Of a DNA stretch of 64,000 nt, positions 1-64,000 are shown piece by piece. Position numbers and translations under genes: made by a program. The number at the start of each line of letters is the position of its first letter. The stretch's first letter is position 1. The notes under the pieces were generated by a model. That model searched no databases and was not told the DNA's origin. It saw nothing but the letters and a program-made list of their open reading frames with translations. The stretch is from Hydrogenimonas cancrithermarum. GTDB taxonomy: Bacteria; Campylobacterota; Campylobacteria; Campylobacterales; Hydrogenimonadaceae. The stretch covers positions 1,476,501 through 1,540,500 of the forward strand of contig NZ_AP027370.1 in assembly GCF_030296055.1 (NCBI RefSeq). Reading direction: 5' to 3'.

Positions 1-1232
1 AGCGCTGCATAGACTCTCTCTTTTTGCAACACATAACCCACAAAAATCGCGATCAGCAGACCTCCCAGCGGCAGCAGGATGGAATCGGTCGTATATTCGA
101 GAATGTCGAAGAGTGGTTTGCCACCGATCGAAAAGGTGCTTCCCCACGCTTTTGTATAGCTAAGAAGAGCACCGATACCGACAAGGTAATAGGCGGACCC
201 GGCGATCAGTACCGCCTTGAAGCGGGAAGTATCGAAGCGGTCGATGATGTACTGTACCACCGGTTCGACCAGCGAAACGGCGGATGTGAGCCCCGCGAAC
301 GAGAGGGCCAGAAAGAAAAGAAGAGCGAGTACCGTACCAAGAATGCCGAAATTGGAAAGCACCACCGGAAGAGAGATGAAGACAAGCCCCGGGCCCTGGG
401 CGGCCGGCGCGCCTTCATGAAAGAGAAAGGTATAGATGACCAGGCCGGCGACGAGTGCGATGAGGGTATCCATAAAGGTGACGATGAAGGCGGCTTTGGT
501 GATGCTGGTGTGTTTCGGCAACGAGGCGGCGTAGGTCATGATGGATCCCATACCTAGAGAAAGAGTGAAGAAAGAGTGTCCGACAGCCCGCACGATCGCT
601 TCGGAGTTCAGTTTGTTCCAGTCGGGTGCGAACATGAACTCGAAGGCTTTGGAGAAGCCATCGAGATTGAAGGCATAGACGAGCATACCAAAGAGAATGA
701 TCATCAGTGCCGGCATGAGAACGAGGTTGGTTTTTTCGATACCTCCTTTGATACCGCGGTAGACGACATAGGTAACGATGAGCGTCGCGAGTGTGTGCCA
801 GAAGATTTGAATGCCGGGTTCGTTGGCGACAAGGTTGTCGAACGTCGCTTTGGCCGCCTCGGTGGATGTGGGAAGACCGGAAAAGATTTCGAAAAGGTAG
901 TAGAAGATCCATCCGATGACGACCGAGTAGAAGGTCATGATGATGAGGCCATTGAATCCCATGAACCCGGCATATTTCCATCCCGGCTGGCTGGGCGGTG
1001 CAAGCCGTTCGAAACTGCTGACGGTGTCACGGCGTCCGAGTGCACCGATGAGCATCTCCGCCACCATGACGGAAAAGCCGATAAAAGCGATCGTGATGAG
1101 ATAGACCAGTACAAAGGCGCCACCGCCGTATTCGCCAGTCATATAGGGAAACTTCCAGATATTTCCAAGGCCGACGGCCGATCCGGCTGCCGCCATAATG
1201 AAACCGATCCGACTAAACTGTGCGACTTTCAT
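1..1232 (-). CDS. Sodium:neurotransmitter symporter (NSS) family transporter, C-terminus cut by window edge
   Basis: Integral inner-membrane protein of the LeuT/NSS fold, expected to couple sodium entry to uptake of an amino acid or similar small molecule; the substrate cannot be told from sequence. Reading leftwards from the ATG at 1232, about 410 codons stay open to the window edge. The start MKVAQFSRIGFIMAAAGSAV is followed by the first-helix hallmark GLGNIWKFPY (about residues 21-30), which lines the sodium and substrate site in this family. Many long hydrophobic segments follow. Bacterial members usually have 430-450 residues, so only a short C-terminal tail should be missing. It is divergent from the tRNA cluster. 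Frames on the other strand here are not genes. Confidence 0.9.
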   Translation of the reverse strand, partial: MKVAQFSRIGFIMAAAGSAVGLGNIWKFPYMTGEYGGGAFVLVYLITIAFIGFSVMVAEMLIGALGRRDTVSSFERLAPPSQPGWKYAGFMGFNGLIIMTFYSVVIGWIFYYLFEIFSGLPTSTEAAKATFDNLVANEPGIQIFWHTLATLIVTYVVYRGIKGGIEKTNLVLMPALMIILFGMLVYAFNLDGFSKAFEFMFAPDWNKLNSEAIVRAVGHSFFTLSLGMGSIMTYAASLPKHTSITKAAFIVTFMDTLIALVAGLVIYTFLFHEGAPAAQGPGLVFISLPVVLSNFGILGTVLALLFFLALSFAGLTSAVSLVEPVVQYIIDRFDTSRFKAVLIAGSAYYLVGIGALLSYTKAWGSTFSIGGKPLFDILEYTTDSILLPLGGLLIAIFVGYVLQKERVYAA

Positions 1233-1303
1233 CGATTTGCCCCTTTGAATTGTGGATATTTTAAATAGGCTTTCGGAAAATAGCGACAATTATACCATTT
1301 TTG

Positions 1304-1332
1304 TTGACAACCATAATCTTTTAGACTATAAT
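1304..1332 (+). promoter_or_regulatory. Consensus sigma-70-type promoter of the tRNA-Pro-His-Arg-Arg-Leu cluster
   Basis: A perfect -35 TTGACA (1304-1309) and a perfect -10 TATAAT (1327-1332) are separated by exactly 17 bases, 18 bases before the first tRNA. In Campylobacterota the -35 box is usually weak, so full consensus fits strong stable-RNA transcription. All five tRNAs probably come from one precursor, since no other promoter is evident between them. Confidence 0.8.
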
Positions 1333-1350
1333 TGCAGTCCACTTTTTGGA

Positions 1351-1428
1351 CGGGGTGTAGCGCAGCCTGGTTAGCGCACCTGGTTTGGGACCAGGGGGTC
1401 GAAGGTTCGAATCCTTTCACCCCGACCA
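1351..1428 (+). tRNA. tRNA-Pro (anticodon TGG)
   Basis: Complete cloverleaf. The acceptor stem CGGGGTG/CACCCCG closes at 1424, the discriminator is A1425 and the CCA end is encoded (1426-1428). The anticodon loop TTTGGGA gives TGG at 1386-1388. First gene of the five-tRNA cluster. Confidence 0.97.
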
Positions 1429-1461
1429 CTTATATATTTTAACTCTTTTATGCTTGTTCAT

Positions 1462-1539
1462 GGTGGGTGTAGCTCAGTCGGTTAGAGCGCCAGATTGTGG
1501 CTCTGGAGGTCGCCGGTTCGATTCCGGTCATCCACCCCA
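1462..1539 (+). tRNA. tRNA-His (anticodon GTG)
   Basis: The cloverleaf has the extra 5' G (position -1, G1462) typical of tRNA-His, facing discriminator C1536. Acceptor stem GTGGGTG/CATCCAC with one G-T pair; anticodon loop TTGTGGC; CCA encoded at 1537-1539. Confidence 0.96.
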
Positions 1540-1581
1540 TCGAGCTTAAGTTCAAGCAGGCAACATCTCGACATTACAGCT

Positions 1582-1658
1582 GCGCCCGTAGCTCAATTGG
1601 ATAGAGCGACGGACTTCGGATCCGTAGGCTGGGGGTTCGACTCCTCCCGGGCGCGCCA
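1582..1658 (+). tRNA. tRNA-Arg (anticodon TCG)
   Basis: Acceptor stem GCGCCCG/CGGGCGC, anticodon stem ACGGA/TCCGT with loop CTTCGGA (TCG), discriminator G and encoded CCA. TCG rather than ACG means CGN codons are read here with U34. Confidence 0.96.
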
Positions 1659-1666
1659 CCTTCTGA

Positions 1667-1743
1667 GCGCCCATAGCTCAGCTGGATAGAGCAACGGCCT
1701 TCTAAGCCGTAGGCCTCAGGTTCGAATCCTGATGGGCGTACCA
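1667..1743 (+). tRNA. tRNA-Arg (anticodon TCT)
   Basis: Anticodon stem ACGGC/GCCGT with loop CTTCTAA (TCT), reading AGA/AGG. The acceptor stem GCGCCCA/TGGGCGT has a G1-U72 wobble where the neighbouring tRNA-Arg has G-C. Discriminator A, CCA encoded. Only 8 bases separate it from the preceding tRNA. Confidence 0.95.
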
Positions 1744-1757
1744 CTTTATTTGACTTC

Positions 1758-1842
1758 GCGGACGTGGTGGAATTGGTAGACACGCCAGACTTAGGATCTG
1801 GTGCCGAAAGGTGTGGAGGTTCAAGTCCTCTCGTCCGCACCA
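1758..1842 (+). tRNA. tRNA-Leu (anticodon TAG)
   Basis: Class II tRNA with a long variable arm. Acceptor stem GCGGACG/CGTCCGC, anticodon loop CTTAGGA (TAG, reading CUN), CCA encoded at 1840-1842. Last gene of the cluster. Confidence 0.96.
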
Positions 1843-1845
1843 CTT

Positions 1846-1879
1846 CAAACCCCTAAATAACGAACTCTCAAACCCCTAA
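1846..1879. repeat. Short direct repeat after the tRNA cluster
   Basis: The 11-mer CAAACCCCTAA occurs at 1846-1856 and again at 1869-1879. The spacer holds no open frame. It may only be duplicated tRNA-flanking DNA; no function is assigned. Confidence 0.6.
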
Positions 1880-1945
1880 CCTCAAATTTGTGCAAGTTTT
1901 TGTGCACTTTCTCACCCGTTTTGATGTTGAGCGATTTGCGTATGT

Positions 1946-2506
1946 TTAAACGTGGTCTTTGAAAAAAGTCTCGATCGTGCGGAAATGGTTTTCAAACCCA
2001 TCGAATGCGTGCGATCCTCCCTCTTCGATGATCATTTTAGCTCCCGGGAGTCTCTCTTTCGCGACACGGTAGTCGAGTGTTTCGTCTCCGGTCTGGAGCA
2101 TCAGCAGAAAGCGAGCCGGGTTTGTGGCCGTTTCGATTTTCATCCGTCTGAGCGATTCGACATGGCGACGGTTCCACTCGAACGTTGTGAGGTCATAGAA
2201 ATTGGTGACGGTTCCGACGTAGGGGGCGAGGGTGTTGTAGGGTTCGATGGAGGGGTTGACGAGCACGGCTTTGAGGTCGTACGTTTCGGCCAGGTGGATG
2301 GCGTAGAAGCCACCGAGGGAGGAGCCGATGAGGTGGACTGGTTCATGAACGGCCGATTTTTCTATCAGCTGCTTGAGGGAATCGAGGGCGAGGTCGGGAA
2401 CGTAGGAGAGTGACGGGGCGATCGCTTCGCTTTTGAAATGTTCACGTACGAGGCGAGCTTTGGCGCCCAGCCCGCTGCTGGCGAAACCGTGGATGTAGAC
2501 GATCAT
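1946..2506 (-). CDS. YqiA/UPF0227-like alpha/beta-hydrolase (esterase)
   Basis: Predicted cytoplasmic esterase of 186 residues, the usual size for YqiA-type enzymes; the natural substrate is unknown. It starts MIVYIHGFASSG, with the HG oxyanion-hole turn. The nucleophile elbow GSSLGG (residues 61-66) puts the catalytic serine at 63. A likely acid lies near D141/D145 (TGDETLD) and the histidine at about 166 (GGSHAFDG). It begins two bases after the htrA-type stop, with its AAGGAG ribosome site inside the end of that gene, so the two are co-transcribed and probably translationally coupled. Confidence 0.85.
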   Translation of the reverse strand: MIVYIHGFASSGLGAKARLVREHFKSEAIAPSLSYVPDLALDSLKQLIEKSAVHEPVHLIGSSLGGFYAIHLAETYDLKAVLVNPSIEPYNTLAPYVGTVTNFYDLTTFEWNRRHVESLRRMKIETATNPARFLLMLQTGDETLDYRVAKERLPGAKMIIEEGGSHAFDGFENHFRTIETFFKDHV

Positions 2507-2508
2507 TG

Positions 2509-3633
2509 TCAGCTCCTTGCAGGCTCTAGGATCAGTTGCTTTTTGAGGATGCGTCCATTGCGTGCGATTTCGACGGTGACGACATCACCCACTTTGTAGT
2601 TATCGAGAACTTCGCCGAGATCCTTGACGGAGTGAATCGGTTTGCCGTCGATCGAGAGAATGATGTCGCCTGGATCGAACGAACCGTCAGGATAGACGAC
2701 GATGCCGCGAAGCCCCGCTTTTTCGGCGGAAGTGCCGGGGATGGTGCGCAGGACCATCACGCCGTCGAATCCGAGCCGTGCCTGTGCGAGGCGGTTGATG
2801 TGTTCATCCGTTTCGATGCCGAGTGAAGGTTCCAGATATTTTCCATAGGCGATGAGCTGCGGGACGATACGGTTGACCGTATCGACGGGAATGGCGAAGC
2901 CGATACCGGCGTAAGCGCCCGATGGGCTGAAGATGGCGGTATTGACACCGATGAGGCGGCCGGCGCTGTCGAGCAGCGGCCCACCGGAATTGCCGGGGTT
3001 GATGGCGGCATCGGTCTGGATGAGGTGACGTATGACGGCACCGTTGCTTTCGGTCATCGACCGGTCGAGCGCCGAGACGATTCCTGTGGTCAGTGTCCAG
3101 TCGAGCCCGAACGGGTTGCCGATGGCGAAGGTTTTCTGGCCCACTTTGAGGTCATGGCTCGTACCGATCATGACCGGGTTGGGGCGTTTGACGGGGACAT
3201 TGATGCGAAGTACCGCCAGGTCGTGGGCGGGTGAGGCGCCGATGAGTACGGCATGGTAGTCGCGTCCATCGCTGAGTCGTATGCGTGCTTCGCTGGCCCC
3301 TTCGATGACGTGATAGTTGGTGACGATGTGTCCCAGCTCGTCCCAGACAAACCCCGAACCGGTTCCGCGGGGGATGCTGTAGATGTTGCGCGTCCAGGGG
3401 TCGATGACCGCTTTGGTTGTGGCGATGTAGACGACCGAACCTTTGGTGCGTTCGAAGAGTTCTATCGTCGCCTTTTCATCTTCGGCCAGATCGCCGCGCG
3501 GCGTTACGGGGCGCGGCTGGGCTTGCCGGGCGATGATCAGGCTTTCGATAAACGGCAGGCTTTGCCAAAAAAGCATCAGCGCCATCACTGCGAGCGATGT
3601 GACGAAGAGTCGTTTGAGGTAGCGGTCTTCCAT
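2509..3633 (-). CDS. HtrA/DegP-family serine protease with one PDZ domain
   Basis: Membrane-anchored envelope protease, probably in protein quality control. Residues 8-30 form an uncleaved transmembrane anchor. The trypsin-like domain (about 60-240) has the whole triad: H108 in TNYHVIEG, D138 in AHDLAVLRI and S216 in NPGNSGGPLL. One PDZ domain follows (about 270-370). With 374 residues and a single PDZ it resembles DegS more than two-PDZ DegP, so a regulatory-protease role is possible, though no anti-sigma target is in view. The ATG at 3633 has a GGGAG ribosome site. Confidence 0.92.
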   Translation of the reverse strand: MEDRYLKRLFVTSLAVMALMLFWQSLPFIESLIIARQAQPRPVTPRGDLAEDEKATIELFERTKGSVVYIATTKAVIDPWTRNIYSIPRGTGSGFVWDELGHIVTNYHVIEGASEARIRLSDGRDYHAVLIGASPAHDLAVLRINVPVKRPNPVMIGTSHDLKVGQKTFAIGNPFGLDWTLTTGIVSALDRSMTESNGAVIRHLIQTDAAINPGNSGGPLLDSAGRLIGVNTAIFSPSGAYAGIGFAIPVDTVNRIVPQLIAYGKYLEPSLGIETDEHINRLAQARLGFDGVMVLRTIPGTSAEKAGLRGIVVYPDGSFDPGDIILSIDGKPIHSVKDLGEVLDNYKVGDVVTVEIARNGRILKKQLILEPARS

Positions 3634-3690
3634 GCAGTGGATCTCCCTGGTTATGGTTTGGAAGATTATAGCATTTCAGCCATGCGTCCG

Positions 3691-3951
3691 CTATGTGGCG
3701 AGACGCACGGATAAAGGAGTCTGGCGTGTCACGGCTTCGCTGCAAGAGGCCCGGATCTCTTCGAGGCTCTTTTTTGAAGCCTTGCGCCAATAGACTCCCA
3801 CATCTTCATACTCGGTAGTGAATGCACGCCAGGCGGAAGCCGTTGCCAGGCACAGAAAGATTAAAAAGGCATAGGGAAGGAGAAATCCCGCACCGAACGA
3901 GCCCCACAGCAGCCAGCGGTTGGCGGAGAGTTTCGCAAAGGTTCTTTTCAT
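3691..3951 (-). CDS. Small membrane protein of unknown function
   Basis: An 86-residue protein not recognised as a known family. The start at 3951 is chosen because AAGGAGATGCC precedes it at good spacing; a longer upstream extension lacks this and looks non-coding. Residues 11-40 carry a strong hydrophobic stretch (LLPYAFLIFLCLATASAW), probably one or two membrane passes. The C-terminal half is polar and charged, with single tryptophan and cysteine residues. It lies between the WYL regulator and the protease gene on the same strand, 57 bases upstream of the protease. Confidence 0.65.
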   Translation of the reverse strand: MKRTFAKLSANRWLLWGSFGAGFLLPYAFLIFLCLATASAWRAFTTEYEDVGVYWRKASKKSLEEIRASCSEAVTRQTPLSVRLAT

Positions 3952-3995
3952 GGCATCTCCTTGAAAAATCGGATAATGCCATGATAGAGGAGACG

Positions 3996-4925
3996 TCAGA
4001 CGGCGTCGTGTCCGTTTTCTCTTCGCAGGGCAAGGGAGAGCGTTTTTTCGTAAGCCTCTTTGACGAAAGTGGGTGCGAGGACGATGAGATCCGGAAGCCA
4101 CGTTTTGAGCAGTTCCACAGCCTCCGGAACGGAAGTGGCCTTGATGACGACTTCGATATCGCCGTTGGCGTGGCGGGCGATGAGATGCTGGCTTGGGCTC
4201 AGGGGGCGCCGCTCCAGGTATTTGACGATGGCCCGCTTGGCGAGAAGGTGAAGTTCGAACGGTTCACAATTGGGGTCGAACCAGGCGTTGAGCGCGCCTT
4301 CGAGCCGCTCTTTCAGTTTCGGATCGGGAATGAAGCTGTGTTCGGTCGGTTCGGCGCCGCGAATCTCTTTGATATAGAACTTTTTGACCAGCCCGCTTTT
4401 GGGCTCAAAGCCCAGAAGGTACCAGTATCCGTCGAAATTGACGATACGGTAGGGGTGTACGAGACGTGGTTTTTCGTGGTAGTTGAAACGCAGGGCGGTC
4501 GATGAGGTGATGGCGCTTTCCAGCAGGCTGAACAGCGCTGCGTGCGAAGTGATATCTTCGATGGGCAGGTAACTCTGTATGGGCAGCTGTGTCGCGTTTT
4601 TCAGTTTTCCAAGCAGTGCCTTCGAACGGGCTTCGAACCCTTTGCCGATACTGCCTGCGATGGTCTCGAGGATTTGCAGTGTCAGCAGGTTGTCGATGTC
4701 CTGGATCTTTTCGATACCGAAGCCTTGCTGCATTCTCCATCGGCGACCCGTTTTTTCGATAGGAAAACGGATGAGCCGTTCGTTGAAGTCGCGCTGGATC
4801 GTCTTTGTCGAGACGTTGAACTCTTCGGCGAGTTCCGTGACGCTGAGTGTTTCTCCGCTGTAAAGCCGTTGCAAAATGGTTGTCAGGCGAGTCAATATTT
4901 TGTCGTAGTCGTGCGATTTGTTCAT
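3996..4925 (-). CDS. WYL-domain transcriptional regulator (YafY-like)
   Basis: DNA-binding regulator with an N-terminal helix-turn-helix (about residues 10-60, including VTELAEEFNVSTKTIQRDFN) and a WYL ligand-binding domain further on (YHEKPRLVHPYRIVNFDGYWYLLGF), then a WCX-like C-terminus. Such proteins often sense nucleotides or respond to DNA damage. ATG 4925 (309 residues) is chosen; a TTG start at 4967 would add 14 residues but has no better ribosome site. It is divergent from the coiled-coil/rmuC pair, which may be a target, but this is only inference from position. Confidence 0.85.
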   Translation of the reverse strand: MNKSHDYDKILTRLTTILQRLYSGETLSVTELAEEFNVSTKTIQRDFNERLIRFPIEKTGRRWRMQQGFGIEKIQDIDNLLTLQILETIAGSIGKGFEARSKALLGKLKNATQLPIQSYLPIEDITSHAALFSLLESAITSSTALRFNYHEKPRLVHPYRIVNFDGYWYLLGFEPKSGLVKKFYIKEIRGAEPTEHSFIPDPKLKERLEGALNAWFDPNCEPFELHLLAKRAIVKYLERRPLSPSQHLIARHANGDIEVVIKATSVPEAVELLKTWLPDLIVLAPTFVKEAYEKTLSLALRRENGHDAV

Positions 4926-5010
4926 ACGCTGCGAAAAGCATTTTCCGTTCCGGGGATGATATGGCAAAAAATGTGCTAAAATATATCAAAGTATCGATAC
5001 AACAGGGTGG

Positions 5011-5493
5011 ATGATGGGCAAAGAGTTCGTGTTTTTATTATTGGGGATCGGTGCGGGCGCAATTATCGCCTTTGTCGGTGGGTATATTCTAGCCAGGAGC
5101 AAAGCCGACAGAAGGCAGGCGATGTATCAAGTCGAGATCGACGAGCTTCTGCAGGCGAACGAAGAGATGGAGCAGGAGCTGCGGCCCCTCAAAAAACGTT
5201 TCAAGGAGCTTGAAGCGACACTGAACCAGGAGTATGTCGAAAAGGCGGCGCTTCTGGAGCGTATGAAGCATATCGGTGATGTAAGACGCGAATTGGAACA
5301 TGAACGCTCCATCAACCGCCAGCTCAATGAACGGATCGCCGAACTCGAGCAGCTGGTCGGAAAACTCGAAGCTCAGATGGCGGCAGAAGCGGAGAGTATC
5401 GAGCGACAGCTCGATCAAATCGAAGATATGAAGCGCAAAGTGATCAAAGAGGTTCACGCGATCGTCAAAGAGATTGCAGAGAAAAAGGGGTAA
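5011..5493 (+). CDS. Membrane-anchored coiled-coil protein of unknown function, upstream of rmuC
   Basis: 160 residues. One N-terminal transmembrane helix (about 6-28, LLLGIGAGAIIAFVGGYILA) is followed by a long charged coiled coil (about 35-158), so the protein should be anchored in the inner membrane with a cytoplasmic rod. I recognise no family. The architecture matches the N-terminus of the following RmuC, which suggests a partial paralogue or partner. The start is ATG 5011 or ATG 5014, behind GGGTGG. A 10-base palindrome GTATCGATAC (4991-5000) lies just upstream. Confidence 0.75.
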   Translation: MMGKEFVFLLLGIGAGAIIAFVGGYILARSKADRRQAMYQVEIDELLQANEEMEQELRPLKKRFKELEATLNQEYVEKAALLERMKHIGDVRRELEHERSINRQLNERIAELEQLVGKLEAQMAAEAESIERQLDQIEDMKRKVIKEVHAIVKEIAEKKG

Positions 5494-5612
5494 AACTCCA
5501 ACGAACCTATCTTCCGTACCCGTCATCTTCCCAAACCGGACATCACGGTTTCCTCCAACAATGAGACAATGATCGAAACAGCATAAATCATGAATCAATA
5601 AAGGAATTTCCG

Positions 5613-7073
5613 ATGCAGATTCCCATGGAATGGATCTTTTTTGCACTCGGTTTGCTGGCAGGGCTTGTCGTGGCAGCGCTATTTGCCTATATGGTGCTGC
5701 GTGCGTGGCGAAAAGCGTTCGAGAAGCGTATGGGTGATGCACTGGTGCAAAAGGACGAGGTCATCGACCGCCTGGAGAGAGACCTTGCGGCGGCGGATGC
5801 CGATGTCGAAAAGATCGAACATCTACTGGACAAGTGCCGCTTTGAGAACAGCGCGCTCAAAGAACGTGTGGCGCATCTTGGTGCGATGGAGGAGAGCCTT
5901 TCGGAGCATGAAGCGATGCTCGATGCGATGCGCGGCAAAAACGTGGCACTCGAAAAGGAGGTGAGCGAGCTGTCGACGCGTCTGGAAGAGGAGCGTCGAC
6001 AGTCGCGCCTGCGGTTGAACGAACTCAAAGAGGCAAAAGAGGTGATGCAAAGAGAGTTCAAAGTGCTCGCTTCGCAGGTTATGGAAGAGAACAGCAGGCG
6101 TTTTGGCAGGATCTCGAAAGAGGGTGTGGAGCAGGTGTTGAAACCTTTGCAGCAGCAGGTGGACGAGTTCAAAAAGCGAATCGAGCAGGTCCATACCGAA
6201 GAGACCAAAGAGATGGCGACGCTTCTGAACGAAATCAAAACCCTCAAGGAGCTCAACCGGCAGATTGGCGAGGATGCCGTCAACCTGACGCGAGCGCTCA
6301 AAGGGGAGAGTAAACAGCAGGGAATCTGGGGTGAGATGGTACTGGAGCGGGTTCTCGAGGCGTCGGGGCTGCGCGAGGGCGAGGAGTATGAGCGCGAAGT
6401 GAGTCTGCAAGACGGCGAGCGCCGTCGTTTCCGTCCCGATGTCGTCGTCCATTTGCCGGACGACCGGGATATCATCATCGATGCCAAGACATCGCTGGTA
6501 GCGTACGAGCGCTATGTCAATGCTGAAACGGACGAGGAGAAGGCGCTTTACGCCAAGCACCATCTTGCCGCTGTCAAAAGTCATATTGACAAGTTGAGTG
6601 ACAAACGTTACACGTCGCTCGAAGGGGTCAATACGCTTGATTTTATCTTTATGTTCATGCCGATCGAAGGGGCATTGATGCTCGCACTTCAGATCGACTC
6701 GACGCTTTACGACAAAGCGTTCGCCAAGCATATCGTCCTGGTGAGCCCGACGACGCTGCTGGTGGCGCTCAGGGCCGTAGAAAACACATGGCGTCATGAA
6801 CGTCAGAATCGCAATGCGATGGAGATCGCGAAACGGGCGGGGGCGCTTTACGACAAGTTCGTGGGGTTCGCCGAAGACCTGGAGAAAGTCGGAAAACAGC
6901 TCGATACGGTGCAGAAGACCTATGACGGTGCTTGGAAGAAGTTGACCGAAGGACGCGGAAACATCGTCCGGCAGGTGATGGCGTTGGAAGAGCTCGGGGC
7001 CAAGAGCGGGAAAAAGATGCCTAAGAAGCTTGCCGATGCCGCCGATGGCGGAAACGAGCTTCTTGGCGAATAG
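5613..7073 (+). CDS. rmuC: RmuC family DNA recombination protein
   Basis: RmuC limits inversions and rearrangements at short inverted repeats in E. coli and is thought to be a nuclease of the restriction-endonuclease fold. The 486 residues divide into an N-terminal membrane helix (about 7-30), a long coiled coil (about 35-210) and the RmuC catalytic region (about 220-440). That region contains KQQGIWGEMVLERVLEASGL, then RFRPDVVVHLPDDRDIIIDAK, where the D...DAK pattern is the PD-(D/E)XK-like core. Start ATG 5613 has AAAGGAATTTCCG upstream. It follows the coiled-coil gene by 119 bases on the same strand. Confidence 0.93.
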   Translation: MQIPMEWIFFALGLLAGLVVAALFAYMVLRAWRKAFEKRMGDALVQKDEVIDRLERDLAAADADVEKIEHLLDKCRFENSALKERVAHLGAMEESLSEHEAMLDAMRGKNVALEKEVSELSTRLEEERRQSRLRLNELKEAKEVMQREFKVLASQVMEENSRRFGRISKEGVEQVLKPLQQQVDEFKKRIEQVHTEETKEMATLLNEIKTLKELNRQIGEDAVNLTRALKGESKQQGIWGEMVLERVLEASGLREGEEYEREVSLQDGERRRFRPDVVVHLPDDRDIIIDAKTSLVAYERYVNAETDEEKALYAKHHLAAVKSHIDKLSDKRYTSLEGVNTLDFIFMFMPIEGALMLALQIDSTLYDKAFAKHIVLVSPTTLLVALRAVENTWRHERQNRNAMEIAKRAGALYDKFVGFAEDLEKVGKQLDTVQKTYDGAWKKLTEGRGNIVRQVMALEELGAKSGKKMPKKLADAADGGNELLGE

Positions 7074-7075
7074 GT

Positions 7076-8305
7076 TTACAAAAGTGTCAACGCATCGTCC
7101 ACATACGATTTTTTGCGCATTCCCAGCAATATCGTGTCGATTTCGGGACGGTTGATGAGCCATCGGAGGGCGTAGTGCTGGATGGGATGGCCGGCATCTT
7201 CATACCCCTGGGCATGAAGATAGGAGAGGGTTTTTTGCGAGCAGAGGTGGCTGACTTCCTGAAGATAGCTGTGCAAGAAAGGATTGAGCAGCGGGATGAC
7301 GGCGGATTTGACCTGCTGGTCCGGAATGCGCGAAAGGATACCCTGGATAAAAGGGATGGTTTGTCTCTGGAGCGCCTCTTCGGCGGCCCCGGGCCATTTG
7401 AATTTTCCTTTGATGGAGTCGAGGTCCGTGACGACGGTGCGAAGCTCACTCAGCGAGTAGGTGTCGGCGGCCATCAGAAGCTTCTCTCTGTTCGTTTCGT
7501 ATTCGTCGGGTTTTTCATAGGTTGCCAGCCGGTGCATCCCCTCGCTGTCGAAAGCGTTCAACGGCCGGTTGACAAGAACCGTCAACCCGTTCGCTTTTGC
7601 CCATGCGGCACATTTGAGCCCCTCCGTTTCAAGAAGATTGATCGGTAGCTGGATCGTCGTGAAGTGGTGGGTATCGCTCCCCGCTTCGGTTGCCGCCTCA
7701 CGGGCGAGTGCGATGAGGTGGGTGTAGGGCATGAAGTGCAGTGCGTCGGGTGTTTTGGCGAAACTGTTGGAACTGATGCCGTAACTTTTGATCCGGCCTG
7801 CCTGTACCTCCTCTTCAAGGGCGATGAAGGCTTCGAGAATGCGCCGGTTCATCTCGTTGCGTGCCGGTTCGACATCTTCTTTCTTCTCGATCGTATGCAT
7901 CAGGAAATATTCGGGGTTATGAAGCAGATAGGTGTCGATGTAATTCGTTTCCAGACGCTCCAGTGTGCCGCTTAGCTGTGACTTGAGAAAGTCGGAGTGG
8001 ATTGAGTGGTAGCACCCCTCCTGATAGGGAACGAGGTCGAACACCTCCAGTGCCCCTCTTCGTACCCGCTCCAACAGCGGCCCCTGAATGTAGCCGGCTT
8101 TCGAGCAGATGGTCAGTTCCTCGCGTTTGGAACCGCTTTGACGTATCGCTGAGGCGATGGCGCGTTCGGAATCACCGGCGGCATAGTTGGCAGAGGTGTC
8201 GAAAAGCCGAATACCGTTTTGCATGGCGTAAGTCAGTGCTTCCAGGTGCTGGGGGCTTTTGGCGCTGATGCGGTAGGTCCCGAATCCGATATTGACATGT
8301 GTCAA
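7076..8305 (-). CDS. Aldo/keto reductase family oxidoreductase
   Basis: NAD(P)H-dependent carbonyl reductase fold, substrate unknown. Family residues are visible: FDTSANYAAGDSE (general-acid tyrosine near residue 42), ICSKAGY (lysine near 69) and LLHNPEYF (histidine near 130). At 409 residues it is about 80-100 longer than typical members, with the extra length at the C-terminus. The only in-frame start preceding MTHVNIGFGTYRIS is TTG (8303-8305), placed 6 bases after AAGGA. That TTG lies inside a palindrome resembling a CRP/FNR box. It converges with rmuC (2-base gap) and diverges from the chemoreceptor. Confidence 0.87.
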   Translation of the reverse strand: MTHVNIGFGTYRISAKSPQHLEALTYAMQNGIRLFDTSANYAAGDSERAIASAIRQSGSKREELTICSKAGYIQGPLLERVRRGALEVFDLVPYQEGCYHSIHSDFLKSQLSGTLERLETNYIDTYLLHNPEYFLMHTIEKKEDVEPARNEMNRRILEAFIALEEEVQAGRIKSYGISSNSFAKTPDALHFMPYTHLIALAREAATEAGSDTHHFTTIQLPINLLETEGLKCAAWAKANGLTVLVNRPLNAFDSEGMHRLATYEKPDEYETNREKLLMAADTYSLSELRTVVTDLDSIKGKFKWPGAAEEALQRQTIPFIQGILSRIPDQQVKSAVIPLLNPFLHSYLQEVSHLCSQKTLSYLHAQGYEDAGHPIQHYALRWLINRPEIDTILLGMRKKSYVDDALTLL

Positions 8306-8334
8306 GCGATTTCCTTTTTTACCGATAGTATAAT
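8292..8334 (+). promoter_or_regulatory. CRP/FNR-type box plus -10 element before the haem/PilZ chemoreceptor
   Basis: TTGACATGTGTCAA (8292-8305) is a perfect 14-base palindrome that fits TTGAY-N4-RTCAA, the consensus of the CRP/FNR regulator family. A perfect TATAAT lies at 8329-8334 with no -35 at the normal distance. Taking transcription to start about 7 bases after the -10, the box is centred near -42, the usual place for a class II activator. It overlaps the TTG start of the divergent reductase, so binding could also affect that gene. Confidence 0.55.
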
Positions 8335-8384
8335 GTTGAACACCAGGTTTTTATATTTACTGACAATATCAAGGGTTTCACTTA

Positions 8385-10334
8385 ATGTACATTCCAGAAT
8401 TTATACGAAAGATGCGTCTTTCCGTCATGTTTTCCATATTGATCGCCGGTGCTATGGTCGCGATTTCCACGGTTGTATACTGGTATCAGTTCGAAGAGAA
8501 CAAAAAATCACTGGAGAGAAACCTCTATAGCGAAGCCACGACCGTTCTAAACTTCGCGGATGTCCTCCTGCAGAGCCGGAACGAGAAGTTCTTTTCCGGC
8601 GATTCGGAGGAGGTCCCGCAAGTCATTCAGAACGAGATCTTCGACAAGTTCACGAAAGTGAGTAACGGTAAGGTTTTTTTCAAAGAGGCATCCAAAAAAC
8701 CGATGGACCCAAAAAACAGGGCCCTTCCGTTCGAAGCGGAGGTTATCGACTATTTTCAGGCACATAAAGATCAAAAAGAGCACACGATGAATGTGGAACT
8801 GGACGGAAAAGAGTATTTCATGCTTTCTCGCCCGATGATCGCCGAAAAGCGTTGCAAGCTCTGCCACCCGACATGGACACCGGGCGATATAATCGCGATA
8901 GAGGCGGTGCGTATCGATCTGAGCGATTACAAGCAGGCGCTCCAGGGCAACATTCTCTTCTCTTTTCTCAACTGGTTCGTCAATATCACGGTGGTTTTGC
9001 TGATCATCCACCTTCTCTTCAAAAAGTTGATTGCGAAACGGCTTGAAAAACTTCTGCAGATTTTCCAGCGCGTAGAAAAAGGGACATTCATTATCGACGA
9101 TATTTTGGGAGAGGATGCGCATATCGACGAGAAGAGTAAAAACGAGATCGACCAGCTCTTCAGACATCTTAAAAAGATGGTGGATGTTCTTCGGCCTGTC
9201 ATCGCGAAAGTGGTAAGGCAGTCGAAAAATGTCGCTTTCGAGGCATCCTACGGTTTGATGCGCCTGAAGGCGTCGAACGAGTATGTGATGGAGCAGACTG
9301 CAGAGGTCGAAAAAGTCGCGGACAATCTCAGGGAGATTGGTGAGATGAACCAGGCGCTCAATCGGCAGCTCGACGAGCTGGTGACCCATGTCGACCAATC
9401 GGTCAAACTGATCGGCAGTGGACAGGAGCAGATGCTGGAGAACGAGAAAGAGACGGTGAAAGCGTCGGAAGCGCTCGAAAATACGATCCGGGCGATCGAA
9501 GAGCTCAAAGGGTTTTCCCAAAATGTCTCCCGGACGATCGAACTTATTTCCGACATTGCGGATGAGACCAATCTGATCGCACTCAATGCCGCTATCGAAG
9601 CGGCACGTGCCGGTGAACACGGCCGGGGATTTGCCGTAGTGGCCGAAAAGGTAAGGGAGTTGGCGGAAGTGTCGATGGAGAATGCCCAGAACACTCGCCA
9701 GATCATCCGTTCGATGGTGGAGAATATCGAAAGTGTGGTAAGAAGCGCCACCCATACGAAATCTTTTTTCGAGCGTCTGCAGGAGAGTTCGGTACGCGTG
9801 GGAGACTACTTTACGCAGATCGCGTCGACACAGGAACAGACGATTGGAACGATGCGCCATTTCGGCGAAGAGTTCGAGCGGGAATTCCATGCCTTTTCTT
9901 CGATTCTCGAGCGGCTCGACGATGTGACGCATGGCAACGAAAAAATCCTCAAGAGTACGAAAAATGTGGAATCGGTCATGACGATGATTTCGGAAGAGAG
10001 TGCGGAGCTCAAGGTGCTGAGCGACGGGTTCGAAACGGTTACGAACCACAGGGCGATGCCACGGACCATCGTTTCGCCGCCACTGAAAGCCATGCTCGAG
10101 TTCGAGAATGGAACGACCGAAGAGGGATACATTTTCGACATTTCGAAAAACGGCATTTCGTTTTACGGGATCGATCCGAAGCAGCGGTGCAGCAGGGCGG
10201 ATTTGAGCGGTGCAAAAGGGGTTGCACGGCCTGAGGTTCCGATCGACGGTGTTGCATCGATCCGTTTCGAAATCGTTTACCAGAGCGAGCCGAAATTCGA
10301 CGGTATCCGCTTTTGCGGCGCGAAAAGAATCTAA
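8385..10334 (+). CDS. Methyl-accepting chemotaxis protein with CxxCH haem site and C-terminal PilZ domain
   Basis: 649-residue transmembrane chemoreceptor. TM1 spans about residues 13-34 and TM2 about 192-213, so 35-191 is periplasmic. That domain ends with C157-K-L-C160-H161, a c-type haem attachment motif placed as in Tll0287/DUF3365-like sensors. The cytoplasmic part is a HAMP-like segment, a coiled coil and the conserved receptor tip (about 390-428, with [20 protein letters not shown]). The C-terminus (about 553-645) carries R556-x3-R560 and D585-x-S-x2-G590, the two c-di-GMP-binding motifs of PilZ. It would therefore sense redox, oxygen or a haem ligand outside and c-di-GMP inside, signalling through CheA/CheW. 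No che genes are in view. It converges with purN, overlapping by 4 bases. Confidence 0.9.
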
Positions 10335-10906
10335 AGGTTCAGAAGGCGCCTAATGACTTCGGGCAAGAGCCGATACTCCGCCTGATGGATCTTGTCGGCA
10401 AACGTTTCGAGGGTCTCGCCTGGTTCGATTTTGACGCAGGCCTGGTCGAGGATCTCTCCGTTGTCCAGCTCCGGGGTCACCCGATGGACGGTGACCCCTC
10501 CCACTTTCATGCCGCTTGAGAAACTCTCTTCGATCGCATGCGCTCCCTTGAAGAGAGGAAGAAGGGAGGGGTGGAGATTGATCGCTTCGACATTTTCGGT
10601 AAAAACGGGTGTGAGAATACGCATAAAGCCCGCCATGACCACCAACGATGGGTCAAACTTCTCGATCGCTTTCACCAGATCGGCATCGAAGGATTCCCTT
10701 CTCTCGTAACGCTTGTGGTCGATGACGATCGTATCGATACCATATCTTTCGGCACGCCGTATCCCTCCGGCATCCGGCCGGTTGGTAATCGGAACGATTT
10801 TGGTCACTTTTTCTCCGAAACGGATGTTGTGGAACTGTTCGATGAGATTTTCGAGATTGGTCCCTTCTCCGCTGAAGAGGACGACGATGTTCAATTCACC
10901 AGCCAA
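10331..10906 (-). CDS. purN: Phosphoribosylglycinamide formyltransferase (folate-dependent)
   Basis: Transfers a formyl group from 10-formyltetrahydrofolate to GAR, the third step of purine synthesis. The protein is 191 residues, normal for PurN. It has the N-terminal [15 protein letters not shown] (nucleotide-binding loop), [10 protein letters not shown] and [16 protein letters not shown] (catalytic N/H region near 107-109), then [14 protein letters not shown] carrying the essential aspartate. It overlaps the upstream NAD(P)HX repair gene by 16 bases and is probably coupled to it. A formate-dependent PurT is encoded 2.1 kb away, so the step is duplicated. Confidence 0.96.
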
Positions 10907-12300
10907 CGAATCTCCTCGATCAGATCTTCCGCCGTGGCACTGAAGTTCGCTCCTTTGTATCTGCGGGCGCTCAGGGCATGGGCGAGCGAACCGTTGATCG
11001 CGGCATTGAGCGGCGTATAGCCCTGGGCCATCAAAGAAGCGATGAGGCCGCTCAGGATGTCACCGCTGCCGGCTTGCGAGAGAACCGGCGTCCCGAGGGG
11101 ATTGATGTAGATGATCCCCTCGTGTGCGATCAGCGTATTGGCACCTTTGAGTAGCAATACCGTTTTGGGGTAGGCTTCCGAAAAGCGTTTCGCCCACCCA
11201 AAACGGTCGCGCTGAATCTCCGAAACGGTGACATTGTCGATTTCGAGCGTTTTTAGCAGGACGGAGAACTCTTTGGGATGTGGGGTGACGACAGTTTTAC
11301 TGCACTTTTCGAGCAGTGTTCTGATCCAGGGGACATAGCACATATCGGCATCCATCAGGATGGGAATGTCATCTTCGACGATCGATGTTTTGATAAGGAT
11401 GGGGTCATAGTCGTATCCCATACCCATTCCCATGGCGATAGCGCTGGTGGTGTCGGGAAGATCGCCGCTCTGCATCAGCGAGAAGGGAAGGTTGTCGATG
11501 TTCCGGTCACTGATGAGCGTCACGAGCCCCGCACCGAAACGCAGTGCCGCCGATCCGCAGAGTACGGCGGCGCCTCTCTTCTTCCCAGCGATGACGCAGA
11601 GGTGGCCGAAAGTTCCTTTGTGCGATGCGGCATTGGTGCGCAACGGAGGGGTGAAATCTTCCTGGGTCAGAAGAAAGGCATCGGTATGATGTTCGTAGTG
11701 TGTGCGGCTGATGCCGAGATCGACCACTTCGATTCTACCGACATAAGGTTTTGCATGATCGGAAAAAAGCGCTTTTTTGAGCGCTCCCATCGTGATGGTG
11801 GTGTCTGCATGAAACGCAATGGGGTTGGGGTTGCCGTTTGGATCGATGCCGGTAGGAACGTCACAAGCGATTTTGTACGCTTCCATTCCGTTGAAAGAGT
11901 CGACAAGGTCGATCCCTTTCGTATCAAGCGGTTTGGCGAAACCGGTACCGAAGAGTGTGTCGACGACAATGTCGGCTTGCAGGGGAGGTGACTGGACCGG
12001 TTCGGCACCCAGTTGCAAAAACCGTTCAAGCTGAATTTTCGCCATGGCGGATTTCGCTCCGTAGGGAAGATAGAGTGAAACGTCGAAGTCGCCGTGAAGC
12101 AGCCTTGCCAGTGTAATTCCGTCGGCTCCATTGTTTCCCGGCCCCGCAGCGATGAGAAGCTGTTCTTTGTCGCCACAGGTGTCCCGGATATGTCGAGCCA
12201 TCCCCTCGGCGGCATGCTCCATAAGGATATCCTCTGTCAATCCGAATTTTTCATAACAGCGTCTGTCGAGATCGTAACAGTTGTTGAAAACCTTTTGCAT
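10891..12300 (-). CDS. nnr: Bifunctional NAD(P)HX epimerase/ADP-dependent dehydratase
   Basis: Repairs hydrated NADH and NADPH. The N-terminal NnrE epimerase half (about residues 1-210) has AAGPGNNGADGITLARLL. The C-terminal NnrD dehydratase half (about 220-469) ends with LLKGANTLIA and SQAGSGDILSGLIASLMAQG, where the GSGD aspartate is the ribokinase-like catalytic residue. 469 residues is normal for the fused enzyme. ATG 12300 is chosen because AAGGGTGG precedes it; upstream codons run into the rpsU promoter. It is divergent from rpsU. Confidence 0.93.
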   Translation of the reverse strand: MQKVFNNCYDLDRRCYEKFGLTEDILMEHAAEGMARHIRDTCGDKEQLLIAAGPGNNGADGITLARLLHGDFDVSLYLPYGAKSAMAKIQLERFLQLGAEPVQSPPLQADIVVDTLFGTGFAKPLDTKGIDLVDSFNGMEAYKIACDVPTGIDPNGNPNPIAFHADTTITMGALKKALFSDHAKPYVGRIEVVDLGISRTHYEHHTDAFLLTQEDFTPPLRTNAASHKGTFGHLCVIAGKKRGAAVLCGSAALRFGAGLVTLISDRNIDNLPFSLMQSGDLPDTTSAIAMGMGMGYDYDPILIKTSIVEDDIPILMDADMCYVPWIRTLLEKCSKTVVTPHPKEFSVLLKTLEIDNVTVSEIQRDRFGWAKRFSEAYPKTVLLLKGANTLIAHEGIIYINPLGTPVLSQAGSGDILSGLIASLMAQGYTPLNAAINGSLAHALSARRYKGANFSATAEDLIEEIRWLVN

Positions 12301-12347
12301 GCACCACCCTTGTTTCAGCATAATGACGTATGATAGCAAAACTATGC

Positions 12348-12353
12348 TATAAT
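12348..12353 (+). promoter_or_regulatory. -10 element of rpsU
   Basis: TATAAT preceded by TGC (an extended -10, TGN) at 12345-12353, 39 bases before the rpsU start. No good -35 is seen, which is common in this phylum. Confidence 0.6.
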
Positions 12354-12391
12354 TTCCGTCCAAATTCAAACTGGAAGGGGGTGATGTCAGA

Positions 12392-12604
12392 ATGCCTGGC
12401 ATCCTCGTACGTGAAAACGAGTCTTTCGATGAGGCGTATCGCCGATTCAAGAAGCAGGTCGATCGTAACCTGATCGTCACTGAAGCTCGTGCAAGACGCT
12501 TCTATGAGCCGATGACTGAAAAGCGCAAAAAGCAGAAAATCGCTGCGCGCAAGAAGTTGCTCAAGCGTCTTTTCATGCTGCGCAGATACGAATCTCGTCT
12601 CTAA
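12392..12604 (+). CDS. rpsU: 30S ribosomal protein S21
   Basis: Small basic protein at the 30S platform near the anti-Shine-Dalgarno end of 16S rRNA. 70 residues, [20 protein letters not shown], with the family's arginine/lysine-rich helical tail. The ATG at 12392 follows a very strong AAGGGGGTGATG ribosome site. It is transcribed alone, with its own promoter and terminator. Confidence 0.97.
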
Positions 12605-12609
12605 GCAGC

Positions 12610-12632
12610 AAGCCCCTCCGGGGGCTTTCTTC
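12610..12632 (+). terminator. Intrinsic terminator after rpsU
   Basis: Hairpin AAGCCCC (12610-12616) and GGGGCTT (12621-12627) with a 4-base loop, followed by a pyrimidine-rich tail, 5 bases after the rpsU stop. Confidence 0.8.
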
Positions 12633-12767
12633 TCGATGATGAATTGAGAATTGAAAATGAAGGGTGGAAGATCGCTTTCGCACTTTTTTAGCTCCTTTTA
12701 AACTTCGACGATCCATCTCTTCTCAACCCTCAGATATATAGTGGCAAAATACCCACTGACCACCCAC

Positions 12768-12974
12768 TCAATGATGTCCGTGGCCGTCGTGCTCCGTTTT
12801 GCAGGTGTCGATTCCAAGCGGTCCGTACAGAGGACACCATCCGATAATTCCCGTAGCCAGCGGAATGATGCCGAACCATCCGACAGGGTTCCCGGAAATC
12901 ATTGCGAAACCGACAAGAATGATACCGGCTGTGATTCTGCTGAGACGATCCTGCTCTCCCATTTGACATGCCAT
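12768..12974 (-). CDS. DUF2892 (YgaP-type) small membrane protein
   Basis: 68-residue inner-membrane protein. Two hydrophobic helices (about 13-30 and 34-50) are followed by the family hallmark GWCPLYGPLGIDTC and a histidine-rich tail (DGHGHH). DUF2892 domains are often fused to rhodanese sulfurtransferases; here it stands alone and its role is unknown. The tail could bind metal, which is speculative. The ATG at 12974 has an ideal AAGGAG site. It is divergent from purT. Confidence 0.85.
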   Translation of the reverse strand: MACQMGEQDRLSRITAGIILVGFAMISGNPVGWFGIIPLATGIIGWCPLYGPLGIDTCKTEHDGHGHH

Positions 12975-13034
12975 ATTATCTCCTTCTTTAAATCAATTTT
13001 AGGTATATTACCAAAAAAAGATTAAGGATGAACC

Positions 13035-14288
13035 ATGCATTTTCCGGCCCCTTTGAAATCGAATTCCGTGAAGATTATGCTGCTTGGAAGCGGCGAGCTG
13101 GGCAAAGAGGTGGCGATCGAAGCGCAGCGTCTCGGTATCGAGGTCGTAGCGGTCGATCGCTATGCCAATGCCCCGGCGCATCAGGTGGCGCATGAAGCGC
13201 ATGTGATCGATATGCAGAACAAAGATGAGGTACTCGACCTTATCCGTCGGGTCAACCCGACCTATATTTTGCCCGAGATCGAGGCAATCAGCATCGATGC
13301 CCTTTTTGAAGCGGAAAAAGAGGGGTTTCATGTCATTCCCAACGCCGAGGCGGTCAACAAGACGATGAATCGTAAAAACATCCGGAAATTCGCCGCTGAA
13401 GAGTTGGGGCTCAAAACCAGTGCCTACCGCTTCGTTTCGACCTTCGAAGCGCTCAGAGAGGCTGCGGAAGCGATAGGATATCCCTGTGTCGTCAAGCCGG
13501 TCATGAGTTCGTCGGGTCACGGTCAGAGCATCGCGAGAACGCCCGAAGATCTGGAAAAATCATGGGAGATCGCCAAAGAGGCGCGCGGTGACGCGAGTGA
13601 GCTGATTGTCGAGGAGTTCGTTCGGTTCGATTACGAAATCACGCTTCTTACGGCACGTAATGAAAAAGAGACGGTCTTTTGCGAGCCGATCGGCCATGAG
13701 CAGAAAGATGGTGACTATATCTTTAGCTGGCAGCCGGCGTTTATGAGTCCCGAAGCCTTGTCAAAAGCACAGACCATCGCCAAAAAGGTGACAGACGGAC
13801 TGGGTGGCCGTGGTATCTTCGGCGTCGAGCTTTTCGTCAAAGGCGACGAAGTCTACTTCAGCGAAGTGAGTCCACGTCCGCACGATACGGGGATGGTGAC
13901 GCTCATCACCCAGAGTCAGAGCGAGTTCGCGCTGCATCTTCGCGCCGTACTCGGTCTGCCGCTGGAGTTTACCTTTTTCACGCCAGGTGCGAGTGCCGCT
14001 TACAAAGCCAAAAACGAGAGTGTCACACCGATCGTTCATGTCGACGACAAAGCGTTTTCGAAAGATTCGTTCGTTCGTATTTTCGGAAAACCGGAAAGCC
14101 ATGAGGGGCGCCGTATGGCCGTCTTGCTGACGATGGCCGCAAGCGAGACGGAAGCGCTCGCCAAAGCGAAAGAGCGTATCGGCTATCTCGACGATTCGGC
14201 GCCGGTGACCAGGGTCGTGGAGGAGCATCGTGTGGAGTCGGAAGAGAGCTGTGTCATCAAAAAAGTTTTCAAGTTCATCTTCGGCTGA
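13035..14288 (+). CDS. purT: Formate-dependent phosphoribosylglycinamide formyltransferase
   Basis: ATP-grasp enzyme that makes formyl-GAR from formate, ATP and GAR. 417 residues, against about 392 in E. coli. The N-terminal pre-ATP-grasp region has [21 protein letters not shown]. The ATP-grasp core includes [15 protein letters not shown] (about 155-169) and [23 protein letters not shown], the metal-binding E...E/N-type motif. It leads a compact run with the YjbQ-like gene and a periplasmic protein. It makes purN redundant when formate is available. Confidence 0.95.
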
Positions 14289-14289
14289 T

Positions 14290-14721
14290 ATGATGCAGAT
14301 GGTTCAGGTGCCCATCACGCTGGTACACAAGCCGCGGGGTGTGCATCTCGTCACCCACGAAATTGTCTCGCAGCTGCCGCAGATCGGAGCGTTTGAGACG
14401 GGACTGCTTCACCTTTTTCTTCAGCACACGAGTGCGGCGCTCGCGATCAATGAAAATGCAGACCCCGATGTACGGCGGGACACCGAAACTTTCATCGATG
14501 AGCTGATTCCCGAAAGTTATCCGAAATTCACCCATCTTCTTGAAGGGAGGGACGACATGCCGGCTCATCTGAAGTCGATGCTTTTCGGCTGCCAGTTGAC
14601 GATACCCCTTTCGGGCGGAACGCTCGCACTTGGTACCTGGCAGGGGATCTATCTGATAGAGGCGAGAAACCATGGGGGAAGCCGACGTCTTGTCGCGACA
14701 CTTCAGGGCAACATGATATAA
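14290..14721 (+). CDS. YjbQ/UPF0047 family protein
   Basis: 143-residue protein of the YjbQ family, trimeric beta-sandwich proteins with a putative metal site; weak thiamin-phosphate-synthase activity has been reported for some members, but the true role is unsettled. Conserved parts visible are LFLQHTSAALAINENADPDV, DDMPAHLKSML and GTWQGIYLIEARNHGGSRRL. The start is set at ATG 14290 (14293 also possible), one base after the purT stop; the frame further upstream overlaps purT and is not coding. Confidence 0.88.
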   Translation: MMQMVQVPITLVHKPRGVHLVTHEIVSQLPQIGAFETGLLHLFLQHTSAALAINENADPDVRRDTETFIDELIPESYPKFTHLLEGRDDMPAHLKSMLFGCQLTIPLSGGTLALGTWQGIYLIEARNHGGSRRLVATLQGNMI

Positions 14722-15086
14722 TGAATATCATGAAACGATTGTTTGTACCTTTATGCTTGATGTTCGGAGTCTATCTTGGGGCGGCAGATGTGCAGTGCCG
14801 AGTCGAAAACGAACGTATCTACTGCATCTACTCTCTGGACCGTTCGGATAATCAGAACGGCAAAAATGTGAAGTTCCACTGGATCTCTCCAACCTCTCCC
14901 GAAGACGACCGTATTCGCCATTTTCAGATTCCACCCCTTTACGGCTCTGTCTACGACTATCGCTTTCTGCCCGGCCGTGCCGAAGGAAGATGGCATGTCG
15001 AAGTGATCGATCTCGAGACCAATGAGACGGTCGAGACGACATTCGATATCAATGCGACCGACAATTCGATGTTTGAAGAGGATTGA
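14721..15086 (+). CDS. Putative periplasmic protein of unknown function
   Basis: 121 residues, not recognised. The N-terminus has a signal peptide (MKRLFVPLCLMFGVYLGAAD, cleavage probably after AA). The mature part has two cysteines close to its start (VQC and IYC) and beta-type composition, with no catalytic motif. Its ATG overlaps the stop of the YjbQ-like gene in TAATG, implying coupling. It converges with rnhB, 4 bases apart. Confidence 0.7.
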   Translation: MNIMKRLFVPLCLMFGVYLGAADVQCRVENERIYCIYSLDRSDNQNGKNVKFHWISPTSPEDDRIRHFQIPPLYGSVYDYRFLPGRAEGRWHVEVIDLETNETVETTFDINATDNSMFEED

Positions 15087-15090
15087 TATG

Positions 15091-15645
15091 TTAGAACAGA
15101 CTCGGTTGTTCCAGTGATTTGATCCTGAAGCTTTTACGGTGAATAGGCGAATAGCCGTTTTTTCTAATCGCTTCGATGTGTGCTTTGGTACCGTACCCTT
15201 TGTGTTTTTCGAAGCCGTACTCCGGATAGTTTTTCCCCATTTCGATCATGATTCGGTCGCGTGTCACTTTGGCGAGGATACTGGCTGCACTCACTTCCGC
15301 GATGTCGACGTCGGCTTTTATCTGAGAGCGCAAGCCCTGTATGCCGAAGGTAGTGTTGCCGTCGAAGAGATAGCCGTCGGCACTCAGCGTCAGCATGATC
15401 TCTTTCAAACCACAGATGAGACAGGCGCTGATCCCTTGCTCATCGATCACGGCGGCATCGAATATGACGATATGATACGCTGCATCCTTGGTTATCGTTT
15501 CATAGAGTTGCTCCCGGCGCTTTTCGGTAAGCTGCTTGGAGTCCGTCAGTCCGTCGATTGGCTCGTAGAGAACGACGCCGGCCATCACCAGTGGTCCTGC
15601 GAGGGGGCCGCGCCCCGCTTCGTCGATTCCGCATAGATTTTTCAT
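15091..15645 (-). CDS. rnhB: Ribonuclease HII
   Basis: Cleaves RNA in RNA-DNA hybrids and removes ribonucleotides from DNA. 184 residues. The hallmark GIDEAGRGPLAGP (about 6-18) holds the D-E metal ligands, with further acids at LTDSKQL and the VDIAEVSAASILAKVTRD region. ATG 15645 is chosen because MKNLCGIDEAGRG is the family N-terminus; a longer frame upstream crosses into the divergent lipoprotein gene. Confidence 0.95.
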   Translation of the reverse strand: MKNLCGIDEAGRGPLAGPLVMAGVVLYEPIDGLTDSKQLTEKRREQLYETITKDAAYHIVIFDAAVIDEQGISACLICGLKEIMLTLSADGYLFDGNTTFGIQGLRSQIKADVDIAEVSAASILAKVTRDRIMIEMGKNYPEYGFEKHKGYGTKAHIEAIRKNGYSPIHRKSFRIKSLEQPSLF

Positions 15646-15679
15646 GTTAGAATGATAACGATAGTGAGCTGAAAGGAAT

Positions 15680-16093
15680 ATGCGTATGACAAGGTTTTGG
15701 ATTCTGCCGCTGCTGATACTCGTCTGGTCGGGCTGCGGCGAAAAACCGGTCACGAAAATCTACGAAGCTGCCAGATTGAAGCCGATTGCCTGCATGCGTC
15801 TCGATATCTATCCGGCAAGTCCCGAAATGGAACGGATGATGCGGAAACTATACCCTTTCAACAAGAGGTGTGACACGGTTTTGGAAGTGAGGCACAAAGA
15901 GAATATCTGCTGCAACAGCAACCAGAACGCTGCCCGCAAAGCGTTGTCGGCCTTTCCTCACCATTTCCTTCGACTGGAGGTTCGGCGTGGATTGACACCG
16001 CTCTACAGCTATTACATCGATCTACAGCATCGGGCCGACGAAGAGGATCTGCGCGAAGCATTCGCGAGATTGAAGAAAGATTTGGGATTTTAA
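15680..16093 (+). CDS. Putative lipoprotein of unknown function
   Basis: 137 residues. The signal peptide ends in the lipobox LVWSGC with the lipidated cysteine at about residue 19. The mature part has four more cysteines (IACM, KRCD, NICCN), suggesting disulfides in the envelope. No known domain is recognised. The ATG at 15680 follows AAAGGAAT and is divergent from rnhB by 34 bases. It converges with the ATPase gene. Confidence 0.75.
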   Translation: MRMTRFWILPLLILVWSGCGEKPVTKIYEAARLKPIACMRLDIYPASPEMERMMRKLYPFNKRCDTVLEVRHKENICCNSNQNAARKALSAFPHHFLRLEVRRGLTPLYSYYIDLQHRADEEDLREAFARLKKDLGF

Positions 16094-16105
16094 AGATCCA
16101 CTCTA

Positions 16106-17179
16106 TTACTCCCCTACCATCCAGGCATAGAACGGCACCGCTTTCACCTCTATCTCTTCAAACATGAATTCGAATGCGTTGGCGATGGTCAATATGGTGA
16201 TCTGCCGAATACCCAAAACATCGATTTCGTTGACAAGTTTCGCGATTTTCGCTGCAGAACTTTCCGGATTGGCGAATGGTGAGAGGAGAATGGCGTGGCG
16301 TGTTGCCGGCATGAAAAAATCGATTTTGTCGGTAAAAGTGGCTTGTGGGCAGCATTGTCTGATCTTGATGGCGGCAATCGAGTAGAGCTGACCCATGAGA
16401 GACTTTTCGAAATAGAGCGAAGCCGGCAACGCGAAGTCGTAGATCAGCAGTCGTCTGGCCGCTTTGGGCTGGTTGTGCTTTTCGACCCAACCGACGATCC
16501 GGCGTGCCTCCCACTCCCTGAGAGTTTTGTAAAGCCAGTCTTTGGAGATTTTGTACTCTTTTTTGATCGCGGTGTAGAGCTGATGCGCCGTGACAGGCTT
16601 TCCGAGAAAACGTGAGAGGTGTCGAAAGAGAAGCTGTTCGCTTTGCGTAGGGAAAATGGCGCGTATGTGGCTGTGCAACTGTCGGGTCAACAGTGATTCG
16701 TGTACCGAAGCCATGGCCGGAAGAGATCCTGTTCGAAGGTAAAGAGAGAAGGAGTGCTCGAGGTGGACGTGCCTCTTTTCAAAGGCAAGATACTCTTCGA
16801 AATCGAGTGTCCGGAGTTCAAGTGCGGGCATGACCGGGGTGTCGTCGAGTTGGGCCTGGGTAACGAGAATGGACTGCCTGCACAACGGCGGCGCGAATGA
16901 GCCGTCGTAGTGGTCGATGACGACGGTTTCGATGCCGTTCGCTTCGATAAAAAGATTCATCTCTCTGACAAGAGAATCCTTGTTTATGCGCAGGTCGTCC
17001 ATATCGATGTAAAGATGCCGCTGTTTCGGAATACGGGCAAGGTAGTCGAGAACCAGCCATGTTTTTCCACAGTGCGGTGGCCCGAAAAGATTGAAACTGT
17101 GTGAAGGGAGCGACATTTTCCGTTCGGTGAATCCGACTGGTTTGGGTGTCGACTCGTAAAAGGCTTCCAACTGTTGCAT
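16106..17179 (-). CDS. AAA-type ATPase with DUF4143-like C-terminal domain
   Basis: 357 residues. Walker A FGPPHCGKTW lies near residue 29-37, a Walker B-like strand in RHLYIDMDDL and another in ETVVIDHYDG. A winged-helix-like part follows (about 200-270, ISKDWLYKTLREWEARRIVGWVEK). The C-terminal domain has the layout of the PD-(D/E)XK-like module of such ATPases (TDKIDFFMP, then ILLSPF), but the usual acidic and lysine catalytic residues look replaced. The family is widespread, often horizontally spread, and of unclear role. ATG 17179 has GGAG at good spacing; longer forms enter the rpsJ promoter region. Confidence 0.75.
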   Translation of the reverse strand: MQQLEAFYESTPKPVGFTERKMSLPSHSFNLFGPPHCGKTWLVLDYLARIPKQRHLYIDMDDLRINKDSLVREMNLFIEANGIETVVIDHYDGSFAPPLCRQSILVTQAQLDDTPVMPALELRTLDFEEYLAFEKRHVHLEHSFSLYLRTGSLPAMASVHESLLTRQLHSHIRAIFPTQSEQLLFRHLSRFLGKPVTAHQLYTAIKKEYKISKDWLYKTLREWEARRIVGWVEKHNQPKAARRLLIYDFALPASLYFEKSLMGQLYSIAAIKIRQCCPQATFTDKIDFFMPATRHAILLSPFANPESSAAKIAKLVNEIDVLGIRQITILTIANAFEFMFEEIEVKAVPFYAWMVGE

Positions 17180-17304
17180 GAAAAACTCCAATGAGATCGT
17201 TCGTCGTCGAAACAGAGCCGTGCTTCGATTTTTTAAATGACATACATTTCCTTTGAAAAAGGAAACAAATTTCCAAAAGTATAGCAGAAAAACCCCGCAA
17301 ATCG

Positions 17305-17333
17305 TTGATTTTGAGAGAAGTTTTATGTATAAT
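17305..17333 (+). promoter_or_regulatory. Promoter of the S10-spc ribosomal protein cluster
   Basis: TTGATT (17305-17310), a 17-base spacer ending in TG, and TATAAT (17328-17333), placed 66 bases before rpsJ. Spacing and the extended -10 are ideal. I see no strong hairpin in the short leader, so classical L4 autoregulation is not evident. Confidence 0.75.
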
Positions 17334-17399
17334 CTTGGCTCCAAAAAGCGTTGGTGGGTGCAAATCCAAATACCAACAAGTTCTTTTAAGGGAAAACCT

Positions 17400-17717
17400 A
17401 TGGAAAAAATTCGACTTAAGCTCAAAGCGTACGATCATCGTGTGCTTGATCGGTCAGTTGCTGCAATCGTAGAAGCAGTCAAGCGAACGGGAGCCGAAAT
17501 ACGCGGCCCAATTCCTATGCCTACAAAGATCAGACGCTATACAGTGCTCAGATCACCTCACGTTAATAAAGATTCACGCGAACAATTCGAAATCAGAATT
17601 CACGGACGTATGATCGACATCGTCTCTGCAACGCCTGATACGGTCGATTCGTTGATGAAACTTGATCTGGCACCGGAAGTAGACGTCGAAGTACGATCTA
17701 TGGGTAACAAGGGGTAA
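17400..17717 (+). CDS. rpsJ: 30S ribosomal protein S10
   Basis: 105 residues, [19 protein letters not shown], containing the [19 protein letters not shown] region contacting 16S rRNA. It also acts as NusE in antitermination with NusB. The start at 17400 gives the family N-terminus; upstream codons in frame cover the promoter. First gene of an unbroken run to infA. Confidence 0.98.
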
Positions 17718-17720
17718 CGG

Positions 17721-18299
17721 ATGGAATTCATCGTAGAAAAAATCGGCATGAGCCGAACAATCAATGTACCGAGTATCCCTGTCACGCTTCTGAAAGTGCA
17801 GGATGTCAAAGTATGCGAGATCACGGAAGACGGTCGCGCTATCGTTGCCTACCCGAGCGGTAAGAAGCGCAACAAAGCGATCGAAGGTCAGCAGAAAAAG
17901 TATGGGTTGAGCCCTGAATACAACCGTTTCGCGACGCTGAAAGTCGCCAACACCGAAGCGGGCGATCTTGATTTGACACCGCTTAGCGAAGCGAAAAAAG
18001 TCAAAGTCACGTTCACCAGCAAAGGTCGCGGATTTTCAGGTGTTATGAAGCGATGGAACTTCGCGGGTGGCCCAAGAAGCCACGGTTCACGTTTCCACAG
18101 AGCACCGGGTTCAATCGGTAACTGTGAATGGCCTGGACGCGTACAGCCGGGACAGAAAATGCCTGGCCAGTACGGCAACGCGACAGTCACTGTAAAAAAT
18201 GAGATCGTATCGTTCGATCCGGAAAACAAGATCCTTGTCGTCAAGGGTGCGGTTCCGGGACCAAACGGTGCGATGGGTCGAGTAAGGATTTCTAAATGA
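17721..18299 (+). CDS. rplC: 50S ribosomal protein L3
   Basis: 192 residues, slightly shorter than the E. coli protein (209). The central loop [20 protein letters not shown] reaches the peptidyl transferase centre. It begins 3 bases after rpsJ; its stop overlaps the rplD start in ATGA. Confidence 0.98.
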
Positions 18300-18910
18300 G
18301 TACAGCAGTAGTTTTGAACGAAAACCTGGAAAAAGCGGGCGACGCTGAGGTTCCTGCGAGCTTTCTCGAAGCGAGCGCTCACAACCTATATCTATATGTC
18401 AAATCATATCAGGCTGCGCTGCGTGCCAACACGGCACACAGCAAAAACCGTTCTGCTGTCAGCGGCGGCGGTAAAAAGCCTTGGTCTCAAAAAGGACGCG
18501 GCGGCGCGCGTGCCGGTTCTATCCGAAGCCCGCTCTTCGTCGGCGGTGGTGCGGCATTTGGACCGAAAGCGAACCGAAACTATGACCAGAAGATCAACAA
18601 GAAGCAGAAGCGCCTGGCGCTGATGCACGCTTTGGCTGAAAAAGCGGCCAACGGCAAGCTCTACATTGTTGATAGTGTCGAAGTTGCAAGCGGCAAAACA
18701 AAAGACGCGGCAGCGATGATGAACAAACTGGGCGAGCGTGATGCTCTGTGGGTAAAGTCTCTGATCGACGACAAAACCTATATGGCATTTAGAAATCTTC
18801 CGAACTGTTATTTGATCGAAGAGAATGAACTCAACGGCTATCTTGCAGCAGCGTATCGCGCGGTTGTCATCGAGAAAGCGGTTTGGGAAAATCTGACGAA
18901 AGAGGGCTAA
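18296..18910 (+). CDS. rplD: 50S ribosomal protein L4
   Basis: 204 residues. The loop [19 protein letters not shown] (about 61-79) lines the peptide exit tunnel and is where macrolide-resistance changes arise; here it looks wild type. Its start overlaps rplC by 4 bases. Confidence 0.98.
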
Positions 18911-18911
18911 G

Positions 18912-19193
18912 ATGGCGGATATTACAGATATCAAATCGATACTTTATACTGAAAAGACATTGGGCCTTCAGGAAGAGGGTGTCATCGTGGTTCAGACATC
19001 TCCGAAAGTGACGAAGAATCAGCTCAAAGCGATCTTCAAAGAGTACTTCGGTGTGAACCCGTTGAAAGTCAACTCTCTCCGCCAGAGCGGTAAAGTGAAG
19101 CGTTTCCGCGGAAAAGAGGGGAAACGCCCGGATTTCAAAAAGTTCTATGTGAAGCTGCCGGAAGGCGCGAACATCGAGAGCTTGAGCGCGTAA
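18912..19193 (+). CDS. rplW: 50S ribosomal protein L23
   Basis: 93 residues; sits at the exit tunnel and is the docking site for trigger factor and SRP. The family segment [12 protein letters not shown] and the basic [17 protein letters not shown] tail are present. One base separates it from rplD. Confidence 0.97.
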
Positions 19194-19203
19194 GGGATAG
19201 AGC

Positions 19204-20034
19204 ATGGCAATTAAAACATATAAACCGTATACACCCAGCCGACGCTATATGAGCGTCGTCGACAGCAGCGACATCACGAGCAAACCGACGGTTCGCAAAC
19301 TGCTGAAGAAACTCCCTGCCAAAGCGGGACGCAACAACAACGGACGCATCACATCTCGCCACAAAGAGGCGGGCGCGAAGAAGCTTTATCGTATTATCGA
19401 CTTCAAACGCAACAAGTTCGGCGTTGAAGGTACCGTTGCGACGATCGAGTACGATCCGTACAGAAACTGCCGCATTTGCCTCATCAACTACGTTGACGGC
19501 GACAAGCGCTACATCCTTCAGCCGAGCGGTCTGAAAGTGGGCGACAAAGTTCAGGCGGCGGAAGCGGGTCTGGATATCAAACCGGGCAACGCGATGAAGC
19601 TGAAAAACATTCCGGTCGGTACACTTGTTCACAACATCGAGATGAAGCCGGGCAAAGGCGGACAGCTCGTCCGAAGCGCCGGAGGATATGCACAGATCAT
19701 GGGACGCGAAGGCAAATATGTCATCGTCCGTATGCCCAGCTCTGAAATGCGTAAAATCCTCGGTGAGTGTATGGCGACCATCGGTACCGTCGGCAACGAA
19801 GAGTTCGCGAACATCGTCATCGGTAAAGCGGGACGCAGCCGACACCTCGGTATCCGTCCTCAGACACGCGGTTCTGCGATGAACCCGGTCGATCACCCGC
19901 ACGGTGGTGGTGAAGGTAAAACGAACTCCGGACGTCATCCGGTCACACCTTGGGGTATGCCGACCAAAGGCTTTAAAACTCGTCGTAAAAAAGCCAGCGA
20001 TAAACTGATCATTTCACGACGCAAGAAAAAATAA
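19204..20034 (+). CDS. rplB: 50S ribosomal protein L2
   Basis: 276 residues. Needed for subunit joining and peptidyl transfer. The highly conserved [14 protein letters not shown] near the C-terminus contains the histidine linked to peptidyl transferase activity. The strong RNA-binding core [14 protein letters not shown] is also present. Confidence 0.98.
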
Positions 20035-20045
20035 GAGGGTAAGAC

Positions 20046-20327
20046 ATGGCAAGATCGATTAAAAAGGGTCCTTTTATCGACGAGCATCTGATGAAAAAAG
20101 TGCTCAAAGCAAAAGAGACCGGTGATAACAAACCAATCAAAACATGGTCACGCCGAAGCACCATCTTCCCGGAGATGATCGGTTTGACCATTAACGTCCA
20201 CAACGGACGCCAGTTCGTTCCTGTGTATATCACAGAGAACCATGTCGGCTACAAACTCGGCGAGTTTGCTCCGACACGTACATTCAGAGGCCACAAGGGC
20301 TCTGTCCAGAAAAAGATCGGGAAGTAA
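20046..20327 (+). CDS. rpsS: 30S ribosomal protein S19
   Basis: 93 residues, [19 protein letters not shown], with the terminal [12 protein letters not shown] motif. Binds the 30S head with S13. 11 bases after rplB. Confidence 0.98.
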
Positions 20328-20334
20328 GGGGTAG

Positions 20335-20664
20335 ATGATGAGTAAAGCAACACTGAAATTCATCCGACTCAGCCCGACTAAAGCACGCCTGATAGCACAG
20401 GAAGTCCAGGGAATGAACGCAGAGTTGGCACTTGCAAGTCTCGAGTTCATGCCGAACAAAGCGGCGAAAGTCATTTCGAAAGTGATCGCTTCAGCGGTTG
20501 CCAACGGCGGATTCGAGCCGGAAGAGGTCGTTATCTCTTCATGCCGCGTCGACAAAGGGCCGGTTCTGAAGCGTTGGAAACCGCGTGCACGCGGTCGTGC
20601 ATCACGCATCATGAAACCAACATCTCACGTGATCGTCGAAGTCACAGAAGCGAAGGATAAGTAA
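20335..20664 (+). CDS. rplV: 50S ribosomal protein L22
   Basis: 109 residues. The beta hairpin (about [22 protein letters not shown]) extends into the exit tunnel. Two adjacent ATG codons (20335 and 20338) could start it. The stop overlaps the first base of rpsC. Confidence 0.97.
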
Positions 20665-21359
20665 TGGGTCAGAAAGTCAATCCGATTGGTTTGCGCCTGG
20701 GAATCAACCGTAACTGGTCGTCACGCTGGTATCCGAACTGGCAGCGCGTCCCTGCATTCGTAGCAGAAGATGACAAAATCCGTAAGTTCCTGAAAAAAGA
20801 ACTCTACTATGCAGGTGTCGCAGACATCATTATCGAGCGAACCGCAAAGCGCCTTCGCGTGACAATCGTCGCAGCGCGTCCCGGTATCATCATCGGTAAA
20901 AAAGGTGCGGATATCGAGAAACTGAAGACGCGTCTTCAGAACATGGTTCAAAAGCCGGTTGCGCTCAACATTCGTGAAGAGAAGCGTCCGCAGGCCTCTG
21001 CACAGCTGGCGGCTGAAAACGTCGCGACACAGCTCGAACGCCGTGTCGCATTCCGCCGCGCAATGAAAAAAGTGATCCAGGCGGCCCAGAAAGCGGGAGC
21101 GAAAGGAATCAAAGTACAGGTTGCAGGACGTCTCGGCGGTGCCGAAATGGCGCGAACCGAGTGGTATCTCGAAGGCCGCGTACCGCTTCATACGCTTCGT
21201 GCAAAGATCGATTACGGTTTTGCGACAGCGTATACAACTTATGGAATCATCGGTGTCAAAGTATGGATCTTCAAAGGTGAGGTTCTCCAAAAGGGAATTC
21301 AGCCCGAGCCTGTTGAAGAGAAACGCGGCCGCCGTGCTCCAAGACGTGGGAGGAACTAA
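20664..21359 (+). CDS. rpsC: 30S ribosomal protein S3
   Basis: 231 residues. N-terminal [14 protein letters not shown], a KH domain with [17 protein letters not shown], and the C-terminal domain ending in a short basic tail. Forms the mRNA entry site with S4 and S5 and has helicase activity there. Confidence 0.98.
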
Positions 21360-21361
21360 TC

Positions 21362-21787
21362 ATGTTGATGCCTAAACGAACAAAATACCGAAAGCAGCAA
21401 AAAGGGCGTAACCGCGGAAAAGCGTATCGCGGTAACCAGCTGGCATTCGGAAACATCGGAATCAAGGCGACTGAAGCCGGTCGTATCGACAGCCGCCAGA
21501 TCGAAGCGGCGCGTGTTGCTATGACACGTCACGTCAAACGTACAGGTAAAGTCTGGATTCGTGTATTCCCGGACAAACCGATCACTGCCAAGCCTCTCGA
21601 AACCCGAATGGGTAAAGGTAAAGGTGCGGTGGACAAGTGGGTTATGAATATCAAGCCCGGCCGTATCATTTACGAAATGGCAGGTGTTGAAGATAAGCTC
21701 GCGCGTGAAGCGCTGACGCTGGCGATGCACAAACTCCCTTTCAAAACAAAAATTGTAACGCAAGAGGCTAGCAATGAAATATACTGA
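21362..21787 (+). CDS. rplP: 50S ribosomal protein L16
   Basis: 141 residues, [20 protein letters not shown]. Helps position the A-site tRNA. It starts 2 bases after rpsC and its end overlaps rpmC by 14 bases. Confidence 0.98.
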
Positions 21788-21965
21788 GATTCAAGACAAA
21801 AGCCTTCAGGAACTTGAAGGGATGTTGAAAGAGAAGAAGATGGAGCTGTTTGAGCTGAAACTCAAGCTCAAGACGATGCAGCTTACCAACCCGAATGAGA
21901 TTCGTGCGTGCCGCAAGGACATCGCACGTATCAAGACTGCCATCAGTGCGCAGAAGAATGCATAA
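21774..21965 (+). CDS. rpmC: 50S ribosomal protein L29
   Basis: 63 residues, a two-helix protein at the exit tunnel contacting L23 ([20 protein letters not shown]). It starts inside the last codons of rplP, suggesting translational coupling. Confidence 0.97.
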
Positions 21966-21975
21966 GGATTAGATT

Positions 21976-22233
21976 ATGGCGTCTCATAAACGTATTATTC
22001 AAGGAACCGTTATCAAAAAAGCGGGCGACAAGACTGCGACCGTTCTGGTCGAGCGCCGCGTCATGCATCCCCGCTATCACAAAACGGTAAAACGATTTAA
22101 GAAATATCTCATCCATGATGAGAAGAATGCAACGAAAGTGGGTGATGTGGTTGTAGCGGTTGAGTGCCGACCGCTCTCTAAAACCAAATCATTCCGCCTC
22201 AAAGAGATCGTAAGCTCAGGAGTCGGATCATGA
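21976..22233 (+). CDS. rpsQ: 30S ribosomal protein S17
   Basis: 85 residues, OB fold. Contains [20 protein letters not shown] and [17 protein letters not shown]. Its stop overlaps the rplN start in ATGA. Confidence 0.97.
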
Positions 22234-22598
22234 TTCAAAGTTTCACAAGACTGAACGTCGCGGACAACAGCGGCGCAAAAGAGATTATGTGTATCAAAGT
22301 TCTCGGCGGCAGCAAACGACGCTATGCAAGCGTCGGTGACGTTATCGTCGCTTCCGTCAAGAAAGCACTTCCGAACGGAAAAGTGAAAAAAGGTCAGGTT
22401 GTCAAAGCGGTTGTTGTTCGTACGAAAAAAGAGATTCAGCGTGAAAACGGTTCTCTGATTCGTTTCGACGACAATGCAGCCGTCATTCTCGATGCGAAAA
22501 AAGAGCCAATCGGTACTCGTATTTTTGGACCTGTCAGCCGTGAAGTACGCTATGCGAACTTCATGAAAATCGTATCGCTTGCACCGGAGGTTCTGTAA
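22230..22598 (+). CDS. rplN: 50S ribosomal protein L14
   Basis: 122 residues, [20 protein letters not shown], with the family ending [12 protein letters not shown]. At the subunit interface near L3 and L19. Confidence 0.98.
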
Positions 22599-22834
22599 TG
22601 GCTAAGAAATTCAAGATCAAAAAAGGCGATACGGTAGAAATTATCGCCGGAGACGACAAAGGCAAGAAAGCGGAAGTCCTTCAGGTCCTTCCTGCCAAAG
22701 ACGCCGTCATCGTCGCAGGATGCAAAGTGGTCAAAAAGGCTGTCAAGCCGACCGAGCAGAACCCGGAAGGCGGTTTCGTCAACAAAGAGATGCCGATTCA
22801 CATCTCCAACGTACGCAAAGTAGAAGGTGCATAA
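22598..22834 (+). CDS. rplX: 50S ribosomal protein L24
   Basis: 78 residues, shorter than the E. coli protein (104). The N-terminal KOW motif ([20 protein letters not shown]) is clear. It initiates 50S assembly. It overlaps the rplN stop by one base. Confidence 0.96.
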
Positions 22835-22835
22835 G

Positions 22836-23387
22836 ATGTTGAGACTCAAAGAGAAATTCAATGAACTCAAGCCGGTTCTGCAAGAAGAGCTCGAGCTTAA
22901 AAACCCGATGCTGATCCCTGCGCTTGAGAAGATCGTCATCAGCGTCGGCTGCGGCAACGATGCGAAAGATACCAAGCTGGTTCAGAACATCGCCGACACG
23001 ATTACACTGATCGCCGGACAAAAAGCGATGATCGTTCCGGCAAAAAAATCTGTCGCGGGCTTCAAAGTTCGTGAAGGGATGCCGGTCGGCGTCAAAGTGA
23101 CACTGCGCGGCGACATGATGTACAACTTCCTCGACAAGCTCATCAGCATCGCGCTTCCGCGCGTGAAAGACTTCCGCGGCGTTTCGCGCAATGGATTCGA
23201 CGGACACGGAAACTACAACTTCGGTCTGGACGAGCAGCTGATGTTCCCGGAAGTGGAGTATGACAACATCATTAAAACGCATGGTATGAACATTACCATC
23301 GTCACGACAACTGACAGTGACAAAGCGGCATTCGCCCTTCTCGAGAAGTTGGGTATGCCTTTTGCAAAAGGACGACAAAATGGCTAA
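22836..23387 (+). CDS. rplE: 50S ribosomal protein L5
   Basis: 183 residues. Binds 5S rRNA at the central protuberance. The start [13 protein letters not shown] at 22836 is chosen over an upstream start inside rplX. Core motifs include [11 protein letters not shown] and [19 protein letters not shown]. Confidence 0.97.
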
Positions 23388-23565
23388 AAAATCGATGATT
23401 GCAAAGCAACAGCGAAAACCTAAATTCAAAGTTCGTGCCTATACGCGCTGCAGCATCTGCGGCCGTCCGCACTCTGTTTACCGCGATTTCGGTATTTGCC
23501 GAATCTGCCTGCGAAAGATGGCCAGTGAAGGCCTTCTTCCAGGTATCAAAAAAGCGAGCTGGTAA
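23380..23565 (+). CDS. rpsN: 30S ribosomal protein S14, zinc-binding type
   Basis: 61 residues, the short type Z form with two CxxC pairs ([21 protein letters not shown]) binding zinc, rather than the longer zinc-free form. It overlaps the end of rplE by 8 bases. A 90-base spacer holding a hairpin repeat follows. Confidence 0.97.
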
Positions 23566-23590
23566 CTTTCAGCAAGAAGTCCGCTTGGCG

Positions 23591-23623
23591 GCGAGCCTTC
23601 CGCTGAGGAAAACTCGGCGTTGG
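23591..23623 (+). repeat. Hairpin repeat, copy 1 (rpsN-rpsH spacer)
   Basis: A 33-base element that matches 28499-28531 at 29 positions by eye. It folds as CGCTGAG (23601-23607) with CTCGGCG (23613-23619) around a 5-base GAAAA loop. The second copy has CTCAGCG, so one pair changes from U-G to U-A and the stem is kept. It could be a dispersed repeat or a processing site. Confidence 0.65.
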
Positions 23624-23655
23624 CACATTAATCAAATAAAAACAAAGGATATAGC

Positions 23656-24051
23656 ATGGTGAACGATCTGATTGCAGATTCTCTGACACGCATCAGAAAC
23701 GCATCAATGCGACGACTTGAAGTCACAACACTGATGTATAGCAAAATTGTTGAAGCGATCATGAAAATCTTTCAGGAGAAAGGTTACATCGAGAGCTACA
23801 AAGTAGTCGATAACGATGGCAAGAAGAGCATCAATGTTGTGCTCAAGTATGATGACAACGGACGCAGCGTCATCAACGAGATCAAACGTATCTCCAAGCC
23901 TGGCCGCCGTGTCTATCAGGGCAAAGAGGCGATCAAGCGATTCAAAAACGGTTACGGCACCATCGTCGTAAGTACATCTCAGGGCGTTCTGCCGAACGAT
24001 GAAGCGTTCAAGCGCGGCATCGGCGGCGAAGTGCTTTGCAGTATCTGGTAA
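23656..24051 (+). CDS. rpsH: 30S ribosomal protein S8
   Basis: 131 residues, [20 protein letters not shown], ending in the conserved [11 protein letters not shown]. In E. coli S8 represses the spc operon by binding mRNA; no comparable site was recognised here. Confidence 0.98.
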
Positions 24052-24060
24052 GGAAAAAAA

Positions 24061-24594
24061 ATGTCACGTATAGGAAAGAAACCGATTGATATCCCGGCAG
24101 GCGTAGAGGTCAAAGTCGAGGGTACAGAAGTTGTCGTTTCCAAAGGAAAAGATGTCAAGCGTCTCGACACGCACGGTCGTGTAGATATCGAAATAGCCGA
24201 CAATAAGATTGTCTTTCACCGCAAAGGTGACGACAAAGCGAGCAGTGCATTCTGGGGAACCTACCGCGCGCTTACGCAAAACATGATTATTGGACTGACA
24301 CAGGGTTTCGAGAAGAAACTCGAAATCAACGGTGTCGGTTACCGTGCGGCCGTCAAAGGCAAGACACTCGAGCTTCAGCTTGGCTTCTCTCATCCGATCA
24401 ACTTCGAAATTCCGGAAGGAATCGAGATCGGTGTCGAGAAAAATGTTATCTCTATCAAGGGGCAGGACAAACAAAAAGTTGGTCAAGTTGCCGCAGAGAT
24501 CCGCGCATTCCGTCCGCCGGAGCCTTACAAAGGCAAGGGTGTCAAGTATGTGGATGAAGTGATTCTCCGCAAAGCCGGTAAAACAGGTAAATAA
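24061..24594 (+). CDS. rplF: 50S ribosomal protein L6
   Basis: 177 residues, [21 protein letters not shown], ending with [27 protein letters not shown], the sarcin-ricin-loop binding end. 9 bases after rpsH. Confidence 0.98.
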
Positions 24595-24604
24595 GGGTTG
24601 AACA

Positions 24605-24961
24605 ATGAATAGAACACTACTTTTGAAGAAAAACCTGCAGCGCGCGAAGCGTAAAGCGCGTGTACGCGGTAAGATTTTCGGTACTGCCGATAAACCGCGT
24701 GTTACCGTGTTCCGATCGAACAAACACTTCTACGCACAGGCGATCGACGATGTTGCCGGTGTGACGCTTGCTGCGGCAGACGGCCGTGCGATGGGTCTGA
24801 AAGCGAACAAAGAGGCGGCTGCAAAAGTTGCGGAAGCGCTTGCTGCTGCGATGAAAGCCAAAGGACTCGAAGCGGCGGTCTTTGATCGTAACGGCTACAT
24901 CTATCACGGTGTCGTAGCGGCATTTGCCGATGCTTTGCGTGAAAACGGAATACAGGTGTAA
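24605..24961 (+). CDS. rplR: 50S ribosomal protein L18
   Basis: 118 residues. 5S rRNA-binding protein with basic N-terminus ([15 protein letters not shown]) and the family motif [14 protein letters not shown]. Confidence 0.97.
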
Positions 24962-24972
24962 AGGTTAAACAG

Positions 24973-25416
24973 ATGGAAAATATCAATCGAGAAGATTTTG
25001 AAGAAGTAATCGTCAACATCGGCCGTGTCACGAAAGTTGTCAAAGGTGGTCGACGTTTTCGATTTACGGCACTTGTTGTTGTGGGAGACCGCAACGGTAC
25101 AGTTGGCTTTGGTATGGGTAAAGCGAAAGAGGTTCCCGATGCGATTCGCAAGGGAATCGACGAGGCGTTCAAGAACCTGGTCAAAGTCAACATCAAAGGC
25201 TCGACGATCGCACACGACATCGAGCACAAATACAATTCGAGCAAAATTCTGCTCAAGCCGGCCAGCGAAGGTACGGGAGTTATCGCCGGTGGTGCAGCAC
25301 GTCCCGTCATCGAACTTGCCGGTATCAAAGATATCCTGACCAAATCACTGGGCTCCAACAATCCGAACAACCTCGTTCGTGCAACTGTTGAAGCGCTAAG
25401 CCGAATCAAAGGATAA
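24973..25416 (+). CDS. rpsE: 30S ribosomal protein S5
   Basis: 147 residues. The double-stranded-RNA-binding fold and the decoding-fidelity loop [14 protein letters not shown] (about 17-30) are visible, with [19 protein letters not shown]. The next gene is rplO after only 3 bases, so rpmD (L30), present here in E. coli, is absent. Confidence 0.98.
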
Positions 25417-25419
25417 GCG

Positions 25420-25818
25420 ATGTCACTTCACAATCTAACAAACGCTCAGGGAAGCACAAAAGACCGCAAGCGCGTAGGCCGCGGTCAGGGAAGCGGAATG
25501 GGCAAAACCGCAACACGCGGTAACAAAGGCCAGAAGTCTCGAACCGGTTATAAGCAAAAGCGCGGATTCGAGGGTGGACAGCAGCCGCTTCAGCGACGCT
25601 TGCCGAAAGTCGGTTTTACATCGAAAGTTGAAAAACCGTATGTGATCAACATCGAGCGCGTTCCAGCGATCGCCGAACTCGAAGAGATCACCATGGAGAC
25701 ACTGACAAGTGTCCATACCATCAAAGGTAAATATAAGCGCGTTAAATTGATCGGCAAAGCTGCACGCGAGCTTGCCGCCAAAATTAAAGACGAGCGTATC
25801 ACGACCAGCGGAAAATAA
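25420..25818 (+). CDS. rplO: 50S ribosomal protein L15
   Basis: 132 residues. Has the glycine/arginine-rich N-terminus ([20 protein letters not shown]) and the [15 protein letters not shown] motif. Late-assembly protein; directly before secY. Confidence 0.97.
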
Positions 25819-25820
25819 CA

Positions 25821-27083
25821 ATGAACAAATCATTGGTCAATAAAATCCTGATTACATTGGGATTTTTGCTGGCATACCGGATACTGGCCTATGTGCCGGT
25901 TCCCGGTGTTAACGTCGATGTGATCAAAGAGTTCTTTGATTCCAACTCCTCCAATGCCCTCGGCATGTTCAATATGTTCAGCGGTAACGCTATCAGCCGG
26001 CTCAGTATCATCTCTCTCGGAATCATGCCCTACATTACGGCATCGATCATCATGGAACTTCTTGCTGCAACCTTCCCCGAACTCGGAAAAATGAAGAAAG
26101 AACGCGACGGGATGACGAAGTATATGCAAATCATACGCTATGCGACGATTGCTATTACACTGGTACAAGCCGTCGGCGTCGCGATCGGCCTTCAGAGTCT
26201 TACAGGAAAAGGCGGTGAGAGTGCAATCATGATCGATACGACGTCGTTTGTTACGATGGCGGCCTTTTCGATGCTGACGGGTACGATGCTGTTGATGTGG
26301 ATCGGTGAGCAGATTACGCAAAGAGGCGTCGGCAATGGTATTTCGCTGATCATTTTTGCCGGTATCGTTTCATCCATACCTACGGCGATCGGGGGAACGA
26401 TCAATCTCGTCAATACGGGTGAACTCAACTTCCTTGTTGTCCTGGCGATTTTGGCAATCATCATTGCGACGGTCGGTTTCATTATCTATGTAGAGCTCGG
26501 TGAACGTCGCGTACCGGTCAGTTACTCACGCAAGGTGATGATGCAGAATCAGAAGAAACGGGTTATGAACTACATCCCGATCAAGGTGAATCTGAGCGGG
26601 GTCATCCCTCCCATCTTCGCTTCAGCGATTTTGATGTTTCCGTCTACGATTCTTCAGGCATCGACCAATCCGATTGTTCAGAAGATTTCCGACTTTTTGA
26701 ATCCGAACAGCTATACATTTAACTTTATGATGTTCCTGTTCGTCATCTTCTTTGCCTATTTCTACGCTTCGATTGTCTTCAATGCGAAAGATATCGCCGA
26801 CAACCTGAAGCGGCAGGGTGGATTTATACCAGGTGTACGACCGGGTGCTCATACGGCAGAGTTTCTGAATGAGGTCGCCAGCCGGTTGACATTCTGGGGT
26901 GCCATCTATCTTGCGCTCATCTCCACGCTTCCGTGGATTCTCGTCAAGAGTATGGGCGTTCCGTTCTATTTTGGCGGTACAGCTGTACTTATCGTCGTTC
27001 AGGTTGCACTTGATACGATGCGCAAGATCGAGGCTCAGATCTATATGAGCAAGTACGAAACGCTCAGTGCGGTAGGTCTGTAG
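25821..27083 (+). CDS. secY: Preprotein translocase subunit SecY
   Basis: Channel-forming subunit of the SecYEG translocon. 420 residues with ten hydrophobic helices. The plug and lateral-gate area NMFSGNAISRLSIISLGIMP and the cytoplasmic loop VPVSYSRKVMMQNQ (ribosome and SecA contact) are visible, and MRKIEAQIYMSKYE is near the C-terminus. It sits in the standard spc position, 2 bases after rplO. SecE is at 51.1 kb. Confidence 0.98.
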   Translation: MNKSLVNKILITLGFLLAYRILAYVPVPGVNVDVIKEFFDSNSSNALGMFNMFSGNAISRLSIISLGIMPYITASIIMELLAATFPELGKMKKERDGMTKYMQIIRYATIAITLVQAVGVAIGLQSLTGKGGESAIMIDTTSFVTMAAFSMLTGTMLLMWIGEQITQRGVGNGISLIIFAGIVSSIPTAIGGTINLVNTGELNFLVVLAILAIIIATVGFIIYVELGERRVPVSYSRKVMMQNQKKRVMNYIPIKVNLSGVIPPIFASAILMFPSTILQASTNPIVQKISDFLNPNSYTFNFMMFLFVIFFAYFYASIVFNAKDIADNLKRQGGFIPGVRPGAHTAEFLNEVASRLTFWGAIYLALISTLPWILVKSMGVPFYFGGTAVLIVVQVALDTMRKIEAQIYMSKYETLSAVGL

Positions 27084-27842
27084 ATGTCGATTGCGATCCG
27101 CAAACCTGCCGAGATCGAAAAACTTCGAAAAGCGAACCAGATTGTCGGAGAGACACTCCAGTTTTTACAGGAGAGTGTCAAGCCCGGCATGACGCTCAAA
27201 GAGATCGATCAAATGGGCGAAGAGTTTCTGCGCTCAAAAGGCGCGAAACCTTCATTCAAAGGCCTCTACGGCTTTCCTGCAGCCGTCTGTACCTCTCTCA
27301 ACGAAGTCATCATTCATGGTATTCCGGACGATACAAAGGTCAAAGAGGGGGATATCCTCGGGCTCGACATCGGAACGGAACTCGAGGGATGGTATGGTGA
27401 TGCGGCGATAACGATGCCGATCGGAAAAATCTCCGAAGAGGATGAGAAATTGATCGCATGTGCCAAAGACGCACTTTATCATGCTATCGATATTATCCAT
27501 CCGGGGATGAGATTTAAAGAATTGAGTCTGGAGCTTGAGAAGTTCATCAAGTCCAAAGGATTTACCCCACTGCTTAGTTTTTGTGGGCATGGTATCGGCC
27601 GTAAACCGCATGAAGAGCCTGAAATTCCGAACTATCTTGAGCACGGATCGCCCAAAAGCGGACCGAAAATCAAAAACGGTATGGTTTTTTGTCTCGAACC
27701 GATGATCTGTCAGAAGCTCGGAACTCCAAAGATTCTGGAAGACAAATGGTCCGTCGTAAGTCAGGACGGTCTGCGTGGCAGCCATTACGAGCATACGGTC
27801 GCCGTAGTCGGCAACAAAGCAGAGATACTCTCGCAACCATAA
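27084..27842 (+). CDS. map: Methionine aminopeptidase, type I
   Basis: Removes N-terminal methionine from new proteins. 252 residues with the five metal ligands in order: D in GDILGLDIGTELEGWYGDAA (two aspartates), H in GHGIGRKPHEEPEIPNY, E in FCLEPMI and E in SHYEHTVAV. Lacks the N-terminal zinc finger of longer forms. The ATG directly follows the secY stop. Confidence 0.97.
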   Translation: MSIAIRKPAEIEKLRKANQIVGETLQFLQESVKPGMTLKEIDQMGEEFLRSKGAKPSFKGLYGFPAAVCTSLNEVIIHGIPDDTKVKEGDILGLDIGTELEGWYGDAAITMPIGKISEEDEKLIACAKDALYHAIDIIHPGMRFKELSLELEKFIKSKGFTPLLSFCGHGIGRKPHEEPEIPNYLEHGSPKSGPKIKNGMVFCLEPMICQKLGTPKILEDKWSVVSQDGLRGSHYEHTVAVVGNKAEILSQP

Positions 27843-27853
27843 GGAGATAATAC

Positions 27854-28072
27854 ATGGCAAAAGATGATGTCATCGAAATTGACGGCAAAGTGATCGAGGC
27901 GCTCCCGAACGCGACATTCCGCGTCGAGCTTGAAAATGGACATGTGGTTCTGTGCCACATCGCCGGAAAAATGCGTATGCACTACATCCGTATCCTTCCA
28001 GGTGACAAGGTGAAGGTTGAACTGACGCCGTACAGTCTCGACAAAGGGCGCATAACTTACAGATATAAGTAA
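27854..28072 (+). CDS. infA: Translation initiation factor IF-1
   Basis: 72 residues, [20 protein letters not shown], a single S1/OB fold that blocks the A site during initiation. Last gene of the S10-spc run. Its stop codon lies in the loop of a 9-bp hairpin (28054-28062 with 28074-28082). Confidence 0.98.
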
Positions 28073-28228
28073 GCTGTAAGTTGCCTTAATGTATCATTCC
28101 ATCCCCTTTTCCATCTACGTGAAGGAGTTTTGCATAAATCGCACTGTTTATGCAAGGGTCGGTTTGATTCACTCGTCAAACCTGTTTGGGGCGATATTCC
28201 GTTTCGATTCGGATGAGTTGTTCAGTGC

Positions 28229-28254
28229 AAAAAAAGCGCGAAGCGCGGTTTTTT
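28229..28254 (+). terminator. Candidate intrinsic terminator ending the S10-spc cluster
   Basis: A run of A, then GCGC, a 3-base GAA loop, GCGC, two G and six T. The A and T runs can pair and extend the stem, so it may work in both directions. It divides the spacer into an infA trailer and an rpmJ leader. Confidence 0.6.
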
Positions 28255-28498
28255 AGTGGACAGTGTGCAGTGGGTAGTGAAGCTGCTTCCAGCTTTTTTA
28301 CTATCCGTTGTGCATGGTCTCATTTCGGTTACCAGTTAAAGCGGTGCTGTGAGATATCAGGCAGTTTTTTTGCTTTCCCCAGTCAAGAAGCGTGGCGGTA
28401 TTGACTGAAGCCGCATGAGTGCGGCGGGCCTGCTGCCGAAGCGAACACGGCATCGTTTTGAGATTGAGTCGGCTCTGATGAGCGCGGCATAGCTGCGC

Positions 28499-28531
28499 GC
28501 GAGCCCTCCGCTGAGGAGAACTCAGCGTTAG
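28499..28531 (+). repeat. Hairpin repeat, copy 2 (infA-rpmJ spacer)
   Basis: Matches 23591-23623 at 29 of 33 positions. Stem CGCTGAG (28509-28515) and CTCAGCG (28521-28527), perfect, with loop GAGAA. It lies 48 bases before the rpmJ start. Confidence 0.65.
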
Positions 28532-28578
28532 CGTAGTTGTTACGGGCTTTGCCCGTGCAACGTGTAAAGGAGCTAATA

Positions 28579-28692
28579 ATGAAAGTTAGACCATCGGTTA
28601 AGAAGATGTGCGACAAATGCAAGATCATCAAACGAAAAGGCATTGTTCGCGTCATCTGTGTAAACCCAAAACACAAACAGAGACAAGGATAA
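28579..28692 (+). CDS. rpmJ: 50S ribosomal protein L36
   Basis: 37 residues, [20 protein letters not shown], with the C-x2-C...C...H zinc site (the last ligands are in CVNPKHKQ). The start follows AAAGGAG at 28566-28572. It leads the alpha cluster, 3 bases before rpsM. Too short for many gene finders. Confidence 0.96.
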
Positions 28693-28695
28693 AAG

Positions 28696-29064
28696 ATGGC
28701 ACGTATTGCAGGTGTTGATCTACCTAAGAAAAAACGCGTTGAGTATGCACTGACATACATCTACGGCATTGGTCTGACAACATCGAGAAAGATTCTCGAT
28801 GCGACAGGCATCAGCTATGACAAACGTGTTCACGAATTGACAGAAGAGGAAGCTGCTGCCATTCGTAACGAGATCCAGAACAACTATATGGTTGAAGGGG
28901 ATCTGCGTAAAAAAGTGGCGATGGATATCAAAGCACTGATGGACCTTGGCAGCTATCGCGGCCTTCGCCATCGACGCGGCCTTCCGGTTCGTGGACAGAA
29001 AACGAAAACCAATGCACGTACGCGCAAAGGTAAACGTAAAACTGTCGGCGCAGCAAGCAAGTAA
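28696..29064 (+). CDS. rpsM: 30S ribosomal protein S13
   Basis: 122 residues, [20 protein letters not shown], with the C-terminal [22 protein letters not shown] tail reaching the P-site tRNA. Forms intersubunit bridges. Confidence 0.98.
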
Positions 29065-29074
29065 GGAGTAAGCA

Positions 29075-29467
29075 GTGGCAAAACGTAAAGCAACCAGAAA
29101 AAAGATTGTTAAAAAGAATATTGCACGCGGTGTCGTCTACATCAGTGCAACGTACAACAACACTGTGATTACCGTAACCGACGAGGCGGGCAACGTGATT
29201 TCATGGAGCAGCGCAGGTTCTCTCGGTTTCAAGGGAAGTAAGAAATCAACTCCTTACGCGGCACAGCAGGCGGTCGAAGATGCCATGGCAAAAGCCATGG
29301 AGCATGGGATCAAAGAGGTCGGTATCAAGGTACAGGGACCTGGCAGCGGTCGTGAGACTGCGGTTAAAAGCGTGGGCGCAATCGAGGGAATCCGCGTGAT
29401 GTGGTTTAAAGACATCACTCCGCTTCCCCACAATGGTTGTAGACCTCCGAAACGACGACGAGTATAA
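29075..29467 (+). CDS. rpsK: 30S ribosomal protein S11
   Basis: 130 residues, starting with GTG after AAGGAG. Contains [19 protein letters not shown] and the terminal [15 protein letters not shown], at the 30S platform near the E site. Confidence 0.97.
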
Positions 29468-29476
29468 GGGGACGAG

Positions 29477-30103
29477 ATGGCACGATACAGAGGACCAGTA
29501 GAAAAAATCGAACGTCGCCTTGGTGTGAGTCTCGGACTCAAGGGCGAAAGAAGACTAGCAGGCAAGAGCGCGCTCGACAAGCGCCCGTACGCACCAGGAC
29601 AGCACGGACAGCGAAGAACGAAGATCAGCCAGTATGGTTTGCAGCTTCGCGAAAAGCAGAAAGCGAAATACATGTACGGCGTGGCTGAAAAGCAGTTCCG
29701 CCGACTCTTTAAAGACGCGAACCGCATGGAAGGCAACACGGGGGAAAACCTGATTGCACTTCTCGAGCGACGCCTCGACAATGTTGTCTACCGCATGGGC
29801 TTCGCAACGACGCGTGCGTTTGCACGTCAGCTTGTCACACACGGACACATTCTCGTCGACGGCAAGCGCGTGAATATCCCTTCGTTCCGTGTCAAACCGG
29901 GACAGAAGATCGAAGTTCGCGAAAAAAGCAAAAACAACCCGCAGATTCAGCGCGCAATGGAGCTGACACGACAGACCGGTATCGCTCCGTGGGTCGATGT
30001 CGACCATGAGAAAGCATTCGGTATCTTTACACGTATTCCGGAGCGTGAAGAGGTTGTCATTCCTGTAGAAGAGCGATTGATTGTCGAGCTTTACAGCAAA
30101 TAA
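29477..30103 (+). CDS. rpsD: 30S ribosomal protein S4
   Basis: 208 residues. Has the S4 RNA-binding domain ([33 protein letters not shown]). Primary 16S binder and accuracy protein. In E. coli it represses the alpha operon. The N-terminus lacks the zinc-type CxxC pairs. Confidence 0.98.
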
Positions 30104-30123
30104 TAGTTAAAAGCGAGTTGCCC

Positions 30124-31125
30124 ATGAAAAGAATCAAAACATCACCCTTTATGCCGAGCGAGGTCGAAATCGAGCAGACCGGCGAAAATCGCATGCGCAT
30201 TACGGCCTACCCGTTCGAAACGGGTTACGCCGTTTCTCTCGCGCACCCGATCCGCCGCCTGCTTCTTGGCAGTACCATCGGATACGCTCCGATCGGTGTG
30301 AAAATCGAGGGGGCATCGCACGAGTTTGATTCTGTACGCGGAATGCTTGAGGATGTTGCAGTATTTATCATCAACCTCAAAAACCTCCGTTTCAAAATCA
30401 AAGGTGACGAGAAGAAGGTCGAAGTGAACTACAGTTTCAGCGGCCCGATCGAAATCACCGGAGCAGACCTGAACAATGAACTGGTCGAAGTCGTTACGCC
30501 TGACGGATTTCTTGCGACGTTGAACGAAGATGCGGAGCTCAATTTCTCTCTGCTGATTCACCAGGGTATCGGATATGTGCCGAGTGAAGATCTGCGAGAC
30601 GAACTGCCGGAAGGATACATCACACTCGATGCATTCTTTACGCCGGTACGTGCCGCGAACTATACGATCGAGAACATGCTGGTCGAGGACAATCCGAACT
30701 ACGAAAAGATCGTCTTCGACATCGAGACCGACGGTCAGATCGACCCGGTCACGGCGTTTAAAAACACGATCGAAGTGATGTATCGACAGATGTCCGTATT
30801 TAACAATATCCTGGACATCAATGTGGCGGAGGAGACGACGGCACCGACTGCCGAAAATCCTGTCGTCAAAACATTGATGCAGGGTCTCGAAACGCTGGGA
30901 CTGAGTGCACGAAGCTTCAACTCCCTGGAGCGTGCGGGACTTAAATACGTCGGAGAACTGGCCTTGATGAGTGAAAACGAACTCAAAGAGATCAAAAACC
31001 TCGGCAAGAAATCGCTTGAAGAGATCAAGGCGAAACTCGAAGAGGCCGGTTTCCCGGTTGGCAGCGAACTCGACGAAGAGACAGCGAAACAGCTGAAAAA
31101 GAAAATCGACGCAACGAAAAAATAA
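30124..31125 (+). CDS. rpoA: DNA-directed RNA polymerase subunit alpha
   Basis: 333 residues. The N-terminal domain (about 1-230), with [20 protein letters not shown], makes the dimer that holds beta and beta-prime. After a linker the C-terminal domain (about 255-320), with [22 protein letters not shown], binds UP-element DNA and activators. ATG 30124 is used; the TTG two codons earlier is less likely. Confidence 0.97.
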
Positions 31126-31141
31126 TTAACAAGGAACTACG

Positions 31142-31492
31142 ATGAGACATCGACATGGATATCGCAAACTGAGCCGAACATCTTCTCATCGCGCTGCTTT
31201 GCTGAAAAACCTTTCGATCGCTTTGATCGAGCATGGACGCATCGAGACCACGCTCGCCAAGGCGAAGACGCTTAGAAGCGTTTTCGAAAAGTTGGTCACA
31301 CGCGCAAAAGCAGGCGATTTCAATGCACACCGTGCAATCTTTGCAAAACTTCAGGACAAAGAGGCAACCAAAAAGATGGTTGACGAGATCGCTCCGAAGT
31401 ATGCTGAGCGCAATGGAGGATACACCCGTATCATCAAAACCCGCCAGCGCCGCGGAGACTCCGCCGATATGGCGATCATCGAACTCGTATAA
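31142..31492 (+). CDS. rplQ: 50S ribosomal protein L17
   Basis: 116 residues, [20 protein letters not shown], ending with the [25 protein letters not shown] family signature. Last gene of the alpha cluster. Confidence 0.98.
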
Positions 31493-31499
31493 GTTCGGC

Positions 31500-31532
31500 T
31501 TTCAGGGCTTCGGCCCTGAAATTAATTTCTTC
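31500..31532 (+). terminator. Terminator of the alpha cluster
   Basis: Perfect 9-bp stem TTTCAGGGC/GCCCTGAAA closed by a TTCG tetraloop (31509-31512), followed by a T-rich tail. Begins 8 bases after rplQ. Confidence 0.85.
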
Positions 31533-31561
31533 TAAACTCTCTCAACCATTCTAAAACCCTG

Positions 31562-31590
31562 TTGCCAAACGACAACTTTTTTGTTATGAT
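31562..31590 (+). promoter_or_regulatory. Promoter of the nfu gene
   Basis: TTGCCA (31562-31567), 17-base spacer, TATGAT (31585-31590), 36 bases before the start codon. Confidence 0.6.
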
Positions 31591-31625
31591 AGTTTCAAAA
31601 TCAAATACGATTTAGGACGTTGATC

Positions 31626-31913
31626 ATGATACCTTTTAGCGATGAAGAACTTTACCCGGCAGTGGAAAATGTAATTGAAAAAGTCCGACCTTCTTTGGCA
31701 CTTGATGGTGGGGACATCAAACTGCTTGGTGTAAAAGACGGAAAAGTCTTCGTGCAACTGCAGGGTGCCTGTGTCGGGTGTGCGAGCAGTGGAAATACGC
31801 TCAAATACGGTGTCGAACGTCAGATGCGGATAGATATCCATCCAGAAATCGAAGTCATCAACGTTCCGATCGGAATGGAAAACCAGTGGGACAAATTGGC
31901 CAATGAAGTGTAA
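31626..31913 (+). CDS. NifU C-terminal-like (Nfu) iron-sulfur scaffold protein
   Basis: 95 residues forming one Nfu domain, carrying Fe-S clusters to apo-proteins. The cluster-binding motif is CVGCASS (CxxC near residue 52-55), preceded by VRPSLALDGGDIKLLGVKDG. Start ATG 31626 with AGGA upstream. It stands alone, with its own promoter; no isc/suf genes are in view. Confidence 0.92.
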   Translation: MIPFSDEELYPAVENVIEKVRPSLALDGGDIKLLGVKDGKVFVQLQGACVGCASSGNTLKYGVERQMRIDIHPEIEVINVPIGMENQWDKLANEV

Positions 31914-32032
31914 TTATCGTTTTCCAAAATTGTAAAATCTTTAAAATAAATTGTGATTTCACTCCCTGAAAGCGTCTCTTTCGTGAGAGAAATCTCTTTG
32001 GAAACGGTTCTCAAAGAAAGGAGAACAAATTA

Positions 32033-32608
32033 GTGAAAAGTAAAAAAACAGAAAAAATGCTAGAACGTGCAGAAAACCATTTTTATCGCGGAGATTATGA
32101 CGAAGCGCTTCGGATGTACGGTCTTCTTCTCAAAGATTTTCCCGAGCTTCAGGAAGCACGGATAGGGGCAATATTGAGTGATATCGCCTATGAAAACGAC
32201 GAGGAGGCGCAGGCGCTTTTTGAGTACTATCAGGTACTCAAAGGGGAGGAGAACGAAGATGCCGAACAGATTATCGAAGAGATGATAGGTTCACTCGACG
32301 ATGCACTCGAGAAAATCTCTGATCTGCTGGACGGATCGCTTTTTGCCCGTGATGAGACGATCAACGGAATCAGTTATGCCGATTTCAAAGAGTTGGTGGA
32401 ACTTCGCGGAAGCTTCAGGCGCGCCTTTGAAGACATCATGTTTTCGACACGTGTCGTCATTACCGAAAAAGAGGAGCTGCTCGACTTTCTGCAGCAATTG
32501 GTAGAGAACGGTTTCAACGAGATGGCGATGCGCTATATCGAAGGAGCGGCAGTCGCTTATCCGGGTGAAACACGCATTCAGGATCTTATTGAAAAGATCA
32601 AAGGCTGA
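32033..32608 (+). CDS. TPR-containing protein of unknown function, upstream of murE
   Basis: 191 residues, acidic and helical. A TPR-like repeat (about residues 8-42, AENHFYRGDYDEALRMYGLLLKD...) is visible, then less regular helices. No signal peptide, so probably cytoplasmic and used for protein contacts. GTG start at 32033 behind AAAGGAG. Its stop is 2 bases from the murE start, so the two are one transcript. Confidence 0.75.
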   Translation: MKSKKTEKMLERAENHFYRGDYDEALRMYGLLLKDFPELQEARIGAILSDIAYENDEEAQALFEYYQVLKGEENEDAEQIIEEMIGSLDDALEKISDLLDGSLFARDETINGISYADFKELVELRGSFRRAFEDIMFSTRVVITEKEELLDFLQQLVENGFNEMAMRYIEGAAVAYPGETRIQDLIEKIKG

Positions 32609-32610
32609 TT

Positions 32611-33903
32611 GTGACGGTCGATTTTGGAAGCGGCATCGGCCGTGTGGCCGACGACAGTCGTGAAGCGGACAAAGATACAGCCTTTCTTTCTACGAGGCTG
32701 AACCGTTCTTTTGCGACAGAGGCGAAAGCGAAAGGCTCGCAGATCATTACACCCAAAGGGCTTATCGAAAATCTTCAACTCGCAGATTTGGATGTCGTCG
32801 GTATAACCGGCACGAACGGCAAAACGACGACAGCTGCAGCTATCTACTCGATCCTTCTTGATCTGGGCTACAAAACGGCGCTGCAGGGAACGCGCGGATT
32901 CTTTATCAACGATGAAAAGATCGAAGAGAAATCACTCACCACCCCGCCTTCCCTTGCAACGATCGCCCATATGGCTGAAGCCAAAAGTCACGGATGCGAA
33001 TTTTTTGTGATGGAAGTAAGCTCGCACGCGATCGAGCAGGAGCGTATCGAGGGAATCGATTTTGCATTGAAAATTCATACCAATGTCACGAGTGACCATC
33101 TCGACTATCACGGTTCTATCGAAGCGTACCGGGCTGTGAAGAGCAGTTTTTTTCAGGACAGCGGAAAGAAATTGATCAACCGGGACGAAGAGATTTTGAA
33201 ATTCAATATGCAGAATGCCTATAGCTACGGTATCGAAAATCCAGCGACTTATAAAGTGATGGCCTACACACTTGGCGGAGGGGTCAGCGGTGTTTTGAAA
33301 CACTTCGAGACAGTTGTGCCATTCGAGACGACGCTGCAGGGATTTTTCAACCTCTACAATATCACGGCGGCGATTGCGGCGGCACATATCCTGACAGCCG
33401 AGGAGATCGGTGAGATCTGCGAAGCGGCGGAGAATTTCGGCGGCGTCGCGGGACGCATGGAGACGGTGAGCGAAGATCCGCTCATCATCGTCGATTTTGC
33501 CCATACGGAGGACGGCATCAAGCAGGTACTCGACTCGCTCAAGGAGAAAGAGGTACGCGTCGTCTTTGGCGCCGGCGGCGACAGGGACCGCAGCAAACGG
33601 CCGGCAATGGGCCGTGCGGCGGCTTCGATCGCGAAGAAGGTCTACCTTACCAGCGACAACCCCAGAAGCGAGGACCCCGTAAAGATCATCGAAGAGATCG
33701 TCGAAGGGATTACAGAGAAGGAGAAGGTCGAAAAGATCGTCGACCGCCGCGAGGCGATCGAGCGTGCGATCGAAGAGCTCCAACCGGGCGAAGTACTCCT
33801 GGTGCTGGGCAAAGGCGACGAAACCTACCAGGAGATCGCCGGAAAGAGGATCCCTTTCGATGACCGGCAGACGATTCGGGAGATTCTGGCCTCGCGTATA
33901 TAG
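32611..33903 (+). CDS. murE: UDP-MurNAc-L-Ala-D-Glu:meso-diaminopimelate ligase
   Basis: Adds meso-diaminopimelate to the peptidoglycan stem peptide, using ATP. 430 residues, shorter than the E. coli enzyme (495), mainly in the N-terminal UDP-binding domain. ATP loop GITGTNGKTTTAAA (about 64-77), middle-domain MEVSSHAIEQERI and NVTSDHLDYHG, and DNPRSEDP, the motif that selects meso-diaminopimelate over lysine. GTG start at 32611. It is not in a mur/fts cluster. Confidence 0.95.
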   Translation: MTVDFGSGIGRVADDSREADKDTAFLSTRLNRSFATEAKAKGSQIITPKGLIENLQLADLDVVGITGTNGKTTTAAAIYSILLDLGYKTALQGTRGFFINDEKIEEKSLTTPPSLATIAHMAEAKSHGCEFFVMEVSSHAIEQERIEGIDFALKIHTNVTSDHLDYHGSIEAYRAVKSSFFQDSGKKLINRDEEILKFNMQNAYSYGIENPATYKVMAYTLGGGVSGVLKHFETVVPFETTLQGFFNLYNITAAIAAAHILTAEEIGEICEAAENFGGVAGRMETVSEDPLIIVDFAHTEDGIKQVLDSLKEKEVRVVFGAGGDRDRSKRPAMGRAAASIAKKVYLTSDNPRSEDPVKIIEEIVEGITEKEKVEKIVDRREAIERAIEELQPGEVLLVLGKGDETYQEIAGKRIPFDDRQTIREILASRI

Positions 33904-33982
33904 GCAGTGACTGGGAGATTCGAACGCCTACCGGGTCGTGCGGATGAAATCACATATCACACCCTTTGGGTGGAGACTCGAA

Positions 33983-34663
33983 TCAGACCCGAAATTTGGC
34001 ACAAATTGGATTGTGGTCGGAAACGGGTGTTTCGAGAACGAAGGCATCCATCAGAACGATGCCGCGGTAAAAGATGTGATCGAGGGGTTCTCCCAGTACC
34101 GATTTTACGGCGCGTGCATGGCGGGGGTGGACATGGTGTAGGCTGTGACGGGCCATCACCTCTTCAAGGTACGCACGCCGTTTCGGGCTCCAGGTGTTGA
34201 AGTCGCCGGCGACGACGAGGCGAGTTTCGACGACGTCGTCGAGCAGGTGGGAGATCGCATCGAGCTCGCGTGCGAAGAGGCGGTAGGGAACGAAATTGAT
34301 TGCGTGGATGTTGAGCAGGCTCAGTGTCTCGTCTCCTGCAAGGCGGTAGCGGGTCAGAAGTGCGCTTTTGCGGGTGGCGAACCCAAGCTCCCGTACCTTC
34401 GAGTGGTAAGAATAGGTTTCGATCGGTTCCATATGCGAGAGTGTAAGTACCCCGAAACGGTGCCGGAAACGGGCAAAGTTGCTTCCCATGGCATGGAAAT
34501 AGCCACGCAGTGGCGTAGGGAGGCGATCGTGTGGCATCCGCGCTTCCTGAAACAGCAAAAGATCGGCGGGACAGCTTTTTACGAGGGCCTCGAACGTATG
34601 GTAAAAAGAGGCGGAGAGGGTACGCTTCTGGACATTCCAGCTTACAATATGCAGTAGGGCCAT
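33983..34663 (-). CDS. Endonuclease/exonuclease/phosphatase family protein
   Basis: 226 residues of the DNase I-like metal phosphoesterase fold: SWNVQ near the N-terminus (N ligand), LLLFQEARM (catalytic E), VVAGDFNTWS (D and N) and SDHNPICAKF (D-H at the end). The substrate could be DNA, phosphoinositide-like or phospholipid. ATG 34663 is chosen, 11 bases beyond the cls stop and with AAAGGCG upstream. Being in the cls operon may suggest an envelope or lipid role, which is inference. Confidence 0.85.
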   Translation of the reverse strand: MALLHIVSWNVQKRTLSASFYHTFEALVKSCPADLLLFQEARMPHDRLPTPLRGYFHAMGSNFARFRHRFGVLTLSHMEPIETYSYHSKVRELGFATRKSALLTRYRLAGDETLSLLNIHAINFVPYRLFARELDAISHLLDDVVETRLVVAGDFNTWSPKRRAYLEEVMARHSLHHVHPRHARAVKSVLGEPLDHIFYRGIVLMDAFVLETPVSDHNPICAKFRV

Positions 34664-34673
34664 ATGACGCCTT

Positions 34674-36059
34674 TCATACCAGTGGCGCAAGCATCCGCAT
34701 CATATTTTCGATACGGATCTGAAACGGTTTGTAGGTAGGGTCGAATGGGACCGTCGCATCGAGTTTCGCCATTCCCCACGTGGCGATGCTCTCACATTCC
34801 GCGGGTGAATAGATAAAGGTGGAGGCTTCGAAATTGTAGAAGAGGCTTCGGTTGTCGAAGTTGATCGAGCCGACAAGGGCACAGTCGTGATCGAAAACGA
34901 TCGCTTTTGCATGAAGTATGCCTCCTCGAAAGAGGCGGACATCGGCTCCTTTGGCATGGAGTTCTCTTAGATAACTGCCGCGTCCGAGATCGGAAATGAG
35001 ATGGTCGGAATGTTCGGGAACGACGATCTTTACATCCACTCCACGATGAACGGCAATGGCAAGCGCACGGACGAATTGCTCATTGGGCACGAAGTAGGGG
35101 GTGAAGATCCAGATACGCTCTTTGGCGTTGCATATGGCACCCAGCAACGCTTCGATTACGCCGTCGGAGGGTGTGTCCGGGCCGGAGGGCGCCACCTGCA
35201 GGGAGACCGTACCTTTCGTCGTTCGGGCCGACGGGGGAAAAAGGCGGGGTTCCGAGTGTGTCGCGAAAGACCAGTCCATTTCGAAAATCTGTGAGAAGAA
35301 GTGCGTGGCGGTTCCTTCGATTTTGCATAGAATGTCGTCGTAACGGGTTTCGTTGGAAACAGGAGAGAGATACTCTTTCGAGAGGTTCATACCGCCGGTC
35401 ATGACGAGATGATTGTCGAAAATGAAAATTTTTCTATGATTTCGCAGGTTGATGAAGTTACGTACGGGAAAACTTAAAAAAGGCATGAAAAAGGCGATCT
35501 GCACACCAGCCGCCCTGATGCTCGAGAGTTGTTTTTGAAACAGGTAGAGATTGGCCGATCCGATGGAGTCGAGAAGCAGACGAACTTTTACACCTTCTTG
35601 TGCACGTTTTTCCAGTAGCTTCGAGAGAGTCTCCGTTACTTCGTCGAGTTCCAGTTTGTAGATACATAGGTCGATGGAGGATTCGGCGTTCACAATCGCC
35701 TCTTCCATTTCGCGATAAGCGAGAAGGGGGGAGTCGATCAGCACGAAACTGTTTTCCGAAGAGGCCGGAGGGATCGCATTGGCACAGAGGAGCTTCTCGG
35801 AAGGGTGACGACAGGCAGAGCCGATTTCCCCGATCGGCATGAGGGTGAACCGCAGCTTCTGGTAGCGTTTGAAAAGTTTGTGCTGACCGAAAAGGAAATA
35901 GAAGGGAACTGCAAAATATGGAACAAGAAAGATGGCAAGTGTCCAGGCAATCATACTGCTTGGGGCACGCCGTGTCGAAAGCATATGCAAAAACGCCAGA
36001 ACGATCAAAACTTCAGCACCGACAGTGAGAATGATATCAGTCATACGTTCAGGCCACAT
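34674..36059 (-). CDS. cls: Cardiolipin synthase, phospholipase D family
   Basis: Makes cardiolipin from phosphatidylglycerol at the inner membrane. Two N-terminal transmembrane helices (about 8-28 and 36-58) are followed by two HKD motifs: NHRKIFIFDNHLVMTGGMN and LHAKAIVFDHDCALVGSIN, each with H-x-K-x4-D. Total 461 residues, normal for bacterial Cls. Start ATG 36059 is taken; 36044 and a TTG at 36077 are alternatives. Divergent from the ferredoxin gene across a symmetric promoter region. Confidence 0.92.
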   Translation of the reverse strand: MWPERMTDIILTVGAEVLIVLAFLHMLSTRRAPSSMIAWTLAIFLVPYFAVPFYFLFGQHKLFKRYQKLRFTLMPIGEIGSACRHPSEKLLCANAIPPASSENSFVLIDSPLLAYREMEEAIVNAESSIDLCIYKLELDEVTETLSKLLEKRAQEGVKVRLLLDSIGSANLYLFQKQLSSIRAAGVQIAFFMPFLSFPVRNFINLRNHRKIFIFDNHLVMTGGMNLSKEYLSPVSNETRYDDILCKIEGTATHFFSQIFEMDWSFATHSEPRLFPPSARTTKGTVSLQVAPSGPDTPSDGVIEALLGAICNAKERIWIFTPYFVPNEQFVRALAIAVHRGVDVKIVVPEHSDHLISDLGRGSYLRELHAKGADVRLFRGGILHAKAIVFDHDCALVGSINFDNRSLFYNFEASTFIYSPAECESIATWGMAKLDATVPFDPTYKPFQIRIENMMRMLAPLV

Positions 36060-36086
36060 GGTTATCTTTTTTTGCAAATTCTGCTA

Positions 36087-36130
36087 AAATTATAGTGTAA
36101 TTTAATGTTAAGAGACAAACACTATAATTT
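36087..36130. promoter_or_regulatory. Symmetric divergent promoter/operator between cls and the ferredoxin gene
   Basis: AAATTATAGTGT (36087-36098) and ACACTATAATTT (36119-36130) form a perfect 12-base inverted repeat with a 20-base spacer. Each arm contains TATAAT oriented outward: leftward at 36094-36089 for cls and rightward at 36123-36128 for the ferredoxin gene. The -35 regions of both would overlap in the spacer. It may be a shared operator or two promoters that compete. Confidence 0.6.
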
Positions 36131-36163
36131 GGACAAAATTTATCTGAAAAGAAGGATGGTTCC

Positions 36164-36541
36164 ATGGGAATTCCTCAACCGGCATTTTATATCTTCAAAT
36201 GTGAGCAGTCGTCACCTCCGGGCATGCCTCGCCCAAGTTGTGTTACGAACGAAACACGCGATCTTTTTCAGCATCTTGCGCAGCGTCTGATGGAAAAAGG
36301 GATTATCGGAACGGTTCAGCCAGTACGGACAGGGTGCCTCAACCGATGCCAGTACGGCCCGGTCATGCTGGTCGAGCCGGGTCACGTCATGTATGCGGGG
36401 CTGACGAAAGAGAAGATCGACCGTATCATCGACGAGCATATCATCGGCGGCAAAATCGTAGAAGATTTCGTGATCGAACCCGAAGCGTGGGATGATCCGA
36501 TCAGCCCCGAGCAGATGATGAAAATGACCGGAGCGCACTGA
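36164..36541 (+). CDS. Thioredoxin-like [2Fe-2S] ferredoxin domain protein
   Basis: 125 residues. Cysteines fit a thioredoxin-like [2Fe-2S] protein: KCEQSS (near 13), PSCVT (near 26) and [10 protein letters not shown] (C-x3-C near 58-62). Electron carrier with unknown partner; such proteins also occur as NADH dehydrogenase or hydrogenase modules. First gene of a run through panD, ybaB, a PDZ protein, ispA and tkt; panD starts 2 bases later. Confidence 0.88.
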
Positions 36542-36543
36542 CA

Positions 36544-36912
36544 ATGCAGATCGAAATGCTCTACTCCAAAATCCATCGTGCGACCGTGACCGACGCCAAT
36601 CTGAACTACGTCGGCTCCATTACGATCGACGAGGATTTGCTGGATGCTGCGAAGATGCGGGTGGGTCAGAAGGTGGAGATTCTCAACATCAACAATGGGG
36701 AACGCTTCAGCACCTACATCATCCGTGGCGAGCGCGGCAAAGGTGACATCTGCCTCAACGGCGCGGCGGCCCGCAAAGCACACCCGGGCGACAAGATCAT
36801 CATCGTCGCCTATGCTTCCTACGACGAAAAAGAGCTTGAAAACTACAAGCCGACTGTCGTATTGATGAACGAAGAGAGCAACACCATCGCCTCTGTTCAC
36901 GAGGAGCTGTAG
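36544..36912 (+). CDS. panD: Aspartate 1-decarboxylase
   Basis: Makes beta-alanine for pantothenate and coenzyme A. 122 residues. The proenzyme self-cleaves at G24-S25 ([10 protein letters not shown]), leaving a pyruvoyl group on the serine. Other family segments are [20 protein letters not shown] and [11 protein letters not shown]. panB and panC are not in view. Confidence 0.96.
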
Positions 36913-36913
36913 T

Positions 36914-37246
36914 ATGTTCGAAGGGCTGAATATGGGCGAGTTGGGCAAGATGCTGGAAGAGGTCCAGAAAAAGGCGAAGGAGCTCGAAGAGAAGAGCGAG
37001 TCGATCGAGCTGACGGCCAAAAGCGGCGGCGGCCTCGTCAAAGTGACCGCCAATGGAAAAGGCGAGATCATCGACATTGAAATCGACGATTCGCTCCTCG
37101 AAGACAAAGAGGCACTCCAGATATTGCTCATATCGGCTCTCAACGACGTGATCAAAATGGTTGAAGACAACAAAAAGAGTGCCGCCATGAATATGCTTGG
37201 TGGCGGATTCAATCCATTTGCGGGAGGGGGCGGCAGCCAAAGCTGA
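36914..37246 (+). CDS. YbaB/EbfC family nucleoid-associated protein
   Basis: 110 residues. Small DNA-binding dimer: an N-terminal helix rich in E/K ([18 protein letters not shown]), the sheet [17 protein letters not shown] and a glycine-rich tail. Usually next to dnaX/recR in other phyla; here one base after panD. Its stop overlaps the next start in TGATG. Confidence 0.9.
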
Positions 37247-38226
37247 TGCGTCTTAGGCACCTTCTTCCGCTTCTACTGCTCTTTGGACCCTTTCTCGTTG
37301 CATCTGAAAGTTGTTTTCGTTTTTTTCCCGGAAGTTTCAAAGTGATCGGCGGCCATCCGGCCTACGCTGTCGCGAAAAACAGATTTCTATCGCTTGTATG
37401 TCCTCCGAACAAAAAGGTGATCGCAAACGATCCGTTCAAAGGGTTGTGTCTGTTTGAAGATACCGCAGCGAAACCCTTCTACCTCACCGCAGCGAAACCC
37501 CCGCTCTTTTACTGCCCTGCAAACAGGCCCGAACCGGTCGAAATAGTATCGTATCCCGTGTCGATCTATCCTGGAAAGTTGAAGAAGGAGTACGAAAACG
37601 AAGGAGCGCTCTTTGGCGGATGTTGCAGGCTGGCCGGTCTTGTGGCGAGTGGCGGGATATGGTTCGACACCGCTGCGATCCGGAAACTGATAAAAGGCGA
37701 TACCCGTCATGGCGATATCGGCGTGCGATTTACCGCTGAAAAAGAGAAGGTGACGGTGACGGCCGTGGATCCTTTTTCAAAACTTCCGTTGATGCCCGGC
37801 GATCGGCTTATGGCGATAGAGAAGTTGAACCATCCGACGCTTCGGCAGCTCAGAGAACGAATCGATCGGTGCCAAGCGGGAGAGACCCTTTTTCTTCTCG
37901 TCGGACGCAACGGAAAGTCGTTCGGCCTGCATGCCGCATGTTTCGATCGTGTCGGCGGCGGCAAGCTCTCCGATACGTTCCTCGAACATTACGGTATCTG
38001 GTTTGACGACAGACTGGCCGTTAGAGAAATAGCGCACGATGGTATCGCATACAAAAAGGGGATCAGGCGTGGAGACAGGCTGGTGATGATCGAGGGGAAA
38101 AAGGTGAAGAACCAGGCGGAAGTCAGAGTGCTTTTGAGCCATTATGGTGTGAAAAAAAGTGTGCCAGAAAACATGCTCTGGGAGCGTGAAAACTTTCAGT
38201 TTTTTTTGGCGCTTCCTGCGCTATAA
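37246..38226 (+). CDS. Periplasmic PDZ-domain protein of unknown function
   Basis: 326 residues. Signal peptide (LLPLLLLFGPFLVASES), then a cysteine-containing domain (about 20-150) and two PDZ-like segments. The first covers GDIGVRFTAEKEKVTVTAVD to MPGDRLMAIE, and the second, near the C-terminus, includes GIAYKKGIRRGDRLVMIEGK. There is no protease triad, so it is probably a scaffold or adaptor in the envelope. This type is seen mainly in Campylobacterota, as far as I know. Confidence 0.75.
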   Translation: MRLRHLLPLLLLFGPFLVASESCFRFFPGSFKVIGGHPAYAVAKNRFLSLVCPPNKKVIANDPFKGLCLFEDTAAKPFYLTAAKPPLFYCPANRPEPVEIVSYPVSIYPGKLKKEYENEGALFGGCCRLAGLVASGGIWFDTAAIRKLIKGDTRHGDIGVRFTAEKEKVTVTAVDPFSKLPLMPGDRLMAIEKLNHPTLRQLRERIDRCQAGETLFLLVGRNGKSFGLHAACFDRVGGGKLSDTFLEHYGIWFDDRLAVREIAHDGIAYKKGIRRGDRLVMIEGKKVKNQAEVRVLLSHYGVKKSVPENMLWERENFQFFLALPAL

Positions 38227-38251
38227 TTCGCAAAATTTTTAGAGGGCGGTC

Positions 38252-39106
38252 ATGCAAGATTTCGAAGCCTATCTGACCACACATCTTCCCGAAGCGCCAA
38301 GCTTCCATCCGACATTCGACAGGGCATTGAAGGCGATGCTGCTTGCCGGCGGCAAACGGTTTCGTCCGCAGCTGCTGCTTGCCGTCGTCGACGCCTATAC
38401 GCCGCTGCTGCGCGAAAGCGCCTATCCTGTGGCGATGGCGCTGGAGATGTTGCATACCTATTCGCTGATTCATGACGACCTGCCGGTCATGGACGATGCC
38501 GACCTGCGACGCGGCGAGCCGACGCTTCACAAACGCTACGACGAGGTAACGGCGGTGCTGGTGGGAGACGCTCTCAATACCCATGCGTTCTACCTGATCG
38601 CCGACGCTCCACTTCACAACGACGTGAAGGTTGCGCTGGTCAAAGAGCTCGCCTACAGCGGAGGGATCGGTGGCATGGTGCTCGGTCAGGCGATCGACTG
38701 TCATTTCGAGGGCGAGAAACTGACCCCGGAACAGGTCGATTTTCTGCATGAATACAAAACGGGCCGGCTGATCGCCGCGAGTCTGAAGATGGGTGCGATC
38801 GTTGCCGGGTTGGAGGAAAAAGCACAACAGACGCTCTTCGATTTTGGCCTTGACCTCGGGCTTCTTTTCCAGATTCAGGACGATATCATCGATGCGACGC
38901 AAAGCAGCGAAGATGCCGGCAAAACGACCGGCAACGACGATGCCAAGAATAGTTACATCAACCATTTCGGCCTGCAGGGATCGCGGGAGCGTGCCGATGC
39001 GTTGGTCGCAAAAATCGAAAAGCAGATGGTTCAGTTCGATGCCCCGCTCCGCGCGAAACTCGAACCGATCCTGGACAACTATCTCAACCGACATAAAATT
39101 CAGTGA
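38252..39106 (+). CDS. ispA: Polyprenyl synthetase (farnesyl/geranylgeranyl diphosphate synthase)
   Basis: Builds C15-type isoprenoid diphosphate from IPP and allylic substrates. 284 residues. First aspartate-rich motif HDDLPVMDDADLRRG (DDx4D class, typical of IspA), LHK and GDAL segments, second motif FQIQDDIID. Product length cannot be proven from sequence. The stop codon lies at the edge of a 14-base tandem duplication. Confidence 0.92.
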   Translation: MQDFEAYLTTHLPEAPSFHPTFDRALKAMLLAGGKRFRPQLLLAVVDAYTPLLRESAYPVAMALEMLHTYSLIHDDLPVMDDADLRRGEPTLHKRYDEVTAVLVGDALNTHAFYLIADAPLHNDVKVALVKELAYSGGIGGMVLGQAIDCHFEGEKLTPEQVDFLHEYKTGRLIAASLKMGAIVAGLEEKAQQTLFDFGLDLGLLFQIQDDIIDATQSSEDAGKTTGNDDAKNSYINHFGLQGSRERADALVAKIEKQMVQFDAPLRAKLEPILDNYLNRHKIQ

Positions 39107-39173
39107 GGAGTGAGAAGTGAGGAGTGAGAAGTTTATTGCATCCTTCCCACTCCTCACTCCTTACTTCCCACTC
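39103..39173. repeat. Tandem 14-mer and long imperfect inverted repeat between ispA and tkt
   Basis: GTGAGGAGTGAGAA occurs twice in direct tandem (39103-39116, 39117-39130), overlapping the ispA stop. A complementary pyrimidine tract at 39143-39173 can pair with it as a stem of about 16 bp with a single mismatch, then, after a 5-base bulge, 10 bp more. The loop is 39132-39142. Purine/pyrimidine asymmetry is extreme. It could be a terminator, an RNA barrier or simple-sequence expansion. Confidence 0.7.
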
Positions 39174-39193
39174 AATAAAAAAGGAACTTTTTT

Positions 39194-41137
39194 ATGGACA
39201 ATCAAATGATGAAAAAGATGGCCGACACGATCCGGTTTCTGGCAGCCGACATGATTCAGGAGGCCAACAGCGGCCATCCGGGCGCACCGATGGGCCTGGC
39301 AGACATCGCCGTCGTACTCTCGAAGCACCTCAGGCACAATCCCAAAAACCCCAAATGGCTCAACCGCGACCGACTCGTCTTCAGCGGCGGCCATGCGACG
39401 GGGCTCATCTATTCGCTGCTGCATCTGTGGGGATACGATCTTTCGATGGAGGATCTCAAACGGTTCCGGCAACTCGGAAGTAAAACGCCGGGCCACCCGG
39501 AGTATGGCCATACTCCGGGCATCGAGATCACGACCGGGCCGCTCGGGCAGGGAGTCGCCAACGCCGTCGGTTTCGCGATGGCGAGCAAATACTGCGCGCA
39601 TCTGGTCAACTCGGAGACGGCGAAGATCATCGACCACTATGTCTATTGCCTTTGCGGCGACGGAGACCTCGAAGAGGGGATCAGCTACGAAGCGTGTGCG
39701 ATTGCGGGCCACCAGCAGCTCGACAACCTGATCATGATCTACGATTCCAACCGTATCACGATCGAAGGGGATACGTCGTTGGCGTGGAGCGAAGATGTGC
39801 GTATGCGCTTTGAAGCACAGGGATGGAAAGTCTACGAGACCGATGGCCATAATTACGAGCAGATCGACGAGACGATCGAGATGGCCAAAAAGGCGGACAA
39901 GCCGGTGCTGATTATCGCCCATACAGTCATCGCCAAAGGTGCCTGTGAAATGGCGGGCGACCACAACAGCCACGGCTCGCCGCTGGGCGAGGACCTGATC
40001 GCCCGCGCGAAAAAGGCGGCCGGATTCGATCCCGACAAAAAGTTCTATATTCCCGACGATGTCCTCATCCGTTTCCGCTGCGCCGTCGAAGAGGGCGAAC
40101 TGGCCGAAAAAGAGTGGAAGCATCGGCTCTTGCAGGCTCCTTACATCGAACAGAACGAAGCGCTCGAGCGCCTGCTTAATCCCGATTTCGACGCGATCGA
40201 GTGGCCCCAGTTCGAGCCGGGCAGCGAAGTGGCGACACGCGATAGCAACGGCAAGATCCTCAACGCCATCGCCAAAGCGGTTCCGGGCTTCCTGGGTGGC
40301 AGTGCCGACCTCGCGCCCTCGAACAAGACGGAGCTCAAGGGGATGGGCGACTTCCCCAACGGAAAAAACCTCCATTTCGGTATCCGCGAACACGCGATGG
40401 CGGCGATTACGAACGGAATGGCGGCTTACGGCCCGCTGTTGCCCTTCAGTGCCACCTTTTTCGTCTTCAGCGACTACCTCAAGCCGGCGGCGCGCATCGC
40501 GGCGCTGAGCGGTCTGCAGCACTTCTTCGTCTGGACGCACGACAGTATCGGCGTCGGTGAAGACGGCCCGACCCACCAGCCCATCGAGCACCTGAGCCAG
40601 TTCCGTGCGCTTCCGGATTTCTACACCTTCCGTCCGGCAGATGCGAGCGAAAACGTCGCCTGCTGGAAAGTGGCGCTGAATCTCAAAGCGCCCTCGGCGT
40701 TCGTCTGCAGTCGCCAGAAACTCAAAGTCCTCAAAGGCGAAGATAAAATCGCCTTCGGCAGCGCCGACAAAGGCGGCTACCTGATCAAAAAACGGGACAA
40801 TGCCGTCGTCACGCTGGTCGCCAGCGGGTCGGAAGTGATGCTCGCCCTTCAAAGCGGCTGCCATCTCGAAGAGAAGGGTATTATGGCCAACGTCGTTTCG
40901 GTGCCGTGTTACGAACTCTTCTGCGAACAGGATAAGGCGTATATCGATACCGTGATCGACCCGAACACGAAGGTCCTCGCGATCGAAGCGGCGAGCGGCA
41001 ACGAGTGGTACCGCTTTGCCGACGACGTGCTGGGCATGAACAGCTTTGGCGCCAGTGGCAAGGCTGGCGACCTCTTCGAACACTTCGGTTTCACGATCCC
41101 CAGCGTCATAGAACGCGTCAAAGCGCTGCTTGGCTGA
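39194..41137 (+). CDS. tkt: Transketolase
   Basis: Thiamine-diphosphate enzyme of the pentose phosphate pathway. 647 residues. NSGHPGAPMG near residues 26-35, the TPP/Mg site CGDGDLEEGISYEA with downstream N in YDSN, and HDSIGVGEDGPTHQPIEHL in the pyrimidine domain. Preceded by AAAGGA. In autotrophic members of the group sugar phosphates are made by gluconeogenesis and the reductive TCA cycle, so tkt would supply pentoses and erythrose-4-phosphate. Confidence 0.97.
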   Translation: MDNQMMKKMADTIRFLAADMIQEANSGHPGAPMGLADIAVVLSKHLRHNPKNPKWLNRDRLVFSGGHATGLIYSLLHLWGYDLSMEDLKRFRQLGSKTPGHPEYGHTPGIEITTGPLGQGVANAVGFAMASKYCAHLVNSETAKIIDHYVYCLCGDGDLEEGISYEACAIAGHQQLDNLIMIYDSNRITIEGDTSLAWSEDVRMRFEAQGWKVYETDGHNYEQIDETIEMAKKADKPVLIIAHTVIAKGACEMAGDHNSHGSPLGEDLIARAKKAAGFDPDKKFYIPDDVLIRFRCAVEEGELAEKEWKHRLLQAPYIEQNEALERLLNPDFDAIEWPQFEPGSEVATRDSNGKILNAIAKAVPGFLGGSADLAPSNKTELKGMGDFPNGKNLHFGIREHAMAAITNGMAAYGPLLPFSATFFVFSDYLKPAARIAALSGLQHFFVWTHDSIGVGEDGPTHQPIEHLSQFRALPDFYTFRPADASENVACWKVALNLKAPSAFVCSRQKLKVLKGEDKIAFGSADKGGYLIKKRDNAVVTLVASGSEVMLALQSGCHLEEKGIMANVVSVPCYELFCEQDKAYIDTVIDPNTKVLAIEAASGNEWYRFADDVLGMNSFGASGKAGDLFEHFGFTIPSVIERVKALLG

Positions 41138-41144
41138 GGCAAAT

Positions 41145-41165
41145 GCCCGGCCTATTTTTCCGGGC
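41145..41165 (+). terminator. Candidate terminator hairpin after tkt
   Basis: GCCCGG (41145-41150) pairs with CCGGGC (41160-41165) around a T-rich 9-base loop. There is no U-run after the stem, so efficiency is uncertain. Confidence 0.4.
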
Positions 41166-41295
41166 GGCTTGAAAAGAGGAGAGCCACAATAAAAAGATCT
41201 CTCCACTTCCCAGCTACGCTTTTGCGTGAAAAACGTGTCGAAATCTGGAGAATGGCTGCGATATCGTACGGAAGTATAGTGTGATGAGATTTTGT

Positions 41296-41311
41296 GGAGG
41301 CCGAAGCCTCC
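41296..41311 (-). terminator. Terminator of the small secreted protein gene
   Basis: On the minus strand GGAGGC, TTCG loop, GCCTCC, then ACAAAATCTC. It lies 12 bases past the stop at 41324. Confidence 0.65.
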
Positions 41312-41323
41312 AGGTGGAAGTGA

Positions 41324-41521
41324 CTATTTCCCTGTTTGCGGGTGAATGTTGTCGTTGGGAACGTTGGTTTGGTCTTTCGTGTTATCCTGGGGCCTCTCCA
41401 TATCGTAATGGACCACTGTATCGGACGGCCCGTATGTCGTGTCGGCATAGTGCACCGTTTCTTCTGCCATGAGAGTTGTCGAGACGGCGAAAATAGCCGC
41501 GATTATAAAAGTTTTATTCAT
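41324..41521 (-). CDS. Small secreted protein of unknown function
   Basis: 65 residues. Signal peptide MNKTFIIAAIFAVSTTLMA with probable cleavage before EETVHY; the mature 46 residues are polar, rich in D, T, N and P, with no cysteine and probably disordered. The AGGAGGAG ribosome site 5 bases before the ATG is excellent and a terminator follows, which together argue that this is a real gene despite its size. No family recognised. Confidence 0.75.
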   Translation of the reverse strand: MNKTFIIAAIFAVSTTLMAEETVHYADTTYGPSDTVVHYDMERPQDNTKDQTNVPNDNIHPQTGK

Positions 41522-41667
41522 GAATTTTCTCCTCCTATGTATAAAATTCAAGTGCATTCTAACCAATCAATCAGTAAAACGAATAAAAATCATTAAGTAG
41601 TTTGTTCGTTTGAGGTAATCCGCTTTCAAATAGGTTTTTATTGTGGTCCGAGTTCTGGCTTAGTGAC

Positions 41668-42429
41668 TTAGTCGTGGAGGTTTTCGTTTTTGAGCGGTTG
41701 CCACTTCGGTTCTTGGGTAAGCGGCGGGAATCCCTCCAGGACCTCTATCGGTTTGAAGTTCGTTTTGTAGGCAAATGATCGGCATCCTTCGACCCAGTAG
41801 CCAAGATAGATCCATTCGAGGCCCATCTGTTTGGCGAACTGAATCTGCATCAGAAGCGAGTAGGTGCCGAGAGAATATTTCGCATAGTCGGGATCGTAGT
41901 AGAAGTAGATGGCGCTGATACCGTCTTCACAAATGTCGACGAGGTCCACGCCGACCAGTTTGCCGTCGATGAAGTAGAGAATCTCTTTGCCGAAATCGTG
42001 GGCTCCATCGACGAAATTTTCGTAGTAGAGCTGCGGGTTGATAGGGGTGTATTTCCACGCACTCGTTTCGCTTTTGAATTTATGGTAGCGGTTGTAGAGG
42101 TCGAGATGCTCTTGGGTCATACTCGGTTTTTGTATATAAATGAGAGTGTCACGATTTTTTTTGATGACACGCTTTTGCGATTTTGTAAGCGTGAACGCTT
42201 CAGCATTGACACGAAGGCTTTTACAGCCGTTGCAGCCGGCACAGATCGGATGGAAGAAGTAGCATCCGAACCGCCGCCATCCTCTGCGGATAAGTTCGCT
42301 CACCAGTTTTTTGTCGGCATGGCGCATATAGCGGTAAAACATCCTCGTATTCTTCTCCGGCAGGTAACTGCATGGATAGTCGAGCATACAGAAGTCGATG
42401 GAGTGTTCGCTGTTTTCCTGAATATTCAT
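41668..42429 (-). CDS. bpt: Aspartate/glutamate leucyltransferase
   Basis: Leucyl-tRNA-protein transferase of the Bpt type, adding leucine to proteins with N-terminal Asp or Glu so they become ClpS/ClpAP substrates. 253 residues. The N-terminal ATE domain has the cysteine cluster CAGCNGCKSLRV, and the C-terminal part has YFYYDPDYAKYSLGTYSLL and WIYLGYWVEGC. Overlaps yaaA by 4 bases (ATGA), so co-translated. Confidence 0.93.
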   Translation of the reverse strand: MNIQENSEHSIDFCMLDYPCSYLPEKNTRMFYRYMRHADKKLVSELIRRGWRRFGCYFFHPICAGCNGCKSLRVNAEAFTLTKSQKRVIKKNRDTLIYIQKPSMTQEHLDLYNRYHKFKSETSAWKYTPINPQLYYENFVDGAHDFGKEILYFIDGKLVGVDLVDICEDGISAIYFYYDPDYAKYSLGTYSLLMQIQFAKQMGLEWIYLGYWVEGCRSFAYKTNFKPIEVLEGFPPLTQEPKWQPLKNENLHD

Positions 42430-43169
42430 GCCGTTATCTCGTATATGATCTCTTTTCTGTTTTTTATCTCTCTGATTTCGACGACGGAAAGATTTTCTAT
42501 ATCCATCGCCAGCAGGCTCTTCTCATCCATAATGCCGTATCGTGCCATATTTTTCAAGACAATGCCCCGGTAGGCTTTGGCCCAGTGGCTGACCGTTTTG
42601 CCATTTTTTAGAAATTTCATCGTGATATAGGGCATCGGAATCTTGTAAAACTTTTCGTAAAATCTTGCGCGAAGGTCGACGACGGGGCTGTGTGTTTCGA
42701 GATAGTCGTCGAGAAGCTTGCCGAAATGCTCTTTGTAAAACCTCTCTGGTGCGAAGTCGCCGATAGGCTCACCCTGTTTCAGTTTGTACTCGGGGATGCG
42801 GTCTTTGGCGCAGACGGGGCCGAAAAGATTGGAAAAGATGATCAGGTGTTCATCGATGTAATTTTTTGCTTTGTCGGGGAGGTTCGTATAATCCAGGTAG
42901 TCGTAGGCGACACCATTGTAGCGCTCCACGGCTCTCATCGTCGGCCGTTCGAAGATGTCGGTACGGTAGTGTTCGATCGCGCTTTCATCTTTGATGCCGA
43001 AGAGTTTTTGTAGGGCTTCGATCGGGGCGGTTTTGACAAATGAGTCGTACCGTTCGACCACTTCGATCCGGCGAGGGTAAAGTTCGGGAAAACAGAAGGC
43101 ACTTTTATCGATGGGCGGAAGCGACCCGCCGCTCTTTTTTCCTTCGCTGGGCGCAAAAAGGATCGTCAC
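42426..43169 (-). CDS. yaaA: YaaA/UPF0246 family peroxide-stress protein
   Basis: 247 residues. In E. coli YaaA lowers free iron and limits Fenton damage during peroxide stress. Start MTILFAPSEGKKSGG, core ERYNGVAYDYLDYT, end GKTVSHWAKAYRGIVLK. The grouping with bpt may reflect oxidative protein turnover, but this is inference. Confidence 0.9.
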   Translation of the reverse strand: MTILFAPSEGKKSGGSLPPIDKSAFCFPELYPRRIEVVERYDSFVKTAPIEALQKLFGIKDESAIEHYRTDIFERPTMRAVERYNGVAYDYLDYTNLPDKAKNYIDEHLIIFSNLFGPVCAKDRIPEYKLKQGEPIGDFAPERFYKEHFGKLLDDYLETHSPVVDLRARFYEKFYKIPMPYITMKFLKNGKTVSHWAKAYRGIVLKNMARYGIMDEKSLLAMDIENLSVVEIREIKNRKEIIYEITA

Positions 43170-43462
43170 TGAAACTCCTCGAAAGGTTTTGGTAATTTTA
43201 GCGAATTAATCCTTGTCTACGGATGCAGATGTATCGAATCGGTACAATCGAACCAACTCTTTCAATCCTCGTCGAAGAGAGAGTATCCTGATCGAGTACG
43301 TTTGTAGATTTGTAAAGAAAGTTTGAGAAGAGGTACGGTTAAAATTGTCATAATCCAGTATGTTATAAAATAAATCGTTATCTGTTATGCAAAAAATAAA
43401 AGGCAAACGTTCGATATTGTTTCCGGTCGTACTGCCCGATCATTCGACGGAAAAGGGTTGGA
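43170..43462. other. Non-coding spacer between yaaA and the lipoprotein gene
   Basis: 293 bases, divergent. No credible gene. An AT-rich stretch with TTATAAAATAAA near 43367-43378 is the likely promoter area for the rightward gene. Confidence 0.5.
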
Positions 43463-44665
43463 ATGAAAAAATTTCTTATTTTGCTGCTGCTGTTGGCCGG
43501 GTGCGGGCATATCACGACGGAACCATCCATCCCCGAGACATCCGAGAATTTCCGAATCGGGGCGCGAGTCACACACGATTTGAGCGAACCACAAATCGAA
43601 TTTCTCAATGCATGTTTCTACTATGTGATGACGCCGCTTCTGGAGGAGGATATGCGCGATGCGATTCGGGGCCCTCAACTCATTCTTTACCGCTCCATTC
43701 AGGGGACGTGGGAGGGGTTCGACCAGTTCGACTGGGAGCATATCGATTCTCACGAAAACATGTTTTTGCATCACGAGGGGGCGCGGATTCAAACGGTATG
43801 GGGTTCTTGGTTGATGAATCCCGGGGATTTCGTGGACGAATCGGCCCCCGATGCGATGGATCACTGGATCAATTACTATGCCGTCACTGCCGCGGAGCAG
43901 GTCTACGCGTATGGCTACGACGGGCTCTTCGTCGATTCCGCGAGCCATTGGCTCAACCCTTCCGCGGTAGATGGTGTGATGCCGGACGACTATGACCTGG
44001 ATAATTGGTACCAGGATCGTGTGGATGGATTGGCGTACGTCAAATCGAAATTGCCGGACAGATTCGTAGTCTTCAATGGACTGCACAATCGACACGGTGC
44101 GGAAGATAGCCTGGCCAATACCGATGGCGGTATGTGGGAGACGTTCGCGTTCGAACCGGGCATCGGCAAGTATCGCGGGGAGGAGGAGTGGTCGGAGGTT
44201 CTCGAACTCGTCATGCGTCATCCGGACAGATTCATCGTACTGGTCGTCAAAGAGCAGCCCGGTTTGACGGACGATGTCCGAAAACGCCTCTTCAGTGTGG
44301 GGAGTTATCTTCTCGTGAGTGGAGAGAAGGTCGTGTTTTCGATGTCGGACGAGGAGCACACCCGAACCAATTCTCTCCTCTATTATCCCGAATACACTCT
44401 CGACCTGGGTGCGCCCCTGGGTAACTATACACGCTCTGAAAATGGTCTCTATCTGCGCTCTTTCGAAAAAGGATTGGTCATCGTGAACCCTTCCGAAACG
44501 AAAACTCTTTCAATGATGCTTTCTTCTTCTTTTATGAGGGTGGTGCCGGCAGGCGGGGGCGAGGTCGATGAGGTAGGCGGTTGGGACGGCTCACTCTCCT
44601 ACGAACCGGTTTCCGGAGAGGTATCACTCCCGCCGGTAAGCGCGCTTTTGCTGGTGGTGCCATGA
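43463..44665 (+). CDS. Putative glycoside-hydrolase-like lipoprotein
   Basis: 400 residues. Signal peptide with lipobox LLLAGC (cysteine at 14). The mature part looks like a TIM-barrel glycosidase: AYGYDGLFVDSASHWLNP carries the DGLFVD strand-end aspartate seen in GH114/GHL-type hydrolases, then VVFNGLHNRHGAEDSLANTDGGMWETF with a possible second acid, and a C-terminal beta domain. I could not settle the family. It may act on an extracellular polysaccharide, and no polysaccharide operon is nearby. The start follows AGGGTTGGA. Confidence 0.65.
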   Translation: MKKFLILLLLLAGCGHITTEPSIPETSENFRIGARVTHDLSEPQIEFLNACFYYVMTPLLEEDMRDAIRGPQLILYRSIQGTWEGFDQFDWEHIDSHENMFLHHEGARIQTVWGSWLMNPGDFVDESAPDAMDHWINYYAVTAAEQVYAYGYDGLFVDSASHWLNPSAVDGVMPDDYDLDNWYQDRVDGLAYVKSKLPDRFVVFNGLHNRHGAEDSLANTDGGMWETFAFEPGIGKYRGEEEWSEVLELVMRHPDRFIVLVVKEQPGLTDDVRKRLFSVGSYLLVSGEKVVFSMSDEEHTRTNSLLYYPEYTLDLGAPLGNYTRSENGLYLRSFEKGLVIVNPSETKTLSMMLSSSFMRVVPAGGGEVDEVGGWDGSLSYEPVSGEVSLPPVSALLLVVP

Positions 44666-44732
44666 GCGCGGGTACGCGAACCGGCGGCGTGGGATGGTTC
44701 GGAGAGGGAAAGCTTCGTGAACCTCCATCCGT

Positions 44733-45131
44733 TCACTGCCGCAACAGAAAATCGGCGGCGACGCTGTCCATCGCCTGGATGTGAAGGTTCAGCCACGCGA
44801 TGAAATCCTCCTCGATGAACGATTTCAATGCGTCGCGATCTTTGAAGTTGCGCCAGTTCATATAGGCCATGCGGGTTTCACCCATGATGCGGTTGTGGTC
44901 GTTGCGATGGATGTCATACATTCCGAAGCCACGGTTTTTCAGCATCGACTCTTCGTAGCTGAAGTGTTCCAGCATATGTTCGAGGAGCTTTTCGAAGATT
45001 TCGGTAACACTTTGAACTTCGGTATCCGCTTCGATCGCTTCGAGCAGCTCGTTGATGATCTCGACCTCTTCGTAATGGACTTTGTTCATACCGTCGAAAC
45101 TGACTTTGGGAAGATTCTCTTTTTTTATCAT
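44733..45131 (-). CDS. Bacteriohemerythrin
   Basis: 132-residue oxygen-binding di-iron protein, a four-helix bundle. Ligands visible in order: H in NKVHYEE, H-x3-E in LEHFSYEESM, H in YDIHRNDH, and H-x4-D in WLNLHIQAMD. The start MIKKENLPKVSF at 45131 is preceded by a hairpin covering AAGTGG, its only ribosome-site candidate. Possible roles are oxygen supply or scavenging in microaerophiles. Single gene. Confidence 0.92.
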   Translation of the reverse strand: MIKKENLPKVSFDGMNKVHYEEVEIINELLEAIEADTEVQSVTEIFEKLLEHMLEHFSYEESMLKNRGFGMYDIHRNDHNRIMGETRMAYMNWRNFKDRDALKSFIEEDFIAWLNLHIQAMDSVAADFLLRQ

Positions 45132-45136
45132 GAATA

Positions 45137-45171
45137 CCACTTTTTTAAAAGTCAGTTTATCAAAAAAGTGG
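45137..45171 (-). promoter_or_regulatory. Hairpin covering the bacteriohemerythrin ribosome binding site
   Basis: CCACTTTTTT and AAAAAAGTGG form a perfect 10-base inverted repeat (45162-45171 and 45137-45146) with a 15-base loop. On the transcribed strand the 3' arm contains AAGTGG, about 6 bases before the ATG. If both arms are in the transcript, initiation would be blocked unless the stem opens; otherwise it could be an operator. Confidence 0.5.
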
Positions 45172-45271
45172 CGAAAATCGGAACCTCCCTTTACAAAAAG
45201 AGAAACTTCAGCTATACTCCGGCCAACCAAAAGACACTTCGGTCTGTCTTTAAATGCTCTTCGGAGCGAGT

Positions 45272-45365
45272 AAACTATTACGAACTACACATTTTCCTCT
45301 TTTAGACTACTCACCCAAAAATCAAAACCATTGTTACGCCCGGGACCGGACAAACTATTGCGAAC
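45272..45365 (+). repeat. Direct repeat in the rhlE upstream region
   Basis: AAACTATTACGAAC (45272-45285) and AAACTATTGCGAAC (45352-45365), one mismatch, 80 bases apart, both before rhlE (start 45402). A small hairpin GCTC-TTCG-GAGC lies at 45256-45267. Could be binding sites for a regulator of the helicase gene. Confidence 0.5.
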
Positions 45366-45401
45366 CGATAACTGTGCGGGTAAAACAGAAAGAACAACCA
45401 T

Positions 45402-46667
45402 ATGTCATTCGAGACTTTAAATCTGAACCCCCAAATCCAGCGTGCCATCAAAGAAGAGGGCTATACCCAACCGACACCGATCCAGGCGCAGGCGATTCCG
45501 ACGATTCTGGACGGCAAAGACCTTCTCGCGGCTGCACAGACCGGTACCGGTAAGACGGCGGCCTTTACACTTCCGATGCTCCAGAAACTGAGCAGCAAAA
45601 AGGGCGAGGGAAAACGCTACGTCCGTGCCCTCGTCCTGACACCGACTCGCGAACTGGCGGCGCAGGTACACCAGAGTGTGCGAACCTACGGCAAGTACCT
45701 CAAGCTCAAGAGTGTCGAGATCTACGGCGGTGTGAGTATTCAGCCCCAGACACGCGCGCTTCGCAACGGCGTCGACATCCTCGTCGCAACGCCGGGACGA
45801 CTGCTCGACCACGTCAACCAGGGCCACGTCGATCTGAGCAAGGTCGAAGTGCTCGTCCTCGACGAAGCGGACAGAATGCTCGATATGGGCTTCATCAACG
45901 ATATCAAAAAGATCATTGCCGATCTGCCGCACTTCAGACAGAATCTGCTCTTTTCGGCGACCTTCTCCGATGAGATCAAACGCCTGAGCAAATCGATTCT
46001 CAAAGAGCCTGAGATGATCAAAGTCGCCGCCGACAACACCACAGCCGACCGTATCAAGCAGACGGTCCACCCGGTCGACAAAGCGAAAAAAGCCGATCTG
46101 CTGAGCCATCTGATCGGATCGAACAACTGGCAGCAGGTACTGGTTTTCACCCGTACCAAGCATGGTGCCGACAAACTCTCCAAACGTTTGGCGCAGGATG
46201 GCCTCCCCTCGACGTCGATTCATGGCAACAAGACGCAAGCGGCGCGTATGAAGGCGCTCAAAGCCTTCAAAGACGGCCGTGTCCGCGTCCTCGTCGCCAC
46301 CGATGTCGCCGCGCGCGGTATCGATATCGACAAACTTGGCCAGGTGGTCAACTTCGACCTGCCGGAAGTGGCGGAGGATTATGTGCATCGTATCGGCCGA
46401 ACAGGCCGTGCAGGCAACGCCGGCGAAGCCTTCTCGCTCGTCTGTATCGACGAGAGACATCTATTGCACCGCATCGAAAAACTGACATCGAGCGAAATCG
46501 AAAAAGTGCTCGTCGACGGTTACCATCCGGACCCATCGATCAAGGCAGAACCGGTCAAGAAACGCGGCGGAAACGGCCGCCGTCGAAGTTTCGGCAGCAG
46601 GAATCACGCAGAACAACATGCCTCGCGACCACACCGCAGCGGCAACTTTCAGCGCAAAAGCCGCTGA
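45402..46667 (+). CDS. rhlE: DEAD-box ATP-dependent RNA helicase (RhlE-type)
   Basis: 421 residues with all helicase motifs: Q motif and [10 protein letters not shown], motif I AQTGTGKT, Ia [15 protein letters not shown] (DEAD), [33 protein letters not shown], and a basic Arg/Gly-rich tail. Remodels RNA in ribosome assembly or decay, often cold induced. Long upstream region with direct repeats; two hairpins end the unit. Confidence 0.95.
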
Positions 46668-46674
46668 AACCGTT

Positions 46675-46703
46675 TCCCGGATTCTCTTCCGGGATACTTC
46701 TTC
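46675..46703 (+). terminator. Terminator of rhlE, first hairpin
   Basis: TCCCGGA/TCCGGGA, perfect 7 bp with a 6-base loop (46675-46694), followed by TACTTCTTC. Starts 8 bases after the stop. Confidence 0.75.
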
Positions 46704-46735
46704 AACCGATGTATACTGCGGAACATCGGTTCTTT
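46704..46735 (+). terminator. Second tandem terminator-like hairpin after rhlE
   Basis: AACCGATGT (46704-46712) and ACATCGGTT (46723-46731), perfect 9 bp, 10-base loop, then CTTT. It directly follows the first hairpin and precedes the reductase gene. Confidence 0.65.
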
Positions 46736-46811
46736 AAATCTCCCACCTCTTCAAAGAAAATAAAAAGAAAAACCTTGTAAAATAGTGCCAGTTTCAAAGA
46801 AGGCACGAATC

Positions 46812-48518
46812 ATGATGATGCAACCTGAACACCTGACCGAAAAACGATATGAGAAATACAAAAGTGCACTGCGTCCCTACGACTATTTTCCGGAGATCGA
46901 AACGCTCGATTTCGAGAGTCTGGCCGAAAGCGACCGTGTCTATCTGCAGGATTTTGGCATCTTCAACTCCGAACTGGAAGAGGAGATGTTCATGCTGCGC
47001 GTACGGGTACCCGGCGGGCGCGTCGGTGCCGAAAATTTCAAGGCGATTGCCGAACTGGTGGAGAAGCACGATCTGACGTTGCTGCTGACGGCACGTTCGG
47101 GCATGCAGTTGCACGGCATAGAGCCGGAGAATGTGCTGGAACTCTTCAACCGCATCAATGCGATGGATGGGCTCAGTACCTGGCAGACGTTCGGTGACAA
47201 TGTCCGGAACATCGTCACCGATCCCTTCGATGGCCGGGGTAGAAGCTGTGAAATCGAATCTTATCCCATCATTCAACAGCTCCACGGCTATTTCCTCAAA
47301 AATCCGGAACTGGTCGGAATGCTGCCGCGGCGCATCTCCATCGGTATCACCGGAATGCGCGAAAACAGTTGGCCTCTCTTTTCGAACGATCTCTTCTTCG
47401 GGTTGGCCGAACGGGAAGGCGAAAAGGGCTTCAACGTCTATATGGGCGGAAAAAACACGGAAGTGTCGAAGCCGGCCGATATATTTCTGCCGGCGGAGGA
47501 GGTGGCAGACTTCGCCAGAGCGGTCGTCGAAGCGTTCAATCGCTATGGCCTGCGGGAAAAGCGTATGAAGAGCCGCCTTTTTCACATGATCGAACACTAC
47601 GGTATGGAACAGGTCAAGGCCTTCATCGGTGAATTCTATGGCAAAACGTGGTGTCCGGCGGGGAAATCGCTGCTGCGCAAGCGCCATTTCAGCGATTTCG
47701 AACCGCTTTCGGACGGCACATACGGCTACCGCTACCGCACCGATTACGGGCTCGTTACGCCGCAGGAGATAAGAGCCGTATCGGACTATGCGGCAAAATA
47801 CAGGGCGGATGTGCGCATCGGTATCGACCAGCAGCTCTATATCCTTGGCGTTCCCGATAAATCGGTTCCGTTTGAGGTACGCGACACGTCGCCGACGGTC
47901 GTGGCGTGTGCGGGGAGCGAATATTGCCCCTTTTCCTACTGGAGCATCAAAGAGGAGGCGCACTATCTGCCGCGAGAAGAGCTTGCCGAGCATGATATCA
48001 AAGTGGGCTTTTCGGGATGTTTGAAGGGGTGTGGCCGGCACAAGCACGCCGATATCGGGATTGTGGGGCTTCGAAACAGCAAGTTCGGGAAGAACGACAG
48101 GTCTGCACGAATTTTTCTCGGATGCGAATACACGAAAGGAAAACGGCCGGCCGAAGTGGTTTTCCGTACGATTCCGGTGGGCGAGATGTCTACGATGGTC
48201 TCTCTTCTGGTCGATGAATACAAAAAGAGCGGAGCGGACGACTTCGAAGCTTTTACCGCCAATGTGCTCAATCGCTTCGATGAGAGTTTTGTCGAGTTGT
48301 TCTTTCTGGCACGGCGTGAAAGCGGGGCGGATATTCGGCTCGATCCGCAACAGGATCCTGATACGTTGTTGAAACAATTTGGCGAGAGATACTACGTAAA
48401 AATTGCCGAGCAGGATGGTTTTGCAAAAGCGTCTGACGCCATCGTCAAAGCGCTCTGGTATGCCGAAGAGATCGCTGTGGTGAAGCACATGGATCCTTCG
48501 AAACGGCGAAGCAGGTAA
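46812..48518 (+). CDS. Sulfite/nitrite reductase, sirohaem-[4Fe-4S] type
   Basis: 568 residues. Catalyses six-electron reduction of sulfite to sulfide or nitrite to ammonia; sequence alone does not decide which. Two ferredoxin-like halves; the sirohaem/cluster cysteines lie at about C366 and C372 (CAGSEYC) and C403 and C407 (CLKGC). Sirohaem-contact arginines are plausible in TARSGMQLHGIE. Start ATG 46812 (46815 and 46818 are close alternatives). No cys or nir genes are next to it. Followed 5 bases later by a small helical protein. Confidence 0.9.
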   Translation: MMMQPEHLTEKRYEKYKSALRPYDYFPEIETLDFESLAESDRVYLQDFGIFNSELEEEMFMLRVRVPGGRVGAENFKAIAELVEKHDLTLLLTARSGMQLHGIEPENVLELFNRINAMDGLSTWQTFGDNVRNIVTDPFDGRGRSCEIESYPIIQQLHGYFLKNPELVGMLPRRISIGITGMRENSWPLFSNDLFFGLAEREGEKGFNVYMGGKNTEVSKPADIFLPAEEVADFARAVVEAFNRYGLREKRMKSRLFHMIEHYGMEQVKAFIGEFYGKTWCPAGKSLLRKRHFSDFEPLSDGTYGYRYRTDYGLVTPQEIRAVSDYAAKYRADVRIGIDQQLYILGVPDKSVPFEVRDTSPTVVACAGSEYCPFSYWSIKEEAHYLPREELAEHDIKVGFSGCLKGCGRHKHADIGIVGLRNSKFGKNDRSARIFLGCEYTKGKRPAEVVFRTIPVGEMSTMVSLLVDEYKKSGADDFEAFTANVLNRFDESFVELFFLARRESGADIRLDPQQDPDTLLKQFGERYYVKIAEQDGFAKASDAIVKALWYAEEIAVVKHMDPSKRRSR

Positions 48519-48523
48519 CCGGT

Positions 48524-48883
48524 ATGGAAGAGAAAAAAAGAGAGAAATATCTGCAGACACGCTACAAAAGAGAACTGGAGCGCTATCTGAACCGTGTCGT
48601 CAATTATGCGCAGCAGGAGTCGTTTTCGAAAGAGGGGTATGAAGCCTGGATCGACAAAGTGACAAAAAGGCTGCTGGAGGCGGAAAAGGTGCCCCTCTAC
48701 AATGATTATTACGAGAAACTCGAAGCTTTCATCGAAAAGACGCATCGGATGAAAGAGAGTAACTTGGATAGTGACGAAATACAGGCGGAGATATTGCACG
48801 ATGCCAACCAGATTCGCAAGGAAAAGCGCAAGAAAACATATAACAGAAAAGATAGAAAGAGAGCTTTCGAAGACGAATTTTGA
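48524..48883 (+). CDS. Small charged helical protein of unknown function
   Basis: 119 residues, very rich in K, E and R, predicted almost entirely helical, with no signal peptide or membrane segment. Not recognised. It starts 5 bases after the reductase stop and so shares its transcript. The basic C-terminal tail (KEKRKKTYNRKDRKR) could bind nucleic acid; that is a guess. Confidence 0.7.
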   Translation: MEEKKREKYLQTRYKRELERYLNRVVNYAQQESFSKEGYEAWIDKVTKRLLEAEKVPLYNDYYEKLEAFIEKTHRMKESNLDSDEIQAEILHDANQIRKEKRKKTYNRKDRKRAFEDEF

Positions 48884-48901
48884 AAAAAATCCGAAAAGTT
48901 C

Positions 48902-48930
48902 TTGACAAGAAATGAAAAAGATATTACAAT
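48902..48930 (+). promoter_or_regulatory. Promoter of the tRNA-Thr-Tyr-Gly-Thr cluster
   Basis: TTGACA (48902-48907), 17-base spacer, TACAAT (48925-48930), 18 bases before the first tRNA. Same geometry as the other tRNA cluster promoter. Confidence 0.8.
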
Positions 48931-48948
48931 TGCACTCCAATTTCAAAC

Positions 48949-49025
48949 GCCGGTGTAGCTCAGTTGGCTAGAGCAGCTGATTTGTAATCAGCAGGTCGCG
49001 GGTTCGAGTCCCATCACCGGCTCCA
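48949..49025 (+). tRNA. tRNA-Thr (anticodon TGT)
   Basis: Acceptor stem GCCGGTG/CACCGGC, anticodon stem GCTGA/TCAGC with loop TTTGTAA, discriminator T, CCA encoded (49023-49025). Confidence 0.97.
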
Positions 49026-49063
49026 TTTTTTAATTTGTCAGTGTTTGTACCAGAGTGACAACT

Positions 49064-49149
<86 letters not shown>

Positions 49150-49165
49150 TTTTGTCGTAAGCGAT

Positions 49166-49242
49166 GCGGGAGTAGCTCAGTTGGCTAGAGCATCAGCCTT
49201 CCAAGCTGAGGGTCGCGGGTTCGAGTCCCGTTTCCCGCTCCA
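49166..49242 (+). tRNA. tRNA-Gly (anticodon TCC)
   Basis: Acceptor GCGGGAG/TTCCCGC (one G-T pair), anticodon loop CTTCCAA, discriminator T, CCA encoded (49240-49242). Confidence 0.95.
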
Positions 49243-49319
49243 TCGATTCTGGGAGCTGAAATATTTTTTGATTCTTGCAATTAGATTCACCCTGATATTC
49301 ACTCCTAGTAAAAACCAAT

Positions 49320-49394
49320 GCCCAGATAGCTCAGTGGCAGAGCACTTCCTTGGTAAGGAAGAGGTCGGCGGTTCAATCCCGCTTCTGGGCTCCA
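49320..49394 (+). tRNA. tRNA-Thr (anticodon GGT)
   Basis: Acceptor GCCCAGA/TCTGGGC, anticodon stem TTCCT/AGGAA with loop TGGTAAG-type frame giving GGT, discriminator T, CCA encoded (49392-49394). It is 183 bases before tuf. Confidence 0.95.
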
Positions 49395-49467
49395 CGCCCA
49401 AACGCCGATAATATCGGGGTTCAAAGAGGCTACGGAGCACACAAGCACAAAATGACAAATTTTTTGG

Positions 49468-49473
49468 TATAAT
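49468..49473 (+). promoter_or_regulatory. -10 element of tuf
   Basis: A perfect TATAAT, 105 bases before the tuf start. No clear -35 hexamer; the upstream sequence is T-rich, as often in this phylum. The transcript would begin near 49480, giving a leader of about 100 bases. Confidence 0.6.
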
Positions 49474-49490
49474 ACGGCCCACAAATTGGC

Positions 49491-49551
49491 AGGGTGCCTC
49501 TGTAAACAGGCTCATAAGAGTTTTTTGCGGGAATGTTTGCAGAGGTACCCT
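49491..49551 (+). promoter_or_regulatory. 17-bp stem-loop in the tuf leader
   Basis: Left arm 49491-49507 and right arm 49535-49551 pair along all 17 positions, 15 Watson-Crick and two G-U. The 27-base loop contains a smaller hairpin CTC-ATAA-GAG (49511-49520) directly followed by six T, like a small terminator. The right arm ends 26 bases before the tuf ATG. Probably an RNA control element for EF-Tu; I know no named family that fits. Confidence 0.6.
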
Positions 49552-49577
49552 ATTTTAATTCTTTTATGGAGGACACT

Positions 49578-50777
49578 ATGGCTAAGGAAAAATTCGAACG
49601 AACCAAGCCGCACGTAAACATCGGTACTATCGGTCACGTCGACCATGGTAAAACTACACTGACAGCTGCGATCACTGCAGTTCTCGCTACCAAAGGTGAT
49701 GCAGAGCTGATGGATTACGATCAGATCGACAACGCACCGGAAGAGCGCGAGCGCGGTATTACAATCGCTACATCTCACGTTGAATATGAGACTGACAAGC
49801 GCCACTACGCACACGTCGACTGCCCGGGTCACGCCGACTACGTCAAAAACATGATTACAGGTGCTGCTCAGATGGATGGCGCGATTCTCGTCGTTTCTGC
49901 AGCGGATGGCCCGATGCCGCAAACACGCGAGCACATCCTCCTCTCTCGTCAGGTAGGCGTTCCTTACATCGTTGTATTCATGAACAAAGCGGACATGGTT
50001 GACGATGAAGAACTCCTCGAGCTGGTCGAGATGGAGATTCGTGAACTTCTGAGCGAATATGACTTCCCGGGTGACGATACTCCGGTTATCGCAGGTTCTG
50101 CCCTCAAAGCGCTTGAAGAAGCGAAAAGCGGCACACTTGGCGAGTGGAGCGAAAAGATCCTCGAGCTGATGGACGCAGTCGACGAGTACATCCCGACACC
50201 TGAGCGCGAAACTGACAAAGACTTCCTGATGCCGATCGAAGACGTCTTCTCAATTTCTGGACGTGGTACGGTTGTTACAGGTCGTATCGAGCGCGGTAAA
50301 GTGTGTGTCGGTGACACAATCGAGATCGTCGGTATCCGTGATACGCAGACTACGACTGTTACAGGCGTCGAGATGTTCCGTAAAGAGATGGATTGCGGTG
50401 AAGCGGGCGACAACTGTGGTGTTCTTCTTCGCGGTACGAAAAAAGAAGATGTCGAGCGCGGTATGGTTCTTTGTAAGCCTGGCTCAATCACGCCTCATAC
50501 ACAATTTGAAGCTGAAATCTATGTTCTTACAAAAGAGGAAGGCGGACGCCATACTCCGTTCTTCAACGGATACCGCCCGCAGTTCTATGTACGTACAACT
50601 GACGTGACAGGCGCTATTACGCTTCCTGAGGGAACCGAAATGGTTATGCCTGGCGACAACGTTAAAATCACAGCTGAACTTATCGCACCGATCGCAATGG
50701 AAGAGGGTACACGTTTCGCAATCCGCGAAGGTGGACGTACTGTCGGCGCGGGTGTTGTTTCTAAGATCATCAAGTAA
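49578..50777 (+). CDS. tuf: Translation elongation factor Tu
   Basis: Brings aminoacyl-tRNA to the ribosome as a GTP complex. 399 residues. GTPase motifs: GHVDHGKT (19-26), the switch segment [31 protein letters not shown]. Domains 2 and 3 are complete. ATG 49578 with GGAGG upstream is chosen over an earlier ATG at 49533 inside the leader hairpin. tuf sits with tRNAs and rpmG rather than after fusA. Confidence 0.98.
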
Positions 50778-50789
50778 CACACGAAACTA

Positions 50790-50811
50790 AAGGCAGCCGA
50801 CAGGCTGCCTT
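50790..50811 (+). terminator. Strong hairpin after tuf
   Basis: AAGGCAGCC (50790-50798) and GGCTGCCTT (50803-50811), perfect 9 bp with a GACA loop, 12 bases past the stop and 19 before rpmG. There is no U-run, so it may attenuate, protect the tuf 3' end or be a processing site rather than stop transcription. Confidence 0.55.
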
Positions 50812-50830
50812 CGCCTAAGGATCAAACAAG

Positions 50831-50989
50831 ATGAGAATCAATATAGGACTCAAGTGCAGCGAGTGTGGCGAAATCAACTACACGACGACTAAAAACTCGA
50901 AGACTCATACTGAAAAGTTCGAGACGAAAAAGTTTTGTCCGCGCTGCAACAAGCACACACTTCATAAAGAAGTAAAACTCAAAAGCTAA
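50831..50989 (+). CDS. rpmG: 50S ribosomal protein L33, zinc type
   Basis: 52 residues, [20 protein letters not shown], with CxxC pairs (CSEC and CPRC) binding zinc. Between tuf and tRNA-Trp, the usual place in this group. Confidence 0.96.
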
Positions 50990-51016
50990 TCCCGCAAGGG
51001 ATTCTAGCTTTTCGAT

Positions 51017-51092
51017 AGGGCAGTAGCTCCAATGGTAGAGCATCGGTCTCCAAAACCGAGTGTTGGGGGTTCGAGTCCCTCCTGCCCTGCCA
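51017..51092 (+). tRNA. tRNA-Trp (anticodon CCA)
   Basis: Acceptor AGGGCAG/CTGCCCT, anticodon loop CTCCAAA, discriminator G, CCA encoded (51090-51092). Embedded between rpmG and secE, so cut out of a messenger-type transcript. Confidence 0.97.
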
Positions 51093-51110
51093 CGTTAAGG
51101 AAAACAAATC

Positions 51111-51290
51111 ATGGAAAAATTGATTAACTATGTCAACCATGCAAAAATTGAACTATCCAAAGTAATTTTTCCAACCAAAATGCAGGTTAGACAGGCTTTT
51201 TTTGCCGTTTTTCTCGTCGTGACGGTTGTTTCACTCTTTCTGGCACTGATCGACGTGATCATGTCAGCATCGCTTTCCGCGCTCATTTAA
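51111..51290 (+). CDS. secE: Preprotein translocase subunit SecE
   Basis: 59 residues, the short one-helix type. Amphipathic N-terminus (NYVNHAKIELSKVIFPTKMQ) and a single transmembrane helix (about 31-52). Completes the SecYEG channel with secY at 25.8 kb. AAGGAAAAC ribosome site upstream; 10 bases before nusG. Confidence 0.95.
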   Translation: MEKLINYVNHAKIELSKVIFPTKMQVRQAFFAVFLVVTVVSLFLALIDVIMSASLSALI

Positions 51291-51300
51291 GGGGTTTTTG

Positions 51301-51831
51301 ATGGCAGCTAAATGGTACGCAATACAAACCTATGCGGGAAGTGAGCAAAGTGTCAAAAGAGCGATAGAAACGATGGCCGAACAGCTGGGCATCCAAGATC
51401 GCATCGAAGAGATCGTCGTTCCGACCGAAGATGTGATCGAGGTGAAAAACGGGAAGAAAAAAATCACTGAACGATCGCTCTATCCGGGATACGTCTTTGC
51501 AAAAATGGATCTCGATACCGACCTGTGGCACAAGATCCAGTCGCTGCCGCGAGTCTCGCGTTTTATCGGCGAGTCGAAAAAACCGACGCCACTCAGTGAA
51601 AAAGATGTTCAGAATATACTGGACAAAGTTGAAAACCGAGCAGCGCCGAAGCCGAAAATATCTTTCGAACCCGGCGAGATGGTTCGCATTATCGACGGAC
51701 CGTTTGCGAACTTTACCGGTATGGTGGAAGAGTACGATCTCGAGCACGGGAAACTTAAACTGAACGTTTCGATTTTCGGCCGAAGTACACCGGTGGAGAT
51801 CCTCTACTCACAAGTCGAAAAAATAATCTAA
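51301..51831 (+). CDS. nusG: Transcription antitermination factor NusG
   Basis: 176 residues. NGN domain (about 1-115, KWYAIQTYAGSEQSVKRAIE and YPGYVFAKMDLDTD) binds RNA polymerase; the KOW domain (about 125-176, FEPGEMVRIIDGPFANFTG) binds S10 or Rho. ATG 51301 is used rather than the TTG before it. Confidence 0.97.
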   Translation: MAAKWYAIQTYAGSEQSVKRAIETMAEQLGIQDRIEEIVVPTEDVIEVKNGKKKITERSLYPGYVFAKMDLDTDLWHKIQSLPRVSRFIGESKKPTPLSEKDVQNILDKVENRAAPKPKISFEPGEMVRIIDGPFANFTGMVEEYDLEHGKLKLNVSIFGRSTPVEILYSQVEKII

Positions 51832-51852
51832 ACTCAAAAGAAGGGAAACGCA

Positions 51853-52278
51853 ATGGCAAAAAAAGTTGTTGATGAATTCAAGTTGCAAATTCCTGCCGGG
51901 AAGGCGAATCCGTCTCCTCCAGTAGGTCCTGCGCTGGGTCAGCGTGGTGTAAATATTATGGAGTTCTGTAAAGCGTTCAACGAAAAGACCAAAGATATGA
52001 TGGGATACAACATTCCCGTCGTTATCACTGTCTATTCCGACAGAAGCTTTACGTTTATCACGAAAAAGCCTCCTGTCACCGATCTGATCAAAAAAGAGAT
52101 TGGACTGCAAAAAGGTAGTGACAACCCCCTTAAAAACAAAGTGGGTAAAATTACCAAAGAGCAGATCATGAACATCGTGAAAACGAAAATGGATGATCTT
52201 AACGCACACGATGACGAAGCGGCTGCACGTATTATCGAAGGCAGCTGCCGTAGCATGGGCGTCGAGGTAATCGACTAA
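51853..52278 (+). CDS. rplK: 50S ribosomal protein L11
   Basis: 141 residues, [30 protein letters not shown], in the GTPase-associated centre. The C-terminal rRNA-binding domain is complete. Confidence 0.98.
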
Positions 52279-52287
52279 ACGATCTTC

Positions 52288-52311
52288 ACCGCCAGATCTC
52301 AAAGATGCGGT
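52288..52311 (+). promoter_or_regulatory. Bulged hairpin between rplK and rplA
   Basis: ACCGC, three unpaired bases, ATCT, a 3-base loop, AGAT, GCGGT. A two-part stem with an asymmetric bulge, 29 bases before rplA. L1 commonly binds a bulged stem in its own mRNA; this is a candidate site, on shape alone. Confidence 0.35.
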
Positions 52312-52339
52312 AGCAAAAAAATTTGCGGAGAAAATAATT

Positions 52340-53044
52340 ATGTCCAAAAAAGTTTCAAAACGAGTGCAGAAACTGCTCGAAAAAATCGATACAAACAAAA
52401 CTTATTCTATTGATGAAGCGACAAAACTTGTAAAAGACCTCAAGTCGGCAAAATTCGATGAGACAGTCGAATTGGCTCTACGTCTAAATGTCGATCCGCG
52501 ACATGCCGACCAAATGGTTCGTGGCGCTGTCGTTCTTCCTCATGGAACGGGAAAAAATGTTCGCGTCGCCGTTTTCGCGAAAGGAGCCAAAGCCGACGAA
52601 GCCAAGACAGCGGGAGCTGACGTCGTCGGAGCTGAAGACCTTGTAGAACAGATTCAGAACGGAAATATTGATTTCGACATCGTCATTGCCACACCTGACA
52701 TGATGGGCCAGGTCGGTAAGATCGGCCGTATACTCGGGCCGAAAGGCCTGATGCCGAACCCGAAGACCGGAACGGTCACGATGGATGTCGCACAAGCGGT
52801 CAAAAACGCCAAAGGCGGCCAGGTGAATTTCCGCGTCGACAAAAAAGGTAACATTCATGCCGGTATCGGTAAAGCGAGCTTCGATGCCGAAAAACTGGCT
52901 GAAAACCTCAAGACATTCGTAGCAGCTATCAACAAGCAAAAGCCTGCGGCAGCCAAAGGGCGATATATTCAAAATGCTGCATTGTCATTGACGATGAGCC
53001 CTTCAATAAAGCTCGACACGACCGAGTTGATGGATATCAAATAA
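52340..53044 (+). CDS. rplA: 50S ribosomal protein L1
   Basis: 234 residues. L1 stalk protein that moves tRNA from the E site. Conserved [19 protein letters not shown] (about 130-148) and [22 protein letters not shown]. Confidence 0.98.
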
Positions 53045-53201
53045 ACGATTAGGTTCTGGGAACCACGTTTGGATTTGGGTAACACTTCCGAACCTGAAGA
53101 AAACCCAAAGCTTTTTATCTTAGACTGAAGATAGTTAGGGGCTACAAGCTTAATCGGCTTCATGCCGCCCTTCTTGAAGTCTCAGTCGGAAAGGAGGAAA
53201 C
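53045..53201 (+). promoter_or_regulatory. Structured rplJ leader (L10 leader-like)
   Basis: 157 bases with several nested helices: GGTTC/GAACC (53052-53064), TTTGGGT/ACCCAAA (53074-53080 with 53103-53109), AAGCTT/AAGCTT (53108-53113 with 53146-53151) enclosing TATCT/AGATA, and CGGC/GCCG just before the ribosome site AAGGAGG. Position and branching agree with the L10(L12)4 autoregulatory leader, though kink-turn details were not checked. Confidence 0.55.
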
Positions 53202-53687
53202 ATGACCCGAAGCGAAAAAGAACAGCTCGTTGCACAACTTTCCGATGCATTCAGCGAAGCCAACTGCATCGTCATCTGCGATTTTAAAGGGATGACGGTA
53301 AAGGAGTTGGAAGGCTTCCGAAAAATCGGATTTGAAGCAGGGCTCGGTGCACGCGTCATTAAAAACACGCTTGCGGAACTTGCGTTCAAAAATGCGGGAA
53401 TCGAAGGCGTTGAGTTGCGTGAAACCAACATGGCAATCTGGGGAGAAGATCCGATTGCGACTGCCAAAGCGGTTGCCAAATACGCCAAAGAAAACGACAA
53501 ATTCGTTATCAAAGGCGGTGTGATCGACAAAGTTGCTGTCGATGCTGCGAAAATCGTAGAGTACAGCAAACTCGCTGGCCGCGAAGAGCTGCTTGGAATG
53601 CTTTTGTCCGTATGGACGGCTCCGCTGCGCAATATGGTTTGCGGACTGGACAATCTGGCGAAGAAAAAAGAAGAAGAGGCTGCGTAA
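53202..53687 (+). CDS. rplJ: 50S ribosomal protein L10
   Basis: 161 residues. Base of the L7/L12 stalk. N-terminal RNA-binding domain (TRSEKEQLVAQLSDAFSEAN...), C-terminal helix for L12 dimers. Represses its own operon in most bacteria. Confidence 0.97.
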   Translation: MTRSEKEQLVAQLSDAFSEANCIVICDFKGMTVKELEGFRKIGFEAGLGARVIKNTLAELAFKNAGIEGVELRETNMAIWGEDPIATAKAVAKYAKENDKFVIKGGVIDKVAVDAAKIVEYSKLAGREELLGMLLSVWTAPLRNMVCGLDNLAKKKEEEAA

Positions 53688-53707
53688 CAATAGCCGCAGC
53701 TTGAAAA

Positions 53708-53728
53708 TGGCTGCCTAAAATGCAGCCA
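53708..53728 (+). promoter_or_regulatory. Hairpin between rplJ and rplL
   Basis: TGGCTGC and GCAGCCA, perfect 7 bp with a 7-base loop, no U-run. May adjust the L12:L10 ratio through mRNA processing or stability. Confidence 0.5.
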
Positions 53729-53758
53729 ATAAGATAATATTCCTAATAGGAGATAAAC

Positions 53759-54133
53759 ATGGCAATTACTAAAGAAGAATTGTTCGAATATATTGAAGGT
53801 CTGTCTGTTCTCGAACTCAACGAACTCGTAAAAGAGTTTGAAGAGCGTTTCGGAGTCTCTGCTACACCAATGGTCGTCGCTGGTGCTGCAGGTGGTGAAG
53901 CCGGCGGTGGTGCCGAAGAGCAGACTGAATTTGATGTTGTACTGACAAGCCCGGGTGCTAAGAAAATCAACGTCATCAAAGTTGTCCGCGAAGTTACCGG
54001 CCTTGGTCTCAAAGAGGCGAAAGAGGCTGTTGACAACGCTCCTACTACCATCAAAGAGGCTGTCAGCAAAGAAGAGGCTGAAGAGCTTAAAGCCAAATTC
54101 GAAGAAGCTGGCGCGACTGTCGAAGTTAAATAA
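53759..54133 (+). CDS. rplL: 50S ribosomal protein L7/L12
   Basis: 124 residues, acidic. N-terminal dimer domain, Ala/Gly-rich hinge ([15 protein letters not shown]), C-terminal factor-binding domain with [20 protein letters not shown]. Recruits GTPases to the ribosome. Confidence 0.98.
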
Positions 54134-54150
54134 CATTTTAAAACATTTAC

Positions 54151-54179
54151 ATAAAGGGGAGGCTAAACCTTCCCTTTAT
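54151..54179 (+). terminator. Attenuator/terminator between rplL and rpoB
   Basis: 12-bp stem 54151-54162 with 54168-54179 (one G-U pair) and a 5-base loop, followed by CTGTTTTG. Expected to let only part of the transcripts continue into rpoBC, as known for E. coli. Confidence 0.65.
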
Positions 54180-54270
54180 CTGTTTTGTACTACACTTATT
54201 GGTTTTATGCCACTTACCGTATCATTCCTTGATACTTCCCTATGCAACACACTACTGAATGAGGTCTTAG

Positions 54271-62929
<8,659 letters not shown>

Positions 62930-63053
62930 AATCCACTTCTGCCCATTGCACGGATAAAAATTAAAAGATACTTAATTTAAGTTAAATATAATATTTGTTT
63001 GGCTATGATTTGCCATCAATTTTGAGAATACTATCAACAAGAAAGGAATTTGA

Positions 63054-63425
63054 GTGCCTACCATCAACCAATTGGTTCGTAGAGAACGCAAAAAGGTCAT
63101 CAAAAAATCTAAGTCTCCGGCATTGGTCAAGTGTCCGCAACGACGCGGCGTTTGTACACGTGTCTACACAACAACACCGAAGAAACCGAACTCGGCCCTT
63201 CGTAAAGTTGCGAAAGTCCGTCTGACAAGCGGTTTCGAAGTGATCAGCTATATCCCGGGAGAGGGACACAACCTCCAAGAACACAGCATCGTGCTGGTTC
63301 GCGGCGGCCGTGTAAAAGACCTTCCGGGTGTTAAGTACCATATCGTCCGTGGTGCGCTCGATACTGCCGGTGTTGCGAATCGCCGCGTATCACGCTCCAA
63401 ATACGGTACCAAACGCCCTAAATAA
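63054..63425 (+). CDS. rpsL: 30S ribosomal protein S12
   Basis: 123 residues, GTG start after AAAGGAAT. Decoding-centre protein; [13 protein letters not shown] and [10 protein letters not shown] carry the lysines altered in streptomycin resistance, here wild type. 124 bases after rpoC, with an AT-rich spacer that may contain its own promoter. Confidence 0.98.
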
Positions 63426-63435
63426 TTCAAGATAA

Positions 63436-63918
<483 letters not shown>

Positions 63919-63947
63919 GCGACTCAGACCTTTACTTGTCTACCCAC

Positions 63948-63979
63948 ACCGAGCAGGTTACGCCTGCTTGGTCTTTTTT
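63948..63979 (+). terminator. Terminator after rpsG
   Basis: 10-bp stem ACCGAGCAGG/CCTGCTTGGT (one G-U) with TTACG loop, then C and six T. A strong intrinsic terminator, separating rpsLG from whatever follows. Confidence 0.88.
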
Positions 63980-63993
63980 AAACTGCAATTTGC

Positions 63994-63999
63994 TATAAT
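63994..63999 (+). promoter_or_regulatory. -10 element of the next gene, beyond the window
   Basis: TATAAT with TGC before it (extended -10), 15 bases after the terminator T-run. The downstream gene, expected to be fusA or another unit, is not in the window. Confidence 0.5.
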
Positions 64000-64000
64000 C

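Follow-up and report, generated by a model that had tools for sequence, protein, structure and literature searches.

The gene at positions 8385-10334 of the window (the whole 64,000-nucleotide stretch of the Hydrogenimonas cancrithermarum chromosome that was analysed) raises the question of whether one chemoreceptor can join a haem-based sensor outside the cell to a c-di-GMP reader inside it. On balance, it is probable that the product is a two-input transmembrane receptor, with haem/NO sensing on the outside and a c-di-GMP-binding PilZ domain on the inside. A sequence-only reading of this DNA had described a single frame with a CxxCH site and a C-terminal R-x3-R and D-x-S-x2-G pair, in the order haem sensor, MCP signalling, PilZ. 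The frame is open over 649 codons (ORF check), the motifs all lie where that reading placed them, and both the domain calls and the overall architecture support the order. The features are as follows.

8385-10334, + strand: chemoreceptor gene (649 aa plus stop) with the order sCache_heme, HAMP, MCP signalling, PilZ
8409-8486, + strand: transmembrane helix 1, about residues 9-34 (hydropathy peak above 1.6, windows starting at 9-18)
8487-8945, + strand: periplasmic Tll0287-like / sCache_heme sensor, about residues 35-187 (Pfam PF11845 on 66-163)
8853-8867, + strand: haem c attachment motif C157-K-L-C160-H161, invariant in the 18 homologous sensors aligned
8946-9038, + strand: transmembrane helix 2, about residues 188-218 (hydropathy peaks, windows starting at 188-200)
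9024-9194, + strand: HAMP, residues 214-270 (Pfam PF00672)
9195-10019, + strand: MCP signalling hairpin, residues 271-545, with the tip at about 392-415 (Pfam PF00015 on 355-491)
9822-9851, + strand: putative methylation site, residues 480-489 (single consensus match by pattern scan)
10050-10331, + strand: PilZ domain, residues 556-649 (below Pfam detection in the window copy)
10050-10064, + strand: PilZ RxxxR motif, R556-AMP-R560, invariant in homologues
10137-10154, + strand: PilZ [D/N]xSxxG motif, D585-I-S-K-N-G590, nearly invariant in homologues

The protein has the conserved domains PF00672 (HAMP; 27.0 bits, cut-off 25) and PF00015 (MCPsignal, residues 355-491; E-value: 4.5e-31, above the cut-off). 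Together with its transmembrane helices, these place it among the methyl-accepting chemotaxis proteins. A pattern scan finds the signalling tip (ADETN at residue 392 and GEHGRG at 410), a single CxxCH (157-161), a single [DN]x[SA]xxG (585-590) and two occurrences of RxxxR, one at 556-560 and the other at 438. Because two hydrophobic stretches flank the sensor, it is assigned to the periplasm, which is where c-type haem is attached.

The sensor belongs to the Tll0287-like family PF11845 (E-value: 1.5e-12; 48.6 bits against a cut-off of 24.1), a score above the curated Pfam cut-off that bears out the earlier suggestion of a DUF3365/Tll0287-like domain. That reading had also looked to orthologues for conservation of the haem site, and all 18 sensors aligned do indeed share C157, C160 and H161. 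Identity to the window copy in this alignment is 56-79%, an unusually high level among sensors of chemoreceptors. Of the 23 PilZ-bearing homologues, 22 retain CxxCH. One PilZ-bearing homologue (L066, G158:C129) has a shortened sensor and has lost CxxCH while retaining PilZ. Haem c is predicted from the sequence to be covalently attached to the sensor. The AF2 model of this domain, built without haem, has a pLDDT of 91.7, and its three best PDB folds are the Cache domain of WalK, Tll0287 (5b82) and GSU0935 (3b42), at moderate TM-scores (0.36-0.53). A search of the sensor profile against PDB sequences gave no relevant match.

In GSU0935, Met60 is the sixth haem ligand in one protomer (PMC8396549). 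F69 of the receptor aligns with this residue in a weak sequence alignment to 3b42 (E-value: 0.21) in which the GSU0935 numbering is anchored on Cys140/Cys143/His144 (PMC8396549). Besides the haem motif, no Cys, Met or His is conserved in the sensors of the homologues examined. Because Met60 is replaced by F69 and no other such residue is conserved, the distal side of the haem is likely to be open or weakly ligated. K68, which adjoins the distal position, is invariant among the homologues and could act as a sixth ligand.

The sequence-only reading had listed redox potential, oxygen or NO as the signal, and this list can be narrowed in part. A signalling-fused domain from Pseudomonas azotoformans was characterised in a 2026 study; in signalling-fused sCache_heme without an axial Cys, NO binding is tight (koff 6.25e-4 per s), and the member tested forms no stable oxy complex, favouring NO over oxygen for signalling-fused domains (PMC12889525). 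One ORF of the H. cancrithermarum genome combines a cytochrome c domain with a cytochrome D1 domain, as in cd1 nitrite reductase, and NO is therefore expected in the periplasm. A NorB-like ORF adjoins the cd1 gene; it has no NCBIfam match, and a nitric oxide reductase is not claimed. NO appears to be the likeliest ligand of the receptor, since signalling-fused sCache_heme binds it, a Met or Cys sixth ligand is absent and a cd1-type protein is encoded.

Alternatively, the haem could report periplasmic redox potential through a change in spin or ligation, giving redox or oxygen/energy taxis, with PilZ still acting as a c-di-GMP tuner. Redox continues to be argued for the Geobacter relatives: GSU0582 and GSU0935 are interpreted as redox sensors, with potentials of -156 and -251 mV, and DcrA is interpreted as a redox/oxygen sensor (PMC8396549). 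In addition, Tlp1 and Aer of Azospirillum, which carry PilZ, mediate aerotaxis (PMC6406031). However, the replacement of the axial Met of GSU0935 by Phe and the ligand preference of the signalling-fused member (PMC12889525) both speak against this explanation, which is possible but doubtful.

NO sensing outside the cell would have its counterpart in c-di-GMP binding inside it, and here the identity of the C-terminal domain must be established. In the window copy, Pfam gives no PilZ match at E<=10 and NCBIfam no PilZ; PF07238 has no match at E<=1 over the whole genome. A glutaredoxin match in the window copy (E-value: 0.096) was set aside as noise. Profile search of this region, which the sequence-only reading had proposed as a check on its PilZ claim, is thus negative for the window copy alone, the outcome that would count against the claim, but positive for 11 of the 19 homologous tails scanned singly (best E-value: 6.2e-5). 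In a genome search, one orthologue (G116) exceeds the curated PilZ cut-off (23.0 against 22.5 bits). Three full-length homologues with the PilZ motif (L061, L065 and L059) gave no PilZ match at E<=0.001 when scanned whole. When the receptor tails are compared by hhalign with 13 clear PilZ domains from the order, the score is 95.0% (E-value: 4e-8) and both R-x3-R and D-x-S-x2-G line up; the sensor, used as a control, scores 0.3%. Neither phmmer nor hmmsearch matched the PilZ region to a PilZ sequence in the PDB, and fold comparison was therefore needed. The region in the window copy is predicted to form a barrel (pLDDT 79; Foldseek E-value: 1.9e-4), and nearly all of its 39 best PDB matches are PilZ proteins. 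The structural matches include BcsA, PP4397, PA0012, YcgR, MotI, VCA0042, MrkH, Alg44 and MapZ, and several of the matched structures carry bound c-di-GMP. The C-terminal domain is a PilZ domain, far beyond chance, and the original claim is confirmed through the homologues, hhalign and predicted fold.

Six further Hydrogenimonas genomes encode full-length orthologues, 65-76% identical to the receptor; in one more same-genus genome the orthologue is split between contigs. Within one order, Campylobacterales, the PilZ-bearing receptor spans six families, but only a minority (13/397) of the genomes sampled in the class gave a strong match. A scan of genome contigs with the single protein returned only a Hydrogenimonas MAG, whose copy is 76% identical, and an unrelated MCP, with no close relatives outside the order; the plasmid collection contains no relative of the PilZ domain. 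A 150-aa match (L069) was dropped for its dubious frame. A recurring PilZ protein of about 625-650 aa (L153, L146 and similar) is also present in the order and is not chemoreceptor-like; Pfam finds one in same-genus genomes, and none is shown in the window genome.

Five homologues with the same sensor stop just before the PilZ domain. These form one clade (support 100/100), such that a single gain or loss is needed on a tree whose root is not fixed. Both PilZ-bearing and PilZ-less receptors are encoded by genomes G038 and G233. Two PilZ-less copies adjoin purN, as does the window copy, and this shared position suggests that they are its positional counterparts. The existence of the clade suggests that PilZ is an add-on, a modulator without which the receptor could still work. 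A conserved operon was rejected, the receptor standing alone: its neighbours recur in part within the genus, and outside the genus only the purN side is common, with two PilZ-less copies in other families. Beside the receptor region, positions 13035-20034 of the window hold ordinary housekeeping genes: a purT-like gene, an rnhB-like gene and a ribosomal protein operon starting near 17400 (identified by reading translations).

Whether this PilZ domain still binds c-di-GMP is a separate matter. The domain is very divergent, and its affinity could be weak or lost; it might then serve as a dimer cap or as a tail on which other proteins dock, such as CheR/CheB or components of the motor. Its escape from Pfam in the window copy, the PilZ-less clade and its lower conservation than the sensor (26-70% identity, against 56-79%) would all fit such a role. 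Yet in the 19 aligned tails R15, R19, D44, S46 and G49, the five motif residues, account for five of only nine invariant columns while the remaining domain drifts. RxxxR is invariant in 19/19 tails and all 23 PilZ-bearing homologues, and [D/N]xSxxG in 19/19 and 22/23, respectively; all five residues are retained in 22 of the 23. Loss of binding is accordingly an unlikely explanation, and the retained residues argue that the domain probably binds c-di-GMP. The motif of one homologue (L161, G450:C1) reads D-A-N-D-R-G, with N replacing S, and a change in c-di-GMP binding is possible in that lineage. As for chance matches to the PilZ and CxxCH motifs in an ordinary chemoreceptor, the failure of Pfam to detect PilZ in the window copy or genome is outweighed by the homologue Pfam matches, hhalign score, fold match and motif invariance, which refute this reading and leave it practically no probability.

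Both halves of the receptor have precedents. DcrA of Desulfovibrio and GSU0582/GSU0935 of Geobacter are likewise chemoreceptors whose periplasmic part is a CxxCH-containing haem-c sensor of Cache/PAS-like type; however, no PilZ is reported for them, and GSU0935 has axial Met60 in place of Phe69. Tlp1 and Aer of Azospirillum brasilense and Cbp1 of Azorhizobium caulinodans share the MCP signalling region followed by a C-terminal PilZ, but their sensors differ: that of Tlp1 is periplasmic, that of Aer is a putative FAD-PAS and Cbp1 lacks a transmembrane region. A further difference is that the PilZ of the Hydrogenimonas receptor escapes Pfam. Binding of c-di-GMP has been shown for Tlp1 (PMC6406031) and Cbp1 (PMC6454048); in Azospirillum and Azorhizobium, chemoreceptors with PilZ use RxxxR to bind c-di-GMP and influence taxis (PMC6406031; PMC6454048). 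By analogy, it is plausible that c-di-GMP binding would link taxis to the swim/attach decision in Hydrogenimonas. Tll0287 (5b82) has the fold and haem motif of the sensor but is stand-alone, Cys/His ligated, redox-like and without signalling modules. YcgR, BcsA, PP4397 and VCA0042 have the fold and c-di-GMP motif of the PilZ domain but are not chemoreceptors and are 13-18% identical to it (structural alignment). Haem-c chemoreceptors and PilZ chemoreceptors are thus each established. In the freely accessible literature searched, no description was found of a haem-c sensor and PilZ in one chemoreceptor, nor any study of such haem receptors in vent-type bacteria, nor any experiment demonstrating that a member of this subfamily binds haem, NO or c-di-GMP. 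A 2026 survey of the sCache_heme family does not mention PilZ, and a 2026 aerotaxis review discusses PilZ receptors, none of them haem-c.

The genome has one CheV-CheA-CheW cluster as the chemotaxis core, with seven MCP signalling domains and 36 GGDEF matches, both counts being inflated by a 111-kb tandem duplication that contains, and so doubles, MCP and GGDEF genes. This exact duplication (loci L181-L193) lies outside the window at about 1108900-1332500 of the chromosome, with a period of 111,017 bases. Between 1109000 and 1220000, every 1-kb bin sampled recurs with 100% identity 111,017 bases further along, and the ends overlap by about 1.6 kb; it is either a recent duplication or an assembly artefact. 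A second sCache_heme protein is encoded at L165:1832-4417 (- strand; chromosome near 2286600-2288400). This protein has the haem motif CLRCH, a degenerate GGDEF domain (PADEF) and an EAL domain with intact EAL and DDFG motifs. Because the GGDEF domain is degenerate and the EAL motifs are intact, the protein probably acts as a phosphodiesterase. If gated by haem, such an enzyme and a haem-gated receptor that reads c-di-GMP could form a two-branch response, which is offered as a hypothesis only.

The mechanism proposed for the receptor would operate in four steps. Haem of the c type would be held on C157 and C160, with H161 as proximal ligand. Its open distal side would bind NO arising from the cell's own denitrification or from neighbours, and the state of the haem would depend on redox potential as well. 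Transmembrane helix 2 and HAMP would relay the resulting change to the MCP hairpin, altering CheA activity. PilZ, at the end of the hairpin, would bind c-di-GMP and change the gain or bias of the receptor, so that cells in the attach and swim states would answer the haem signal differently. Since the second sCache_heme protein carries an EAL domain, the same kind of signal may also shift the c-di-GMP level that PilZ reads. Tentatively, the receptors may form a family within the order that reads periplasmic NO via covalent haem and c-di-GMP via a PilZ domain missed by standard profiles, and that is partnered with an sCache_heme EAL phosphodiesterase of the same cell, so that NO would both alter c-di-GMP and steer swimming.

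PilZ tails on chemoreceptors escape routine Pfam annotation, and existing surveys therefore probably undercount the c-di-GMP-responsive receptors of this group. The PilZ-less relatives, two of which share a genome with a PilZ-bearing receptor, provide a natural comparison. If the proposed mechanism is correct, this one protein would offer a test of how a chemoreceptor sums an internal lifestyle signal and a gas or redox signal from outside.

Follow-up and report, generated by a model that had tools for sequence, protein, structure and literature searches.

EF-Tu is an exceptionally abundant protein and, to our knowledge, the control of its level has been worked out mainly in enteric bacteria. 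In the DNA analysed here, a 64,000-nucleotide stretch (the window) of the 2.38 Mb genome of Hydrogenimonas cancrithermarum (Campylobacterota, Campylobacterales, Hydrogenimonadaceae), a long stem-loop had been noticed in the leader of tuf, and the question raised by this locus is whether the leader RNA takes part in the control of EF-Tu synthesis.

The tuf locus and its leader

The tuf gene follows a tRNA cluster, Thr(TGT)-Tyr(GTA)-Gly(TCC)-Thr(GGT), whose order matches that of thrU-tyrU-glyT-thrT-tufB in E. coli MG1655. On its 3′ side lie rpmG, tRNA-Trp, secE, nusG, rplK, rplA, rplJ, rplL and rpoB, the products of which were identified as L33, SecE, NusG, L11, L1, L10, L7/L12 and RpoB. The features of the leader are as follows.

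49320-49394, plus strand: tRNA-Thr(GGT), last of the upstream tRNA cluster (ARAGORN and Rfam)
49468-49473, plus strand: TATAAT box of the tuf promoter, in the context TTTTTTGGTATAAT
49488-49490, plus strand: GGC preceding the stem, invariant in 12/12 leaders and unpaired in the long stem
49491-49508, plus strand: left arm, AGGGTGCCTCTGTAAACA, of which 49491-49506 is invariant in the genus
49497-49506, plus strand: anti-SD segment, CCTCTGTAAA, complementary to the Shine-Dalgarno (SD) region
49509-49533, plus strand: loop, 25 nt in the window and variable across the genus
49534-49551, plus strand: right arm, TGTTTGCAGAGGTACCCT, of which 49536-49551 is invariant; read as an anti-anti-SD
49563-49576, plus strand: SD region, TTTATGGAGGACAC, with the SD GGAGG at 49568-49572
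49578-50777, plus strand: tuf, EF-Tu (NCBIfam TIGR00485, 771 bits, cut-off 522)

The stem-loop is real. The original prediction described 17 pairs, two of them G-U; the G-U count was correct and the pairing proved one longer, 49491-49508 being complementary to 49534-49551 over 18 consecutive pairs. RNA folding of 49491-49552 yielded −37.7 kcal/mol (z = −8.4, none of 200 shuffles being as good), and the long stem was still predicted at 55 °C. When the 64 kb window was scanned for stems of 14 or more pairs, with at most 3 G-U pairs and a loop of 3-60 nt, only this stem and one of 15 pairs appeared; six Markov-simulated windows contained three stems of 14 pairs and none longer. The expectation of a stem well beyond chance was borne out. 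The stem-loop also lies where it had been placed, with the TATAAT box upstream and the tuf SD downstream. Separately, a long imperfect inverted repeat of GAGTGAGAAGT-like units, with 34 nt arms that are 82% complementary, was seen at 39098-39176 of the window.

Judging from the promoter box, transcription of tuf would start near 49481. Transcription is unlikely to begin 3′ of the left arm, since the TATAAT box lies 13-15 nt 5′ of GGCAGGG, the beginning of the left side, in 12/12 complete leaders of the genus; the ATG lies 26-30 nt 3′ of the right arm. Most Hydrogenimonas tuf promoters also have a TTGAC-like motif about 10 nt 5′ of TATAAT (49450-49473 in the window), a spacing too short for a usual −35 box. 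A leader open reading frame was considered and rejected: an in-frame ATG at 49533 runs through the right arm into tuf, and the frame is broken in relatives by arm-to-ATG distances of 26, 28, 29 and 30 nt.

Conservation and covariation in Hydrogenimonas

Eighteen Hydrogenimonas genomes were sampled, 13 of which match the leader plus the tuf start. Twelve of these have complete leaders, and in the thirteenth (G012) the loop is interrupted by a contig break, with the left arm on one contig and the right arm at the beginning of another. In the other five genomes (G003, G006, G011, G013 and G014) no match was obtained with the leader and the first 84 nt of tuf, with a covariance model of the element (R1) or with the left-arm core when 1 mismatch was allowed; because the tuf start itself was also unmatched, an assembly gap is likely in these five.

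The segments GGCAGGGTGCCTCTGTAAA and TTTGCAGAGGTACCCT are identical in 12/12 complete leaders, which amounts to 35 invariant nucleotides, 19 on the left side and 16 in the right arm. Within the same 12 genomes 172 of the 185 four-fold sites of tuf vary (13/185 are unchanged), with pairwise four-fold differences of 36-72%. The adjoining tRNA-Thr has 2 distinct sequences among the 12 genomes, so the arms are constrained about as much as a tRNA. The exact 19 nt left side was further found on 8 contigs of GTDB r220 (3 of Hydrogenimonas sp. and 5 labelled Campylobacterales or Campylobacterota bacterium); on 7 of these the right arm and a tuf-like start follow, and the eighth (L073) ends inside the right arm.

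The loop between the arms ranges from 16 to 250 nt in the 12 leaders and reaches 309 nt in L073. The arms are nevertheless paired in the minimum-energy fold of every one of the 12 leaders, loops of about 250 nt included. One of the loops (G002) matches dispersed repeats of the genus, with matches in 7 of the 9 genomes examined and up to 11 per genome. A dispersed Hydrogenimonas repeat (28372-28563 of the window; L010 1620-1850) sits in the tuf leader loop of some relatives and leaves the arms undisturbed.

The stem extends beyond its 16 invariant pairs. Position 17 carries C-G or U-A, positions 19 and 20, where they pair, carry G-C or U-A, and position 21 carries C-G without exception. After the loops had been replaced by N, 94.1% of the cells in an alignment of 22 pairs by 10 distinct rows pair; pairing is missing from 1 row at pair 17, 4 rows at pair 18, 3 at pair 19 and 5 at pair 20. 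Compensatory changes, for which the relatives were to be searched, are present: four pairs have changed on both sides, a number not unusual in itself (85/500 shuffles), and the covariation score was 0.112 against a shuffled mean of 0.061, with 0/500 shuffles as high, a comparison in which related sequences may beat such shuffles even without structure. Structure is selected, since the upper stem covaries and the arms are paired in 12/12 folds, and sequence because 35 nt are invariant while 172/185 four-fold sites vary. Taken together, these comparisons support a leader RNA of tuf that is real, structured and selected.

Predicted pairing of the left arm with the Shine-Dalgarno region

The left arm has a second potential partner. 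In the window, 49563-49572 can pair with 49497-49506 and the CAC at 49574-49576 with the GTG at 49494-49496, A49573 being bulged. Across the genus the pattern is CCUCUGUAAA with UUUAYGGAGG, extended by GUG with CAC or with a similar triplet one or two A further on. The predicted duplexes comprise 7-10 consecutive bp and −12.0 to −19.2 kcal/mol; depending on the leader, 0-2.2% of shuffled arms did as well by energy and 0.9-20.5% by run length. Paired with 39 tuf leaders from other families, this left arm gave −2.8 to −14.9 kcal/mol, and 8 of the 12 genus leaders lie beyond all of these. Among 60 SD-bearing open reading frames picked mechanically in the window, tuf ranks second for the left-arm duplex.

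When the right arm was masked in constrained folding, the left arm was predicted to hold the SD in 11/12 leaders, with probabilities of 0.75-1.00 and only 0.00-0.12 for a free SD. In the remaining leader (G009) the SD was not closed (0.00), which counts against a switch. Mean SD closure was 0.867 for the real arms and 0.041 for left-arm shuffles (0/300 as high), or 0.164 for shuffles that kept CCTC in place (1/300 as high), long loops having been cut to 40 nt in 4 leaders for these controls. CCTC or CTCC was present in 3.1% of the plain shuffles. The reversed left arm still reached 0.685, indicating that much of the SD-closing effect comes from the CCTC-like anti-SD core. Without masking, the long stem was favoured over the masked state by 12.9-25.4 kcal/mol in 12/12 leaders, the left arm was not on the SD, and the SD was predicted to be partly free (0.27-0.79); with differences of this size spontaneous switching is not expected, and an active trigger, of which none was found, would be required. 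Two exclusive structures, a long stem or a short inner terminator, had been thought conceivable for this leader. Two such structures do remain conceivable, with the conserved alternative to the long stem being the left arm on the SD region rather than the terminator.

A possible translational switch and its rivals

The reading that we favour, as a tentative one falling somewhat short of probable, is that the tuf mRNA begins with a cis-acting RNA, specific to Hydrogenimonas, that forms a two-state translational element of the anti-SD/anti-anti-SD kind. By default the right arm would hold the left arm, the anti-SD, in the stem of 16-19 pairs and leave the tuf SD open, as folding predicts. Once the right arm was made unavailable, the left arm would move to the SD region, pairing along 7-10 consecutive bases and the GUG/YAY extension and closing the SD as in the constrained folds. 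A protein, cleavage by RNase III or another RNA are candidates for removing the right arm. The purpose would most likely be homeostasis of the EF-Tu supply; we infer how the element would be triggered, in which direction it would act and that it might be tied to the EF-Tu level. A fuller version is less secure and on balance doubtful: a major translation factor would be governed throughout the genus by a new RNA switch, with an invariant anti-SD arm parked in a 16-19 bp stem until a protein sensing EF-Tu or ribosome supply, or RNase III, removes its partner and the arm moves onto the tuf SD, perhaps so that the whole tuf-rpoB cluster is controlled from one place.

The invariance of the arms favours such a switch, since a stem needed for its shape alone would drift in sequence and a left arm with two partners would not. 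Two exclusive partners for the left arm would explain most of the letter conservation; the invariant GGCAGG, however, pairs hardly at all with the SD and is left unexplained by a switch. The switch was also framed after inspection of the sequences, and the 12 genomes share ancestry. A distinct leader RNA of such sharp conservation in Campylobacterota, missing from the 39 readable tuf leaders of other families, would suggest that control of tuf was invented more than once. With one arm and two partners, the geometry is simple enough for a direct reporter test.

Stabilisation by a 5′ stem-loop and binding of a protein are serious rivals of the switch, and both stabilisation and recognition by a protein or RNase III can coexist with it. 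The stem starts about 10 nt from the probable transcription start and might, without any switching, shield the abundant tuf operon mRNA from the 5′-to-3′ exonuclease RNase J and from conversion of its 5′ end. RNase J is encoded in the genome (676.6 bits, cut-off 400), whereas no RNase E/G scored above its cut-off, and the freely varying loop agrees with a stabiliser. In the excerpted text of PMC4843948, a 5′-UTR stem-loop at +4 to +30 of a Helicobacter pylori mRNA, in the same phylum, raises mRNA level and half-life, and an excerpt of PMC3997798 has a hairpin close to the 5′ end stabilising mRNA in B. subtilis. A barrier needs no invariant letters, however, and yet the lower stem, both G-U pairs and the unpaired GGC are all invariant. 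A stabiliser would be expected to keep its shape while its sequence drifts, as in the H. pylori stem-loop with 20 variants in 67 strains of one species (PMC4843948, same excerpt); instead, all 35 nt are unchanged in 12/12 leaders. The roughly 10 unpaired nucleotides at the 5′ end would moreover offer an exonuclease a foothold, and the complementarity to the SD would become an accident. A barrier to RNase J thus explains the selected shape and not the selected letters, and as a full account we consider it rather unlikely.

Letter-for-letter conservation of the lower stem and GGC would be accommodated by a protein site on the invariant lower stem, bound by EF-Tu itself or by a product of the cluster such as L11, L1 or L10, or by a specific RNase III site, with feedback on tuf-rpmG-tRNA-Trp-secE-nusG-rplKAJL-rpoB. 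The downstream cluster does code for L33, SecE, NusG, L11, L1, L10, L7/L12 and RpoB, RNase III is present in the genome (246.7 bits, cut-off 166.25), and the part of PMC5371410 consulted mentions tufB of E. coli as a site already known for RNase III. A regular helix of 16-19 bp, on the other hand, offers little to a sequence-specific RNA-binding protein, and the arms share with E. coli 16S, 23S and 5S rRNA only short runs, of 9 nt at most, and are not unusually complementary to them. Mimicry of rRNA was rejected on the E. coli rRNAs only, the genome's own 23S having given no match and its 16S having been recovered in pieces. Recognition of this kind is given a smaller chance than stabilisation.

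Transcription attenuation, in which the long stem or an inner CTC-ATAA-GAG stem followed by six T (49511-49526, a stem of 3-4 bp) would terminate transcription, draws on a T-rich stretch 3′ of the stem in the window (ATTTTAATTCTTTT) and on a further predicted pairing of the left arm with the loop there (−10.1 to −10.5 kcal/mol), and is very improbable: the inner element is confined to the window and absent from relatives, its fold is no better than that of shuffles (33-39/200 as good), several relatives have no continuous T run after the stem, and loops of about 100-309 nt would spoil the timing of an attenuator. A terminator scan of the window with a loop limit of 8 nt did not report the inner element. 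The inner terminator of the original prediction, lying in a loop that is unconserved (16 to 309 nt), was dropped, and attenuation was rejected as the conserved mechanism.

Distribution outside the genus

No named tuf leader of this form was known, and the database search agrees: Rfam 15 gave 10 matches in the window at gathering score, all tRNA and none for the leader. Searching the leader at E up to 10 returned chance-level matches, mostly microRNA hairpins, of at most 20.2 bits and all far below gathering. No description of such a leader was found in the literature by title and start of abstract; subscription papers fall mostly outside the coverage, so this is weak evidence of absence.

Forty tuf leaders from other families of the order were fetched, one being too short for use, and the arms were found in 0 of the 39 readable ones. 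The longest simple stem between tRNA-Thr and tuf in the 37 measurable leaders (3/40 lacked a recognised tRNA end) has 5-13 pairs, as against 16-19 in the 8 short-loop Hydrogenimonas leaders. Several outside leaders combine a promoter box with a plain leader some 35 nt long. The Hydrogenimonas line thus appears to have gained the element by insertion between the promoter and the SD. In 14 of the 40 outside leaders (L018-L020, L022-L025, L027, L028, L031, L032, L037, L044 and L056) a different hairpin occupies the same place, the palindrome AAAGTTTYGGCCRAARCTTT, 25-58 nt before the ATG.

Covariance model R1, run over 398 genomes of the order, matched 13 of the 18 genus genomes and, at E up to 1, another 56 genomes outside the genus, nearly all weakly. 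Seven of these 56 were examined and had no counterpart at tuf besides a dissimilar weak match in G162; five of the seven had no visible tuf gene. The best outside match (G211, 2.9e-6) is a different stem that does not precede tuf; the gene behind it is presumably ccoN. The G162 match (E 0.021) does lie in a tuf leader but is a different element, with a stem built from the 3′ end of tRNA-Thr. In that leader (L093) the tRNA-Thr 3′ end and the following sequence form a predicted stem of about 15 pairs, which might compete with folding or processing of the tRNA. Another strong leader hairpin of the order is a 19-pair stem at about 1500-1563 of L088, AGGGCACCCCTGAAAATCG / CGGTTTTCAGGGGTGCCCT, followed by AAGGAGG and lying before a gene that is presumably ccoN.

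Within the H. cancrithermarum genome itself, BLAST with 85 nt of the leader found the tuf site and two chance matches of 14-15 nt. The left-arm core with up to 3 mismatches occurs at 50 places, as against 33 for a reversed control pattern, and at the place with 1 mismatch no right arm was found within the 300 bases read from there.

Comparison with known systems

Leaders in which an anti-SD and an anti-anti-SD compete include translational riboswitches and the erm-type translational attenuators. They share with the Hydrogenimonas leader a single strand that has two exclusive partners, one of them the SD; it differs from them in that no ligand-binding domain or conserved leader peptide was found and in its open default.

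Within the same phylum, the stem-loop in the 5′-UTR of vacA of Helicobacter pylori likewise lies near the 5′ end of its mRNA. As given in an excerpt of PMC4843948, it is a short structure (+4 to +30) whose sequence drifts within the species and which acts on mRNA half-life. The Hydrogenimonas element differs in its invariant lower stem of 16 pairs and in its complementarity to the SD.

The gene itself is subject to control elsewhere. Brandis, Bergman and Hughes reportedly described in 2016 that tufB is autoregulated post-transcriptionally in Salmonella and E. coli, and the Salmonella system is reportedly Rho-dependent. The excerpted text of PMC10882980 states that expression of tufB in these bacteria depends on the mRNA being open around the start codon, and that of PMC6134099 that it responds to the EF-Tu level, with up-mutations at −60, −29 and +36 near the start. 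The four tRNA genes that precede tuf in the window also precede tufB, in identical order, and the tufB up-mutations (−60, −29, +36) fall in a distance range similar to that of the Hydrogenimonas element. The E. coli leader (−73 to +96), by contrast, folds otherwise and reaches into the coding part, and neither shared arms nor a sequence relation was seen; in Hydrogenimonas a promoter box follows thrT, and the element, a long regular stem with a free loop, ends 26-30 nt before the ATG. In silico, two structures could compete over the tuf start region in Hydrogenimonas, the closed form appearing in 11/12 masked leaders and never being favoured unmasked. Without any claim of homology or membership, the control of Salmonella tufB by alternative structures is the nearest functional parallel, the same kind of control acting on the same gene.
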